Assembly: GCA_024403755.1 (NCBI GenBank)
Contig: JAKSRF010000003.1
Location: forward strand, 1 to 54,275
Reading direction: 5' to 3'
Length of the DNA stretch: 54,275 nucleotides
DNA from: Clostridia bacterium
Lineage (GTDB): Bacteria; Bacillota; Clostridia; Saccharofermentanales; Saccharofermentanaceae
Shown here: positions 1-54,275 of the stretch, piece after piece
How the letters are laid out: the number at the start of each line of letters is the position of its first letter
Numbering within the stretch: position 1 is the first letter of the stretch
The notes under the pieces: generated by a model
Seen by the model: the letters and a program-made list of their open reading frames with translations, nothing else
Told to the model about the DNA's origin: nothing
Databases searched by the model: none
Made by a program: the position numbers and the translations under genes

Positions 1-10
1 ATTAAGAAGT

Positions 11-862
11 ATGGATGATTATATTAAATTAATGCCGGCCTATTGTTTGGATTTTCATTGCATTGCAGACAAGTGTAAGCATACGTGTTGTGCGGGTTGG
101 GAAATAGACATAGATGAGATTTCTTTGAAGCGTTACAGTTCCGAGCAGGGAGAGCTCGGTATCAGGCTGGCTTCCAATATCGAGAACGGGGCTTTTCGAC
201 TTGGAGAGGATGAGAGATGTCCTTTTTTGAACAGCCGCAATTTGTGCGATTTGATTCTTGCAAAAGGTGAGAATTATCTTTGTGATATCTGTAAGGAGCA
301 TCCGCGATTCTATAATTACCGCGGGGATACAGAGGAGTCGGGAATCGGCTTATGCTGTGAGGAAGCAGCACGAATTATACTCGGTGCCGAAGACAGAAGC
401 ATAATCGTTTTGAACGGTCAGTTGTCTTCTGAAGAAGCCAAACTTCTCAAAAGAAGAGAGAACTTTATATTGAGCTTGGCGGCTCAGTTACTGTGTTCAA
501 ATCCGACAAGTGAGAATTTTGATTTGTTTTTCCTTTGCGAAAATCTTGATTCAGAGTGGCCTGATATTCTGAAAAAGGCATCCCAACTTCAAAATTATGT
601 TAATCCGTCAGATAAAGGCTGCACGCTTGCAATAATGAATCTTGTTGCATATTTGGTTTACAGATATTGGAATGAGAGCATAGAGTACGGAGAAGATAAA
701 CTGCAAAGGTTTGTCAAAGATTGCGTGAATGTAGTTAAAGCAGTTTACGTAGTGCGTGCCGGTGACAGAAAATTTGATTTTGAATTGTTTTGTGATACAG
801 CAAGATTGTTTTCATCCGAAATAGAGTATTCAGACATAAATACGGGACTTTGGTTTCGCTAA
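11..862 (+). CDS. FliB-like flagellin lysine-N-methylase family protein
   Basis: The N-terminus has the cysteine cluster of the FliB/YkgJ (CxxxCxxxCC) family: residues about 13-30 read CLDFHCIADKCKHTCCAGW, with a second cysteine group CDLILAKGENYLCDICKEHPR near residues 79-98 and LCCEE near 114. Such clusters are thought to bind an Fe-S centre or metal. FliB methylates flagellin lysines, but many members of this family occur without flagella, and no flagellar gene lies in this window, so the substrate is uncertain. At 283 residues it is shorter than my recollection of typical Clostridial members (about 350-400), and the C-terminal part is not recognisable. The ATG is preceded by AAGAAG. The gene probably belongs to whatever lies upstream of the window. 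Confidence 0.7.
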   Translation: MDDYIKLMPAYCLDFHCIADKCKHTCCAGWEIDIDEISLKRYSSEQGELGIRLASNIENGAFRLGEDERCPFLNSRNLCDLILAKGENYLCDICKEHPRFYNYRGDTEESGIGLCCEEAARIILGAEDRSIIVLNGQLSSEEAKLLKRRENFILSLAAQLLCSNPTSENFDLFFLCENLDSEWPDILKKASQLQNYVNPSDKGCTLAIMNLVAYLVYRYWNESIEYGEDKLQRFVKDCVNVVKAVYVVRAGDRKFDFELFCDTARLFSSEIEYSDINTGLWFR

Positions 863-921
863 TTTCGGCAAAGTTTCAACGATATGTACAAAATGTGTAA
901 AAAACTTGTTGACTTTTTGCA

Positions 922-950
922 TTGCGACAAAACGTAAATAAATATATAAT
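922..950 (+). promoter_or_regulatory. Sigma-A type promoter for the oxidoreductase operon
   Basis: The -35 is TTGCGA (922-927) and the -10 is TATAAT (945-950), with exactly 17 bases between them. The expected start near 957 leaves a short leader containing the ribosome site CAGGAGG at 968-974 before the ferredoxin ATG at 980. Confidence 0.7.
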
Positions 951-979
951 TGCTCTATTATATATGGCAGGAGGTTATT

Positions 980-1186
980 ATGGCTAAAGTTACATTTAAT
1001 GACGACTTGTGCAAGGGCTGCGGTCTTTGTGTAAATGCCTGTCCAAGAAAGATTCTCGCACTTGAGAAGGTAAGATTGAATACTAAGGGTTATCATCCTG
1101 CAGTATGCGTTGATCCTGATTCATGTGTAGGATGTGCGTTCTGCGCAGTTCAATGTCCTGATTCGGCAATTACAGTTGAAAGATAA
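980..1186 (+). CDS. 4Fe-4S ferredoxin, delta subunit of 2-oxoacid:ferredoxin oxidoreductase
   Basis: This 68-residue protein has two complete 4Fe-4S motifs: CKGCGLCVNACP (residues about 11-22) and CVGCAFCAVQCP (about 47-58). It is the electron-accepting delta subunit that passes electrons from the thiamine-dependent core to soluble ferredoxin. The ATG at 980 is chosen because CAGGAGG lies 5 bases upstream; a TTG further upstream in the same frame falls on the -10 promoter element and is not plausible. It is the first gene of a tight operon (15 bases before the alpha subunit). The delta-alpha-beta-gamma order matches VorD/KorD-type enzymes. Confidence 0.93.
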   Translation: MAKVTFNDDLCKGCGLCVNACPRKILALEKVRLNTKGYHPAVCVDPDSCVGCAFCAVQCPDSAITVER

Positions 1187-1201
1187 GAGGAGAATTCTGA
1201 T

Positions 1202-2278
1202 ATGGCACAAAAAAGAGTCTTAATGAAAGGTAATGAAGTAATTGCTGAAGCTGCTCTTCGTGCAGGCTGCAGAAATTATTTCGGTTATCCTATCACACCA
1301 CAGACCGAAGTAATGCATTACATGGCAAAGAAAATGGTCCAGATCGGTGGTAATTTTGTTCAGGCAGAAAGTGAAGTTTCTGCAATTAACATGGTTTACG
1401 GCGCTGCAGCAGCAGGTGCCAGAGTATTGACATCATCTTCATCTCCGGGAATTTCCCTGAAGCAGGAAGGTATCTCATATATTGCAGGCGCTGAGCTTCC
1501 GGCAGTTGTAGTAAATATTGTACGTGCAGGCCCGGGTCTCGGTGGTATTCAGCCGGCACAGGGTGACTATTTCCAGGCTACAAAAGGCGGCGGACACGGT
1601 GATTACAGAAATATTGTTATTGCTCCGGCTTCCGTACAGGAGCTTTATGAGCTTACTGTTGAAGCGTTTAATCTTGCTGATAAGTACAGAATGCTCGTTA
1701 TGATTCTTGGTGACGGTACTTTGGGTCAGATGATGGAGCCTGTTGCTTTCAGAGATGTTGAGCCGATTGAGGTATATGATAAGCCATGGGCTTGTACAGG
1801 ACGCGGTGATCGTAAGGAGCACAATACAATTACATCAATTTATATCGATCCTGATACACTTGAAGTTAAGAACAGAGAGCTTCAGGATAAGTATGCTCTT
1901 GTAACAGCTAACGAAGTTCGTTATGAGGCATTCGGTCTTGAGGATGCAGAGATTGTTATTACAGCTTTCTCAACATGTTCACGTATATCAAAGAATGTTA
2001 TTCGTCAGGCAGCTGAGCTCGGTATCAAGGTTGGTATGATTCGTCCTATCACATTGTGGCCGTTCCCGTCACAGATTATCAGTGAGACTGCTGCTAAGTC
2101 TAATGTTAAGGCTTTCCTCGATGTTGAGCTTAATGCAGGTCAGATGGTTGAGGATGTACGTCTTGCAGTAAACGGTCAGAAGCCGGTTTATTTCCACGGA
2201 CGTATGGGCGGAAATCTTCCTACACAGAAGGAAATTCTCGATAAGATTATCGAAATACATAATGGAGGTAACAACTAA
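1202..2278 (+). CDS. vorB: 2-oxoacid:ferredoxin oxidoreductase alpha subunit (VorB-like)
   Basis: This is the alpha subunit of a four-subunit thiamine-dependent oxidoreductase that decarboxylates 2-oxoacids to acyl-CoA and reduces ferredoxin. GYPITPQTE at residues 28-36 is the family signature of the N-terminal pyrimidine-binding domain, followed by a glycine-rich stretch (AGPGLGG near 108) and a C-terminal transketolase-like domain (about 215-340). The 358-residue length fits VorB/KorA rather than the fused PFOR. The sequence style resembles 3-methyl-2-oxobutanoate (branched-chain) enzymes, but substrate choice among branched-chain oxoacids, 2-oxoglutarate and pyruvate cannot be read from sequence alone. 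The stop overlaps the next start as TAATG. Confidence 0.9.
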   Translation: MAQKRVLMKGNEVIAEAALRAGCRNYFGYPITPQTEVMHYMAKKMVQIGGNFVQAESEVSAINMVYGAAAAGARVLTSSSSPGISLKQEGISYIAGAELPAVVVNIVRAGPGLGGIQPAQGDYFQATKGGGHGDYRNIVIAPASVQELYELTVEAFNLADKYRMLVMILGDGTLGQMMEPVAFRDVEPIEVYDKPWACTGRGDRKEHNTITSIYIDPDTLEVKNRELQDKYALVTANEVRYEAFGLEDAEIVITAFSTCSRISKNVIRQAAELGIKVGMIRPITLWPFPSQIISETAAKSNVKAFLDVELNAGQMVEDVRLAVNGQKPVYFHGRMGGNLPTQKEILDKIIEIHNGGNN

Positions 2279-3057
2279 TGGCTATAGTATTTCAACCAAC
2301 AGAAGGTTTAACAAAGAAGCCTTTGCACTATTGTCCGGGTTGTAACCACGGAATTATCCATCGTATTATTGCCGAGACTTTGGTAGAGATGGGACTTTTG
2401 GATGACGCTATCGGTGTTGCATCAGTAGGATGTACATATAACAGCTATGAGTACTTCTCATGTGACTTCGTTCAGGCTGCTCACGGTCGTGCACCGGCAG
2501 TTGCAACAGGTATTAAGCGTACACACAAGGACAAGGTAGTATTTACTTATCAGGGTGACGGTGACCTTGCTTCCATCGGTACAGCAGAGATTATCCACGC
2601 TGCTGCAAGAGGAGAGAAGATTTGTGCTTTCTTCGTAAATAATGCAGTTTACGGTATGACTTCAGGTCAGATGGCACCGACAACACTTCTCGGTCAGGTT
2701 ACAACAACTTCACCATTCGGTCGTGATGCTTCATATCAGGGTTATCCGATTAATGTAAGTGAGCTTATCTCAAATCTTACAGGTGCCGTATATGTTGAGC
2801 GTGTATGTGTTACTGACTATAAGAATATTATGAATGCCAAGAAGGCAATCCGTAAGGCATTTGAGTGCCAGCTTTCAGGTAAGGGCTTTGCTTTTGTAGA
2901 GTTCCTTTCCACATGTCCTACCAACTGGGGTAAGGAGCCTGTTGAGGCAATGGATTGGCTTAAGGAGAAGATGATTCCTCAGTATCCTTTGGGATGCTTC
3001 AAGGGTGCAGACGTTGACTTCACAAAGGCTGACGAGAATGAGGAGGTAAAGTCATGA
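2278..3057 (+). CDS. vorA: 2-oxoacid:ferredoxin oxidoreductase beta subunit (TPP-binding, VorA-like)
   Basis: This is the thiamine-diphosphate-binding beta subunit of the same enzyme. YCPGCNHG at residues 18-25 is the conserved start of the beta subunit. GDGDLASIG near 93-101 and the following NNAVYGMTSGQ near 121-131 form the GDG...NN motif that coordinates Mg-TPP. The length of 259 residues is normal for separate KorB/VorA subunits. It overlaps the alpha gene by one base and the gamma gene by four (ATGA), which implies translational coupling and equal subunit supply. Confidence 0.92.
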   Translation: MAIVFQPTEGLTKKPLHYCPGCNHGIIHRIIAETLVEMGLLDDAIGVASVGCTYNSYEYFSCDFVQAAHGRAPAVATGIKRTHKDKVVFTYQGDGDLASIGTAEIIHAAARGEKICAFFVNNAVYGMTSGQMAPTTLLGQVTTTSPFGRDASYQGYPINVSELISNLTGAVYVERVCVTDYKNIMNAKKAIRKAFECQLSGKGFAFVEFLSTCPTNWGKEPVEAMDWLKEKMIPQYPLGCFKGADVDFTKADENEEVKS

Positions 3058-3593
3058 TTGATTTTTCAGTTATTCTTGCCGGATTCGGCGGTCAGGGTAT
3101 TTTGTCAGCAGGTAAGATGGCTGCTGAAGCTGCTCTTTTCGAGGGTAAGGAAGTATCATGGTTCCCTTCATACGGTCCTGAGATGCGAGGTGGAACAGCT
3201 AACTGTTCAGTAGTTATTTCTGATGAGCCAATCGGTTCACCTGTTATCAACGATGCTGATGTAGTTATCTGTCTTAATCAGCCTTCTGCTGAGAAGTTTG
3301 AGGCTTCATTGAAGCCAAACGGAATTCTTATTATCGATTCTTCTTTGTTCAAGTTTGAGCCGACCAGAAAAGATATTAAGTTTATTGAGATGCCGGCTTC
3401 TGATATTGCTACTGAACTCGGAAATATGGCATTTGCTACTATTTCAATGCTTGGCTGTCTCTCGAAGTCAACAGGATGCTTCAGTCGTGAGTCATTTGAG
3501 TCATCACTTTATGAGGTTCTTCCTGAGAGAAGACATAAGCTTATTCCGGGTAACCTTTCAGCTTTTGATAAGGGTGCTGAATACGCTAAGTAA
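3054..3593 (+). CDS. 2-oxoacid:ferredoxin oxidoreductase gamma subunit (VorC-like)
   Basis: The gamma subunit opens with the family motif GFGGQGILSAGK (residues 11-22) and continues through WFPSYGPEMRGGTANC (about 43-58), which is characteristic of this subunit; it helps bind CoA in the complete enzyme. It is 179 residues long, normal for the family. Its ATG overlaps the beta stop. This is the last gene of the operon: it is followed by a probable hairpin terminator and more than 300 non-coding bases. Confidence 0.92.
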   Translation: MIDFSVILAGFGGQGILSAGKMAAEAALFEGKEVSWFPSYGPEMRGGTANCSVVISDEPIGSPVINDADVVICLNQPSAEKFEASLKPNGILIIDSSLFKFEPTRKDIKFIEMPASDIATELGNMAFATISMLGCLSKSTGCFSRESFESSLYEVLPERRHKLIPGNLSAFDKGAEYAK

Positions 3594-3631
3594 TCCTCTC
3601 GGATTATAAAATTGGTTATTTATATATGTCT

Positions 3632-3700
3632 AAAGGTGTTTTAGATTACTGTTGTCTCAGACGACGACATAATTCGATTCACCTTTGGGCATTTTTTATT
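3632..3700 (+). terminator. Probable terminator of the vor operon
   Basis: An inner hairpin pairs 3650-3656 with 3663-3669 (7 pairs, one G-U, loop of 6) and sits inside an outer stem AAAGGTG (3632-3638) / CACCTTT (3680-3686). A T-rich tract (ATTTTTTATTTT, from 3691) follows. The outer stem and T-tract look like a Rho-independent terminator; the spacing is longer than usual. Confidence 0.5.
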
Positions 3701-3855
3701 TTGCGTTTTTGTTGAGTAAATTGTATTTTTGATTGTCCCTTTTCGAAAAGCGGTTTTTGTACAAAATTAACTATTCAATATCTTGCTAATTGTAAATATG
3801 TTGTAAAGTTTACACAAAACATATTACAAAAAACTCATTTTTTTTGTATTTTTAA

Positions 3856-3885
3856 TTGGAGTTTATCAATGTTTTAAGATATAAT
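3856..3885 (+). promoter_or_regulatory. Promoter of the glycogen operon
   Basis: TTGGAG at 3856-3861 and a perfect TATAAT at 3880-3885 are separated by 18 bases. The leader to the glgB start is about 40 bases and contains TGGAGGA. A palindrome at 3739-3750 lies about 105 bases upstream of the -35. Confidence 0.6.
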
Positions 3886-3931
3886 TATCTCATATATCTG
3901 TTTTTGGGTTTTCCAAAGCAATGGAGGAATG

Positions 3932-5986
3932 ATGGAACAAGCATATTTATTTAATCGTGGCGAGGATTATATGGTATACAATTTCCTTGGCTCACGACCA
4001 TATAGTGACGGTGACGGAGAAGGTTATTTATTCAGAGTCTGGGCACCTAACGCAATTTCAATCAGTGTAATCGGTGATTTTAATAATTGGGATTCAGAGT
4101 GTAATTATATGTATCGTCTTGACAATACCGGCGTATGGGAATGCAAGATACGCGGAGCTAAGCAGTGGGACAGATACAAGTACAGAGTTATAGGAGCTGA
4201 TTCGCGTGCCTATGACAAGATAGATCCTTTTGCAAGACATTTTGAAACACGACCTAATAATGCGTCTATTCTTTATAACTTTGATGATTATAAGTGGGGA
4301 GACGGTGATTTCTGTTCAGGTCGTAAGGACGCACTCGATGTTGCACCGATAAATATTTATGAAGTACATCTTGGTTCTTGGAGAAGACATCCTGACGGTA
4401 ATTTCTTTACTTATCGTGAGATGGCATTGGATTTGGCTGAGTATTGTCGCAAGATGAACTATACTCATGTTGAATTGATGCCGGTTATGGAGCATCCGCT
4501 TGATGCTTCCTGGGGATATCAGGTAACAGGATATTATGCGGTTACCAGTCGATTCGGTACACCTGCAGATTTTAAATATTTTGTAGATATTATGCACCAG
4601 AATAATATTAAGATTATTTTGGATTGGGTACCGGCTCATTTTCCTAAGAATATAGAGGCACTTATTCGTTTTGACGGAACGCCGTGTTATGAGTATTCCG
4701 ATCCGCGAATAGGTGAGCATCGTGAGTGGGGTACGTACGTTTTCGATTATTCTAAGAATGAAGTAATATCTTTCCTTATTTCAAATGCGGTTTTCTGGCT
4801 TGAGGAATTTCATCTTGACGGTTTGAGAGTAGATGCCGTAAGCAGTATGTTGTACAGAAATTACGGAAGAACGCAGTATATACCTAATGTTAACGGCGGT
4901 ACTGAGAATCTTGAAGTTATAGAGTTTTTTAAGAAGCTTAACAGCATTATAAGAAAGAATTATCCGCATGCTATGATGATTGCTGAGGAGTCAACTGCTT
5001 GGCCGAAGGTTACGCACAAAGTAGAAGACGGCGGACTCGGCTTTACGCATAAATGGAACATGGGTTGGATGCACGATACGTTGGATTATTTTTCCACTGA
5101 CTCATATGCAAGAGGTTGGCATCATGATCAATTCTGTTTCTCTATGATGTATGCTTTCTCAGAGAATTTTGTATTAAGTCTTTCACATGATGAAGTAGTC
5201 CATGGCAAATATTCAATGATTGATAAAATGCCGGGAGACATATGGCGTAAGTTTGCTTCTCTCAGAACTCTCTATATGTATCAGATGAGTCATCCGGGTG
5301 CAAAACTTAACTTTATGGGTGCTGAATTCGGACAATTTATAGAATGGCGTTTTTATGAAGAACTTGAATGGTTCATGTTGGATTATGAATCGCACAGACT
5401 TCTTCAGGATTATTGTTCAGTATTAAATAAGTTCTATATTGATCATCCGCAGCTTTGGGCAGATGATCATTCATGGTACGGTTTTGAGTGGATAGATGCT
5501 ACGGATACACTTAATAATGTGTTTATTTACAAACGTGCTTGTCCTGGTGAGGAATATAAAGATATTTATTGTGCACTGAACATGGTTCCTAAGCCTTTGG
5601 AGGGCTATAAGATTCCGGTATACGAACCAGGTACGTACAAGCTTGTACTTAATACGGATGATATGTCTTTCGGCGGCAGCGGTTATCCTACCGGTGTTGA
5701 CGTTAATATGTGTATTAAGGCAGTAGAAGAGGAATATAACGGAAAACCGTATCATATAGTAATAAATATTCCTCCTTTGGCAGGTATTTACTTTATGAAA
5801 GTGGATGATCCCGTTGTTACGGATATAAAAGATACAGCAGTTAAGATTAAGGCTGTATCTTCGGCAAAGACGAAGACAGTTGCGAAGAAGGTAACGAAGA
5901 CAACAAAGTCAACTGCCAAGAAATCAACTGCAAAGACAACCAACAGAAAACCTTCATCGAAGGTCGATAAAACAAAAAAACAATGA
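3932..5986 (+). CDS. glgB: 1,4-alpha-glucan branching enzyme with Lys-rich C-terminal tail
   Basis: GlgB cuts alpha-1,4 chains and rejoins them as alpha-1,6 branches in glycogen. An N-terminal CBM48 domain (about 25-110, with FRVWAPNA and GDFNNW) precedes a GH13 barrel with its conserved regions: DWVPAHF near 230, GLRVDAVSSM with the nucleophile Asp near 300, AEEST with the catalytic Glu near 352, and LSHDEVVHGK near 415. The core ends near residue 630 and is followed by about 55 residues rich in Lys, Thr, Ala and Ser (for example TKSTAKKSTAKTT) that standard GlgB lacks. Two ATGs stand in tandem (3929 and 3932); the second gives the better distance to GGAGG. First gene of the operon; 28 bases separate it from glgC. 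Confidence 0.95.
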   Translation: MEQAYLFNRGEDYMVYNFLGSRPYSDGDGEGYLFRVWAPNAISISVIGDFNNWDSECNYMYRLDNTGVWECKIRGAKQWDRYKYRVIGADSRAYDKIDPFARHFETRPNNASILYNFDDYKWGDGDFCSGRKDALDVAPINIYEVHLGSWRRHPDGNFFTYREMALDLAEYCRKMNYTHVELMPVMEHPLDASWGYQVTGYYAVTSRFGTPADFKYFVDIMHQNNIKIILDWVPAHFPKNIEALIRFDGTPCYEYSDPRIGEHREWGTYVFDYSKNEVISFLISNAVFWLEEFHLDGLRVDAVSSMLYRNYGRTQYIPNVNGGTENLEVIEFFKKLNSIIRKNYPHAMMIAEESTAWPKVTHKVEDGGLGFTHKWNMGWMHDTLDYFSTDSYARGWHHDQFCFSMMYAFSENFVLSLSHDEVVHGKYSMIDKMPGDIWRKFASLRTLYMYQMSHPGAKLNFMGAEFGQFIEWRFYEELEWFMLDYESHRLLQDYCSVLNKFYIDHPQLWADDHSWYGFEWIDATDTLNNVFIYKRACPGEEYKDIYCALNMVPKPLEGYKIPVYEPGTYKLVLNTDDMSFGGSGYPTGVDVNMCIKAVEEEYNGKPYHIVINIPPLAGIYFMKVDDPVVTDIKDTAVKIKAVSSAKTKTVAKKVTKTTKSTAKKSTAKTTNRKPSSKVDKTKKQ

Positions 5987-6014
5987 AAATAAGGAATATA
6001 CGGAGGTGTAGTTT

Positions 6015-7271
6015 ATGGCTAAATTAGCCGTTGCAATGATTCTTGCCGGAGGACAGGGTGCAAGACTCGGAGTTTTAACAAAAAAGATTGCTAAGCCGGC
6101 AGTACCATTCGGAAGCCGTTACAGAATAATTGACTTGCCTTTGTCCAACTGCGTTAATTCAGGTATAGAGACTGTAGGTGTTTTGTCACAGTATCAGCCT
6201 TTGGCATTAAATACATATGTAGGAAACGGACATCCGTGGGATTTGGATCGTCATAATGCCGGTGCATATATTTTGCCGCCTTATCAGAAGACAGGTAAGA
6301 GCGACTGGTATAAAGGTACAGCAAATGCGATTTATCAGAATAAGGATTTCTTGGATGATTGTGATCCTAAGTATGTAGTAATTCTGTCAGGTGATCATAT
6401 TTATAAGATGGATTATTCAGAGATGATAGAAGCACATATAAGAAAGGGTGCCGATGCTACGCTTGCCGTTATTGAAGTACCTTGGTCTGAGGCTTCAAGA
6501 TTCGGTATTCTTAATACCAAGGATGATGATGTAATCACTGAATTTGTTGAGAAGCCGGCAAAGCCTGAAAGTAATCTTGCTTCTATGGGTGTATATGTAT
6601 TTACATGGGATGTGTTACGTAAGGCACTTATTGAAGATGAAGAAAATCCTGATTCAAATAATGATTTCGGTATGAATATTGTGCCGATGCTTTTGGCTTC
6701 AGGAAAGAAACTGTGTGCTTACAGATTTTCAGGATATTGGAAGGATGTAGGAACCATAGCTTCTCTTTGGGAAACCAATATGGATATTCTGGATAAACCT
6801 GAAGATATTAATCTTACTGACAGAAGCTGGAGAATTTACAGTCGTAACCCGGTTAAGCCTTCACATTTTATCGGAGCTGATGCAAACGTTGTAAGTTCAG
6901 CTCTTACAGATGGTTGTCGAATACACGGAACAGTTATTCATTCAGTATTATCAGATTCAGTAATTGTGGAGAAGGGAGCTGTTGTTAAGGATTGTGTTCT
7001 TTTCCCGGGTGTAACGGTAAAATCAGGAGCACATCTTGAAAGATGTATTGTTGATTTCGGTACAGTTATAGGTGAGAACGTCAAGGCAGGACCTTCAGTT
7101 GAGGGTGAGGGACCATATACCAATCATAAGATTTGCTCGGAGGGAATTGTTGTAATAGAGAGAGGACTTAAGATTAAGGCCGATTCTGTTATTCCGGGTA
7201 ACAGCATGATTGATTCCGACGTCAGTGTATCTGACGATCAGAATGTAATCGAAGAAGTATTTAGAGTTTAA
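6015..7271 (+). CDS. glgC: Glucose-1-phosphate adenylyltransferase
   Basis: GlgC makes ADP-glucose from glucose-1-phosphate and ATP, the committed step of bacterial glycogen synthesis. The N-terminal nucleotidyltransferase domain shows [20 protein letters not shown] (from residue 12), with [15 protein letters not shown] just after; [11 protein letters not shown] (near 125) carries the metal-binding Asp. The C-terminal third (about 295-400) is a left-handed beta-helix of hexapeptide-like turns. Length 418 is typical. The ATG follows GGAGGTG. In Firmicutes GlgC usually assembles with the GlgD-like paralogue encoded next. Confidence 0.97.
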
Positions 7272-7290
7272 TGGTAAGGAGACAAGCGTT

Positions 7291-8400
7291 ATGTTTACAA
7301 GTGTAATGGGCTTGATAGTAGCCGACAATAAGAAAATAACTTTGGGAGAACTTACCGGACCGCGTGCTTTGTCTGCCGTACCGTTTGCAGGAAGATATCG
7401 TATAGTGGATTTTATGTTATCCAATATGGTTAATACCGGGATAAAGAATGTAGGTGTTTTAACTTATAATAAATACAAATCACTTATGGATCATTTGGGA
7501 ACCGGTGCACCGTGGTCTCTTGACCGTAAGAATGACGGTCTCCACATTCTTCCGCCTTATGTTAACTCAGAGGCAACAAGTGTTGTGGGTGATGAGGAAT
7601 TAGCGGGTATTATAGATTTCCTGAGAACATCTCGTACAACTTATGTTGTTGTTGCTTCATCAAATGTGGTATTGAACACAAATTTTGATGAATTTATTAA
7701 AGCACATCAGGAGTCCGGAGCTGATATATCTGTTATGTATAATCGTGACAGCAATAAATGCGGAAGTCCTTGCTTTATTCTTGATACAGACGAAGATGAT
7801 TTTATAGTAGATATGCTCTACAATCCGGAGAGAAGTACTTCAAATAAGTGCAGTCTCGGTATTATTTTGTTGAGACGTGATCTCATGATAGATATCATCT
7901 CAAGAATGATGGCACACGGTGATTCTCATTTTGGTATTCATTCTTTTGTTAAGATGTATGATGAATACAGAGTCCGCGGTTTTGAATATAAAGGAACTGC
8001 ATTAAGGATTAACAGTGTGCAGACATATTTCAATGCCTCTATGGCATTGCTCGACGGAAGTGTAAGAGACAATTTATTTTGGTCAGGAGAGTCTGTTTAT
8101 ACCAAGATTAAGGATGAGGCACCTACTCTTTATTTTGAGAGCTCACAGGTTGCAAATTCTATTGTATCAGATGGTTGCAGAATCTATGGAAATGTCGAGA
8201 ATTCAATTATATTCCGTGGCGTTACCGTATCAAAGAATACGACGGTTAAGAATTGCGTAATAATGCAGAGTGCACATATCTCCGAGAATTGTCATTTGGA
8301 GAATGTTATTCTTGATAAGAATGCTTTTGTAAGACCGGGTGTAAGATTAATAGGTCATCCAAATTATCCTGTAGTAATCGGAAAGGGGGCAGGCATATAA
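7291..8400 (+). CDS. glgD: GlgD, regulatory paralogue of ADP-glucose pyrophosphorylase
   Basis: This is a degenerate GlgC relative of 369 residues. The nucleotide-binding loop at its start (IVADNKKITLGELTGPRALS) lacks the GGxGxRL signature of GlgC, while the substrate-site region SVVGDEELAGIIDFL and the C-terminal beta-helix are retained. GlgD is known to form heteromers with GlgC and raise its activity while having little activity of its own. It lies 19 bases after glgC, and its stop is separated by one base from the glgA start, so the ribosome site of glgA (AAAGGGGGCAGG) lies within the end of glgD. Confidence 0.94.
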   Translation: MFTSVMGLIVADNKKITLGELTGPRALSAVPFAGRYRIVDFMLSNMVNTGIKNVGVLTYNKYKSLMDHLGTGAPWSLDRKNDGLHILPPYVNSEATSVVGDEELAGIIDFLRTSRTTYVVVASSNVVLNTNFDEFIKAHQESGADISVMYNRDSNKCGSPCFILDTDEDDFIVDMLYNPERSTSNKCSLGIILLRRDLMIDIISRMMAHGDSHFGIHSFVKMYDEYRVRGFEYKGTALRINSVQTYFNASMALLDGSVRDNLFWSGESVYTKIKDEAPTLYFESSQVANSIVSDGCRIYGNVENSIIFRGVTVSKNTTVKNCVIMQSAHISENCHLENVILDKNAFVRPGVRLIGHPNYPVVIGKGAGI

Positions 8401-8401
8401 T

Positions 8402-10276
8402 ATGAAGAAATTGAAAGTTTTATTGGTATCATCTGAGGTTAGTCCGTTTGTTAAGGTCGGAGGCCTTGCTGATGTTGTAGGTGCTTTACCTGTTGAATTA
8501 AATAAAGGTGAGGTTGATGCCAGAGTAATTCTCCCGCTTTATCGTAAGATAAAGATTAAATACAACGATGAACTTAAATTCCTTGGATGGAAGATGGTTC
8601 ATATGGGTTGGAGATCTCTTTATGCCGGCCTTTTCTCATTAGAGATGAACGGAACAACATTCTATTTTGTTGATAATGAGTATTATTTTAATTTTGAACA
8701 GGTTTATGTTGAGTATGTTTTCGATATTGAGAGATATTGCTTCTTCCAGAGAGCAGTTCTTGATTTTATGGGAGACTTTATGGATTTTGAACCTAATGTG
8801 CTCCACTGTAATGACTGGCAGACCGGTATGATGCCGATGCTTTTGGATGCTCATTTTAAGAAACAGGGCTATCATACAGATGTACAGACGGTATTTACAA
8901 TTCATAATCTCAAGTATCAGGGAGTTCACAGTGTTGATGTAGTCAGAGAGATGCTCGATTTGCCTGATGAGTACGTGAGAGATGAATTCTGTATAAAAGA
9001 TCGTGCAATTAACTTTATGAAGGCCGGCATTGTTTACTCTAATTCAGTAACAACTGTTTCTCCTACATATGCATATGAGATAATGACTGACTATTACGGT
9101 GAAGGTCTGAATTATACTTTGCAGAGATATGCATATAAGGTATCAGGCATTTTGAACGGAATTAATAATCTTGAATTCGATCCGAAGAATGATGATAAGA
9201 TTCCGGCAAAGTATGATATTACTAATTACAAGGAAGGTAAGGCAATTTGTAAGAGATCTCTTCAGGAGCAGTTGAAGCTTGATGTGAATCCTGGAGCTCC
9301 TTTGTGCGTAATGATTTCAAGGCTTGTAGATCAGAAAGGCTTGGATTTGCTTTTATATGTAATTGAAGAGATGCTCTATGACGGAATGCAGATAGTAATA
9401 CTGGGCACAGGTGACGCATATTATGAGAGAGCATTGGCAGATATTGCAAATCGCAATCCAGGTAAGATGTGTGCTTGTATCGATTTTGATAACGGTCTTG
9501 CTCATACGATGTATGCTGCAGCCGATATTTTCCTTATGCCGTCTTTGTTTGAGCCATGCGGTTTGTCACAGCTCGTATCAATGGCATACGGTACAATTCC
9601 GGTAGTACGTGAGACAGGCGGTCTTAAGGATACTGTTATTCCTTATAATGAGTTTACGGGTGAAGGTAACGGTTTCTCCTTTGCTAACATTAATGCTCAT
9701 GAATTCCTTTTTGTTACAAAATATGCATGTGACTTGTATCGTAACCATAAGGATGTATGGGATAAGCTTATCAGAGTAGGTATGAGCGGTGATTATACTT
9801 GGAAAAAGTCTGCCAAGGAATATGAGGGGCTTTATTCATTAATTACCGGTATTCCTATGGAAAGTGATAATGAGCAGAATGTTGAAGTGAGCGATAGTTT
9901 ATCTGTTGCTGAAGTTACTGTTCAGGAAATTGAGTCAAAAACTGAAGAAGTAAAGAAAGCACCGGTTAAGACTGCTGCTTCAAAGAAAGCAGAAGCAAAA
10001 AATGATAAGGCAGTTACTAAGAAGAGTGCTGTAAAGAAAACTACAGCTACAAAGGCAACGGCTAAAAAGGCAGCTCCTAAGAAAACCGCTTCCAAGAAAG
10101 TCACAGTTAAGACGGCAGAAACTAAAGAAGCAAGTGTAAAGGCGAATGCTGAGGAGACTGTTGTAAAGAAAGTTACTTCAGTAAAGAAAGCAACAACTGC
10201 TAAGAAAACAGCAACTAAGAAAGAGTCTGCTGAGAAGTCGGCAACAAAGAAAACTGCTGATAAAAAAACAAAATAA
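8402..10276 (+). CDS. glgA: Glycogen synthase with long Lys/Ala-rich C-terminal tail
   Basis: GlgA transfers glucose from ADP-glucose to the growing alpha-1,4 chain. The GT5 domain starts with LLVSSEVSPFVKVGGLADVV (from residue 7; the KVGGLADV loop binds ADP-glucose), and the GT-B C-terminal half carries LFEPCGLSQLVSMAYGTIPV near 381-400. The catalytic part ends near residue 482, the normal length of the enzyme. About 140 further residues follow: an acidic linker (about 485-512), then a strongly basic tail in which about one residue in three is Lys, arranged as KK pairs separated by Ala, Thr and Ser (for example KATAKKAAPKKTASKK). The tail resembles histone H1 and the GlgB tail from the same operon. 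Confidence 0.96.
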   Translation: MKKLKVLLVSSEVSPFVKVGGLADVVGALPVELNKGEVDARVILPLYRKIKIKYNDELKFLGWKMVHMGWRSLYAGLFSLEMNGTTFYFVDNEYYFNFEQVYVEYVFDIERYCFFQRAVLDFMGDFMDFEPNVLHCNDWQTGMMPMLLDAHFKKQGYHTDVQTVFTIHNLKYQGVHSVDVVREMLDLPDEYVRDEFCIKDRAINFMKAGIVYSNSVTTVSPTYAYEIMTDYYGEGLNYTLQRYAYKVSGILNGINNLEFDPKNDDKIPAKYDITNYKEGKAICKRSLQEQLKLDVNPGAPLCVMISRLVDQKGLDLLLYVIEEMLYDGMQIVILGTGDAYYERALADIANRNPGKMCACIDFDNGLAHTMYAAADIFLMPSLFEPCGLSQLVSMAYGTIPVVRETGGLKDTVIPYNEFTGEGNGFSFANINAHEFLFVTKYACDLYRNHKDVWDKLIRVGMSGDYTWKKSAKEYEGLYSLITGIPMESDNEQNVEVSDSLSVAEVTVQEIESKTEEVKKAPVKTAASKKAEAKNDKAVTKKSAVKKTTATKATAKKAAPKKTASKKVTVKTAETKEASVKANAEETVVKKVTSVKKATTAKKTATKKESAEKSATKKTADKKTK

Positions 10277-10304
10277 AAAACTCGTATGAAAGAGGTCATT
10301 TGTA

Positions 10305-12362
10305 ATGTCTTTTTGTTTGGATGAGGAACAGTGTGATTTATTTCTTCATGCTTCACGTTCCGAGAAATATCGTTTCCCGTTCGGTGCACAGCCTACAGAC
10401 GGTGAGGTAAAGTTGAAATTCAGGGTTCCTTCCCAAACAAAAGAAGTTACTTTGTGTTATTCCTACGGTTTATACGATTTTACTTATCATGAAGAACCAA
10501 TGCGACTGGTTGAGACAACTTCAAGCTTCGACATGTATGAAGCAGATGTGATGGTGTCTCATGAACCCGGATTGGTTTTTTATTGGTTTAAATTCAGATT
10601 GAATACAGAATATTCTGAATTGTTCTATTATGTTGCAGATGCAGATACTGATTTCGGTACCGGAAAAATATATCATGAACCGCCTCGAATCGGTGCAAAT
10701 GAAGAAAAATATCCTTATGCATGGCAGATTACGGTTTACAAACGCGGTTATAAAACACCGGACTGTCTTAAAGGTGCTCAGATATATCAGATATTTCCTG
10801 ACAGATTTGCAAGAGACAGAGGTTTTAATTACAAGAAAATGACATCTTTTCCGGCTGGACCGGAGAGAATATATCATAAAGAGTGGAGTGAGGATGTTGA
10901 TATTGACGGTAAGGAAGAAACCGGCTATTTGGCATGTGACTTTTACGGCGGAAGTCTTGACGGTGTAAGAGAGAAACTTGAATATATTAAATCTTTAGGA
11001 ATCAACATAATATATATGAATCCTATCTGTCAGGCACGTTCGAGTCACCGCTATGATACGGCGGATTACCTTAATGTCGATCCTGTACTCGGAGGTAACA
11101 GTGCATTTGAAAGACTGGTTGCCGAAGCACATAAACTGGGTATCAAAATTGTTCTTGACGGTGTATTCAGTCATACAGGTGCAGACAGTAAGTACTTTAA
11201 TAAATTTGACAGATTTGAAGGAACCGGTGCGTATAAATCATATATTACCGGAGCGGAGAGTCTGTACAGATCTTGGTATAGCTTTATCGAAAACAGTGAC
11301 GATCAGGTTCTTTATCATTCATGGTGGGGATTTCCGGATCTTCCTAATGTTGATGAGAATGATTTATCTTATAGAAAATACATTTTCGGAAAAGGCGGTG
11401 TGGTTGATACATGGACTTCAATGGGAGCTGACGGAATAAGGCTTGATGTGTCGGACGAGTTGCCGGATGGCTTTATAAGACAGATGCGAGATACATTAAA
11501 GACATGTACTGCCGATGAGGGAATACTTATTGGCGAGGTTTGGGAGGATGCCAGCAACAAATGCAGTTATGGTTCCTACCGTGATTTTCTTTTGGGAAGA
11601 ACACATGATTCGGTAATGGGTTATACGTTCAGAGAGGAAATTTTGAATTTCCTTAAAGGTAACATAAATGCAGAGGTACTTAATTCCCGTATGGAAGGTT
11701 ATCGTGAACGTTATCCTGCAGAAAGCTTTTACTGCATAATGAATCTTATATCGTCACATGATGTGCCGCGTGCTTATACTGAACTTGCTTGTTTGGAAGA
11801 ACCGGACGAGCGACGGATGCAACGAGATATGTGGGTTCCGGAGAGTAGAGAAGCAGAGGTATCTGCTTTAATGAGAATGGCATATGCTTTTCAAATAGCT
11901 TATGTAGGTTGTCCTTCTGTTTATTATGGTGATGAGGTTCTCATGCAAGGCTATAAGGATCCTTTTAATCGTCGACCTTATCCATGGAATATGTTAGATG
12001 GTAAGATGCAAGCCCATCTTGAATTCGTTAGGAAATTGGCACAAATAAGAGAGGATAATCCTTGCCTTAAGACAGGCTTTATAGAAACTCTCTATGCTTC
12101 GGGAGATGTAATAGTATTCAGAAGATTTCTTAAAGACGGCAAAGACTTTTTTGGAAAAGAAATAGACAAAGGTGCTTCAGAAATTATTTTTGCAGTGAAT
12201 CGTGGAAATAAACCTGTTGATATTGAAGTCAGTGAAGAAGGTGATGTAGAGATTGTTGCAACAGATTGTTTGAAGAATGAAAAATCGGATTTCGTTTCTT
12301 ATGGTAAATCCGGCAAATTTAATGATAGAATAGATGCGATTGCATTTAAGTTTTTCTTGTAG
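10305..12362 (+). CDS. GH13 alpha-glycosidase (neopullulanase / maltodextrin-hydrolase type)
   Basis: This alpha-amylase superfamily enzyme has an N-terminal beta domain (about 1-140) and a TIM barrel (about 155-550). The GH13 regions are DGVFSH (about 285-290), GIRLDVSDEL with the nucleophile Asp near 380, LIGEVWED with the acid/base Glu near 410, and SSHDVPR with the stabilising Asp near 486. The N-terminal domain and the YQIFPDRFARD motif are typical of cyclomaltodextrinase, neopullulanase and amylopullulanase-like enzymes. No signal peptide is visible, so it should act in the cytoplasm, probably on maltodextrins or branched oligosaccharides from glycogen. It lies 28 bases after glgA in the same operon. 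Exact bond specificity cannot be read from sequence. Confidence 0.9.
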   Translation: MSFCLDEEQCDLFLHASRSEKYRFPFGAQPTDGEVKLKFRVPSQTKEVTLCYSYGLYDFTYHEEPMRLVETTSSFDMYEADVMVSHEPGLVFYWFKFRLNTEYSELFYYVADADTDFGTGKIYHEPPRIGANEEKYPYAWQITVYKRGYKTPDCLKGAQIYQIFPDRFARDRGFNYKKMTSFPAGPERIYHKEWSEDVDIDGKEETGYLACDFYGGSLDGVREKLEYIKSLGINIIYMNPICQARSSHRYDTADYLNVDPVLGGNSAFERLVAEAHKLGIKIVLDGVFSHTGADSKYFNKFDRFEGTGAYKSYITGAESLYRSWYSFIENSDDQVLYHSWWGFPDLPNVDENDLSYRKYIFGKGGVVDTWTSMGADGIRLDVSDELPDGFIRQMRDTLKTCTADEGILIGEVWEDASNKCSYGSYRDFLLGRTHDSVMGYTFREEILNFLKGNINAEVLNSRMEGYRERYPAESFYCIMNLISSHDVPRAYTELACLEEPDERRMQRDMWVPESREAEVSALMRMAYAFQIAYVGCPSVYYGDEVLMQGYKDPFNRRPYPWNMLDGKMQAHLEFVRKLAQIREDNPCLKTGFIETLYASGDVIVFRRFLKDGKDFFGKEIDKGASEIIFAVNRGNKPVDIEVSEEGDVEIVATDCLKNEKSDFVSYGKSGKFNDRIDAIAFKFFL

Positions 12363-12373
12363 GAGGAAAGAGT

Positions 12374-13474
12374 ATGGCAGAGAATATGGGAAATGATATG
12401 ATGGAGAATCAGATTGAACAAGATGTAACAATGGAGGTTACCGACAAGAAATGTCCTCAATGCGGCGCAACATTAAAATTTAATCCGGGTACAATGTCAC
12501 TCAGTTGTGAGTTTTGCGGATACAGTAAACAACTTCCTAAGGCTGAGACCGGTGAGGCAGTAGTTGAACTTGATTTTAAAACAGCTACCATTCGTTCTTC
12601 ATGTGAGTGGGGAACTAAGAAAAAGAGTATTGTATGTAAGCAGTGCGGCGGTGAGGCAATCTATGATGCACTTGATACAGCTGCTACTTGTCCGTTTTGC
12701 GGTTCTTCAAGCGTAATGCCTGTAGACAATATTGAGGATGTAATGTCCCCGGGCGGAATTGTACCGTTTGAGATAAGTAAGGAAAAAGCGGAACAACTGT
12801 TTAAGAGTTGGTTAGGCGGAAAGTTATTTGCTCCTAAAGCAGCCAAACAGTCTTGCCAGGCAAAGGATTTTCAGGGAATATATCTACCATTCTGGACATA
12901 TGATTGTGATACTACATCAACCTATTCAGCCAGATTAGGCTTTGAGTATGGTTCCGGTGATAATAAGAAAATTCGTTGGAAGAACTATAGCGGAGTTTAT
13001 GATCAATTTATTGATGATGAAATAGTATACGGCAGTAAGAAAACTGTTTCACCTGAACTTAAGGCAGTATCTAATTTCGATTTTAAGAAGATACAGCCGT
13101 ATTCTCCTGAGATAGTTGCAGGTTTTGCAGCTGAGAGATATTCTGTCGGACTTGACGAAGGATGGACTAAGGCTCAACAGACAATTAAACCGAAGCTTCA
13201 CAGCGGTTTAACCAATCAGCTTCGTAAGGCTTATCATCCGGATAGGATTGAAGGAATTAAGATGGCTACCAATTATGACAATATAACATTTAAGTATTTG
13301 CTTGCACCTATTTGGATGGCTGCATTTAAGTATAATGATAAAACTTATAATATAGCCATTAACGGACAGACGGGAAGAGTAGCAGGAAAGTCACCTATAT
13401 CAGCGATTCGTGTTATTATTGCTATTATTATTGCTATTGCAATTTTTGCATTTATCATGAGTTTGCAAAAATAA
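12374..13474 (+). CDS. Double zinc-ribbon protein with C-terminal membrane anchor
   Basis: Two zinc ribbons are visible: CPQC...CEFC (C27, C30, C45, C48) and CKQC...CPFC (about residues 87-112). A central domain of unknown function (about 120-330) has conserved-looking tryptophan/tyrosine motifs such as GIYLPFWTYDCDTTSTYSA. A single membrane helix (about 343-363) ends the protein, placing the rest in the cytoplasm. Proteins of this design are common in Lachnospiraceae and are often annotated as TFIIB-type zinc-ribbon proteins without known function. It is 11 bases downstream of the GH13 gene, with a good GGAGGA site, and is the last gene before the operon terminator. A link to glycogen is inferred only from position. 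Confidence 0.75.
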   Translation: MAENMGNDMMENQIEQDVTMEVTDKKCPQCGATLKFNPGTMSLSCEFCGYSKQLPKAETGEAVVELDFKTATIRSSCEWGTKKKSIVCKQCGGEAIYDALDTAATCPFCGSSSVMPVDNIEDVMSPGGIVPFEISKEKAEQLFKSWLGGKLFAPKAAKQSCQAKDFQGIYLPFWTYDCDTTSTYSARLGFEYGSGDNKKIRWKNYSGVYDQFIDDEIVYGSKKTVSPELKAVSNFDFKKIQPYSPEIVAGFAAERYSVGLDEGWTKAQQTIKPKLHSGLTNQLRKAYHPDRIEGIKMATNYDNITFKYLLAPIWMAAFKYNDKTYNIAINGQTGRVAGKSPISAIRVIIAIIIAIAIFAFIMSLQK

Positions 13475-13504
13475 ACTGTATATTTTGTATATTTTCATGA
13501 AGCT

Positions 13505-13538
13505 GGCTGTCTCAATCGAGACGGCCTCTTTTTATTTT
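13505..13538 (+). terminator. Rho-independent terminator of the glycogen operon
   Basis: GGCTGTCTC (13505-13513) pairs with GAGACGGCC (13518-13526) in 9 base pairs around an AATC loop and is followed by TCTTTTTATTTT. Confidence 0.93.
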
Positions 13539-13552
13539 CGAGAATTCAGTCT

Positions 13553-13589
13553 TAAAAAAACACAGTAATCAGTACAGTAAATCTGTGTT
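13553..13589 (-). terminator. Possible minus-strand terminator upstream of the adhesin gene
   Basis: AACACAG (13559-13565) and CTGTGTT (13583-13589) form a 7-pair stem. Read on the minus strand the hairpin is followed by a run of T (complement of the A run at 13554-13560). No minus-strand gene is seen to its right, so the terminated transcript, if any, is unknown. Confidence 0.4.
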
Positions 13590-13769
13590 AGAGAAGTGTT
13601 ACAAAATGAAACATAATATTGAAAGTTTTAATGTGATAAGACTCTTTTTCAATTGCTTTTTTCTTTGAAATTGTAAATATTTTTTTCCGTTGAAATGCTT
13701 AAAAACAGGCACTTTGTTTATCCAATTTATATAAAGTACATAATTTTGACACATTTTTAAAAATAGTAC

Positions 13770-13798
13770 TTGAAATTTTAAAATTTCTGTTAAATAAT
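13770..13798 (+). promoter_or_regulatory. Weak promoter candidate for the adhesin gene
   Basis: TTGAAA (13770-13775) and AATAAT (13793-13798) are 17 bases apart in AT-rich DNA. An alternative -35, TTGACA at 13746-13751, has no good -10 at the standard distance. The AT richness makes chance matches likely. Confidence 0.3.
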
Positions 13799-13883
13799 TC
13801 TAATGGTTCATTGTGGATACATGAAAATCATCTCACAACATGTAGAAGAAGTATTTATTAAAAGTTTTAGGAGAAGTTAGCAC

Positions 13884-16800
13884 ATGTTAAAATCAGTTAA
13901 GAAGAGATTAGCTTCATTTTTAGCCGCAGTTCTTTGTGTTTCGTCTTTGTTGCCGATAACAAACAATATGTTGAGAGCTGATGAGACGTATACTGATGGG
14001 TATTCCTTTTCGACGGTTCTTTCAAAATTTCAGTGCTTTGTCGAGAATGATTTGAATTATAACAATCATTGTGTAGGCGCTTTGGTAGCAGGCGGAACCG
14101 CTAATATTGATTGCTTCGGTGAAGGATCAATCTCACCTTCGTATTTCGGTAATCTTGCTAAGCTGAATAACTTTAATTCTCCTGCTTGGGTAAGCGGTGC
14201 GGGCGTTGATTATCTTTATTTCAACAATATAGACAGCAATCTTTATAACTTAATGGTAAATGCCGGAAGAGCTAACGCTTTCCGACAGAATCCGGGTTAT
14301 ATGAATGTTGCTTCTGCTTTTAATACACTTCGTTCTGATTCAGCAGATATTGCAAACAGTGCTAACAATTATATAGATGCAACTAAAATAGATACATATG
14401 GTACACTTCAGGTAGATTTGTTAAATGGTTCAAATGTTAAGATTGAGTATGATGCTTGGCTTAAAGCTGACAGAGTAAGTTTCTTCAATTCCAGTAACGG
14501 AGACTTTGGTCCTGCTTCGTTTGCTACCGGAAACTACGAAATCAGTATTGTAAATGTTGGTCTTGAGAGCGGAAATTCAGTTAATTTGGATTTCTACAAC
14601 AAAATTTATGTTAACGGTGTGCCTTTCAGCAATGAAAATGCTTTGAAGTCTTGTCTTAATGCAAGTAACGCAGGTCAGATTTACCTTGGTGGTGTAAACC
14701 TTGTGTGGAATTTACCGGATGCAGCTTTGGTAAACGCTACTCAGCTCCAAGGACATTTGCTTGCGCCTAGTGCTTCGGTAGTTGCTGAGGGTGGAAACTA
14801 TGAAGGTGGAATTATTGCGAAGAATCTTACTGCTTCTGCTGAAGGACATTTCTTCCCGTATAATCCTTCCAATGGTTCTATTCTTGCTTATTCAAATACA
14901 ATAAGCATTGCTAAGGTTGATGGTTCTTCAAATCCTGTAGCAGGTGCTAAGTTAAAGATTTCAGGTGTTACTTCAGAGAATAATACTATCTTTAATTTTA
15001 ATGAGGCTACGTACGATGCTTCGACAGCTGCAAGTGTTAACGTTAATCCGGGATATATTGAATGGGTAACCAATGATTCTGAATTTAAGGTTGGTAAACT
15101 CATTGAAGGTTCATATTTAGTTGAAGAATTAAGTGCGCCACAGGGTTATAAGACGGTTGCTCCGTTTTCATTTACAGTTAATCACGACAGAACAATTTCT
15201 TTTGAGAATACTAATAATGTTACTTTTGACGGCGATACATTGACATTTAAGGTAACTGATAATGAGTTGCCGAGAACTGTGGTATCTATTTCAAAGCAGG
15301 ATGTTGATCATAAGGGAAGAGAACTTGAAGGTGCTTCAATGAAGCTTGTCGGAGTTGATACATCAAGAAATACCATTATCTTCAGTGAGAAGAATGTTAC
15401 TCCGGGTGCTGATGCTACAGATTTTTCTTACGGTGAGTCTTTGATTTGGACTTCAGGTACAACTGCAACATCAGTTGCACTTCTTGACGGTACTTATACT
15501 CTTACCGAGGAAGTTGCACCTACAAAGTACGATAAGGTAGTTACGAGTTTTACATTTACGGTTAACCAGGGTAAGGTTACTACGTCTTCTACAGATGCAA
15601 GTTATATGTTGGATTCAGCTTCCAATAAGATTGCTATGTTTGATGAACTTCTTCCTACTCCTACACCTACGGTAGAGGTATCCATTTCAAAGCAGGATAT
15701 TACAAGCGGTGAAGAGATTAAGGGTGCTTCTCTTACTTTGATCGGTAAGGATGTAAATGGTGCAGATATAAATTTTGCAGATACTGATATAGTTGCTTTA
15801 GGTGATGAGGCAGTTGTTTCTTCTTACGGCAAGTCGTTAGTATGGACATCAGGTTATACTGCTACTAAGGTTGGTCTTGTAGATGGTTCTTATGAGTTGA
15901 AAGAAACTGTTGCTCCTGAAGGATATGATGCAGTTACTTCTGTATTCTCATTTACAATTAAGGATGGAGTTATTTCTTCAAATGTACAGAGTAAATTCTA
16001 TTCATTTACCGATAATGTAATTGTGGTATTTAATGAATTAACTCCTGTTACTCCTACACCTACTCCTACTGTAGAAGTATCAATCTCAAAGCAGGATTTG
16101 GCTGATAAGGGAAGTGAACTTGCAGGTGCTCAGATGGTTCTTAACGGCTATGAGGATGCAAGCAAGACAAGTAAGATTACTCTTGATAAAGATGCAATTA
16201 TATTGGGTGAGGGTGCTAAGCTTGTTTCAAGCGGTGACTCTTTGATTTGGGTTTCCGGAACAAAGACAACAAAGGTTAATCTTCCTGATGGTTTCTATAC
16301 ACTCTCAGAGGGTTATGCTCCTGAAGAGTATGTTTCTGTAACAACTGTATTTGAATTCGAGATTACAAACGGTGTAGTTTCTTCTTCAGATGTTTGTGAT
16401 ATTTTCAGTGTTTCTGACGATTATGTAGTTTTGTTTAACGAGCTTAAGCCTACAATAACGCCGGAACCGACAGATACACCGGTTCCTACTTATGAAGTTA
16501 AGCTTTCTAAGCAGGATATTGCAGACAAGGGTGCTGAGATTCCGGGTGCGGAGATGAAGCTTACCGGTGTTGATGTTAACGGTGTAATCGTTGAGTTTAC
16601 TGCTGCTGATGTAAGCGCACCGAAGGATGCCAAGATAGAGTCTTACGGATCAAGTTTGGTATGGACTTCAGGTTCTGATTCAATAAAGGTTAATCTTGTT
16701 GACGGTGAGTATAAGCTTATCGAGGTTAATGCTCCGATTGATTATTTGCCGGTAACAACAGAGTTCACGTTTACAGTAAAAGACGGTGTAGTAAGCACTG

Positions 16801-19800
16801 ATGAGACAAGTGTTAACTTCTATGCTGCGAATGGTTTGGTTGCTTTGTTCGATGAGCTTCGTCCTACTCCTACACCAACTGTATATGTTTTTGTTTCAAA
16901 ACAGGATATTGACAATAAGGGTATAGAACTTAAGGGTGCTACACTTGAACTTACAGGTGTTGATGCTGACAATGTTGCTGTTTCATTTGACAATGTTGAA
17001 GTTAAGTTAGGAAGCGGAGCTTCGAGAGTTAATACTGACAGTTCAGTATTAAGTTGGATTTCAGGTACTACAGCTACTAAGGTTGGTCTTGTAGACGGTA
17101 CTTATTATCTTAAGGAAGTTGTTGCTCCTACTTACTATAACGGAGTAACTACTACATTTGAGTTTACAATCAAGAACGGTGTGGTATCTACTTCAGTTGT
17201 TGATAAGTGTTTTACGGTTGAGAAGGATGTAGTGGCTTTGTTTAATGAATTGGCTCCTACAGAGGTATCAATTTCTAAGCAGGATATAGATAATCAGGGT
17301 AATGAGCTTAAGGGTGCTACACTCGAGCTTTCAGGTGCTGATGTAAACGGTGATGCTATCATTATTGACAGTTCATGTGTAGTTCTCGGTGATGAGGCTG
17401 TTATGGGTAAGGCTGAAGCTGAGGGCGGTATCAGATGGACGTCAGGTTTAACAGATACTAAGTTTACTTTGGATGACGGTTTATATACCCTTAAGGAAAT
17501 TGTCGCTCCGACAGGTTATGATAAGGTTGTTACTATCTTTACATTTACTGTTATGAACGGAACAATTTCTACTAAGGTTGATTCATTATCATATGCATTA
17601 GATTCAGATTCTAATTCAATTGTAGTATTGAATAACCTTACCAAGAGTACGGTTTCTATTTCAAAGCAGGATATTGATAATAAGGGTCCTGAACTTCCTG
17701 GCGCTGAAATGTCTCTTGAGGGCGTTGATGTAAATAATAATCCGATTGTTTTCTATGATAAGGATGTTACAAGAGGTAACGGTGCTGTTATTGAGTCCGC
17801 TCCGAATTCTAAGGTTCTTGTTTGGGTATCAGGTACAACTGCTACAAAGGTAAAACTTATTGACGGTACATATACTTTAACTGAGAATTATGCTCCTAAG
17901 GATTATGAGAAGGTAACAACAACATTTATATTCACTGTAGCTAATGGTGTGGTTACTTCTTCGATGAGCAGTTCAGAGTTTGCTGTTACAGATGATTCTG
18001 TTGTATTGTTTAACGCACCGATACCTGTTCCGTCAAAGACACCTGTAAGTATTTCAAAACAGGATATAGCCGATAAGGGTCCTGAACTTCCTGGTGCAAC
18101 ATTGGTATTAACCGGTGTTGATGCAGATAATAATCCGGTTGTATTTGAGTCTACGGATGTAGCTGTAGGAAAAGATGCTACTCTCCTTGATACAGGTGAT
18201 AATACTGTATTAAGTTGGATATCAGGCAGTGATGCAACAGCAGTAAATATGATTGATGGTACATATACTTTGGAGGAAACATATGCTCCGAAGGGTTATG
18301 ATAAGGTTACTACGACATTTACCTTTACTGTTACAAACGGTGTAGTTGATACAAAGGAAACAAGTGTTAACTTCTCAGCTGAGAACGGATTGGTTGCATT
18401 GTTTGATGAACTTATTCCTACTCCGACACCTACAATTGCAGTAACTGTTTCAAAGCAGGATTTTGATGATAAGGGTGATGAACTTAAGGGCGCTACATTA
18501 AGTCTTACAGGCGAGAATGTAAACGGTGAGGTCATTACATTCAGCAGTTCTGATGTTGAACTCGGTACTGATGCATATTTAGTTGATAACGGTGATGATA
18601 CAGTATTGACATGGGTATCAGGTACAACTTCAACAAAGATAAATCTTGCAGACGGTAAATACTCTTTGAAAGAAGATTATGCGCCTGAATATTATGATAA
18701 GGTTACAACAGTATTCACATTTACTATTACAAACGGAGTTGTATCAACAAGTGAAGTAAGTGATTATTTCACAGCTTCAGATGATATGGTAGCGCTCTTC
18801 GATAAGCTTCTCCCGATTCCGACTGTTGAGGTTTCTATTTCAAAGCAGGATATTGATGCAAAGGGTGATGAGCTTAAGGGTGCAACTTTAAGTCTCTCAG
18901 GTAAGGATGTTAACGGTGATGCTGTTACGTTTGACAATGCTGATGTAACATTAGGTAAGGATGCTGTGCTTGTAGATAATTCTGATAGTTCAGTATTGAG
19001 CTGGGTATCAGGTACAACATTAACTAAGGTAAATCTTGTTGATGGTACATATACTCTCAGAGAGGATTATGCTCCTGAAGGATATGATGTAGTTACAACA
19101 GTATTCACATTTACTATTACAAACGGAGTTGTATCAACAAGTGAAGTAAGTGATTATTTCACAGCTTCAGATGATATGGTAGCGCTCTTCGATAAGCTTC
19201 TCCCGATTCCGACTGTTGAGGTTTCTATTTCAAAGCAGGATATTGATGCAAAGGGTGATGAGCTTAAGGGTGCAACTTTAAGTCTCTCAGGTAAGGATGT
19301 TAACGGTGATGCTGTTACGTTTGACAATGCTGATGTAACATTAGGTAAGGATGCTGTGCTTGTAGATAATTCTGATAGTTCAGTATTGAGCTGGGTATCA
19401 GGTACAACATTAACTAAGGTAAATCTTGTTGATGGTACATATACTCTCAGAGAGGATTATGCTCCTGAAGGATATGATGTAGTTACAACGGTATTTACTT
19501 TTACTATTGAGAACAGTGTTGTATCAACAAGTGAAGTAAGTGAGTTCTTTACTGTATCAGACGGTGTTGTTGCCTTGTATAATGAGCTTATAAGAACAAT
19601 TACTCCACCGACAACACCAACACCTACATCTACACCGACCCCTACACCTACAAAGGCTCCAACGCCTACACCTACATCTACTCCGACAGAGACTCCTACG
19701 CCTACTCCGGCTGTTTATGAAGTAAATCTTTCAAAGCAGGATTTGGCTGGTAACGGGGAGGAACTTCCTGGCGCTAAGATGGAACTTACAGGTACTGACG

Positions 19801-20654
19801 ATAATGGTGTATCTGTAGTATTTGAAGCGGATGATGTTGTTCTTCCTTCAGATGCTAAGCTTGTTTCAGTAGGCAAATCATTTGAGTGGATATCAGGATC
19901 TAAGGCTGCTGTAGTAAATCTTCCAAACGGTGACTATTCTTTGAGAGAAGAAGTTGCACCTGACGGATATGATATAGTTACAACTACATTTACATTTAAT
20001 GTTAAGAATGGCGTTATTTCAACAAGTGAGGTAAGTGAGAACTTTACCGTTTCCGGTAATACTGTTGCTCTGTTTGATGCTTTACTTAAGGATCCGACAA
20101 CAACTGCTACACCTACACCTACACAGCCGACGCTTGTTCAGGGTACAACAGTTACACCTGTTCCTACAGAGACAGTTGATGTTACTGTTATTGTTCTTAA
20201 GGAAGAGGATGAGACACCTATTGAGAAGGCTGAAGTAGTTGTAATTGACAATTCAACAAATACAGTTTACGAGTCTTTTGAGACAGATGGTAACGGTTCA
20301 TATATATTAGAGGATCTTCCTGTAGGTAACTATACTGTTGTTCAAACTACAACAATTGACGGTTATCATATTGATGAGACTGAATACACAGTAGTTGTTG
20401 CAGGTGCTGATCTTGTTACAATAGACGGATTGATTACTACTACATTGACAATCTATAATCCGACAGAGAGACCTGAAGTTACTCCTAATCCTACACCTAC
20501 ACCGGAGAAGGCAACTTCTAATATTACATCCAGTCATTCTGTTACAAGAACAGGTGAGAGTGTATCACTCTCTTACATCATGGCTATAGTACTTTTTGCA
20601 ATTGCTGGATTTATGCTTACTGCAGCTCCGGGCAAAAAGAGAGAAGAAGATTAA
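13884..20654 (+). CDS. Giant cell-surface protein: choice-of-anchor A-like head plus SpaA/CnaB-like repeats
   Basis: This 2256-residue protein begins with a signal peptide (about 1-32). The head (about 35-335) resembles choice-of-anchor A domains: VGALVAGGTANIDCFGEG at the start and LLAPSASVVAEGGNYEGGII at the end. A first divergent SpaA-like module starts near 337 (ISIAKVD), then twelve modules begin with SKQD and run 115-130 residues each. They keep the marks of self-made isopeptide bonds: Lys in SKQD, Glu in the LxE..AP motif, and Asn/Asp in LF(N/D)EL at the end. Pro/Thr-rich linkers (TPTPTP) lie between several modules. A different beta module (about 2096-2192) precedes the C-terminus. 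The end (2220-2256) reads VTRTGE, a hydrophobic helix and KKREED: a cell-wall sorting signal, but with Thr where LPXTG has Pro. Two modules are exact duplicates at DNA level. No sortase is nearby. Confidence 0.9.
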   Translation: MLKSVKKRLASFLAAVLCVSSLLPITNNMLRADETYTDGYSFSTVLSKFQCFVENDLNYNNHCVGALVAGGTANIDCFGEGSISPSYFGNLAKLNNFNSPAWVSGAGVDYLYFNNIDSNLYNLMVNAGRANAFRQNPGYMNVASAFNTLRSDSADIANSANNYIDATKIDTYGTLQVDLLNGSNVKIEYDAWLKADRVSFFNSSNGDFGPASFATGNYEISIVNVGLESGNSVNLDFYNKIYVNGVPFSNENALKSCLNASNAGQIYLGGVNLVWNLPDAALVNATQLQGHLLAPSASVVAEGGNYEGGIIAKNLTASAEGHFFPYNPSNGSILAYSNTISIAKVDGSSNPVAGAKLKISGVTSENNTIFNFNEATYDASTAASVNVNPGYIEWVTNDSEFKVGKLIEGSYLVEELSAPQGYKTVAPFSFTVNHDRTISFENTNNVTFDGDTLTFKVTDNELPRTVVSISKQDVDHKGRELEGASMKLVGVDTSRNTIIFSEKNVTPGADATDFSYGESLIWTSGTTATSVALLDGTYTLTEEVAPTKYDKVVTSFTFTVNQGKVTTSSTDASYMLDSASNKIAMFDELLPTPTPTVEVSISKQDITSGEEIKGASLTLIGKDVNGADINFADTDIVALGDEAVVSSYGKSLVWTSGYTATKVGLVDGSYELKETVAPEGYDAVTSVFSFTIKDGVISSNVQSKFYSFTDNVIVVFNELTPVTPTPTPTVEVSISKQDLADKGSELAGAQMVLNGYEDASKTSKITLDKDAIILGEGAKLVSSGDSLIWVSGTKTTKVNLPDGFYTLSEGYAPEEYVSVTTVFEFEITNGVVSSSDVCDIFSVSDDYVVLFNELKPTITPEPTDTPVPTYEVKLSKQDIADKGAEIPGAEMKLTGVDVNGVIVEFTAADVSAPKDAKIESYGSSLVWTSGSDSIKVNLVDGEYKLIEVNAPIDYLPVTTEFTFTVKDGVVSTDETSVNFYAANGLVALFDELRPTPTPTVYVFVSKQDIDNKGIELKGATLELTGVDADNVAVSFDNVEVKLGSGASRVNTDSSVLSWISGTTATKVGLVDGTYYLKEVVAPTYYNGVTTTFEFTIKNGVVSTSVVDKCFTVEKDVVALFNELAPTEVSISKQDIDNQGNELKGATLELSGADVNGDAIIIDSSCVVLGDEAVMGKAEAEGGIRWTSGLTDTKFTLDDGLYTLKEIVAPTGYDKVVTIFTFTVMNGTISTKVDSLSYALDSDSNSIVVLNNLTKSTVSISKQDIDNKGPELPGAEMSLEGVDVNNNPIVFYDKDVTRGNGAVIESAPNSKVLVWVSGTTATKVKLIDGTYTLTENYAPKDYEKVTTTFIFTVANGVVTSSMSSSEFAVTDDSVVLFNAPIPVPSKTPVSISKQDIADKGPELPGATLVLTGVDADNNPVVFESTDVAVGKDATLLDTGDNTVLSWISGSDATAVNMIDGTYTLEETYAPKGYDKVTTTFTFTVTNGVVDTKETSVNFSAENGLVALFDELIPTPTPTIAVTVSKQDFDDKGDELKGATLSLTGENVNGEVITFSSSDVELGTDAYLVDNGDDTVLTWVSGTTSTKINLADGKYSLKEDYAPEYYDKVTTVFTFTITNGVVSTSEVSDYFTASDDMVALFDKLLPIPTVEVSISKQDIDAKGDELKGATLSLSGKDVNGDAVTFDNADVTLGKDAVLVDNSDSSVLSWVSGTTLTKVNLVDGTYTLREDYAPEGYDVVTTVFTFTITNGVVSTSEVSDYFTASDDMVALFDKLLPIPTVEVSISKQDIDAKGDELKGATLSLSGKDVNGDAVTFDNADVTLGKDAVLVDNSDSSVLSWVSGTTLTKVNLVDGTYTLREDYAPEGYDVVTTVFTFTIENSVVSTSEVSEFFTVSDGVVALYNELIRTITPPTTPTPTSTPTPTPTKAPTPTPTSTPTETPTPTPAVYEVNLSKQDLAGNGEELPGAKMELTGTDDNGVSVVFEADDVVLPSDAKLVSVGKSFEWISGSKAAVVNLPNGDYSLREEVAPDGYDIVTTTFTFNVKNGVISTSEVSENFTVSGNTVALFDALLKDPTTTATPTPTQPTLVQGTTVTPVPTETVDVTVIVLKEEDETPIEKAEVVVIDNSTNTVYESFETDGNGSYILEDLPVGNYTVVQTTTIDGYHIDETEYTVVVAGADLVTIDGLITTTLTIYNPTERPEVTPNPTPTPEKATSNITSSHSVTRTGESVSLSYIMAIVLFAIAGFMLTAAPGKKREED
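18702..19489 (+). repeat. Perfect 390-base tandem duplication inside the surface-protein gene
   Basis: Bases 18702-19099 and 19092-19489 are identical over 398 bases at an offset of 390 (130 codons, exactly one module). Reading both copies line by line I found no mismatch; the flanking bases differ (18701 G against 19091 A, 19100 A against 19490 G). The other modules differ substantially from these at DNA level, so the copy is recent. Confidence 0.95.
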
Positions 20655-20680
20655 TCTTTTGCAGAAATTAATTAACATTT

Positions 20681-20714
20681 GGCTGTCTCATATTTGAATG
20701 AGGCAGCCTTTTTT
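20681..20714 (+). terminator. Terminator of the surface-protein gene
   Basis: GGCTGTCTCAT (20681-20691) pairs with ATGAGGCAGCC (20698-20708) in 11 pairs around a 6-base loop, followed by TTTTTT. Confidence 0.93.
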
Positions 20715-20818
20715 GTGATTAGTTACGTTGTAAGACTGTAAGTTAATCCTTAAAAATCGGTTTTATGACTTTTTCGAAAAGTGTGATGAAAAAAGTGGAA
20801 ATTTTTTCATAAAAGTAC

Positions 20819-20847
20819 TTGACTTTAGTGTGTATGATGAGTACAAT
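20819..20847 (+). promoter_or_regulatory. Promoter of tRNA-Leu
   Basis: TTGACT (20819-20824) and TACAAT (20842-20847) are 17 bases apart, 27 bases before the tRNA. A TTTTCGAAAA palindrome lies at 20771-20780, upstream of the -35. Confidence 0.75.
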
Positions 20848-20874
20848 TATTCATGCTTATTGACGCATACAGAT

Positions 20875-20957
20875 GCGGATGTGGCGGAATAGGCAGACGC
20901 GCACGTTTGAGGGGCGTGTGGGAGACCGTACGGGTTCAAGTCCCGTCATCCGCACCA
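20875..20957 (+). tRNA. tRNA-Leu (anticodon GAG)
   Basis: The acceptor stem GCGGATG pairs with CATCCGC and is followed by encoded ACCA. The anticodon stem CACGT/GCGTG encloses the loop TTGAGGG, giving anticodon GAG (leucine, CTC/CTT codons). A long variable arm and the T-arm (CGGG-TTCAAGT-CCCG) fit a class II leucine tRNA of 83 bases including CCA. Confidence 0.95.
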
Positions 20958-20959
20958 TT

Positions 20960-20998
20960 GACTCGGAGATTGAATAATCGATTTCCGAGTCTTTTTTT
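20960..20998 (+). terminator. Terminator between tRNA-Leu and tex
   Basis: GACTCGGAGATTGA (20960-20973) pairs with TCGATTTCCGAGTC (20978-20991), 14 pairs including one G-T, around an ATAA loop and followed by seven T. It ends about 20 bases before the tex start codon. Confidence 0.92.
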
Positions 20999-21017
20999 AT
21001 AACTGACAGGAGTTAAT

Positions 21018-23177
21018 ATGAGTATTACTAACGAAGAATTAAGCAGAATACTGGCTGTGGAGCTTACACAAAATCAAAAGTATGTATTGAATGTTATTAA
21101 TTTAATTGATGAGGGAAATACTATTCCGTTTATAGCCCGATATCGTAAAGAAGCACATGGTTCTATGGATGATACTGTGTTGCGTAACCTTGATGAAAGA
21201 TTAGTATATCTTCGTAATCTTGAAGATCGTAAAGATGAGATAATTAAATCAATTGATTCTCAGGGTAAGTTGACTGACGATATAAGGAAGTCGATTTATG
21301 TTGCCAAGACTTTATCTGAGGTAGAAGATATATATCGTCCGTTTAAGCAAAAAAGAAGAACAAGAGCTACTGTTGCCAAGGAGAAGGGACTGGAACCTCT
21401 TGCACTATATATACTTTCTCAGCTTCCGAGTAATGAACGTCCGGAAGCAGTTGCCAAGAAATATATTGATGTTCAGAAGGGTGTGAGTACTGTTGATGAA
21501 GCACTTGCAGGTGCATCGGATATTATTGCGGAGATGATATCTGATTCGGCGGAGGTTCGTAAAAAACTTAAGATTCTATATACGAGAGATGGGGTGTTGA
21601 CTTCTGTTAACGCTAAAGATGAAGATTCGGTTTACAGCAATTATTATGCCTTTCAGTCTTCGTTTAAAAAAATGCAGGGACATCAGGTACTGGCACTTAA
21701 CCGAGGAGAGAAGGAAGGCTTTCTCAAGGTTAAGCTTACAGTTGACGAGAATGAGGCACAAAGTGTTATTGAACGTTGTGTAATACAAAATAACGGTAAC
21801 TGTAAGAGCTTTCTTGTGAGTGTTATTAAGGATGCTTTCTCGCGATTACTTGAACCTTCTGTTTCAAATGAGATGAGAGGATTACTTACAGAGAAAGCCT
21901 GTGAAGGTGCTATTAAGAATTTTGCTGTTAATCTTAAGCCTTTGTTGATGCAGCCGCCGGTAAAAGGTAAAAATATTCTTGCACTGGACCCGGGTTACAG
22001 AATGGGCTGTAAAGTGGCTGTAATAGATTCTACAGGCAAGGTTCTTGATACAACGGTTGTGTATCCTACTCACAGCGAGGAGAAGCAAAAAGAGGCAATT
22101 AAATTGCTTTCAGCATTAATAGTGAAAAACAAAGTATCTCATATAGCAATAGGAAACGGAACTGCTTCCAGAGAAACAGAGATAATGACGGCTGAGATGC
22201 TGAAAAATTTGAATGATGTGTCTTATATGGTTGTATCTGAAGCCGGTGCTTCTGTTTATTCAGCTTCAAAATTAGCTGCTGAAGAATTTCCGCAGTTTGA
22301 CGTTAATTTGAGGAGCGCTGTTTCCATTGCCAGAAGAATGCAGGATCCGCTTGCCGAACTGGTTAAAATTGATCCTAAAGCAATAGGAGTCGGTCAATAT
22401 CAACATGATATGCCTCAGAAAGAACTTGGAATGGCTCTGGATGCAGTTGTAGAAGATTGTGTTAACAGTGTCGGTGTTGATTTAAATACGGCTTCTGCGT
22501 CGCTTTTAGAGCGTGTATCCGGCTTGAATTCGACTGTAGCAAAAAATATAGTATCTTACAGAGAAGAGAACGGAGCTTTCAGTAATCGTAAAGAATTAAA
22601 GAAAGTACCTAAGCTCGGACCTAAAGCATTTGAGCAGTGCGCAGGCTTTTTACGTATTCCCGAAAGTAAGAACGTTTTGGATAATACCGGTGTACATCCG
22701 GAAAGCTATGATGCCGTAGGAAAATTATGTGATAAACTCGGATATAAGAGTACGGAAATCAATGTTGACAGTATGAGATTAGTCTCACAAAAGGTAAAAC
22801 AGTACGGTGAAGAAAAGCTGGCTTCAGAAATAGGTGTAGGTGTCCCAACTTTGCAGGATATTATAAAGGAACTTCAGAAGCCGGGAAGAGATCCGCGTAA
22901 TGAGTTGCCGGCACCGATTTTCAGACATGATTTATTGGATATTTCCGATCTTAAGGAAGGAATGGTATTAACCGGAACCGTGCGTAATGTAATTGATTTC
23001 GGTGCTTTTATTGATATCGGTGTGCATCAGGACGGTTTGGTTCATATTTCGGAGATTGTTGACAGATATATAAAGCATCCTTCTGAGGTTTTGAGCATAG
23101 GTGAAGAGGTAAAGGTAAAAATATTAAGTGTTGACGTCGGTAAAAAGAGAATTGCTTTATCTATAAAGCAGGTGTAA
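21018..23177 (+). CDS. tex: Tex family RNA-binding transcription accessory protein
   Basis: The 719-residue length and domain order match Tex/YhgF. The N-terminal helical region has the conserved IPFIARYRKEAHGSMDD (about 36-52) and VEDIYRPFKQKRRTRA (about 101-116). A YqgF/RNase H-like domain follows (ILALDPGYRMGCKVAVID, about 318-335), then helix-hairpin-helix segments (GVDLNTASASLLERVSGLN and VPKLGPKAFEQCAGFLRI), and a C-terminal S1 domain (about 645-717: GMVLTGTVRNVIDFGAFIDI). Tex binds nucleic acid and acts in transcription; its precise role is not settled. The ATG follows CAGGAG. The gene starts only about 20 bases after a strong tRNA terminator, leaving no room there for its own promoter. 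Confidence 0.96.
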   Translation: MSITNEELSRILAVELTQNQKYVLNVINLIDEGNTIPFIARYRKEAHGSMDDTVLRNLDERLVYLRNLEDRKDEIIKSIDSQGKLTDDIRKSIYVAKTLSEVEDIYRPFKQKRRTRATVAKEKGLEPLALYILSQLPSNERPEAVAKKYIDVQKGVSTVDEALAGASDIIAEMISDSAEVRKKLKILYTRDGVLTSVNAKDEDSVYSNYYAFQSSFKKMQGHQVLALNRGEKEGFLKVKLTVDENEAQSVIERCVIQNNGNCKSFLVSVIKDAFSRLLEPSVSNEMRGLLTEKACEGAIKNFAVNLKPLLMQPPVKGKNILALDPGYRMGCKVAVIDSTGKVLDTTVVYPTHSEEKQKEAIKLLSALIVKNKVSHIAIGNGTASRETEIMTAEMLKNLNDVSYMVVSEAGASVYSASKLAAEEFPQFDVNLRSAVSIARRMQDPLAELVKIDPKAIGVGQYQHDMPQKELGMALDAVVEDCVNSVGVDLNTASASLLERVSGLNSTVAKNIVSYREENGAFSNRKELKKVPKLGPKAFEQCAGFLRIPESKNVLDNTGVHPESYDAVGKLCDKLGYKSTEINVDSMRLVSQKVKQYGEEKLASEIGVGVPTLQDIIKELQKPGRDPRNELPAPIFRHDLLDISDLKEGMVLTGTVRNVIDFGAFIDIGVHQDGLVHISEIVDRYIKHPSEVLSIGEEVKVKILSVDVGKKRIALSIKQV

Positions 23178-23179
23178 TA

Positions 23180-23965
23180 ATGAGAATTACGGTACTTACA
23201 GAGAATACAACAGAATATGAAGGAATAATTCCCGAACACGGTCTGTCTCTTTATATTGAGACAGACAATCACAAGATACTGTTTGATTTCGGTCAGACGG
23301 ATACAATGTTTAAGAATGCGGTGAAGCTCGGTGTAGATTTATCCGATGTGGATACTGCTGTTTTATCGCACGGTCATTACGATCACGGTGGAGGATTGGC
23401 GGAGTTCTTTAAAGTTAATGACAAAGCTTTGGTTTATGTTAACGAGAACGCTTTCGGTGATTACAGACATGGTGACAAATATATAGGATTGAATCAGGAA
23501 ATAAAGAATAACAGTCGTATTGTGTTTGTCAGCAGTGATTATAGTATAGATGAAAGTATATCTGTCTGTATGCTTCAAAGATTAATTCAGCCTATTGATG
23601 CTTCAGGATTGACTTATGTTGAAAATAACAGTGAGGAAGCGGAAATATTCAGTCATGAGCAGTATCTCTTGATTAATGAAGACGGGAAGAGATACTTGTT
23701 CAGCGGTTGTTCGCATAAAGGTATTATGAATATAGCAGACTTTTTTAAGCCGGATATTTTTATAGGCGGATTTCATTTGATGAATATGGATATGTCATCA
23801 AAAAATGATATTTGTATGCTTGAGAAATACGCCGATGATTTGTTGTCCTACAATTGTCATTATTATACTTGTCATTGTACCGGAAATGAGCAGTATGTGT
23901 TTTTAAAAAACAAAATGCAGGATAAGCTTTTTTACTTATCCTGCGGTAGTACAATAGAATTATAA
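23180..23965 (+). CDS. Metallo-beta-lactamase-fold hydrolase
   Basis: The metal-binding motif LSHGHYDHGGG (residues about 62-72) defines the fold, with further candidate ligands in GCSHKGI (near 176) and GGFHLM (near 195). The protein resembles the subgroup annotated as 7,8-dihydropterin-6-methyl-4-(beta-D-ribofuranosyl)aminobenzene-5'-phosphate synthase-like, a name that rarely reflects a tested activity in bacteria. It is 261 residues long with no signal peptide, starts 2 bases after the tex stop, and is probably co-transcribed. The last 50 bases of the gene contain a perfect hairpin that seems to terminate the opposing operon. Confidence 0.85.
   Translation: MRITVLTENTTEYEGIIPEHGLSLYIETDNHKILFDFGQTDTMFKNAVKLGVDLSDVDTAVLSHGHYDHGGGLAEFFKVNDKALVYVNENAFGDYRHGDKYIGLNQEIKNNSRIVFVSSDYSIDESISVCMLQRLIQPIDASGLTYVENNSEEAEIFSHEQYLLINEDGKRYLFSGCSHKGIMNIADFFKPDIFIGGFHLMNMDMSSKNDICMLEKYADDLLSYNCHYYTCHCTGNEQYVFLKNKMQDKLFYLSCGSTIEL
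23917..23944 (-). terminator. Minus-strand terminator embedded in the end of the MBL-fold gene
   Basis: GCAGGATAAG (23917-23926) pairs perfectly with CTTATCCTGC (23935-23944) around an 8-base loop. On the minus strand the hairpin is followed by ATTTTGTTTTTT. It lies about 30 bases past the stop of the minus-strand AI-2E gene. Confidence 0.75.
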
Positions 23966-23972
23966 ATCCACC

Positions 23973-25175
23973 TTATTTAGTTTCCTTGACAGTCTTCTTT
24001 GCGTGTGAAGTTGCATTATTTGATTCCTCGTCTGCAACTTTTCCAAGCAGGAGATTGAGGAAATTAAGCAGTTTTGCTGTAAGACCGAAAACATTAAATA
24101 TCTGAATAAGTGTGATAAATACCGTAGGACCGATAAGGAAACCTATGGCCCCCCATATATATACGCCGGCAGCCATTGAAATCAACATGATAAGCGGGTG
24201 AAGCTTCATGGATTTACCTAAGATGAGCGGTTCAAGAAAACGACGTATTATTGTCATAAGTGTAATTCCGACTACTAAAATAATTGCAGGAATATAATTT
24301 CCGTGCAATACGTTAAATATTATAAGAGGAACCATTGTTGCACTTACACCGAGAACCGGAAGAAAATCAATAAGTGAAGTAATTATTGCAAGAATTGCCG
24401 AATACTTAACACCTGCAAAAAGAAATACTAAGTACGCTTCTGCAAAAGTAATAATTAAAAGAGCAAGATAACCGCCTAAGACATTAAACAAGGTTATTGA
24501 AAGCTCATTTAACAGAGACAGGAACTTTTTGCGGAAATTGCGATTCGGAACAGCTTTGTAGTACAGACGAAGGATGTTAGGCGTATCTTTAAGAAAGTAG
24601 TAACCGCTTAACATAACACTTATTACTAAGAAAATAGCATAAGGAATGTTTCCGATAGCTGAGAATATCTTTGATACAAAACCGGTTACTACATCAGGCA
24701 AATAATTTAATATACCTGATATTGTTGAAGTAATTCCCTCTTCGAATGAATGAACCATGTCTTTGTTGAAGAAAATGTTGTTCTTCTCGGCAAATTCCTC
24801 AAGATATGAGAAGTTGAGCGAAGAATAGTTAAATTCAGTTAAATATGTAGTTAATTGCTTTACGGCATTTATAACCTGTGTAATGGCTGTTATGCCGGCC
24901 CAAATAACACCGATTAACATTACTATGAGAAGAATCACATAAATGATAATGGAAACCCTTTTGCGTTTTTGAGAATTGTTTACCTCCGGAACAATTCTTT
25001 GAGCTATAAGATAGCTGGTTTTGGCAAGTAAGAAACCAAGAAGAAAAGGTATCATAATCATTACTATTTTTGTAGCAAAGAAAATGGTTACAGCTATAAC
25101 GCCCATAACAAGAATATATTTCAGTATAGATATGACGGTAGCTTTGTCTTTGCTGTATTTTTCCAAATCAGTCAT
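23973..25175 (-). CDS. AI-2E family transporter (PF01594)
   Basis: This 400-residue membrane protein has about eight helices. The family features are visible: paired N-terminal helices (about 15-50), a large extracellular segment (about 115-165), and a conserved C-terminal region with LIDFLPVLGV (near 267) and RRFLEPLILGKSMKLHPLI (near 308). Members were named after autoinducer-2 export, but several are ion antiporters or have unknown substrates. It overlaps the stop of the upstream gene by 4 bases, so the two are translationally coupled. The charged tail (about 385-400) is cytoplasmic. Confidence 0.9.
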   Translation of the reverse strand: MTDLEKYSKDKATVISILKYILVMGVIAVTIFFATKIVMIMIPFLLGFLLAKTSYLIAQRIVPEVNNSQKRKRVSIIIYVILLIVMLIGVIWAGITAITQVINAVKQLTTYLTEFNYSSLNFSYLEEFAEKNNIFFNKDMVHSFEEGITSTISGILNYLPDVVTGFVSKIFSAIGNIPYAIFLVISVMLSGYYFLKDTPNILRLYYKAVPNRNFRKKFLSLLNELSITLFNVLGGYLALLIITFAEAYLVFLFAGVKYSAILAIITSLIDFLPVLGVSATMVPLIIFNVLHGNYIPAIILVVGITLMTIIRRFLEPLILGKSMKLHPLIMLISMAAGVYIWGAIGFLIGPTVFITLIQIFNVFGLTAKLLNFLNLLLGKVADEESNNATSHAKKTVKETK

Positions 25176-26215
25176 AAAAATCCTCCCTTAAAAAGAATAG
25201 TCCAAATCGTTATAAAGATAATTACACCGGTAATCAGTGCCGGAAGGTAGCAAACCAGCGGCATTGACGGCAGTTCGGAATATAATTCTTGATTTTTTGT
25301 ATCAAGATTGTCCGCCATGGATGATGTAAAATACAAATCTTTAAATTCATTCAGATATCTTCGTACCAAAAGAAGTAAAATTATTCCGAAGAACAGTGCA
25401 GGTAAGGTAGAATAAATGAATGAATCATCGACATCCGAAAGAGTCTGTGTTGAATATATATCAATTTCACGGATAATATCCAATGTGAGAATACTTGTAA
25501 GCTTCATGGACAAAAGGCATAAAACGATACTCCAAGCATTTCCTATTCGATCACGAAGTATGCACATCCAGGCACCGACGAACAGATATGAGAAGAAATC
25601 AATAGGATTGAGCTGAGCCAGTGCATAAACAACAGAAATAATGCATAAAGCATAGTAAAAACCTCTGCGTGATATTCTGTCCCACATTATTCCGTAAAGT
25701 AATATTGCCACACCTATCGCAGGAATGATACACCCCGACAGAACTTCCGTTATTCTTGAGAGCATAGTCGTATCGTCACAGTAATAGAATAAAGCAGGAA
25801 AAATCGTAGTGCGTCCGCTCCACAAATGAAAATATGCAGAAAGATTGTGTATTGTTCTGAAAACAAGGGCGAGCGGAACACCTGATACAAACGCCATAAT
25901 CAGAGAACCGATACCGGTATTGTCAGTCCATGTATCACTTTTTATCTTTGTTCCGGCAATTATTGCAGGAAGTATATAAGCAAATACACAAAATATAGGT
26001 GAGATAAGCGCATAGCCGACGAGGGAAGTAGAAGAGAAATTACTGTTTTTTAGCAGCTTAATAAGAATTAATGCAATAAGTATACCGAATGAAAACAGAA
26101 AAAATGTATAACTCCAGGATATCTGTCTCGGCTTAATAAAGTTCTCCCTTAGAATGGGAAGAACTCCTCTCGGTGCTTTATAACTTGTTGAATTGTTTTT
26201 TGTACTATCAGTCAT
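25172..26215 (-). CDS. Polytopic membrane protein, CPBP-like with degenerate motifs
   Basis: The 347-residue protein has about eight to nine hydrophobic helices and an amphipathic start. The segment FFSYLFVGAWMCILRDRIGNAWSIV (in two parts: FFSYLFVGAWMCILRD, then RIGNAWSIVLCLLS; about residues 208-240) resembles the third motif of CPBP/Abi intramembrane proteases (F..G...G.LR.RTGS.W...), but the catalytic EExxxR, His and Asn residues are not seen. It may be an inactive relative; I give no function. It precedes the AI-2E gene with a 4-base overlap and follows the prepilin-peptidase-like gene by 29 bases, on the same strand. Confidence 0.6.
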   Translation of the reverse strand: MTDSTKNNSTSYKAPRGVLPILRENFIKPRQISWSYTFFLFSFGILIALILIKLLKNSNFSSTSLVGYALISPIFCVFAYILPAIIAGTKIKSDTWTDNTGIGSLIMAFVSGVPLALVFRTIHNLSAYFHLWSGRTTIFPALFYYCDDTTMLSRITEVLSGCIIPAIGVAILLYGIMWDRISRRGFYYALCIISVVYALAQLNPIDFFSYLFVGAWMCILRDRIGNAWSIVLCLLSMKLTSILTLDIIREIDIYSTQTLSDVDDSFIYSTLPALFFGIILLLLVRRYLNEFKDLYFTSSMADNLDTKNQELYSELPSMPLVCYLPALITGVIIFITIWTILFKGGFL

Positions 26216-26244
26216 ATATTAATCTCAGCAGAAACAGTTGCAAA

Positions 26245-27135
26245 TCAGAAAATCAGATTGAATGATTCAAAGATACCGATAAATCTGATAAGTAAAAACG
26301 GTTCTAACGCCAGAAAAGCGGCACCGCCCAAAGCAATAAAAGGTCCGAATGCCAAATAATCAGGATCATCGGCATAGTGTATACTGTTTTTACGCATCTG
26401 AATCTCTCTTCTGGTTTTTGAAGGATTCTTACTGTTTTTAATTTCTTTATTTTCTTTTGCTATTCTTATATACTTGCGTATTATTAACGGAATTGAGTAA
26501 ATGGCTCCGACAAAAATCGCAATAAGGAACGTGAAATAAAGGCCGTATCCTCCAACAAGGAAGCCGGTCGCGCCCAAAAGCTTTACATCACCCATTCCCA
26601 TACCGACGGTACCGAAGAAAGTCTCACATATGAAGTTAATCAAAAGCAGAACTCCTCCGCCTATAACTGCGCCTAAAACGTGATTGAGAACAAAAACATA
26701 CCACGAAGCTTCAGGAGAAATCCAATAACTTCCTTCTATAAAATCTGCTGCGATAGATAAGAGACCTATAACGGCAACATATACAGAAAACTGATCTGGA
26801 ATAATTCGGTTCAGTTTATCTGCAAACATAGTCAGAATAAATACAGGTACTACAAGAATAATAATACTTAAGTGAATCCATTTGATATCCGCAGTATTAG
26901 TTATTTCGTTAATTTTTGACACGGATAAGAAGTATGTCACTGAACAGCAAACTCCTGCAATGAGTCCGTGAGGAAAATACTTCATTCGTTTGGACAGTCT
27001 GAAGTCAGGAGCTTTGGGGTCATAATCATAATCCTGAAGCCAGCTTTCCGGAAATTTTCCGAAAAGATAAGCTGTAAACATGCCTATTAATAAGCCGAAA
27101 ACGACTAACAAAATATAGATAACAGTTATATTCAT
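26245..27135 (-). CDS. Type 4 prepilin peptidase-like (A24 family) membrane protein
   Basis: The two aspartate motifs of A24 proteases are present: ADKLNRIIPDQ (about residue 108) and GMGDVKLLG (about 187), followed by FGPFIALGG near the C-terminus, as in PilD/TadV relatives. The N-terminal cytoplasmic loop (FPESWLQDYDYDPKAPDF) lacks the zinc-binding CxxC pairs of methylating PilD enzymes. The start at 27135 is chosen because AGGATGG lies 7 bases before it and it opens directly into the first membrane helix; a longer frame runs 23 codons further upstream. No pilin or secretion genes are nearby, so the substrate is unknown. Confidence 0.78.
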   Translation of the reverse strand: MNITVIYILLVVFGLLIGMFTAYLFGKFPESWLQDYDYDPKAPDFRLSKRMKYFPHGLIAGVCCSVTYFLSVSKINEITNTADIKWIHLSIIILVVPVFILTMFADKLNRIIPDQFSVYVAVIGLLSIAADFIEGSYWISPEASWYVFVLNHVLGAVIGGGVLLLINFICETFFGTVGMGMGDVKLLGATGFLVGGYGLYFTFLIAIFVGAIYSIPLIIRKYIRIAKENKEIKNSKNPSKTRREIQMRKNSIHYADDPDYLAFGPFIALGGAAFLALEPFLLIRFIGIFESFNLIF

Positions 27136-27316
27136 AGAAACCATCCTAATTATCATTGTTAGACAATTATACCACAAATCAGGCAAATAAGAAGTTTGAG
27201 ACATGATTTTCGAGCAATAAAAAGTTAGGTAAAATTAGGGCAAAATGTGTAAGTAAAATGAACTAATTTAATAAGAAAACAATTTGTAAATTTGTTAAGA
27301 TATACCCTGTTTCAAT

Positions 27317-27345
27317 TTGACCTATTTGAGGATTAATTGTATAAA
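27317..27345 (+). promoter_or_regulatory. Promoter of glgP
   Basis: TTGACC (27317-27322) and TATAAA (27340-27345) are 17 bases apart. The predicted start near 27352 gives a leader of about 46 bases that contains AGGGGG and a small hairpin. Confidence 0.72.
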
Positions 27346-27365
27346 ATATACATTGTATTTTTATC

Positions 27366-27397
27366 AGGGGGTAACGTCTTGGACGTTTTTATTGTTT
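27366..27397 (+). promoter_or_regulatory. glgP leader: ribosome site separated from the start codon by a hairpin
   Basis: AGGGGG (27366-27371) is the only good ribosome binding site but lies 26 bases before the ATG. Between them AACGTC (27373-27378) pairs with GACGTT (27382-27387) around a TTG loop. If folded, the effective gap shrinks to about 11 bases. The hairpin is followed by TTT, so an attenuator is an alternative reading. Confidence 0.5.
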
Positions 27398-29788
27398 ATG
27401 GCAAATACTAAAATTACAGCAAAGAGCCTTGAGACACAGATTAAATCATATATCAAGGCAGAGACAGGTGGTTCTATTAAAGAGGCATCGGAGCGTGATT
27501 ATTGGACTGCTTTGTCAAGAAGTATAGTTGAGATTATTTCAGACAACTGGCAGAAGACAAGAGAGAGTTATGATAATGTTAGACAGGCTCATTATTTTTC
27601 TGCAGAATTCCTTGAAGGTCGTTCAATGTTAAACAATCTCGTAAATCTTGGGATTTATGATGAAGCTAAAGAGGCAATGGAGTCCTTTGGAGTTAATTTG
27701 ACGGATGTTTTGGAGGAAGAGACCGATCCTGCTTTGGGTAACGGAGGTCTCGGAAGACTTGCAGCTTGTTTTCTTGATTCATGTGCAACACTTAATCTTC
27801 CTGTTACGGGTTACGGTATTATGTATCGTTACGGTTTATTCCGTCAGAGTATCGAGAACGGTTTTCAGAAGGAATATCCTGATTCTTGGATGGAGAGAGG
27901 ATATCCTTTCATTATCTCGCATTATACAGAGCGTGTGAAGATTCACTACAATGATATGGATGTTTGGGCTTATCCTTGTGATTTGCCTATTACTGGTTAC
28001 GGCACAAATAATGTTAATCTTTTGCGTTTGTGGAAGGCTGAGCCGGCACAGGAGTTTGATTTCAATCTTTTTAACTCACAGCGTTTTGATGATGCTGTTA
28101 TTCAGCGTAACAGAGTAAATGATATTTGGAGAGTTCTTTATCCGAATGATACTTCTTATGACGGAAAGGTTTTACGAGTTAGACAACAGTATTTCTTTGT
28201 ATCCGCGTCACTTCAGGATATTGTAAGAAGATATAAGAAGGTTCATGGCGATGATCTTCGTGATTTTGCAAAGTATAATTCAATACAGCTTAACGATACA
28301 CATCCTGTAATAGGAATTCCTGAGCTTATGAGAATTCTTGTTGATGAGAACGGCGTTCGTTGGGAGGATGCTTGGGAGATAGTTAAGGAGACTTTCGCTT
28401 ATACAAATCATACCGTAATGCAGGAAGCACTTGAGAAATGGGATATCTCAATATTCAGATTCCTTTTCCCGCGTATTTTTGAAATCGTAGAAGGTATAAA
28501 TAATCAGTTCCGTGCTCAGATGTATGAGGCAGGTCTTTACACTGATGTTATAGACAGAATGAGTCCTCTTGCAGACGGAAAGGTTCATATGGCTTGGCTT
28601 GCTGTGTACGGTTCACATTCAGTTAACGGTGTAGCTGCTCTTCATACTGATATTCTTAAAGCAGATACTCTCAAGGATTGGTATGCAATTTATCCTGAGA
28701 AGTTCTCAAATAAGACAAACGGTGTTACACCGAGAAGATGGCTTCGCTCTTGTAATCCTGAATTGTCGGCACTTATTACTGAGCTTGTCGGAGATGACAG
28801 TTGGGTAACCAATCTTGATGAACTTAAGAAGATTGAGAAGTATAAGAATGACAAGGAAGTAATGAAGCGTCTCCTTGCCATAAAGAAAAACAATAAACAA
28901 AAGTTTGCCGACTATATGAAGCAGGCATACAGTGTAGAACTTAATACTGATTCTGTATTTGATATTCAGATTAAGCGACTCCATGAGTATAAGCGTCAGC
29001 TTTTAAATGCTTTATATGCTTTAAATCTCTATGACAGAATTAAGGAAGACCCTTCACTTGATTTACCGCCGGTTACTATTATGTTTGGTGCTAAGGCGGC
29101 TCCGGGTTATTTCAGAGCAAAGGCAATTATTAAGTTCATTAATGAGATAGCAAAATTAATCGATAACGATCCTGATATGGAAGGTCGCCTTAAGGTTGTA
29201 TTTGTCGAGAATTACAATGTATCAAACGGAGAGAAAATGTTTCCGGCAGCTGATATCTCAGAGCAGATTTCCACAGCCGGACTTGAGGCTTCAGGTACAG
29301 GTAACATGAAGTTTATGATGAACGGTGCTGTTACACTCGGTACTCTTGACGGCGCAAATGTTGAGATTGCAGAGGCTGTAGGTGATGAGAATATTTACAT
29401 TTTCGGATGCCGTGCTAATGATATGGCTGCTACAAAGGCTTATTACAATCCAAAGTGGCAGTATGAGAATATTCCGGGTATAAAGAAGGCTCTTGATCGT
29501 TTAATTGACGGCTCATTTAATGATGACGGTACCGGTATGTTCCGAGATTTGTATAACGGAATTATTTATGGTGATAATTGGCAGCCGGGCGATCCTTATT
29601 ACGTTCTTGGTGATTTTGACGATTACAGAAAGACAAGAGATCGTGTTTATACAGATTATAAGGACGATTTGAAGTGGGCTAAGATGTGTTGGGTTAATAT
29701 CTGCAATTCAGGTCGATTCTCTTCAGATCGTACTATTTCAGAATATGCTTCAGAGATTTGGAACATTAAGCCTTGTAAAATTAAGTAA
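27398..29788 (+). CDS. glgP: Glycogen/alpha-glucan phosphorylase
   Basis: GlgP releases glucose-1-phosphate from non-reducing ends of glycogen. At 796 residues it has the family length. Conserved segments are LGNGGLGRLAACFLDS (about 107-122), LNDTHPVIGIPELMR (about 296-310), and the pyridoxal-phosphate site EASGTGNMKFMMNG (Lys near 637) followed by GTLDGANVEI. The ATG at 27398 begins MANTKIT; the frame extends 27 codons upstream but that part overlaps the promoter and reads as non-protein. Monocistronic, with its own promoter and terminator, 14 kb from the glgBCDA operon. It carries no Lys-rich tail. Confidence 0.96.
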   Translation: MANTKITAKSLETQIKSYIKAETGGSIKEASERDYWTALSRSIVEIISDNWQKTRESYDNVRQAHYFSAEFLEGRSMLNNLVNLGIYDEAKEAMESFGVNLTDVLEEETDPALGNGGLGRLAACFLDSCATLNLPVTGYGIMYRYGLFRQSIENGFQKEYPDSWMERGYPFIISHYTERVKIHYNDMDVWAYPCDLPITGYGTNNVNLLRLWKAEPAQEFDFNLFNSQRFDDAVIQRNRVNDIWRVLYPNDTSYDGKVLRVRQQYFFVSASLQDIVRRYKKVHGDDLRDFAKYNSIQLNDTHPVIGIPELMRILVDENGVRWEDAWEIVKETFAYTNHTVMQEALEKWDISIFRFLFPRIFEIVEGINNQFRAQMYEAGLYTDVIDRMSPLADGKVHMAWLAVYGSHSVNGVAALHTDILKADTLKDWYAIYPEKFSNKTNGVTPRRWLRSCNPELSALITELVGDDSWVTNLDELKKIEKYKNDKEVMKRLLAIKKNNKQKFADYMKQAYSVELNTDSVFDIQIKRLHEYKRQLLNALYALNLYDRIKEDPSLDLPPVTIMFGAKAAPGYFRAKAIIKFINEIAKLIDNDPDMEGRLKVVFVENYNVSNGEKMFPAADISEQISTAGLEASGTGNMKFMMNGAVTLGTLDGANVEIAEAVGDENIYIFGCRANDMAATKAYYNPKWQYENIPGIKKALDRLIDGSFNDDGTGMFRDLYNGIIYGDNWQPGDPYYVLGDFDDYRKTRDRVYTDYKDDLKWAKMCWVNICNSGRFSSDRTISEYASEIWNIKPCKIK

Positions 29789-29817
29789 TCAGTACATTGA
29801 TGCATAAATAAAACATT

Positions 29818-29855
29818 AACTCGGATTGCGAATGATGCAGTCCGAGTTTTTTTGA
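29818..29855 (+). terminator. Terminator of glgP
   Basis: AACTCGGATTGC (29818-29829) pairs with GCAGTCCGAGTT (29837-29848) with one G-T, loop of 7, followed by TTTTTT. Confidence 0.9.
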
Positions 29856-29920
29856 ATACGGCAGAAGAATTGAACGGTAAACCACAGAAGCTTGATATGA
29901 ACGGTGTAGCTGCACACTAA
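29856..29920 (+). pseudogene. Possible C-terminal fragment of a lost gene
   Basis: In the frame from 29854 the DNA encodes NTAEELNGKPQKLDMNGVAAH and then stops at 29917-29919. There is no start codon or ribosome site. The ELNGKPQK stretch is faintly like the NxRPRK segment near the end of IS30-type transposases; this resemblance is too short to rely on. The next 70 bases, up to the kinase stop at 29992, hold nothing I recognise. Confidence 0.2.
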
Positions 29921-29991
29921 ACGGAAAGCCCGCCAACAGTGTTATTACAGAGCTGGCGAGCAATTCAATACTGCTTCGCAGGAGTAAGGTT

Positions 29992-32079
29992 TTACTTTGT
30001 AATCGGAAAAATCAATGTAGCTTTGAACAAATCTCCATCGATGTCGAGTTTTAAGGTTCCGTGCTGAAGCTCAGTCAGACTTTGCGCTATTGAAAGTCCC
30101 AGACCGTTACCTTCGGTTAAACTGTTTCTGGATTTATCGCCGCGTACAAATCTCTCAAGAAGTTCTTCCGAACTGATGTTGAGTTCTTGCGCGGAGGTAT
30201 TCTTAAAGGTAATAACCGCATTCTCATCAATTGCCTTCAATGTAAGATAAACTCGTGAACCTCTTAGTGAATACTTGCAGATATTATTCATCAGGTTATC
30301 AAAGATTCTCCACATTCTCCGAGGATCAGCGTTAATCATAACCGATTCGGGAGAACAGTCAGTTACCAAGGTGAGCTCAGAAGCAGCGAGTTTATCTTCG
30401 TATTCACCGCTTACTTGTGAGATGAACATTGTGGCATCGCACTCTGCCAGGTTAACCTCAATATTTCCGGTTCCGGCACGGGAGGCTTCCACCAGGTCCT
30501 CAATCAATTTTTTTAATTTGTCGGACTGAGTAATAAGTACTTCGGAATATTCTTTGATGACGTCGGTATTCGTGGAATTACTATTTGCAGAATTGTTATC
30601 TGCGGTCAGATTATCGACTTCTTTAGTAATTAATCCGACGTAGTTAATGATTGAAGTGAGCGGAGTTTTAATGTCATGTGAGACATTGGTGATGAGTTCG
30701 GTTTTAAGAAGTTCACTTCTCATCTTGCTTTGGATGGCCTGTGACATTCCGGAAGAGATGTTATTAAGATTGTCAGCACACTCTTTGAAGTCAAAGCGAA
30801 GGGGAACGGTATCAACCTTATAGTCGGTGTTGCCGCCTGCAAGGGCCTGAGTGCCTTTCTTAATCTGATTGAAGGAGAAGGTTACACGATAGAGGATAAA
30901 CAATATTATGAGCTTCTCAATGAACCACATGATTAAGAGGCTATCCGTCTCACTGTTACTTATGAGGATTCCAAAGAACTCGCAGAACGTGAGGACACCT
31001 ACCAGTAGAGCAATCTTCCAATAGAGATTGATAAGTGAGATTGACTCTGTGAGTATTCTTTTTATTCGATGCAAGACTTTATGTATAACACGAACAAGTT
31101 TGCTGCAGAGTGAGCTTCTGATAAGGGTATGCCCCTTAAGCTGGATGGCAAGAATAACACAAAGGCAGAGAGTAAGGGCAACGCCCAAGGTCGTAGAGAG
31201 TGTCATAAACAGCATGAAAGCCAAGATATTTCCTTGCATCTCGAAGAAATCCCAAATCTCGAATAGAAAGTAAGCGATAGCGATTACTCCGCTACCGACG
31301 GCCGCGAGCGGAAGCTCAAAAGGAATTCGGGCAGGGAATGAGATTGAAGGTTTAGCTTGAGGGGGTGCGGAATAGGAAGCTACAGGATTCTCGATAGCAG
31401 AGTCATTGTTTCCTACTGATTTCATAAGAAGAATGAAGGTTATAAAGGCTATAATGAATGCTACAGCAACGATGGCTATTCCGTAATACCTAAACAGATA
31501 CAAATAATGAATTAATTTGATTGTAGGGGCCAGGAAAGAGCGCTGTGTGATGTCCGGATTGAAATAGATTTCTAAAACGTAGAATTCAGAATTGCTGCGA
31601 TATTTCTCGAGAGCGGAATTATTAACGGAGTCAATGGAAACATCAGGTCTATCGATAATCTCATTGCTGTAATAACTTTCTACGCCCTCGTCATCAATCT
31701 CAATGTGTGACTTGGATACTTCATAGACCTTGGTAATGGTTTGAGTAATGCCTTGTATGAATACCTGATTTTCCGAGGAGCCGGAGGCAACAATATTTTC
31801 TTTACTGTCGTAAATATCGTATGCAAGGTTCAAACGTGAATAATTACTTAATCGTATTCCGAGCAATTCTGAATGGACGATGTCGTCCATTGTCATATTA
31901 ATCTGGGAATTAACATAATCGTTAACCAGAGTCTCCTCTGATTTAGCGTAGAAATCACTGATACTTGCCAATACCAGGCAGAATCCGCTTATTGTCGTAA
32001 TTACCGTCATCAAGGTGCAGACAATCCCCAGGAGGAGTTTTGAGCCGAGACTCTTGTTCGTATTTTTTTTGTTTGTCAT
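29992..32079 (-). CDS. Membrane sensor histidine kinase, VanS-like
   Basis: This 695-residue kinase has an N-terminal membrane helix (about 17-37), an extracytoplasmic region (about 40-195), several further helices up to about residue 400, a HAMP-like segment and a HisKA/HATPase core. The H-box is NVSHDIKTPLTSIINYVG (His near 466), the N-box DPRRMWRIFDNLMNNICKYS (near 575) and the G2 box GNGLGLSIAQSL (near 655). The usual DxGxG G1 motif is replaced by FKNTSAQELNISSEELLERF, as in a known Firmicutes subgroup, so this need not mean inactivity. It lies 6 bases after its response regulator on the minus strand. Confidence 0.9.
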   Translation of the reverse strand: MTNKKNTNKSLGSKLLLGIVCTLMTVITTISGFCLVLASISDFYAKSEETLVNDYVNSQINMTMDDIVHSELLGIRLSNYSRLNLAYDIYDSKENIVASGSSENQVFIQGITQTITKVYEVSKSHIEIDDEGVESYYSNEIIDRPDVSIDSVNNSALEKYRSNSEFYVLEIYFNPDITQRSFLAPTIKLIHYLYLFRYYGIAIVAVAFIIAFITFILLMKSVGNNDSAIENPVASYSAPPQAKPSISFPARIPFELPLAAVGSGVIAIAYFLFEIWDFFEMQGNILAFMLFMTLSTTLGVALTLCLCVILAIQLKGHTLIRSSLCSKLVRVIHKVLHRIKRILTESISLINLYWKIALLVGVLTFCEFFGILISNSETDSLLIMWFIEKLIILFILYRVTFSFNQIKKGTQALAGGNTDYKVDTVPLRFDFKECADNLNNISSGMSQAIQSKMRSELLKTELITNVSHDIKTPLTSIINYVGLITKEVDNLTADNNSANSNSTNTDVIKEYSEVLITQSDKLKKLIEDLVEASRAGTGNIEVNLAECDATMFISQVSGEYEDKLAASELTLVTDCSPESVMINADPRRMWRIFDNLMNNICKYSLRGSRVYLTLKAIDENAVITFKNTSAQELNISSEELLERFVRGDKSRNSLTEGNGLGLSIAQSLTELQHGTLKLDIDGDLFKATLIFPITK

Positions 32080-32085
32080 ACTGCT

Positions 32086-32784
32086 TTAATTCCTTTGTTT
32101 TTCAATAATGTAGCCTTGTCCGAAAACAACTTTTATGTAACGAGGTTCGGTCGGATTGATTTCAATCTTTTCCCGAATGTGACGAATATGCACAGCGACA
32201 GTATTCTCACCGCCTATGACGGAGTCTTCTTTCCAAATGAGATGATAAATCTCCTTGGGAGAGAATACTCGGTCGGGATTAGAGATTAGTAGCTTTAGGA
32301 TATCGAATTCCTTTGGGGTCAGATACACCGGGTTATCATCTACCTTGAGGCTCTTGGAGATGTCATTCAGGACAATTCCGCCGAGTATGTATTCTTCCTG
32401 TTTTTTTGGTTCGGTACGACTTCTTCCGATACGTCTTATTTGAGAATTAACTCGTGCCACTACCTCCAGCGGATTAAAAGGCTTCGTCACGTAATCATCG
32501 GCTCCTGTATTGAGACCGTTGATTATATCGTAGTCCTCACTTTTGGCGGTGAGCATAATAACCGGGACGTCACTTATTCTGCGAATCTTCTCAAGGGCTG
32601 TGATGCCGTCCATGACCGGCATCATAATATCCAAGAGAATGAGATCGATTGAACCTTCGCGTACTGCATTTATGGCTTCAAAGCCATTGCTTGCAGTCAA
32701 AAATTCGTAGTCCGGGTTATTGAGATAAATCTTGAGGGCGTTGGTAATAGCTGCCTCGTCATCGCAAATCAGAATTCTATACAT
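32086..32784 (-). CDS. OmpR/PhoB-family response regulator
   Basis: The receiver domain (1-120) has the acidic pocket CDDE (residues 8-10), phospho-acceptor Asp52 in LILLDIMMP, Thr in MLTAKSEDYD, and Lys in YVTKPFNP. The winged-helix DNA-binding domain (about 130-230) includes LTPKEFDILKLLISNPDRVF and VAVHIRHIREKIE. Length 232 is standard. It is transcribed first, ahead of the kinase, and has an AGGAGGA ribosome site. Targets are unknown; this family commonly controls envelope-stress and antibiotic-resistance genes. Confidence 0.95.
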   Translation of the reverse strand: MYRILICDDEAAITNALKIYLNNPDYEFLTASNGFEAINAVREGSIDLILLDIMMPVMDGITALEKIRRISDVPVIMLTAKSEDYDIINGLNTGADDYVTKPFNPLEVVARVNSQIRRIGRSRTEPKKQEEYILGGIVLNDISKSLKVDDNPVYLTPKEFDILKLLISNPDRVFSPKEIYHLIWKEDSVIGGENTVAVHIRHIREKIEINPTEPRYIKVVFGQGYIIEKQRN

Positions 32785-32805
32785 ATTTCCTCCTCGTGTA
32801 GCCCC

Positions 32806-32811
32806 ATTATA
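32806..32811 (-). promoter_or_regulatory. -10 element upstream of the VanS-like two-component genes
   Basis: On the minus strand TATAAT lies 22 bases before the regulator start. No convincing -35 is seen at 16-18 bases, so the promoter may need an activator. Confidence 0.4.
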
Positions 32812-32906
32812 GAGAAATCCTTTTTAACATAGTGCACTTAAGTTTTTAAGATTTGTTTAAGGTATAGTATATTGCATTTTATCGAAAAGGGAGAATAATT
32901 CAATGA

Positions 32907-33238
32907 AACGGTATTGCATGTCGTGAAGATGTATTTGCAGTTTTTGCAAATTCAGTAGAGTTTTATAATCTTTGCCTAAAATACGGTGTAGTAGCCGGTT
33001 TAACCTGCGCATACGGATTTGTTTTCAGTCCTGAATTTATGGGACTTAACTTGAATAATACTGATTATGTAGAGTATATGTATCGCGCATTCTTCGGTCG
33101 TGAGGCTGATGAGGAAGGCTTAACATACCGGGTTGATAAGCTTAATGCCGGAACAGCAGATTTTTTGATATCTATAACGGTTTCTCATGTTCGGCTGAAT
33201 TTGTTAATCTTTGTGCCGAATACGGTATTCAGGCATAA
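32907..33238 (+). pseudogene. Decayed DUF4214 domain gene (truncated, internally deleted, frameshifted)
   Basis: From 32907 the frame gives NGIACREDVFAVFANSVEFY then NLCLKYGVVAG, a typical end of a DUF4214 repeat, directly joined to LTCAYGFVFSPEF and NNTDYVEYMYRAFFGREADE, which belongs to the next repeat. The roughly 40 residues normally between are missing. At the T6 run (33161-33166) the frame breaks: adding one T restores DIYNGFSCSAEFVNLCAEYG, the expected repeat ending, to a TAA at 33236-33238. A stop lies immediately upstream (32904-32906), so the N-terminus is gone. DUF4214 repeats usually end secreted or surface proteins. Confidence 0.8.
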
Positions 33239-33244
33239 AAACCA

Positions 33245-34039
33245 TTAAATATTTATTATATTTACTTCTGGCCTTGCACCGAGTCTGAGAGGAAGAAGGA
33301 CACAACCGATTCCTCTTGAAATGAAAATCTTTTTACCGTTTACTTCGTGAAGACCGGTGTAGATACCATAGTTCTTGGCAATTCGGTCCTTGCGAAGTAC
33401 GGTGAATTCGATTTTAAACGGAGTTCTGATTTGACCTCCGTGAATATGGCCTGACAAAATAAGTTTATTATTTCTGAATGCTTCTTCCGGAGCCAATAAA
33501 GCATAATCAGGGTTATGTACTACAATAATATCGGATTCTTCACTCGGCATATCCCATACGCGGTTTATCTTACCGGAGTCGCGAATACCGCAAATCCTAT
33601 AAAGCTTACCTTCTTTGTTAATACAAACGGAATCACCGTCAATCAGCTTAAATCCACATTCTTCTAAGTCTTCTGAAGAGAGCTCTGTTGCTTTATCATG
33701 ATTACCGGTTACGCCGATAAACGGAATGTTGAGTTCATCGCAGGTGCTTTTTATTCTTTGCATAAGATCGCGGGCTTTGCATAAATCACTTTTTTTGTTT
33801 ATCAAATCTCCTCCGAAAATCACAACATCCGGTTTCTGATTATAAATAGTATCGGTTATTCTCTTTGCCGGTATAAAACAAAAACTCATATGAAGGTCAC
33901 TGAAAAATAAGATTTTGAGAGACGATTTGTTGTTGCCGTTGATACTGTTTTCAGTAACTTTGAGCCAATGTGGCTCAATAAGTGCTGCTGTCACCGGACA
34001 TATAATAAATGCTGCTATTGCAATCAAAATGTATTTCAT
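33245..34039 (-). CDS. Membrane-anchored metallophosphoesterase
   Basis: An N-terminal membrane helix (about 2-20) is followed by a calcineurin-like phosphoesterase domain. All metal-binding motifs are seen: FFSDLHMS (Asp48, His50), FGGDLIN (about 76), GVTGNHDK (about 109) and LSGHIHGGQ (about 205). The family resembles YkuE/YaeI-type phosphoesterases, which act on membrane-linked pyrophosphates such as UDP-diacylglucosamine; substrate here is unproven. It is 264 residues, normal. Its stop abuts the DUF4214 remnant. Confidence 0.9.
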   Translation of the reverse strand: MKYILIAIAAFIICPVTAALIEPHWLKVTENSINGNNKSSLKILFFSDLHMSFCFIPAKRITDTIYNQKPDVVIFGGDLINKKSDLCKARDLMQRIKSTCDELNIPFIGVTGNHDKATELSSEDLEECGFKLIDGDSVCINKEGKLYRICGIRDSGKINRVWDMPSEESDIIVVHNPDYALLAPEEAFRNNKLILSGHIHGGQIRTPFKIEFTVLRKDRIAKNYGIYTGLHEVNGKKIFISRGIGCVLLPLRLGARPEVNIINI

Positions 34040-34093
34040 CAGTTAATACCCTTTTTCGAGAATAAATTAGATTTAATATACCATATTTTATGT

Positions 34094-34099
34094 TATAAT
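34094..34099 (+). promoter_or_regulatory. -10 element for the PC4-like gene
   Basis: A perfect TATAAT lies 40 bases before the start codon; the -35 is poor (GATTTA or ATTTAA at 17-18 bases). AT-rich context. Confidence 0.4.
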
Positions 34100-34139
34100 C
34101 GAAAAGTATTATTTTATGAGGCACGGAGGAATTGTTTTT

Positions 34140-34382
34140 ATGCCAAAAACAGAGATTAAATCAGAGATTGTTAAGACTATAGGCACTCTTGCCAGTAATA
34201 AGACCGGCTGGAATCGTGAAGTAAATATAGTTCGCTGGAATGAGGGTAAGGCTAAATTAGATATCCGTGACTGGGGCCCTAATCATGAGCGTGTAGGTAA
34301 GGGAATCTCATTAAGCAGTGAAGAAGTAGCAGTTCTCAAGGAATTACTTGCTGATTACGATCCTTATGAGTGTGAAGAGTGA
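34140..34382 (+). CDS. YdbC/PC4-like single-stranded nucleic-acid-binding protein
   Basis: This 80-residue protein matches the bacterial PC4 (p15 coactivator) family: TGWNREVNIVRWNEGKAKLD forms the beta-sheet nucleic-acid face and GISLSSEEVAVLKELL the C-terminal helix. Structurally studied YdbC relatives bind single-stranded DNA. The start at 34140 lies 10 bases after CGGAGGA; a frame extending 8 codons further upstream would run through that site. It begins a plus-strand group that continues into a membrane protein 8 bases downstream. Confidence 0.85.
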   Translation: MPKTEIKSEIVKTIGTLASNKTGWNREVNIVRWNEGKAKLDIRDWGPNHERVGKGISLSSEEVAVLKELLADYDPYECEE

Positions 34383-34389
34383 CGTATAA

Positions 34390-35001
34390 ATGAGAAGCGA
34401 AGAGCGATCCGGAATTGTTTTTTTATTTGTCTTATTTTTGTGGGGGACTCCTGTTACGGAGCCCTTCCGTGTTTTTGCGGAATATCTGAGTAAATTCCTT
34501 TTTGATTTCAGTGATAAGATTAAGCTGAACGAAGAGGGGATTCCCGCAAATATTTTGAATTTTGTTTTTTTGTGTATTATAGGTGTATTACTTCTGTTGT
34601 TGTCTAAAACAAAGTTTGTTACGGTTATACCTCTGTTAGCTTTGCAGTTGACAATAACAGTAATGGTAATTTATATCTTGAGAGATTATATTTTTGATAC
34701 TAAAAGGATGGCTGTATATTTGGTTCTTCTTGTCGCAGTGTCTTTGCTTTTTGCCTTGCGTAAAGAGAAGATTTTGATATGGCTTGCTGATTTGTATATT
34801 TTTTCTATACCTGTTTTTCTCTTGTGCGGTTTGCTTTTAAAGAATTTCAATGCTATGAATTTTATTGCAGGAAAACAGACAGTATCGTATTCGGAATGCT
34901 TTAACGGTGTGTTCGGAATAAATGGTATTTTATGGGGATTATTTTGGCTGATACTTGTTTTTCTTCCTCTTATCTATAATATTCCGGGACGAAGAAAATA
35001 A
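34390..35001 (+). CDS. Hypothetical membrane protein, five to six helices
   Basis: I do not recognise a family. The 203-residue protein shows a short charged N-terminus (MRSEERS), a first hydrophobic region (about 9-35), then helices near 55-73, 77-97, 112-128, 134-155 and 177-197. No catalytic motif is seen. It starts 8 bases after the PC4-like gene and ends 29 bases before ligA, so the three are probably co-transcribed. Confidence 0.6.
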   Translation: MRSEERSGIVFLFVLFLWGTPVTEPFRVFAEYLSKFLFDFSDKIKLNEEGIPANILNFVFLCIIGVLLLLLSKTKFVTVIPLLALQLTITVMVIYILRDYIFDTKRMAVYLVLLVAVSLLFALRKEKILIWLADLYIFSIPVFLLCGLLLKNFNAMNFIAGKQTVSYSECFNGVFGINGILWGLFWLILVFLPLIYNIPGRRK

Positions 35002-35027
35002 AACGGCAGAAAGTATAACTGAGGTGA

Positions 35028-37111
<2,084 letters not shown>

Positions 37112-37139
37112 AAATTCAGTATTCTTTTGGAGGTGCTTT

Positions 37140-37781
37140 ATGCGTGATGCCATATTAAAGTCGCAGATTCGTTCAAGTATAAGAGAACAACGTTCGTTGC
37201 TGTCTGCAGAACAGACAGATGATGGAAAAGAGATACTTAAAGAGAATTTTATGTCTCGTGAGCTTGATCCCGAATTAAGAAGTATTATTTCTTCGGCTAA
37301 ATGTGTTGCATTATATAAAGCAGTAAACGGTGAGCTTTCATGCGACGGTGTAACCGAATATCTTATGAGCCTTAATAAAACCGTATGTTTTCCGAGAGTA
37401 AAAGGCGATACTATGGATTTTTATGAGATTAAGGATATGAATATGGACTTCTCAACAGGTGCTTATAATATCCCTGAGCCTCGAAAAGAGATGCGCAAAA
37501 TCCAGCCTGAAGATATAGATTTAATGATTGTCCCGGCTGTAGCATTTACTGATGACGGTATCAGATTGGGACAGGGCGGAGGATATTATGATCGTTTCCT
37601 GAATGCACTTGCAGCGAAGAACAAAGCACCGTATACAATAGGTGTTTGTTATGATTTTCAGATGTATTCCGCTTTACCGGTTGAGAAACACGATTATGCT
37701 GTGGATTGTGTTTTGTGCGTATGTGTTACTGATACAATAGAAGACGATACAGATGAAGATTTTACTGAGGAAGAAGTGTAA
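37140..37781 (+). CDS. 5-formyltetrahydrofolate cyclo-ligase
   Basis: This enzyme converts 5-formyl-THF to 5,10-methenyl-THF using ATP. The diagnostic nucleotide-binding stretch LGQGGGYYDRFL (about 141-152) follows MIVPAVAFTDDGIR, and the N-terminus has the basic SQIRSSIREQRSLLS. At 213 residues it is normal with a short acidic tail (DDTDEDFTEEEV) not needed for the fold. The ATG follows GGAGGTG. The next gene begins 6 bases later. Confidence 0.93.
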   Translation: MRDAILKSQIRSSIREQRSLLSAEQTDDGKEILKENFMSRELDPELRSIISSAKCVALYKAVNGELSCDGVTEYLMSLNKTVCFPRVKGDTMDFYEIKDMNMDFSTGAYNIPEPRKEMRKIQPEDIDLMIVPAVAFTDDGIRLGQGGGYYDRFLNALAAKNKAPYTIGVCYDFQMYSALPVEKHDYAVDCVLCVCVTDTIEDDTDEDFTEEEV

Positions 37782-37787
37782 AAGAAT

Positions 37788-38216
37788 ATGAAGTATTTTA
37801 TAGCTAACTTGTCTGCTCATAGTTTACTGATGATTTTTTTACTTATCCTTTTAATAATTTTTTCTAATCGTAATCGCAGACGCAAAAACAAATGGGCCTT
37901 CTCGTACTTGATACCGGTTGTATTATCTGTCGGTATAGTAATATATATCAGTTTGATTATTGCACCTCGTTTCTGTGATATTACCGATGTGTTGAGCCAG
38001 AATTACCAGTCATATACGGGAACATTGGAGAAAAAGTCTTTTTTTAACAATTATATTATTGTTGACGGAACGAGATATTATTATAATCCTTTGCATGAAA
38101 TACCGAATGAAGGCGAGAATGTCAAAGTTTTATATACGCATAACTCCAACTTTGCGATGAGTGTTGAATATGCACCTGTTGTTGTAATGGAGGAGAATTC
38201 TGAAGCAGAAGGTTAA
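37788..38216 (+). CDS. Hypothetical membrane protein, DUF3592-like
   Basis: The 142-residue protein has two membrane helices (about 10-27 and 38-60) separated by a basic loop (NRNRRRKNK), then an extracytoplasmic beta-rich domain (about 70-130) with the pattern SYTGTLEKKSFFNNYIIVDG and YNPLHEIPNEGENVKVLY. That pattern recalls DUF3592, in which a short SH3-like domain follows a helix. I give no function. It follows the cyclo-ligase by 6 bases and is closed by a strong terminator. Confidence 0.5.
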   Translation: MKYFIANLSAHSLLMIFLLILLIIFSNRNRRRKNKWAFSYLIPVVLSVGIVIYISLIIAPRFCDITDVLSQNYQSYTGTLEKKSFFNNYIIVDGTRYYYNPLHEIPNEGENVKVLYTHNSNFAMSVEYAPVVVMEENSEAEG

Positions 38217-38233
38217 CATAGCAGGTTGATATT

Positions 38234-38273
38234 AAAATTCACCTTTTTTTGATGAGAAAGGGTGAATTTTTTT
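38234..38273 (+). terminator. Terminator after the DUF3592-like gene
   Basis: AAAATTCACC (38234-38243) pairs with GGTGAATTTT (38261-38270), extended by CTTT/AAAG-type pairs inside, and ends in TTTTTTT. Confidence 0.88.
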
Positions 38274-38426
38274 ATTCTGTATTTACTTTGCTATATTTGC
38301 AATAATCCCGATATTAAAGGATTTTTGTGTACATTGTTTACTCGAATTATTGATTTGTTACAGCTGTATCAATCAACAAAAAATGCAGTATGTGTTTCAA
38401 CTTAAGTGTTTTGATTGTTCAAAATA

Positions 38427-38455
38427 TTCAGTTATGTTTTCGCATGCAATATAAT
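38427..38455 (+). promoter_or_regulatory. Promoter candidate for the Spo0A-like gene
   Basis: A perfect TATAAT (38450-38455) has only TTCAGT (38427-38432) at 17 bases. The weak -35 suggests control by another factor. The leader is about 30 bases. Confidence 0.45.
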
Positions 38456-38493
38456 AATTCAGAAGGGTTTATTGTATTGCCGAGGTGACATAA

Positions 38494-39075
38494 ATGAGCA
38501 AGAATTCCGGTATCAGAAGTAATATTATAGTCGTATGCGATGATCAAAGCATACTTGACAGAGTGAACGGATTGCTCTGTCGTGACGGCATAGTGAGCTT
38601 AAGTGATGTTGACGGCAAAACACAATACTTGGTTGATGCTCGTAATAAACGTGAATTAAGCGCAAATAAACTAGACTTGTTTATAGACAGTGTCAGCAGC
38701 TGTGATGTTCAGATGAAGGCAATTATAGAAGAAATACTGATGGAGTTTGGTTTCAATTTTGCTTTAATAGGAACTCGAATTTATGCTGATTTGGTACGAG
38801 ACACCGTAATGGAGATGGATTTTTCAAAAAACATGCAGCAGTACTATTCTGTTATTTCTGAACATTACGGAATGTCGATATTACAGGTTGAACGCAATGT
38901 TCGCTATGCGATAAGTAAAAGCAGATTGCCGGATTGGACTCAATTGAGAACGTATATATCAAGAGAGTGCTTTGAACGGGTGCTTCTCTCTAAGCACAAG
39001 TCAAAGAACCTTCATGTAATAAGAATTCTTGCACAAATTGCACTGGACAGATATAATAAGCAATCGACAAAATAA
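38494..39075 (+). CDS. Spo0A C-terminal-domain-like DNA-binding protein without a receiver
   Basis: The C-terminal 130 residues resemble the Spo0A effector domain: IEEILMEFGFNFALIGTRIY (about 79-98) aligns with the first helices, and the recognition-helix region reads YGMSILQVERNVRYAISKSR (about 129-148), matching the pattern TTPSRVERAIRHAIE of Spo0A. The N-terminal 70 residues (IIVVCDDQSILDRVNGLL) are too short for a receiver and lack an obvious phospho-acceptor Asp, so phosphorelay control is unlikely. It could bind 0A-box-like sites independently, or sense something through its short N-terminus. The start follows GAGGTG. Next gene is a DUF1858 protein 56 bases downstream. Confidence 0.75.
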   Translation: MSKNSGIRSNIIVVCDDQSILDRVNGLLCRDGIVSLSDVDGKTQYLVDARNKRELSANKLDLFIDSVSSCDVQMKAIIEEILMEFGFNFALIGTRIYADLVRDTVMEMDFSKNMQQYYSVISEHYGMSILQVERNVRYAISKSRLPDWTQLRTYISRECFERVLLSKHKSKNLHVIRILAQIALDRYNKQSTK

Positions 39076-39131
39076 GTTTCTTGGTGTATGCTTATTAGGT
39101 TAAATATGAAATTATCGGAGGTGTATATATT

Positions 39132-39335
39132 ATGGTAGTAACAAAGGATACTATTGTCGGTGATATTATCATGGCTGATGAGGGCGTTGCTCCAATTTTG
39201 ATGTCAGCAGGACTTCATTGCCTCGGCTGTGCTTTAGCTTCAGGTGAGACAATAGAGGAAGCTTGTCAGGTTCATTCAATGGATTGTGATGCGCTTATTG
39301 ATGATTTGAATAACTATTTTCAGTCTATCGGCTGA
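39132..39335 (+). CDS. DUF1858 small redox-type protein
   Basis: This 67-residue protein fits the DUF1858 family (hybrid-cluster-protein-associated or ScdA N-terminal-like). The family pattern is clear: VTKDTIVGDIIMADEGVAPI, then SAGLHCLGCALASGETIEEA with the CLGC pair (residues about 30-33). The paired cysteines suggest disulfide or metal chemistry. No hybrid cluster protein gene is in the window. A GGAGGTG site lies 7 bases upstream, and a strong terminator follows. Confidence 0.88.
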   Translation: MVVTKDTIVGDIIMADEGVAPILMSAGLHCLGCALASGETIEEACQVHSMDCDALIDDLNNYFQSIG

Positions 39336-39371
39336 TTTGCATTCTTTGTAATGTGATTAAGTTTATACGAG

Positions 39372-39406
39372 ACGACTTTCTGCTTGTGGCAGAAAGTCGT
39401 TTTTTT
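39372..39406 (+). terminator. Terminator after the DUF1858 gene
   Basis: ACGACTTTCTGC (39372-39383) pairs perfectly with GCAGAAAGTCGT (39389-39400), 12 pairs, loop of 5, followed by TTTTTT. Confidence 0.95.
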
Positions 39407-39414
39407 GAATATAA

Positions 39415-39450
39415 GAAAGAACTGCCTCAATAAAGTGAGACAGTTCTTTC
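39415..39450 (-). terminator. Hairpin past the 7TM kinase gene
   Basis: GAAAGAACTG (39415-39424) pairs with CAGTTCTTTC (39441-39450), with further CTCA/TGAG pairs inside. It lies just after the minus-strand kinase stop. The minus-strand tail (TTATATTC) is only weakly T-rich, so termination is likely but not certain. Confidence 0.5.
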
Positions 39451-39477
39451 AACCTTGTGGGAGGGGTAATAATCTGA

Positions 39478-41676
39478 TTAAGAGTTTTCATTAAGTTCTT
39501 CTTCAATCGCTTCCTCATCAATATAAGGATTGAAAATTATCTTAAATGTAGTGCCTACATCAACTTCGCTTTCTACTACAATTTCAGCGTTGTGTTTATC
39601 GGCTATAAGCTTAACAATTGCCAGACCCAAGCCGGTTCCTTTAATATTTACACCGGAATTTTTTGCCCTATAAAATCTGTCGAAAATATGACTTACATCT
39701 TCAGCCGGTATACCGATACCGTTATCTGATACTTCCACTACTATCTTATCTGAAGAGTTATGGTAGGTTCTGTAAGCTTTAACATGTATTGAGCCTTTTT
39801 CTCTGGTGTAATGAATGGCGTTTGATATGAGATTCTCGAATATTCTGACCAATTTATTAGGATCGGCCTCAACCATGAGTGAATCCTTGTCAGGAATAAA
39901 CAAATCCATTTTCTTTCCGTGAAGTGAAACATCTGCATCATACATATAGTATGTCTCTTCAAGCATTTGAGCGAGAGAAATAGGCATCATCTTAAAGGAT
40001 ATACTTCCGGATTGAAGCTTAGTGACTTCAATAATATCTGCAATAAGACGTTCCATCTGATTTGTTCTCTTAAGAATGTTATCAGCATATGATCTTGCCT
40101 GATCATCACTTATATTCTCTCTGTTGGTAAGTAATAATTGAGCATAACCTTTAATGGCGGTGATAGGTGTTTTAAGGTCATGAGAGATATTAGACATGAC
40201 ATTTTTACGTGCAAGCTCGTTCTCCAGAAGTTGTGCATTGGTATCTAATAATTCCTTGTTGGTTTTACTTAATTGCTCAGTTCTTATTTCTACCAGTGAT
40301 TGCAGATTCTGCGAGGTGATAGCAAGTTCTCGGAACTGGATTACATAATAAACAACGAATATGAGCTGCATGGAAACGAGAGATATAGCAAAGTATACAG
40401 AGTACACCGGAATGTAGTAAGTGTACATGTTACTTACTGTCATATAAAGGTATACAAAGCACATTGACGTTGAAGTAAACATTCCCATTACGGCATTCTT
40501 CTCATTACTTGTACACTTGTAAATTGCATAAATTGTTTTTATCAAACCCAAAAGAGAGATTATTATCAAGAATACCGTAATTGAAGTGAAATCCGAATAG
40601 TTTGATAATTTGGAAGGTTTTATCTCTTGAGGGAGAATGAGGAAAAAACCGACCAAAGCAATGAATATGCTGTCATGCCATCTTACAAGCGGAGAAAGAT
40701 TTTGTGTCATATATGAGAAAATTGAAGAAGTAAAGGCATATGACAAAATACCATGTAACGTTAACAGCATGAAAAGTATATAATTACGCATACTTGGATC
40801 TGAACAGAAATACCTGTTATCTACGCAGATGTACAAAAGCATTACCACTGATACAAATACGAAGAGAACCATTTTTGATTTGTATCGGAATGTGAAGGAG
40901 AGAATCACCGCTCCTACAATAGAAAGCAAGAAAACAGCAAGTTCAAAGAAGAACCATGCATTCTTAAGTACGGAGAATCTGTTGTTGGATACAAAATTTC
41001 CAATTGCAGGATATGAGGTTAATCCGCTTTTTCTTATATATCCTTCAGAATAGATAACTATTAACAATTCAGTGTTTTCTGAGGCGGTGCTGAAATCAAT
41101 ATTCAAATCTCCGCCTGTAAAGTCAAAGAGAGGTTGCTTCTTAGCGGAATCGTATCCGATTTTGCCTATGAGCTCACCGTTTATATAAGCAAGTCCGAAG
41201 CCGTCTATTGCCGGAATGTTTATATACAGAGAACTGTTTGATTTATTTGCTGTCAGATTGATGATATAAGTGGCAGTTTTTACATTGTCCATACTTGCTG
41301 AATCTACAGCAAAAGCATCTTTGCCCAAATTATTCCAACCCTCTGAATTTATGCTGACATTTTCAAAATGCGGGAAATCTGAATAGGTTTTTACTTCCTG
41401 TTTTGCACCGTTATAAAAATCACAGTATTCTGTGTTAGGAACAAGAATCCAATGATTGGCAAGATAGACTTCATTTTTGTCATTAAAATCAATGCTGTTT
41501 AGGCTGACAGTATTTGTTGAAGAAATGAATGGAAGATTGGAAGGTTCTCTGACGTTATAGTTTGTGATAAGAAAACCTACCAAAATATAAACTGAAACCA
41601 AAATCAGTATTCCTACTAATTGTTTTGTCATGGAAGAAGATGACAGGTTGATTTTGTTTTTACTGCTGATTTCCAT
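39478..41676 (-). CDS. Sensor histidine kinase with 7TMR-DISM-like sensor
   Basis: The 732-residue kinase starts with one membrane helix (about 19-38), then an extracytoplasmic jelly-roll-like domain (about 60-225), seven hydrophobic helices (about 235-440), a coiled coil (about 445-490) and a HisKA/HATPase core. This is the 7TMR-DISMED2/7TM design, in which the outer domain may bind a carbohydrate-like ligand. The H-box is NISHDLKTPITAIKGYAQLL (His near 497), N-box DPNKLVRIFENLISNAIHY, G1 DNGIGIP, and G2 GTGLGLAIVKLIAD, all complete. Its regulator gene lies upstream on the same strand, separated by a terminator-like hairpin. Confidence 0.9.
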   Translation of the reverse strand: MEISSKNKINLSSSSMTKQLVGILILVSVYILVGFLITNYNVREPSNLPFISSTNTVSLNSIDFNDKNEVYLANHWILVPNTEYCDFYNGAKQEVKTYSDFPHFENVSINSEGWNNLGKDAFAVDSASMDNVKTATYIINLTANKSNSSLYINIPAIDGFGLAYINGELIGKIGYDSAKKQPLFDFTGGDLNIDFSTASENTELLIVIYSEGYIRKSGLTSYPAIGNFVSNNRFSVLKNAWFFFELAVFLLSIVGAVILSFTFRYKSKMVLFVFVSVVMLLYICVDNRYFCSDPSMRNYILFMLLTLHGILSYAFTSSIFSYMTQNLSPLVRWHDSIFIALVGFFLILPQEIKPSKLSNYSDFTSITVFLIIISLLGLIKTIYAIYKCTSNEKNAVMGMFTSTSMCFVYLYMTVSNMYTYYIPVYSVYFAISLVSMQLIFVVYYVIQFRELAITSQNLQSLVEIRTEQLSKTNKELLDTNAQLLENELARKNVMSNISHDLKTPITAIKGYAQLLLTNRENISDDQARSYADNILKRTNQMERLIADIIEVTKLQSGSISFKMMPISLAQMLEETYYMYDADVSLHGKKMDLFIPDKDSLMVEADPNKLVRIFENLISNAIHYTREKGSIHVKAYRTYHNSSDKIVVEVSDNGIGIPAEDVSHIFDRFYRAKNSGVNIKGTGLGLAIVKLIADKHNAEIVVESEVDVGTTFKIIFNPYIDEEAIEEELNENS

Positions 41677-41713
41677 ATGTCGCCTCTGTTAGTATTGATA
41701 ACTTAATTATACA

Positions 41714-41748
41714 TAAAAAAAATCTCCACGAACCGAAGTTCATGGAGA
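41714..41748 (-). terminator. Terminator-like hairpin between regulator and kinase genes
   Basis: TCTCCA-C-GAAC (41723-41733) pairs with GTTC-A-TGGAGA (41738-41748) with one internal mismatch and a CGAA loop. On the minus strand it is followed by a run of eight T (complement of 41714-41722). It sits between the response regulator and the kinase. Confidence 0.8.
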
Positions 41749-41780
41749 ATTAAATAAATTTTACAAAATGTTAAATTTTA

Positions 41781-42491
41781 TTAATCATCGGTGAGAAGAC
41801 TGCTCTTAACAGGCGGATATGCAAAGGAATAACCGATACCCCACTCTGTTTTAACGAATGTAATTTCAGGTGCAATCTTTTCCATTTTCTTACGGAGATA
41901 TGAGATGTTAACCATTACGAGATGGTTATCACACTCTTCATTCTCACCCCAAACGTGTTTAAAAATACGTTTGAAAGGGACGATAACGTTCGGTGTCTCT
42001 GAAAGAAGTCTTAAAATATCAAACTCACGATTTGTCAAATGAACAACCTCATCTTTGAGAGTAACCTCACGAGTTTTTATATTAATCTTAAGAGGAGGGA
42101 ACTCAACCAAGAAACCTTCACTCATGAGATTACGTTTAATATGTGCATTAATTCTTAAATGTAACTCTTCAAGAGCAAACGGCTTGGTAATGTAATCATC
42201 AGCACCTGCTTTAAAACCAGCTATTCTGTCATCTAAATCTTCAAGTGCCGTGAGGAAAATAATAGGAGCTTTTGTATACTGCTGAAGCTTTGGAGTAAAC
42301 TCAAAAGCATTTCCGTCAGGAAGCATAACATCAAGAACGATACAATCAAAACTGTGAATTTGAACACGTTCTATAGCCTGTTCCATTGTCGTAGCCACCA
42401 AAATCTCATAGCCCTTGGATGCCAAATAATCTTTGTTGACATTAAGAATATCAACATCATCATCAACCAAAAGTACTTTGTATTGTGCCAT
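41781..42491 (-). CDS. OmpR/PhoB-family response regulator
   Basis: The receiver (1-120) has the DDD acidic pocket (residues 10-12), phospho-acceptor Asp54 in CIVLDVMLPDG, Thr in FLTALEDLDD and Lys in YITKPFALEEL. The winged-helix domain (about 130-225) has LTNREFDILRLLSETPNVIV and VNISYLRKKMEK. Length 236 is standard. AGGAGAATCTAT precedes the ATG. It is the partner of the 7TMR-DISM-like kinase encoded downstream. Confidence 0.95.
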   Translation of the reverse strand: MAQYKVLLVDDDVDILNVNKDYLASKGYEILVATTMEQAIERVQIHSFDCIVLDVMLPDGNAFEFTPKLQQYTKAPIIFLTALEDLDDRIAGFKAGADDYITKPFALEELHLRINAHIKRNLMSEGFLVEFPPLKINIKTREVTLKDEVVHLTNREFDILRLLSETPNVIVPFKRIFKHVWGENEECDNHLVMVNISYLRKKMEKIAPEITFVKTEWGIGYSFAYPPVKSSLLTDD

Positions 42492-42551
42492 ATAGATTCT
42501 CCTTTCGTTTAGAAATTGTTAAGGTAAAGTTTTTATTACTTTTATGGGTTC

Positions 42552-42580
42552 ATTATAGATATATGTTTTAGGTTGTTCAA
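42552..42580 (-). promoter_or_regulatory. Promoter of the second two-component system
   Basis: On the minus strand TTGAAC (42580-42575) and TATAAT (42557-42552) are 17 bases apart. The leader to the regulator ATG is about 55 bases. Confidence 0.72.
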
Positions 42581-42870
42581 GCGTTTTTACAATTCATTAA
42601 CAAAAAGATTTTATTATGTAAATAGTTGAATTGTTTAGTTAATAACTTAATCCTTTACAACCGTAAATTATATTAGATAATAAACAAATAATACATTATT
42701 CTTTTCTCTATAATGCTTGATGTTTTTTTGAATTCTTTATTCGATTTTATCGCATTTGATTGTATTGCAAAAACCTTATATGATTTTTTTGTACAAATTA
42801 GAGAAATTACCGGAAAAGCAGAAATTGTCAAATGAATTTATCGAAAACACAAGCTTTTCAGGATAAAAAT
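42581..42870 (+). other. AT-rich divergent intergenic region
   Basis: Between the regulator and dinB promoters lie about 290 very AT-rich bases. I see no gene, no strong hairpin with a T-tract and no convincing repeat. Confidence 0.5.
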
Positions 42871-42872
42871 AA

Positions 42873-42884
42873 GAACTTTTGTTT
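42873..42884 (+). promoter_or_regulatory. LexA-box-like operator overlapping the dinB promoter
   Basis: GAACTTTTGTTT at 42873-42884 matches the Gram-positive LexA box core GAAC-N4-GTTY. It overlaps the dinB -35 (42883-42888) by two bases, a position suited to repression. The centre TTTT differs from the favoured RNRY. Confidence 0.5.
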
Positions 42885-42911
42885 GCAAAAGGAAGCGCGA
42901 ATTATTATAAT
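42883..42911 (+). promoter_or_regulatory. Promoter of dinB, giving an apparently leaderless mRNA
   Basis: TTGCAA (42883-42888) and TATAAT (42906-42911) are 17 bases apart. The dinB ATG begins only 6 bases after the -10, at the expected transcription start. Confidence 0.65.
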
Positions 42912-42917
42912 ATTTTT

Positions 42918-44135
42918 ATGGACAGATGTATTCTTCATGTAGATCAAAATTGCTATTTTGCTTCAGTGGAAATGATAGACCATCCGGAGTACAGAAATGT
43001 ACCGATGGCCGTTGTAGGCGATGCATCACAAAGACACGGAATTATATTGGCAAAGAATCAGCTTGCTTCAAAGGCAGGAGTTAAAACTGCAGAGGCTATC
43101 TGGCAGGCCGAGCGTAAATGTCCTAATCTTGTAACTGTGCTTGCCAACCACGATAAGTATATAATGTATTCTAATATGTTGCGTGATATGTATGAAGAAT
43201 ATACTGATAAGGTTGAGCCGTTCGGATTGGACGAGTGTTGGCTTGATATTACAGATTCACTTATGGGAAGGACTTCTGAAGAGATTGCCGAAGAGATAAG
43301 ATGGCGAGTTAAGCAGGAATTCAATCTCACATGTTCAATAGGCGTCAGCTTTAATAAGATATTTGCTAAGCTGGGGTCTGACTATAAAAAGCCGGATGCC
43401 GTTACCGTAATAAGGAGAGATAACTTTAAGGATATAGTTTGGCCGCTCCCGGTTGATGATTTGCTTTTTGTCGGACGTAATACAGGGGAGAGATTGCGTA
43501 AGGTTAATATTAAGACTATAGGTGATCTTGCAAATTCCGACAGGAACTTTATATGTAATTATATGGGTAAAAACGGTGAAGGACTGTGGCTTTATGCTAA
43601 CGGCTTGGATGAATCTCCTGTAAAAAATATTAATTATTCCCGTGAGATAAAATCAATAGGAAATTCATGTACAACTCCGGTGGACATGGTTAATATGAGG
43701 GAAGTATCGGGTACATTTAAAGAACTGTCCGAACAGGTAGCAAGGAGACTTCGTAAGAAGCATCTGCTCGGTTCTTCCGTACAGATTACCGTTCGTGACA
43801 GTAAATTGAATATATTTGAGAGACAGAGAAGCTTATTTGAACCGACAAACAGCGGAAAAGTTATTTTTGATACGGCTATGGAGCTTTTTGCTGAATCGTG
43901 TGAAGCAGATTTCGCATTGAGAAGCATCGGTGTTCGTACAACAAAGCTGATACCGGATGATTCCTTGTTGCAGTTGTCCATTTTCGATGAGGGCATGCAG
44001 AAGAAGGCAAAGAACAGTAAAGTTAACGATATCGTAGATAAAATTAATAATCTTTACGGAAAGGGAAGTGTGCGGACTTTAGGTGAACTTAATTCCGTGG
44101 AATACAATGAGGAGCGAAGTGATGAGAATAAATAA
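42918..44135 (+). CDS. dinB: DNA polymerase IV (Y-family)
   Basis: Pol IV copies past DNA damage. The start is fixed by the conserved first residues MDRCILHVDQNCYFASVEM, with catalytic Asp9. The second metal-binding motif is GLDECWLDIT (about 103-112), and LTCSIGVSFNKIFAKLGSDY (about 138-157) is a strong Y-family signature. The little-finger domain follows to about 350; the remaining tail contains QLSIFDEG, near a beta-clamp binding pattern. Total length 405 is normal. There is no ribosome site in the few transcribed bases before the ATG, which suggests a leaderless message. The gene overlaps the next by 14 bases. Confidence 0.95.
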   Translation: MDRCILHVDQNCYFASVEMIDHPEYRNVPMAVVGDASQRHGIILAKNQLASKAGVKTAEAIWQAERKCPNLVTVLANHDKYIMYSNMLRDMYEEYTDKVEPFGLDECWLDITDSLMGRTSEEIAEEIRWRVKQEFNLTCSIGVSFNKIFAKLGSDYKKPDAVTVIRRDNFKDIVWPLPVDDLLFVGRNTGERLRKVNIKTIGDLANSDRNFICNYMGKNGEGLWLYANGLDESPVKNINYSREIKSIGNSCTTPVDMVNMREVSGTFKELSEQVARRLRKKHLLGSSVQITVRDSKLNIFERQRSLFEPTNSGKVIFDTAMELFAESCEADFALRSIGVRTTKLIPDDSLLQLSIFDEGMQKKAKNSKVNDIVDKINNLYGKGSVRTLGELNSVEYNEERSDENK

Positions 44136-45015
44136 TGCAAATTCTTACTTCAAGCAGGTCTTTGGTACCAAGATATATAAGGTCGGAATAAGTCTTAACG
44201 TTACTTGTCCCAATCGTGGCGGTACCGTCGGCAGCAGCGGTTGCAGCTTTTGTTCGGCAGGCGGTTCAGGAGAATTCAGTGAGGATAAATCGTTAAGCAT
44301 AACCGAACAGTTGGAAAACGGAATAGCGGGGCTGAAGAGGAAATGCGGTGAAGAAGTAAGGTATATAGCATATTTTCAAAGTTTTACGAATACTTATTGC
44401 GCGCCGGAATATTTGAGAAAAGTCCTTGAAGAGGCAATGACGCATACTAAGGTGGTCGGCGTATCGATTGCAACAAGACCTGATTGTCTTCCTGATTCGA
44501 TTTTGAATGTATTGCAAGAGTTTGTTGAGAAATACGGTGATGACAAACCACGACTTTTTGTTGAACTCGGTCTTCAGACTTCTGACGATAAGACTGCGGA
44601 GCACTTTAATCGCGGCTATGCAACCTGCGTTTATGATGAGGCAGTAATAAAGCTTCATAAAATAGGTGCAAATGTTATTACGCACGTTATATTCGGTTTG
44701 CCCGACGAGACGCAGGAGATTATGATGAGAACCGTTCGACATGTGTGTGAAGTCGGTACGGACGGTGTTAAATTTACATGTCTTTATGTTCTTAAGGATA
44801 CAGAGTATGGTAAACTGTGGGAACAGGGTAAGATAAGTGTTTTGGATATGGAAGAATACTTTAATCTGATTGCTGAGGCACTTAAGATTTTAGATGACAA
44901 TGTTGTAGTTCACCGACTTACGGGAGACGGTCCGAAGAAACTTCTTCTTGCTCCTGAATGGACAAAAAATAAGCGTAATGTTGTAAACTATATAAATAAG
45001 AGATTTTATTTATGA
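44122..45015 (+). CDS. Radical SAM protein of the TIGR01212/YhcC family
   Basis: The unusual radical SAM motif CPNRGGTVGSSGCSFC (Cys29, Cys41, Cys44) matches the YhcC-type family, where the first and second cysteines are far apart. Other family markers are YIAYFQSFTNTYCAPEYLRK (about 74-93), ATRPDCLPD and VELGLQTSDDKTAEHFNRGY. The protein is 297 residues. The start at 44122 is preferred because GAGGAG lies 7 bases upstream and the conserved N-terminus begins there; it overlaps dinB by 14 bases. Function is unknown; it is a frequent single-gene housekeeping member of Firmicutes. Confidence 0.88.
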   Translation: MRINNANSYFKQVFGTKIYKVGISLNVTCPNRGGTVGSSGCSFCSAGGSGEFSEDKSLSITEQLENGIAGLKRKCGEEVRYIAYFQSFTNTYCAPEYLRKVLEEAMTHTKVVGVSIATRPDCLPDSILNVLQEFVEKYGDDKPRLFVELGLQTSDDKTAEHFNRGYATCVYDEAVIKLHKIGANVITHVIFGLPDETQEIMMRTVRHVCEVGTDGVKFTCLYVLKDTEYGKLWEQGKISVLDMEEYFNLIAEALKILDDNVVVHRLTGDGPKKLLLAPEWTKNKRNVVNYINKRFYL

Positions 45016-45052
45016 AGTCGTAACCTTTTTGTATAACATAAGGAGGCTGATT

Positions 45053-45469
45053 ATGAAGATATATATACAGGAATTCATGGCTGCAGCAGACAGATATATC
45101 AGTTGTGAAATGAAGAAAGCAAGTATCGGTGAGAAAGAAGAATACCTCGCGGAATTTACGCAGAAACTGACTTTTTATATGCATGAGAGATTAATACATC
45201 TTATAGTTACGGTTCTGTTTGCACTTATGGAAATACTGGCAGTTACGTCATTTGCCGTAAAGCCGAATAATACCTCGTTGGTCTTGGGATTAATGTTTTT
45301 GATTTTACTTGTTCCATACGTAATGCATTACTATTTTCTTGAGAACAGTGTTCAGGAAATGTATAAAATGCGCGATAAAATTGTTGAGAGCATAAACCGC
45401 GACAAAAAATCTTCGAAGGTAAAAGATACGATCGAAGATTCTGATAATTTTGAATCAATTGAGATTTAA
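45053..45469 (+). CDS. Hypothetical two-helix membrane protein
   Basis: The 138-residue protein has an amphipathic, charged N-terminal part (about 1-45) with a conserved-looking KKASIGEKEEYLAEFTQKL, two membrane helices (about 55-74 and 82-100), and a charged cytoplasmic tail. I do not recognise a family, though small proteins of this layout are common in Lachnospiraceae. The ATG follows AAGGAGG. It lies 37 bases after the radical SAM gene and converges with a minus-strand gene. Confidence 0.6.
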   Translation: MKIYIQEFMAAADRYISCEMKKASIGEKEEYLAEFTQKLTFYMHERLIHLIVTVLFALMEILAVTSFAVKPNNTSLVLGLMFLILLVPYVMHYYFLENSVQEMYKMRDKIVESINRDKKSSKVKDTIEDSDNFESIEI

Positions 45470-45497
45470 AAATATATAATTGCTTAAATTCTTAACA

Positions 45498-46079
45498 TCA
45501 GTTGGATGAGTTAGCGGCTTCACGGTCTTTAATCATATGCTGAAGTGTTACTAAAATGGCAACTACAATAGGAGTAAATTCAGGCTCATAAATATCAATA
45601 CAGTATTTATCGTGTATGGAAAGCATTTTCTGACTTATTACTGCAATTATCTTATTGTTTTCGTCAAGAATCTCAAAATTAAGTCCCCATACGTTTCCGT
45701 TAAGATTCCAACCCAAGCCGATAATGTTAGTTACATCCTTATATATATGTAATAATTCGTTCGAAAGCTCGAATTTTTTACCGTCTGCCATCTCGACATA
45801 ATGACGCTCGTGAAACGAGAGGAATTTTCTCTCAATATGTGCCACTTTGTTGCCATCGGCATCCTCAATATCCGTTTTATCGTGAAGTGAGATAACCTTG
45901 GATATTGAACGGTATACTACCTTTTCAGAAGCATCTGTAATATCGATATGATGATTAAGAGACAAAATCCTTGTTGAAGTAAACAGGGAAAGAGCAGGTT
46001 CGCCGTGTTTTAAAACATTAACTGCATTAGCCTGTTCGCCCGCCTCTCTGTATCTTAAATGTTTTGAAAATGAACCCAT
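45498..46079 (-). CDS. LURP-one-related (Tubby-like) family protein
   Basis: The 193-residue protein shows the repeated beta-strand pattern of LURP-one/YxjI: LSLNHHIDITDASEKVVYRS, then FLSFHERHYVEMADGKKFEL, and MLSIHDKYCIDIYEPEF. The fold is a 12-strand barrel around a helix related to Tubby and phospholipid scramblases; bacterial members have no established role. No signal peptide is visible. Its GGAGAAAAG ribosome site is preceded by a 22-base perfect palindrome (46096-46117), in the gap after cysK on the same strand. Confidence 0.8.
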   Translation of the reverse strand: MGSFSKHLRYREAGEQANAVNVLKHGEPALSLFTSTRILSLNHHIDITDASEKVVYRSISKVISLHDKTDIEDADGNKVAHIERKFLSFHERHYVEMADGKKFELSNELLHIYKDVTNIIGLGWNLNGNVWGLNFEILDENNKIIAVISQKMLSIHDKYCIDIYEPEFTPIVVAILVTLQHMIKDREAANSSN

Positions 46080-46095
46080 AACTTTTCTCCTTTAA

Positions 46096-46117
46096 GTTTT
46101 ATTTTCGAAAATAAAAC
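46096..46117. promoter_or_regulatory. Perfect 22-base palindrome upstream of the LURP-one gene
   Basis: The sequence reads GTTTTATTTTC and then its exact complement GAAAATAAAAC. It may be an operator or the stem of a weak cysK terminator; there is no T-tract longer than the stem itself. Confidence 0.55.
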
Positions 46118-46144
46118 TACCAAGCAAAATGATAAGACGATAAA

Positions 46145-47074
46145 TCAGTTATCGAAAAGCTCGGTACTGAAATATCTTTCTCCCGTATCCGGAAGAACGG
46201 TAACAACAGTCTTTCCTTTACCTAACTCTTTAGCGAGCTTAAGGGCAGCCGTTACATTTGTACCGCTTGAGATACCGCAAAGAATACCTTCCTCGCGGAT
46301 AAGTCGTTTTGTAGTATTTATAGCTTCATCATCGGTTACGATGACAACATTCTCGTAGATATTTACGTCAAGATTGTCAGGAATAAGTCCGTCACCTATG
46401 CCCATCTGAAGGTGAGTACCGATACTTCCGCCTGAGAGAATAGCTGCATTCTGAGGCTCGGCAACCCAAATTTTGATATCAGGATTCTCTGCCTTAAGTG
46501 CATTTCCGATTCCGCTTAAGGTACCGCCGGTACCGAAGCCCGAACAGAAACCGTGAATAGGACCGTCTACGTCACGGAGAATCTCAACTGCAGTATGATT
46601 CTTGTGAACCTGCGGATTATCCGGATTGGTAAACTGCTGAGGAACCCACACATTGGAATCCTCTTCAGCCATCTTAAGAGCTGTCTGAAGACATTCATCT
46701 ATACATTTTCCGATATCACCGTCATCATGAATCAATACAAGCTCGGCACCGTAAGCCTTGATGAGCTTTCTGCGCTCTGCGCTTACCGAATCAGGCATAA
46801 TAATTCTTACATGATATCCGCGTACGGCACCTACCAAAGCAAGACCGATACCCTGATTACCGGATGTAGGTTCAACTATAATTGTATTGTGTGTGATTGT
46901 GCCGCGTTTCTCGGCTTCAATAATCATATTATAAGCAGTACGTGTTTTAATGGAACCGCCAATATTAATACCTTCGTACTTAACAAGGATATCTGCGTAT
47001 CCTTCAGGTACGATGTGTGACAGCTTTATAAGGGGAGTATTTCCCATTGCTTCAAGAACATCATTATAAATCAA
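46145..47074 (-). CDS. cysK: Cysteine synthase
   Basis: This pyridoxal-phosphate enzyme makes cysteine from O-acetylserine and sulfide. The PLP lysine lies in NIGGSIKTRTAYNMI (Lys43), a variant of the usual NPGGSVKDR; PTSGNQGIGLA (about 70-80), GFGTGGTLSGIG (about 175-186) and the C-terminal SSGTN bind PLP phosphate and substrate. A TTG start at 47074 is chosen: GGGAGG lies 6 bases upstream and MIYNDVLEAMGNTPLI is the family N-terminus. The in-frame ATG at 47134 would place the promoter -10 inside the coding region. The length is then 309 residues, normal. Confidence 0.9.
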   Translation of the reverse strand: MIYNDVLEAMGNTPLIKLSHIVPEGYADILVKYEGINIGGSIKTRTAYNMIIEAEKRGTITHNTIIVEPTSGNQGIGLALVGAVRGYHVRIIMPDSVSAERRKLIKAYGAELVLIHDDGDIGKCIDECLQTALKMAEEDSNVWVPQQFTNPDNPQVHKNHTAVEILRDVDGPIHGFCSGFGTGGTLSGIGNALKAENPDIKIWVAEPQNAAILSGGSIGTHLQMGIGDGLIPDNLDVNIYENVVIVTDDEAINTTKRLIREEGILCGISSGTNVTAALKLAKELGKGKTVVTVLPDTGERYFSTELFDN

Positions 47075-47114
47075 AATCGGCCTCCCAAAGAACCTAGTAC
47101 AAAAATGCTTTGCT

Positions 47115-47144
47115 ATTATAATACTTTTCAGCATATAAAAGCAA
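47115..47144 (-). promoter_or_regulatory. Promoter of cysK
   Basis: On the minus strand TTGCTT (47144-47139) and TATAAT (47120-47115) are 18 bases apart, just after the methyltransferase stop at 47154. The leader is about 35 bases to the TTG start. Confidence 0.6.
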
Positions 47145-47153
47145 TCAATAATT

Positions 47154-48353
47154 TCACTTGGTCATCTTATAGTAATTGTTAAATTGGCACTTAATGTTTC
47201 CGTTATAAACCTTGGTTCGCTTATCCGCTTTAAAGCCGGTCTGAACCTCGAAAGAATCATCCGGAGTAATTACACTTAAGCGCACGCCTTTGCGGCAATG
47301 ACCGAACTTATCAAGGTAAGTGTAGGCAATGGATTTGTATATTTTAAAAGCCTCTGCCTCGGTAAGAAGTCGTCCGCCGTAAGGTGGGTTTGTAATAATG
47401 AGTTGTCTGTCAAATCCGGTTCTCTCTGCAAGATGAGCAGGAGTCTGTGTTTTAAAATCGGCAACCTCAAGTCGAATGAATTTGTCCAAACCGGCATTCG
47501 CTACATTCTTACGAGCGTTTGAAACGGCGGTAGGATCTATATCCGAACCCCAGTAATAGCAGTCATCCAGTTCCGACAAATCTTCTTCGTCCAGTGCCTC
47601 CTCAAGAGCTGTTTTATAAACATCGCTTCCTATGTATGGCAAATTCTCATAGGAGAAGTGTCTTTTCTTTCCCGGCGCTATATTAAGAGCAAGCATTGCT
47701 GCCTCAATAAGAATCGTTCCGGAGCCGCACAAAGGATCAACCAGAGCTTCATATCCGAATGGTTTATAGTGAGCCAAAGACACAAAAGCAGATGCCAGTG
47801 TTTCTTTAATAGGCGCTTCATGCGTCAAAGGACGATAGCCTCTCTTATGAAGTCCGTCGCCTGAAGTGTCTATCATCATTCGTACGATGTCATCTACAAT
47901 TCCGAACTGTATTTTTACACAACCTTTTTTTGAATCCTCGAAAATGGATTCATCTGCATTCATATGTCTTGACGCACGTAATGAATCTACGATGGCTTTT
48001 TTTGCAAGACTCTGACAGGCAGGGATACCGAATAATTTGGATTTACGTGAAAAACCGTTTACAATAAATGCATAGTCCGAAGGAATAAAATCATTCCAAC
48101 AGATGGCTTTTGTTCCGTCAAAAAATTCTTCGAAGGTCTCAGCTTTAAATGAACCTGCTTCAAAAAATACACGTTCACCGCGTCGAACCCACATATTAAC
48201 TCTGGCAATATGTGTGGCAAAATCTTTGTCTGAAACAGAAAGAGTAACTACGCCGTCCGTTACGGTGATATTCTCTTTTGAGTAACCTACGGCCAATAAA
48301 TCCTCACGAACCAGGCTTTCCAAACCGAATAAAGCAGTAATAATAATGTTCAT
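47154..48353 (-). CDS. THUMP-domain class I RNA methyltransferase (RlmL/YpsC type)
   Basis: The 399-residue protein matches the family that adds N2-methyl to guanine in 23S rRNA (as in the first half of E. coli RlmKL). The N-terminal ferredoxin-like and THUMP regions span about 1-160 (with IQFGIVDDIVRMMIDTSGDG near 149-168). GLHKRGYRPLTHEAPIKE leads into the methyltransferase: SAM-binding DPLCGSGTILIEAAM (about 207-221), GSDIDPTAVSNARKN (about 268-282) and catalytic NPPYGGRL (about 320-327). It is transcribed alone; a -10 (TATAAT on minus, 48388-48383) lies 30 bases before the ATG. Confidence 0.92.
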   Translation of the reverse strand: MNIIITALFGLESLVREDLLAVGYSKENITVTDGVVTLSVSDKDFATHIARVNMWVRRGERVFFEAGSFKAETFEEFFDGTKAICWNDFIPSDYAFIVNGFSRKSKLFGIPACQSLAKKAIVDSLRASRHMNADESIFEDSKKGCVKIQFGIVDDIVRMMIDTSGDGLHKRGYRPLTHEAPIKETLASAFVSLAHYKPFGYEALVDPLCGSGTILIEAAMLALNIAPGKKRHFSYENLPYIGSDVYKTALEEALDEEDLSELDDCYYWGSDIDPTAVSNARKNVANAGLDKFIRLEVADFKTQTPAHLAERTGFDRQLIITNPPYGGRLLTEAEAFKIYKSIAYTYLDKFGHCRKGVRLSVITPDDSFEVQTGFKADKRTKVYNGNIKCQFNNYYKMTK

Positions 48354-48839
48354 ATAAACCTCGAAAAGTGAAATGCATTAGCATTATATCAGAATATTGC
48401 AGAAAAACATGTGTAATAATTGAAATCTGATTTTAGGTGTACACGAGTCGTGGACACTTTGAGAATTTTCAATTGAAAGAGAAACGGACAAGTACCACAG
48501 TTATGGTTTGTAACACAATTGCAACAAAAAGCAAGTGTTTTATCAAAAAATATTCTAAAAATATTCAATCCGATAACATCGGGCGTTAACAAGTTATTAA
48601 AAAATGAAGTCCTTGTTTTATGGTTATCTACAGAGTTTTGAACATTATGAACATTTTTGGTTGTTTATAAACGTTAAAACTAAAATTCTCTTGATAAGTA
48701 GGGGTAAAAGTAAATAATGTTTTATATTTAAAACTCTGTTTGCCGTTAAATGCGATTGTTACACAAAAATTACAAAAACTGTTAAAAAACAGATTATCTT
48801 TGATATAATTAAGTAGAATTTTTTAACTGAGAGGTGTAT
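48354..48839 (+). other. Long intergenic region with several small inverted and direct repeats
   Basis: The 486 bases between the methyltransferase and proA hold a hairpin (48437-48445 with 48449-48457, one mismatch), a palindrome TTTCAATTGAAA (48467-48478), a small hairpin CCGAT-AAC-ATCGG (48570-48582), a repeated AAATATTC near 48547-48565, repeated GAACATT near 48641-48656, and a DnaA-box-like TTATCTACA (48624-48632). No protein gene is convincing. A small RNA is possible but not shown. Confidence 0.45.
48804..48809 (+). promoter_or_regulatory. -10 element of proA
   Basis: A perfect TATAAT lies 30 bases before the proA ATG. The -35 region (GTTAAA, 48781-48786) is poor and overlaps a small CTGTT-AAAA-AACAG inverted repeat. 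Confidence 0.45.
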
Positions 48840-50120
48840 ATGAGCGAACTTACAATGCATGCCAAAGAGGCAAAGGAAGCTTCACATATTCTTTCCTGTC
48901 TTGATACTGAACAGAAGAATAAGGCACTTTTAAACATTAAGGATGCTTTGTGTAAAAACAGAGAATCCATTTTCGAGGCAAATAAGAAGGATTTGGAGAA
49001 AGCCATTGAGGATAAACTGCCTGATCCTATTGTAAAAAGGTTGAAGTTCAATGAAGATAAACTTAATGATGTAGTAAGCGGAATTGAGAGCCTTATAGGT
49101 CTCGCTGACCCTGTAAATGAGATAAAGCTTCATACAGAGCTTTCAGAGGGCCTCGATTTGTACAGAGTAACATGCGCCATCGGTGTTTTGGGAATTATAT
49201 TTGAGTCGCGTCCGGATGCATTGGTACAGATAGCTTCACTAGCTTTGAAGAGCGGAAATGCCGTTCTTCTTAAGGGTGGTTCAGAGGCTAAGAATACAAA
49301 TGCGATTTTGGCTTCTGTTATTTATGAGGCAGGTGTTGAATCAGGACTTCCTGAAGGTTGGCTTTATTTGATTACGGCACGTTCCGAAGTAAACGAGATG
49401 CTTGCTCTTAATCAGTATATTGATTTGATTATCCCGAGAGGCTCAAACGAGTTTGTACAGTATATAATGAAGAATACTACAATCTCCGTACTCGGACATG
49501 CAGACGGTGTCTGCCACACATATATTGATGATAAGGCAGATAAAGAATTGGCAAAGAAGATTGCAATTGATGCCAAGACGCAGTATGTCTCAGTTTGTAA
49601 TGCGACAGAGACAATCCTTATCAACAGAAATATAGGATTCGAGTTTGTTGATGAGTTGGTTGAGGCTCTCAAAAATGCCAATGTTGAGATTTACGGTGAT
49701 GATGAGTTAAGTACTCGATACGGATTGGAAAAGGTTACTGAGTGGCATCATGAATATCTTGATTATAAGGTATCAATGAAGCTGGTTGATTCGGTTGAGG
49801 AAGCAGTAGCACATATTAATGAGTTCGGTTCAGGACATTCCGATTCTATTATTACGACCGATAATGCTAAGGCAGAATATTTTATGTCTGCTGTTGATTC
49901 AGGAAATGTTATGTTTAACTGTTCTACAAGATTTTCCGACGGTTTCCGTTACGGCTTCGGTGCTGAGGTTGGTGTATCAACTTCTAAGCTTCACGCAAGA
50001 GGACCTGTCGGTCTTGAGGGATTAGTATCTTATAAGTATAAGATTTACGGTCATGGTGATATAGTAAAGGATTTTGCCGATCAAAAGCGTAAGTTTACGC
50101 ATAAGAAGTTTGATGTATAA
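48840..50120 (+). CDS. proA: Glutamate-5-semialdehyde dehydrogenase (gamma-glutamyl phosphate reductase)
   Basis: ProA reduces gamma-glutamyl phosphate with NADPH in proline synthesis. The sequence follows the family throughout: GVLGIIFESRPDALVQIASL (about 110-129), LKSGNAVLLKGGSEA (about 130-144), IIPRGSNEFVQYI, and the catalytic cysteine in YVSVCNATETIL (about 250-261), with HSDSIITTDNAKAEYF later. The length of 426 is normal. ATG at 48840 follows GAGAGG; a GTG two codons upstream would crowd that site. No proB lies in the window, so the kinase gene must be elsewhere. Probably co-transcribed with rpiB, 27 bases on. Confidence 0.96.
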   Translation: MSELTMHAKEAKEASHILSCLDTEQKNKALLNIKDALCKNRESIFEANKKDLEKAIEDKLPDPIVKRLKFNEDKLNDVVSGIESLIGLADPVNEIKLHTELSEGLDLYRVTCAIGVLGIIFESRPDALVQIASLALKSGNAVLLKGGSEAKNTNAILASVIYEAGVESGLPEGWLYLITARSEVNEMLALNQYIDLIIPRGSNEFVQYIMKNTTISVLGHADGVCHTYIDDKADKELAKKIAIDAKTQYVSVCNATETILINRNIGFEFVDELVEALKNANVEIYGDDELSTRYGLEKVTEWHHEYLDYKVSMKLVDSVEEAVAHINEFGSGHSDSIITTDNAKAEYFMSAVDSGNVMFNCSTRFSDGFRYGFGAEVGVSTSKLHARGPVGLEGLVSYKYKIYGHGDIVKDFADQKRKFTHKKFDV

Positions 50121-50147
50121 TTTGTTTTTATTTGAGGAGGTTATTGT

Positions 50148-50600
50148 ATGACTATTTCTGTCAGTTCCGATCATGCAGGATATGAATTAAAGCAGAAGGT
50201 AATTGCTTATTTGAAGGAGAAGGGAATTAATGTTATTGAAGAAGGTGCTCCTTCAGGAGATAAGCCGTATTCTTATGTTGAAGCAGGTTGTGCACTTGCT
50301 GAGGATGTATTAAGCGGTAAGGCAGATAAAGGTATTGCGATTTGCGGTACAGGTATCGGTATCTCAATTGTTGTTAACAAGTATAAGGGAATTCGTTGCG
50401 GTCTTTGTAATAACGAATATACTGCAAGAATGGTAAGACAGCATAACAACGGTAACGTGCTTGCCATGGGTGCCCGTGTTGTAGGTCAGGCTGTTGCTTT
50501 GGGTATGGTTGATGCCTTCCTTAACGAGGAGTTTGCAGGTGAGAGACACGCTGAACGAGTAGGTGATATCTGCAAGGTTGAGGAGAAGAATTTTAAGTAA
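50148..50600 (+). CDS. rpiB: Ribose-5-phosphate isomerase B
   Basis: RpiB interconverts ribose-5-phosphate and ribulose-5-phosphate in the pentose phosphate pathway. The N-terminus ISVSSDHAGYELKQKV contains the conserved Asp8 and His9, and the active-site cysteine is in GIAICGTGIGISI (Cys66). RCGLCNNEYTARMVRQHNNG (about 85-104) and the following GARVVG are standard. The length of 150 is normal. A GAGGAGG site lies upstream. A terminator hairpin follows at 50656. Confidence 0.95.
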   Translation: MTISVSSDHAGYELKQKVIAYLKEKGINVIEEGAPSGDKPYSYVEAGCALAEDVLSGKADKGIAICGTGIGISIVVNKYKGIRCGLCNNEYTARMVRQHNNGNVLAMGARVVGQAVALGMVDAFLNEEFAGERHAERVGDICKVEEKNFK

Positions 50601-50655
50601 ATTAATCTGACAATAGTTATTGTCTTATAAGGAGTGTGAAAGTCTGTGCAGTATC

Positions 50656-50686
50656 AGGAGCATTCGGACTTTGCGCTCCTATTTTT
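50656..50686 (+). terminator. Terminator after rpiB
   Basis: AGGAGC (50656-50661) pairs with GCTCCT (50675-50680), loop of 13, followed by ATTTTTG. The stem is short. Confidence 0.6.
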
Positions 50687-50900
50687 GTGATAGGTATATG
50701 ATATTAATATAGGGTGATTGTCAGATAAGAATGCGATTAGGCATCGAATTTACTAAAACCGGTTTTTCTGCAAGAATCATGCTTTTCCTTAAGGATTATA
50801 TGAACACACCTTACGGAATTGGCGTCTACAACAGTGATTGAAAGCGGAGACGGTGATTATTGTCAGTTTAGCGTTGCATATTAGTGTTGCAACTCAAACA

Positions 50901-50929
50901 TTCCATTCCATATATTGCAGTTGTATAAT
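50901..50929 (+). promoter_or_regulatory. Promoter candidate of the lipoprotein gene
   Basis: TTCCAT (50901-50906) and TATAAT (50924-50929) are 17 bases apart, 37 bases before the ATG. Confidence 0.45.
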
Positions 50930-50966
50930 GGTGTATAGGAATAGGCCGAATTGGAGGGATTTACTG

Positions 50967-53435
50967 ATGTCAGCAAAAACGACTCTAAAAACACTATCAA
51001 TAGTATTAGTCTTTTCGTTGCTGTTTCCTTTTGTAGGTTGCGCATCAAAGAATACTAAAGGACGTGTTGTCTCGAAATCTGATCCTTATTACAGTTGTGA
51101 TGAGATTACATTGGATATTCAAACTCCGAGTGCAGAAGATAAAGAGTTGAAATCTCGTTCATTTAGGCAAATAAACGTATTTCAGGATTGTGTTATTGTT
51201 TCAGTTTATGAAGAATATGTTATTCCTGAAGAACTTGAAAAGGAAATGGATGAATTTTGGAAAAACTTCTTTAAATATACTGAAGAAGATGCACTTGAAC
51301 TCCAAAACAGATATAACAGTTATTTCCGAAACGGCCTTGCATGTTTTGATATGGATGGAAATATGAAGGGCTTTGTTGACATACCATCCGATTCTGAGAT
51401 TGTTGGCATGAACGAAGATGCTGCAGGAAATCTGAAGATTTTGTTGTCTTCATTTATTGGGAACGGATACGCATATGAAATATGTGATATTTCTTCTGAA
51501 GGAAATATTACCAACGAGATTAGCTTAAATACTGATGGATCATCTATTTTGAACGAAGATTTTTTTGTTTTGGGTACTGGGAATTTTCTCTGTTATGAGG
51601 ATGCATACGATGGCTCATCAGTTCTGCTGTTCAGTTCTGAAGGAATGCTGTTAAGCGAAGAAAAAATATTAGATCCTATAACCAAGATGTCTCCGAGTAT
51701 AGACAGGCTCTTGCAAGTTGATGGAAAATTCTATGCCTGTTATGAAAAACAGGATTTATATGATGATTCTGTAATGCCTAAGATGTATATGTATGAGATA
51801 GACCCTTATTCAGCGAAAACGTTAGGTGAAGCGATTGAATCGACGAGTTCAATACATGCCAGCAAGCTGATACAGGGACAAGACGGTGTTTATGCCATTC
51901 TCGGCAACGGAATCGAGAAGGTTGATTTTATTGGGGAAGATTCATCTACTATACTGTCTTGGAATGAGACCGATTGTAATCATATCGGTGATAATCCTTC
52001 TAGCATCGGTTTTCGATTAGTATCAGAGAACGATATTTACTTAACTCGAGAAGTTATATCCGAACAGTATCAACTAATAGATACACCTAGTGAAATTCAT
52101 CTTTTGCACATAAAACGTGAAAGTACAAATCCTCATGCCGGAAAACAGATTCTTTATCTGGCTTATATTGGAGATATGAGAAAAGAATTCGTAGAATACC
52201 TTAACACCTATAATCTCAATCCTACACGAAATGTACGTGTTTTAGTTTCTGATTATTCAGGAGACAGCAGTCTTGCTTCATCGATGTACGGAATAATAGA
52301 GCCAAATTCAGACGAACTTTCGCTTATTGTTGATCAGATATATACAGATATCTTATCGGGAGATGGTCCGGATATTCTTTTGAATTTCGGTTCTTTTTCT
52401 CAGTTTGACACAGACCGAGTTCTGGTTGATCTCAATACTCTGATTGATGGCGAAAATGCGCTGGATAGAAATCTTCTTTTTGATAACATCTTACGAGCTT
52501 ATGAGAGGGACGGGAAACTCTATCAACTTCCTTTGAACTTTTCTGTGACAGGTATGGTAGCAAATAAAGCCTATGTCGGAAATCGTATAGGATGGACATT
52601 TGAAGAGACCGAAGAGATTTCAGAGTCCCTTCCTGATAACTGTACCATTTTCGGTAATATATCACAGAGTGATATGCTTCAGACTTTGATAGAGGGAGAA
52701 ATACATAATTTACTGGATTACGATAATCAGACGGTTATGTTTGATTCTCCTGCATTCAAGGAAATACTGGAAATGACTAACAAATTCGGAATTCCCAAAA
52801 CCAGTGCAGAGATTCTTGAGGAGATGTCAGAATCCGTAGATGTAATTAGCGAAGAAGAACTGTTTGATATCGGAGCAATCGTGGCATTAAAACGAACTGT
52901 ACACACATTGTCAAATTTCGGTATAGCAACTGAGTATTGTAATGGCAATGTATGCTTTATTGGAACACCAAACTCGGACGGCTCCGGTGCTAAAGCTGAT
53001 GATGTTTCTTCTGTTGCCATTTCCAAGTCATGTCCAAATGTTGATGAAGCATGGGATTTTCTTCGATATTTGCTGGAAGATGATATCCAATTGTCTTTGG
53101 CGAATTCGAATTTTAACTTTCCTGTTAATAGAAATGCATTTGAAACACAGATGAATCAGGCATTGGAAGAAAACCAATTAGGATGGGAACTCGCTGAAAC
53201 GGACGAAAGTTATTTTTCATATATGGCGAACTTATGCGGACACCTGACTGAGGATGATAAGGCTAGACTTCAAGAAGTAATTGAGGGCATTAATGGATTC
53301 TATGCTACAGATCCTTCTGCTATGATTATAATTGAAGAAGAGGTTCCGGGATATTTTCTCGGACAAAAGACAGTCGATGATGTTGTTGCTATTATTCAAA
53401 GCAGAAGCGAAACTGTTGTGCAGGAACGAGGTTGA
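50967..53435 (+). CDS. Large extracellular solute-binding lipoprotein with N-terminal beta-rich domain
   Basis: The 822-residue protein has a lipoprotein signal: basic MSAKTTLKT, a hydrophobic core and a lipobox FVGC, so Cys about 24 should be lipidated. Residues about 40-430 form a beta-rich region with repeated NGYAYEICDISSEGNI-like strands, suggesting a propeller. The C-terminal half (about 435-800) resembles family 1 sugar-binding proteins: SGDGPDILLNFGSF, LFDNILRAYERDGKLYQLPL and SCPNVDEAWDFLRYLLED. The ligand is unknown and no ABC permease lies nearby, so it may serve as a sensor or orphan binding protein. The ATG at 50967 follows GGAGGG; the frame continues upstream without signal-peptide character. 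Confidence 0.85.
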   Translation: MSAKTTLKTLSIVLVFSLLFPFVGCASKNTKGRVVSKSDPYYSCDEITLDIQTPSAEDKELKSRSFRQINVFQDCVIVSVYEEYVIPEELEKEMDEFWKNFFKYTEEDALELQNRYNSYFRNGLACFDMDGNMKGFVDIPSDSEIVGMNEDAAGNLKILLSSFIGNGYAYEICDISSEGNITNEISLNTDGSSILNEDFFVLGTGNFLCYEDAYDGSSVLLFSSEGMLLSEEKILDPITKMSPSIDRLLQVDGKFYACYEKQDLYDDSVMPKMYMYEIDPYSAKTLGEAIESTSSIHASKLIQGQDGVYAILGNGIEKVDFIGEDSSTILSWNETDCNHIGDNPSSIGFRLVSENDIYLTREVISEQYQLIDTPSEIHLLHIKRESTNPHAGKQILYLAYIGDMRKEFVEYLNTYNLNPTRNVRVLVSDYSGDSSLASSMYGIIEPNSDELSLIVDQIYTDILSGDGPDILLNFGSFSQFDTDRVLVDLNTLIDGENALDRNLLFDNILRAYERDGKLYQLPLNFSVTGMVANKAYVGNRIGWTFEETEEISESLPDNCTIFGNISQSDMLQTLIEGEIHNLLDYDNQTVMFDSPAFKEILEMTNKFGIPKTSAEILEEMSESVDVISEEELFDIGAIVALKRTVHTLSNFGIATEYCNGNVCFIGTPNSDGSGAKADDVSSVAISKSCPNVDEAWDFLRYLLEDDIQLSLANSNFNFPVNRNAFETQMNQALEENQLGWELAETDESYFSYMANLCGHLTEDDKARLQEVIEGINGFYATDPSAMIIIEEEVPGYFLGQKTVDDVVAIIQSRSETVVQERG

Positions 53436-53462
53436 TTGAATTTATTTTTCGGAGGCAAGAGT

Positions 53463-53984
53463 ATGAGCCTTGAGTTAATAAAGCTTTCTAAAGAATATGA
53501 GAAGCAGCTTGGTGATATGATTGAGGAATGGAAGGCTGATATTATAGCCAATAATACAGATCGATCGCCATGGGTTATTTTCAAAAACGATTAACATGAT
53601 TTCGATTATTATCTGGAAAATCTGGAAACAAAGCAGGAGACCGAACGGTGGGTACCGGATTCTGTTTTCTTTTTGCATGATACAGAACGAGATATTCTCT
53701 TGGGAGCAGTTAATATCAGACATAAGTTAAATGATGAACTTTTGTATACCGGAGGACATATCGGAGATGGCATACGCCCGAGCGAGAGGCGGAAAGGTTA
53801 TGCTACGGCTATGATTGCGCTTGCTTTGGAAGAATGTAAAAAGCTTGGCATTAACAAAGTCCTGATGTGCTGTGATAAGAATAATATAGGATCTGCAAAA
53901 TCTATCATAAAAAACGGCGGCGTTCTCGAAAACGAAGTTGAGGAAGATGGCCACCTGGAACAAAGATACTGGATTGAATTGTAA
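53463..53984 (+). pseudogene. GNAT-family acetyltransferase gene interrupted by a stop codon
   Basis: One frame from the ATG at 53463 (after CGGAGGC) runs 173 codons, a normal GNAT length, except for TAA at codon 44 (53592-53594). On either side the protein is continuous: WVIFKND, stop, HDFDYYLENLE; a tyrosine codon TAT or TAC is likely the original. The acetyl-CoA loop RPSERRKGYATAMIALALEE (about 109-128) and CDKNNIGSAKSIIKNGG (about 141-157) are intact. Translation could restart internally, but the N-terminal strands would be lost. Substrate unknown. A sequencing error cannot be excluded. Confidence 0.85.
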
Positions 53985-54014
53985 CTTAATCATCAACTCA
54001 GAAATGTTTTGGTG

Positions 54015-54051
54015 CTGTCTCAAAACAAAACATGGTTTTGGGACAGTTTTT
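54015..54051 (+). terminator. Terminator after the acetyltransferase remnant
   Basis: CTGTCTCAAAAC (54015-54026) pairs with GTTTTGGGACAG (54035-54046) in 12 pairs with one G-T, loop of 8, followed by TTTTTA. Confidence 0.92.
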
Positions 54052-54168
54052 ATTTGGCTGTAAACCACGGAATCCTGCAAATCAGCTGTGCTTTATCGTA
54101 AGCGCTTAACAATCCGGTGCCTATAAATGGGAGAAAAACAATGCAATACTTTGGAAAAAGTCTAATAT

Positions 54169-54182
54169 GGTCTAATTAGACC
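54169..54182. promoter_or_regulatory. TCTAA repeats and palindrome before the IS gene
   Basis: GGTCTAATTAGACC (54169-54182) is a perfect 14-base palindrome. TCTAA occurs at 54161, 54171, 54196 and 54206, pairs being exactly 10 bases apart. This may be a binding site for the element's own small protein. Confidence 0.45.
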
Positions 54183-54210
54183 TGATTGGACAGAATCTAA
54201 GGAGGTCTAA

Positions 54211-54275
54211 ATGGACAGTATTGCAGTTGTTAAGAATAATGTGAAGTATGCATCCTGGATAAGTATGGTTAATGC
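54211..54275 (+). CDS. Start of an IS66-type accessory protein (TnpA-like), partial
   Basis: The visible part, MDSIAVVKNNVKYASWISMVN, resembles the N-terminus of the small IS66 TnpA accessory protein, which typically opens with a VVK-type helix and a W-containing segment. A near-perfect AAGGAGGT lies 4 bases before the ATG. Only 21 residues are in the window, so the call depends on the neighbouring GTAAGCG terminus. Confidence 0.5.
   Translation, partial: MDSIAVVKNNVKYASWISMVN

Follow-up and report, generated by a model that had tools for sequence, protein, structure and literature searches.

A putative wall-anchored fibrillar adhesin with thirteen isopeptide-type stalk modules in a Clostridia bacterium

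Introduction

The stretch of Clostridia bacterium DNA analysed here (54,275 nucleotides of contig JAKSRF010000003.1; hereafter, the window) carries a very long reading frame. In a reading of the sequence only, its product had been taken for an adhesin in which a choice-of-anchor A-like head is carried by a stalk of isopeptide-type modules. This raises the question of whether the modules keep the residues and the fold of domains in which a Lys is joined to an Asn or Asp, and whether the protein acts as a fibre of its own or as a subunit of a pilus. Isopeptide bonds have been predicted widely, and one survey counted 69,718 predicted bonds in 33,049 proteins (PMC12617251).

Results

The Adhesin Gene and Its Locus

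The gene is a single intact ORF (13884-20654, + strand) that starts with ATG and has no internal stop, so the 2256-residue product claimed by the sequence-only reading stands. The protein has a computed molecular weight of approximately 240 kDa and a pI of 4.2. From the N- to the C-terminal end we found a signal peptide, a choice-of-anchor A head, 13 SpaA modules with Pro/Thr spacers, a 14th SpaA-like module and a sorting signal (Table 1). These comprise the signal peptide, adhesive domain, stalk repeats and wall anchor of a fibrillar adhesin, the anchor being VTRTGE and not LPXTG. The signal peptide was called from N-terminal charge and hydropathy rather than with a dedicated predictor. With terminator-like hairpins on both flanks, the gene appears to be monocistronic.

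Table 1. Features of the adhesin gene, its product and its immediate flanks (nucleotide positions in the window; residues of the adhesin).
Feature	Nucleotides	Strand	Residues	Basis or remark
Zinc-ribbon membrane protein gene, upstream neighbour	12374..13474	+		366 aa
Terminator-like hairpin (intrinsic) between zinc-ribbon and adhesin genes	13505..13526	+		0 expected in shuffles
Signal peptide region	13884..13982	+	1-33 (MLKSVKKRLASFLAAVLCVSSLLP...ADE)	Basic N-terminus, hydrophobic 8-30
Choice-of-anchor A / pAdhesive_15 (ice-binding-like) head	14016..14864	+	45-327	PF20597, TIGR04215
Module 1 (AKVD type)	14904..15284	+		PF17802 match 14898-15212; K/E/D kept in ortholog
12 SKQD-type SpaA/CnaB modules, m2-m13	15285..20102	+	468-2073	Acceptors D N N D N N N D D D N D
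m1 triad			K344/E415/D459	
m2 triad			K471/E542/D587	
m3 triad			K603/E674/N717	
m4 triad			K736/E809/N852	
m5 triad			K876/E947/D990	
m6 triad			K1006/E1078/N1121	
m7 triad			K1132/E1205/N1250	
m8 triad			K1261/E1334/N1377	
m9 triad			K1392/E1465/D1508	
m10 triad			K1524/E1597/D1640	
m11 triad			K1654/E1727/D1770	
m12 triad			K1784/E1857/N1900	
m13 triad			K1951/E2022/D2065	
390-bp tandem duplications yielding m10-m12	18448..19543	+		Tandem Repeats Finder, pairwise nt counts
Pro/Thr-rich spacer m12/m13	19593..19721	+	~43 residues	Sequence; Tandem Repeats Finder period 6/12/24
Module 14, membrane-proximal SpaA/carboxypeptidase-regulatory-like, triad lost	20160..20483	+		PF17802, PF13620
Sortase-type sorting signal VTRTGE (20540-20560), hydrophobic helix and KKREED tail	20540..20651	+	Helix 2223-2251	Sequence, hydropathy
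Terminator-like hairpin (intrinsic) directly 3' of adhesin gene	20681..20708	+		

Glycogen genes and the zinc-ribbon gene lie upstream, tRNA-Leu and Tex downstream, and transporters were also present in the Pfam scan of the neighbours. We detected the zinc-ribbon gene in all of the genus's genomes (85 of 85). In 19 of the 27 loci with a readable downstream gene, as counted by reading translated starts, the very next gene encodes a large secreted protein of choice-of-anchor-A-like type. Because the zinc-ribbon marker and an adhesin recur together in the genus, we regard the window protein as the form that a conserved adhesin locus takes in this genome.

Other adhesins were also noted. A second choice-of-anchor A protein of this genome is encoded on another contig (C109), and a third contig (C96) holds the C-terminal part of an adhesin that has the same anchor; the two may be opposite ends of a single gene that was split at repeats, and their neighbours recur in a second genome (G013; C16, C41). 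At G001:C6:130500-150000 two nearby adhesins of about 2900 residues each carry Asp-type modules.

The Choice-of-Anchor A Head

The head, proposed earlier to be choice-of-anchor A-like, passed the curated cut-offs of both family profiles over nearly their whole length: PF20597 gave 60.4 bits (cut-off 23.8; positions 4-254 of 254) and TIGR04215 gave 59.9 bits (cut-off 29; positions 2-254 of 255). An alignment of 27 heads, 26 of them from other proteins of the genus, keeps the pattern G..LAPnA...G.iiA....E.H. Identity is 67% to the ortholog (head plus module 1) and 13-33% to the other heads. AlphaFold2 run on the head with module 1, using a two-row alignment, gave a pLDDT of 41. The only PDB matches of the head profile were to antifreeze proteins (3vn3, 7ddb and 7dc5), weak (E 0.15-0.25) and aligned at the shared C-terminal motif. 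The family takes its name from an ice-binding-like adhesive fold. By analogy, from the domain company and the family name, an adhesive role of the head is likely.

Conservation of the Lys, Glu and Asn/Asp Triad in the Stalk Modules

The Pfam profile search matched PF17802 across the protein (3.6e-109) in 14 stretches. We aligned the 13 modules with the nine of the nearest relative (JAKSRE010000005.1) and found the triad invariant in 22 of 22, with a Lys, a Glu and a column occupied by Asn or Asp only (12 Asp, 10 Asn). The Lys, Glu and Asn/Asp attributed by the sequence-only reading to the 12 SKQD modules and to the AKVD module before them are thus retained in 13 of 13. The LF(N/D)EL motif that it had placed around the acceptor holds for the Asn/Asp itself and fails as a strict motif, since VTDNE, LNNL, LFNAP, LFDKL, LYNEL and LFDAL also occur. 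The invariant Glu precedes xxAP (TAEP in module 2 of the ortholog).

The same pattern extends to 92 modules from other adhesins of the genus and its neighbours, where Glu was present in 92 of 92, Lys in 88 and an Asn or Asp acceptor in 89; these counts are not independent, the modules having been found by similarity and many sharing recent common ancestry. The four stretches lacking Lys begin after the Lys position, that is, they are cut short at the start. The acceptor column, mostly Asp in this set, is the most Asn/Asp-restricted of all columns of the module. As judged from the aligned sequences, conservation of the triad is above chance.

Structure Model of Two Adjacent Modules

The sequence-only reading had named structure prediction as a way of checking the bonds. 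For this, modules 8 and 9 (two of the 13) were modelled with AlphaFold2 from an alignment of eight two-module rows, which gave a mean pLDDT of 86.8 and a pTM of 0.56. In both modules the Lys lies in the first strand, the Glu in a middle strand and the Asn/Asp in the last strand, the arrangement expected of a CnaB domain: in m8, K5 falls in strand 2-7, E78 in 72-80 and N121 in 116-121, and in m9, K136 falls in 130-138, E209 in 203-211 and D252 in 247-252.

Superposition with VIA-align placed model residues 1-126 on residues 293-600 of the Cpa chain (2xi9; Z 12.1, rmsd 1.8 A over 93) and residues 127-253 on residues 22-118 of FbaB CnaB2 (2x5p; Z 10.5, rmsd 2.4 A over 93). Together with the PF17802 match, these superpositions indicate the transthyretin-like CnaB fold. 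Counted in from the alignment ends, and assuming no gap there, K136/D252 fall on Lys31/Asp117 of FbaB, which we take to be the numbering of its bonded residues. Counted in the same way and under the same assumption, K5/N121 fall on Lys297/Asp595 of Cpa, a bonded pair (PMC12617251, Table 1). This coincidence of the triad with the bonded residues of both proteins is therefore good evidence that the modelled Lys-Asn/Asp geometry is right for a bond, evidence that consists in residue placement and not in a measured distance. Among the best profile matches of the modules in the PDB were 6fwv (E 1.7e-11) and 2x5p (E 1.3e-9), and the profile alignment to 2x5p sets SKQD on SKRD and LxExxAP on FVETAAP. 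Three lines of evidence give good support to the isopeptide reading of the 13 modules that had been put forward earlier: conservation, homology to FbaB CnaB2 and Cpa, and the sites that Lys and Asn/Asp occupy in the superposed model.

A Wall-Proximal Module Without the Triad

The uninterrupted set of isopeptide-type modules that the sequence-only reading described runs from m1 to m13 and ends there; module 14, which it had missed, has lost the triad. In this module (residues ~2093-2200; best PF17802 stretch 2105-2174; PF13620 at 32.6 bits) Gln replaces the Glu, no Lys is aligned and the Asn is kept, a state common to four proteins that include the ortholog and the last modules of the C96 and G013 C41 paralogs. 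With the triad absent, we read it as a bond-less SpaA/carboxypeptidase-regulatory-like module. One could go further and see the stalk as a graded mechanical device, with 13 locked modules, a selected mix of Asn and Asp, and the conserved unlocked module near the wall as a load-extending shock absorber; we consider this improbable.

Module 14 bears on a second question, namely whether the triad might be conserved for packing only, most modules being devoid of a cross-link. That module 14 keeps the fold without the triad would agree with this, as would the N-terminal domain of SpaD, which reportedly forms its bond only slowly (PMC4014117), and the bond in the present modules is a predicted one. 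However, packing alone hardly explains why a first-strand Lys, a column restricted to Asn/Asp and an invariant Glu persist in 13 modules and throughout the genus, and module 14 lacks Lys and Glu at once, a joint absence that favours the triad reading of the remaining 13. Conservation for packing only is thus, in our estimate, quite unlikely.

Linkers and Stalk Stiffness

The junctions between an acceptor and the next Lys are 11-24 residues long and mostly of PTPTPT type; one measures 51. The very stiff fibre proposed in the sequence-only reading is not supported, because most junctions are Pro/Thr linkers. The low pTM of the two-module model also means that the mutual orientation of m8 and m9 is not confidently predicted. 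Judged from the linkers and the model, the stalk is better pictured as tough beads strung on semi-flexible links than as a single stiff rod. By analogy with published isopeptide domains, the individual modules may plausibly resist proteases.

Wall Anchor, Sortases and the Question of a Pilus

The C-terminal VTRTGE departs from a strict LPXTG and occurs also in the ortholog, in both paralogs and in one distant adhesin of the genus. Sorting signals of relatives read VTRTGE, VATGE, PATGE, VQTGE, ISTGE and similar. The genome encodes two sortases, both on other contigs. One is class-B-like; the other (on C111) adjoins dnaA and a MurT-like gene and is nearest to class C, below the cut-off.

We considered whether the protein could instead belong to a sortase-assembled pilus, as its backbone or tip subunit, and not be a fibrillar adhesin made of a single chain. 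Its module type is known from pilins and pilus adhesins, the C111 sortase gets its highest score, one short of the cut-off, from the class C (pilus) sortase model, and NCBIfam pilus_ancill_1 gave a weak match of 126 bits (cut-off 600). Yet the 2256-residue protein has no YPK and so no YPKN-like pilin motif, the window holds no sortase, and the Pfam scan of the neighbours gave neither a sortase nor a second pilin gene. A class C sortase clustered with partner pilins was not found among the genome's sortases and the scanned neighbours, and the C111 enzyme has dnaA and the MurT-like gene beside it instead. The gene, moreover, has its own terminators, and the protein is already of fibre size. The missing YPK, the lack of nearby pilin or sortase genes and the location of both sortases on other contigs led us to judge a pilus subunit very unlikely.

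Asn and Asp as Acceptors

The acceptors of m1-m13 follow the order DDNNDNNNDDDND (D D N N D N N N D D D N D). An alternation of Asn and Asp along the stalk, as had been described, was not borne out: the order contains seven runs, which fits chance (P(>=7 runs) = 0.70 under random order, runs test), and strict alternation was rejected on this test. The ortholog has the acceptors D D N D N N D N D; modules 4, 5 and 7 have switched between Asn and Asp and no other residue is used. The near-identical m11 (Asp) and m12 (Asn) have acceptors one G/A change apart. Because the acceptors differ at these three ortholog positions and between m11 and m12, Asn and Asp are interchangeable here. Lys-Asn and Lys-Asp bonds are both standard in CnaB domains (PMC12617251), and a D295N mutant of SpaA from L. 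rhamnosus still forms its bond (PMC4923907).

It might nonetheless be supposed that the mixture of acceptors is under selection as a pattern, tuning how the bonds form or how the stalk behaves mechanically along its length. Asn is indeed enriched, at 10 of 22 modules in the protein and its ortholog vs. 4 of 89 in the other adhesins of the genus (Fisher p 8e-6, an optimistic value, as the modules are not independent). Against selection of a pattern stand the random order along the stalk and the acceptor differences at m4, m5 and m7 of the ortholog and between m11 and m12, and we give the idea very little credence.

Module Duplication

Tandem Repeats Finder reported a 390-bp repeat in 2.8 copies with 89% matches, and m11 and m12 differ at 37 of 381 nt. 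On these nucleotide comparisons, m10-m12 are products of recent 390-bp duplications, and the 13 modules therefore do not amount to 13 independent observations. The assembly is a 168-contig draft and the paralogous adhesins break at repeats (C109/C96; C16 and C41 of G013), but the frame is intact throughout and the ortholog (1853 residues, from a horse-faeces MAG) also has nine distinct modules in one ORF, so that a module number created by misassembly of near-identical repeats is hardly probable and, since most modules are merely 36-61% identical, could concern m10-m12 only.

Discussion

Taken on sequence and model evidence, the protein is very probably a sortase-anchored, monomeric fibrillar adhesin with a choice-of-anchor A head on 13 isopeptide CnaB/SpaA modules and a triad-less module 14 next to the wall. 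The signal peptide would export it, and a sortase would fix it to the cell wall through the putative VTRTGE signal. The stalk of 13 CnaB/SpaA beta-sandwich modules would then hold the head out from the cell. Within each module, the first-strand Lys and the last-strand Asn/Asp are predicted to join spontaneously by an isopeptide bond, aided by the Glu before AP. With the first strand locked to the last, a module would resist pulling and proteolysis. Asn and Asp would be drifting alternatives, releasing ammonia and water, respectively, rather than a code. Module duplication would change the length of the stalk, as the 13 modules here and nine in the ortholog suggest. The head is predicted to bind a ligand, presumably a host glycan or matrix component or another cell.

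The closest known module is FbaB CnaB2 of Streptococcus pyogenes (2x5p), the parent of SpyTag/SpyCatcher, with the same fold and triad positions and 38% identity over 93 residues. Shared are the Lys of SK(R/Q)D, the Glu of (Y/F)xxxExxAPxGY and a hydrophobic strand with Asp. Here, in contrast, there are 13 repeats, the modules span ~125 vs. 100 residues and 6 of 13 use Asn. In overall plan the protein resembles AggLb of Lactobacillus paracasei, which likewise has a signal peptide, an adhesive N-terminus, a long CnaB stalk and a sortase anchor. AggLb carries six collagen-binding domains, 20 CnaB-like repeats and LPXTG, and its stalk was proposed to act as an antenna (PMC5014864); it differs from the window protein in its head family, its nearly identical and more numerous repeats and its strict LPXTG. 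With the choice-of-anchor A / pAdhesive_15 proteins (TIGR04215, PF20597) the window protein shares a head that passes both cut-offs and bears the G..LAPnA...G.iiA...E.H motif. The giant adhesin of Mobiluncus mulieris (PMC10619420) is likewise a very long single chain with an internal cross-link in each domain, but it is much longer, with 51 cross-linked Ig-like domains and a mixture of ester, isopeptide, disulfide and thioester links. Tandem isopeptide fibrillar adhesins are thus a described class, of which AggLb (20 repeats) and the Mobiluncus protein (51 domains) are longer members.

Knowledge of such adhesins is unchanged by the present case, in which the Asn/Asp series and the conserved bond-less module are of modest interest. 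The 13 homologous CnaB modules form a natural series in which both acceptor types occur; new Spy-type ligation pairs could be drawn from it, and it offers a possible test of Asn vs. Asp acceptors on one scaffold. For the organisms themselves, the protein flags a conserved adhesin locus within a large genus of gut Clostridia.

Follow-up and report, generated by a model that had tools for sequence, protein, structure and literature searches.

In-frame duplication of DNA is an ordinary and familiar route to length change in stalk-like surface proteins. Variation in stalk length through the gain and loss of repeats is established for the Periscope Proteins (SasG, Rib and Sgo_0707; Whelan et al. 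2021, PMC8201768), and fibrillar adhesins of a general architecture like that of the protein analysed here have been described (PMC9210967). As far as the former source describes them, Periscope Proteins share with our adhesin an N-terminal putative binding domain, a stalk of tandem folded domains and an end resembling a wall anchor, together with orthologues that differ in module number and neighbouring modules that are highly identical. They are unlike it in that only one pair of its neighbours, W10–W11, exceeds 80% amino acid identity, the rest having diverged as in ordinary multidomain proteins. With the SpaA/CnaB-stalk fibrillar adhesins, as presented in the same literature (PMC9210967; PF17802; PDB 6fwv), it has the architecture and stalk fold in common, and 6fwv was its best match by sequence in the PDB; unlike them, it carries a choice-of-anchor-A/pAdhesive_15 head and ends in TRTGE, not LPxTG.

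The adhesin gene lies on the plus strand of the window, by which we mean the whole 54,275-nt stretch of DNA that was analysed, and its bearer is a gut-type bacterium. We resolved the following features.

13884–20654, plus strand: reading frame of the predicted surface adhesin, 2,256 amino acids, carrying the duplication (ORF; Pfam; NCBIfam TIGR04215)
14016–14852, plus strand: N-terminal choice-of-anchor-A/ice-binding-like putative adhesive domain, residues 45–323 (PF20597 pAdhesive_15, E = 3.3e-16; TIGR04215, E = 3.1e-16)
14898–18437, plus strand: SpaA/CnaB-type stalk modules W0–W8 (segmentation; SpaA matches)
18438–18827, plus strand: module W9, from which the duplicated tail at 18702–18827 derives (three-way register)
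18702–19091, plus strand: duplicated 390-nt unit, first copy (exact match to 19092–19481)
18828–19217, plus strand: module W10, chimeric, with its head from the old tenth module and its tail from W9 (segmentation; three-way register)
19092–19481, plus strand: duplicated 390-nt unit, second copy (exact match to the first)
19092–19099, plus strand: junction, the 8 nt GTTACAAC (three-way register of W9, W10 and W11)
19218–19610, plus strand: module W11, which is the old tenth module and keeps its original tail (segmentation; three-way register)
19719–20120, plus strand: module W12, the last of the SKQD type (segmentation; SpaA matches)
20193–20405, plus strand: C-terminal SpaA/carboxypeptidase-regulatory-like domain (profile matches)
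20544–20651, plus strand: TRTGE sorting-like motif, hydrophobic stretch and charged tail (translation; similar endings in L029 and C96, both introduced below)

Pfam PF17802 (SpaA) matched 14 stretches of the adhesin (E = 3.6e-109, above the curated cut-off). We segmented 13 modules of the SKQD/AKVD type (W0–W12) and one further SpaA-like domain; a PT-rich linker follows W11 and extends to 19718. The C terminus consists of TRTGE, a hydrophobic stretch and a KKREED tail, and this motif is not the canonical LPxTG. Two sortase genes are present in the genome. The adhesin is predicted to be sortase-anchored, and its N-terminal domain would bind some target. Several of its neighbours, among 10 proteins scanned, were housekeeping proteins, including starch synthase, alpha-amylase, Tex and phosphorylase; the locus is therefore not a pilus operon. 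A tRNA gene (20875–20954) lies directly 3′ of the adhesin gene. Ends with TRTGE or ARTGE and a hydrophobic stretch were seen in the window (20544–20558) and in several proteins among L029, L033, L036, L037 and C96 (L059), whereas genus relatives end in LPATGE, IPATGE or MPATGE instead. The TRTGE/ARTGE endings are possibly a separate type of sorting signal; a search for TRTGE together with sortase in a library of papers returned no match.

When the window was compared with itself, 18702–19099 and 19092–19489 were identical over 398 nt with zero mismatches at a lag of 390. This tract was the sole exact repeat of at least 30 nt in the window, and a 390-nt period was also called by TRF (18448–19543). 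With 0 of 398 nt differing between the copies, the 95% upper bound on their divergence is 0.75%. Nucleotide identity ranged from 50.0 to 64.5% across the 63 other pairs among W1–W12 (those involving W0 and those within W9–W11 being excluded), and reached 73.7% (about 73% in register) between W9 and W11, the old tenth module. The 398-nt identity is far beyond chance and real in the present sequence. The sequence-only reading had reported a 390-base tandem repeat with 398 identical bases among strongly diverged modules; its coordinates and lengths were right, and so was the divergence. Its description of two identical neighbouring modules is not fully accurate, for the exact tract crosses module borders and the new module is a chimera. 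Compared module with module, W10 and W11 share 93% of nucleotides and 88% of amino acids; they fall short of identity because the borders of the repeat do not coincide with those of the protein modules. Nowhere else in the array are modules as alike as within the trio W9, W10 and W11 (74–93% nucleotide identity).

The phase of the repeat allowed us to read the breakpoint. The three-way register of W9, W10 and W11 showed W10 to equal W11 up to 19099 and W9 from 19092 onwards, and the last 126 nt of W9 and W10 are exactly alike. W10 is thus a chimera: it begins as the old tenth module and ends as W9, the two parts meeting at an 8-nt common sequence. These 8 nt, GTTACAAC, occur at 18702–18709, 19092–19099 and 19482–19489, that is, at the junction and at either end. 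The 398-nt tract comprises one full 390-nt unit plus the 8 nt common to the breakpoint. This long monomeric fibrillar adhesin very probably gained its extra stalk module in a single step, when 390 bp (130 codons) were duplicated in tandem, in frame and very recently. In an out-of-register exchange or a replication slip, W9 and the old tenth module, one repeat apart, would have come to lie against each other, and fusion of the latter's head to the tail of W9 would then have given the chimeric W10. The longest exact block between W9 and the old tenth module measures 26 nt and lies just downstream of the 8-nt exchange block; another, of 17 nt, lies upstream of it. As the exchange fell in the 8-nt block and the longest one was not used, slippage on short homology would fit, and so would a recombination event that was resolved outside the longest block.

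Conversion among repeats is common, and the 26-nt exact block common to W9 and W11 would suit it. We therefore weighed the possibility that gene conversion homogenised two existing neighbouring modules and that no module was gained, in favour of which there is also a weak hint, not significant after correction, of an older exchange of tails between W4 and W8. Conversion tracts vary arbitrarily in length, however, and the length found here, one unit and 8 nt, is precisely what a duplication demands; conversion would reach 390 + 8 nt only by coincidence. For this reason we rank duplication above conversion, which we regard as highly improbable. The very recent tandem duplication proposed by the sequence-only reading is well supported by the length of the tract and its complete identity. 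We note that the tails of W4 (16494–16883) and W8 (18042–18437) share 81% of amino acids and their heads 50%. An exchange between them gave z = 3.7 and 55 of 2,000 permutations for the chosen pair, and was not significant over the 66 pairs. An older duplication of a four-module block left no clear signal, the means at offset 4 being 53.0 for heads and 53.0 for tails, slightly above most.

The repeat lies on one contig of a 168-contig draft and, at 398 exact nucleotides, is longer than an ordinary short read; such repeats are among those described as misresolved by short reads (PMC9704523, PMC6868369). An assembly artefact could take the form of a single copy falsely expanded or of a longer identical array collapsed to two, and a second adhesin array of the same genome, which seems to be split between the starts of contigs C109 and C96 with no exact overlap between the ends, adds to this concern. 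False expansion is unlikely because a template with a single copy cannot give the junction of a W11 head and a W9 tail, which is unique to the duplication product; only 8 nt are common at that junction. Of the artefact that the sequence-only reading had allowed for, false expansion therefore loses ground, since actual reads must underlie the chimeric junction, and collapse from more than two copies is possible, so that the exact copy number would be two or more. Taken together, we judge an artefact to be improbable.

The second adhesin is of the choice-of-anchor-A SpaA type, with its front at G000:C109:1–2033 (L048) and an end of matching type at G000:C96:1–930 (L059). From their sequences, the two pieces seem to belong to one gene cut within its SpaA array, and such arrays would therefore assemble poorly in this genome. 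In search of the assembler's k-mer size, we compared 20 ends from 10 contigs for shared sequence and found no clean end overlap; the only shared stretches among these 20 ends, of 73 and 37 nt, were between the end of C92 and the start of C56. Compared with its own genome, the start of the window had no other match and its end matched repeats only. Near the contig end, 125 nt of the window (54097–54221) are 98% identical to C56:279–403 and are probably a dispersed repeat.

FbaB CnaB2 is the parent of SpyTag/SpyCatcher. An AlphaFold model of a single module (mean pLDDT 93) had this domain (2x5p) as its best PDB match in Foldseek, SpyTag/SpyCatcher structures ranking below it. A two-module model, which bears on the elongated rod of stalk domains expected of a Periscope Protein, reached a pLDDT of 90.1 but a pTM of 0.58, too low to demonstrate a straight rod. 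FbaB CnaB2 (PDB 2x5p, 4mli) also matched by sequence (E = 2.2e-6), with Lys and Glu at matching places and Asp in half of the window and orthologue modules. In contrast, it has 104 residues where the window module has 130, the two are 28% identical, and in the window module the bond is predicted only. CnaB-like domains are described as carrying a triad of Lys, Glu and Asn or Asp (PMC12617251). Across 12 modules of the window and 8 of the orthologue (W0 and O0 left out), Lys6, Glu79 and an Asp or Asn at residue 122 were present in 20 of 20 each, residue 122 being Asp in 10 modules and Asn in the other 10. The predicted isopeptide triad is thus conserved, with the bonds themselves predicted from these residues alone.

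The breakpoint encodes V89–T91 of the module. The fold would be kept because this position lies after the catalytic-type Glu79 and before residue 122, the acceptor. The acceptor is Asp in W9, Asn in W11 and Asp in the chimeric W10, and the new module would owe its Asp to W9, in place of the Asn found in its parent. The CnaB modules would form a covalently locked stalk, which one added module would make longer by one domain. The duplicated unit of DNA need not match the protein domain, and growth would also yield hybrid modules with an altered crosslink acceptor. Here the stalk of a Clostridia-type adhesin appears to have been caught soon enough after lengthening for the breakpoint to be read base by base. 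The process is already accepted for bacterial fibrillar adhesins, and the locus offers a neat and testable fresh example of it and no new process.

To place the array among its relatives, we used genome collections with one genome per species. One orthologue was found in the species-level collection, in a Clostridia genome assembled from horse-faeces metagenomes (L029). This nearest orthologue is 59% identical to the window adhesin and its locus is syntenic, 11 neighbouring genes being alike in order and strand when three antisense reading frames are excluded. It has 9 modules and the window gene 13. The sequence-only reading had judged stalk length likely to vary among strains; the difference seen here is one between two species. 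In a module tree of low resolution, with good support for 3 of 19 inner branches and a bootstrap that had not settled, W0/O0, W1/O1 and W12/O8 paired strongly and W2/O2, W5/O5 and W6/O6 moderately. These pairings place the four-module difference between O6 and O8, through gain here, loss in L029 or both. The orthologues also differ in linker length besides module number: in L029 (14150–14600), 48-nt repeats (PTPEVTEE/PTPEVTEI) make up a long linker, and at the corresponding place the PT-rich linker of the window gene is shorter.

These differences bear on whether the array is a selected device of length variation that switches frequently, that is, an active Periscope Protein, a reading that extends the duplication and does not oppose it. 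Periscope repeats are described as tandem, longer than 50 residues and at least 80% identical (PMC8201768), and W10–W11, at 88% of amino acids, falls within this range by pairwise identity, as distinct from T-REKS. By the second criterion, repeat number should vary among closely related proteins, 90% identical; the nearest orthologue here is 59% identical, with 9 modules against 13. The 13 and 9 modules of two syntenic orthologues speak for a switching array, as do the resemblance of W9–W11 to nested duplications of differing age, an exact repeat that now favours more gain or loss, and the listing of SpaA among Periscope stalk folds in a review (PMC9704523). Against it, W10–W11 is the only neighbour pair at 80% amino acid identity or above (W9–W10 is at 78%), and most modules are strongly diverged. 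The adhesin is a candidate Periscope Protein, one more fibrillar adhesin whose stalk would vary in length, and we hold active, selected switching to be possible but less probable than its absence. More doubtful still is an active growth zone spanning W7–W11, in which out-of-phase duplications would lengthen the stalk, each building a chimera from the head of one module and the tail of the next, with the join past the catalytic Glu and ahead of the acceptor, and so shuffling Lys–Asn and Lys–Asp crosslinks.

A query with the N-terminal part of the adhesin matched in 34 of 85 genomes of the genus, its own included, mostly through the SpaA part. We measured the longest exact repeat at lags of 250–600 nt in 22 stretches, comprising the window gene, the orthologue gene and 20 fetched stretches. 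Exact repeats longer than 300 nt occurred in 2 of the 22, the fetched stretches having been picked by hand from the genus matches and not drawn at random; the next longest was 99 nt. The two were the window gene and L040 (G084:C24), another large SpaA-type surface protein of the genus, whose near-exact tandem module duplication has 386 exact nucleotides at a lag of 396 (reverse complement, 10704–11089 and 11100–11485). Such events are therefore not unique.
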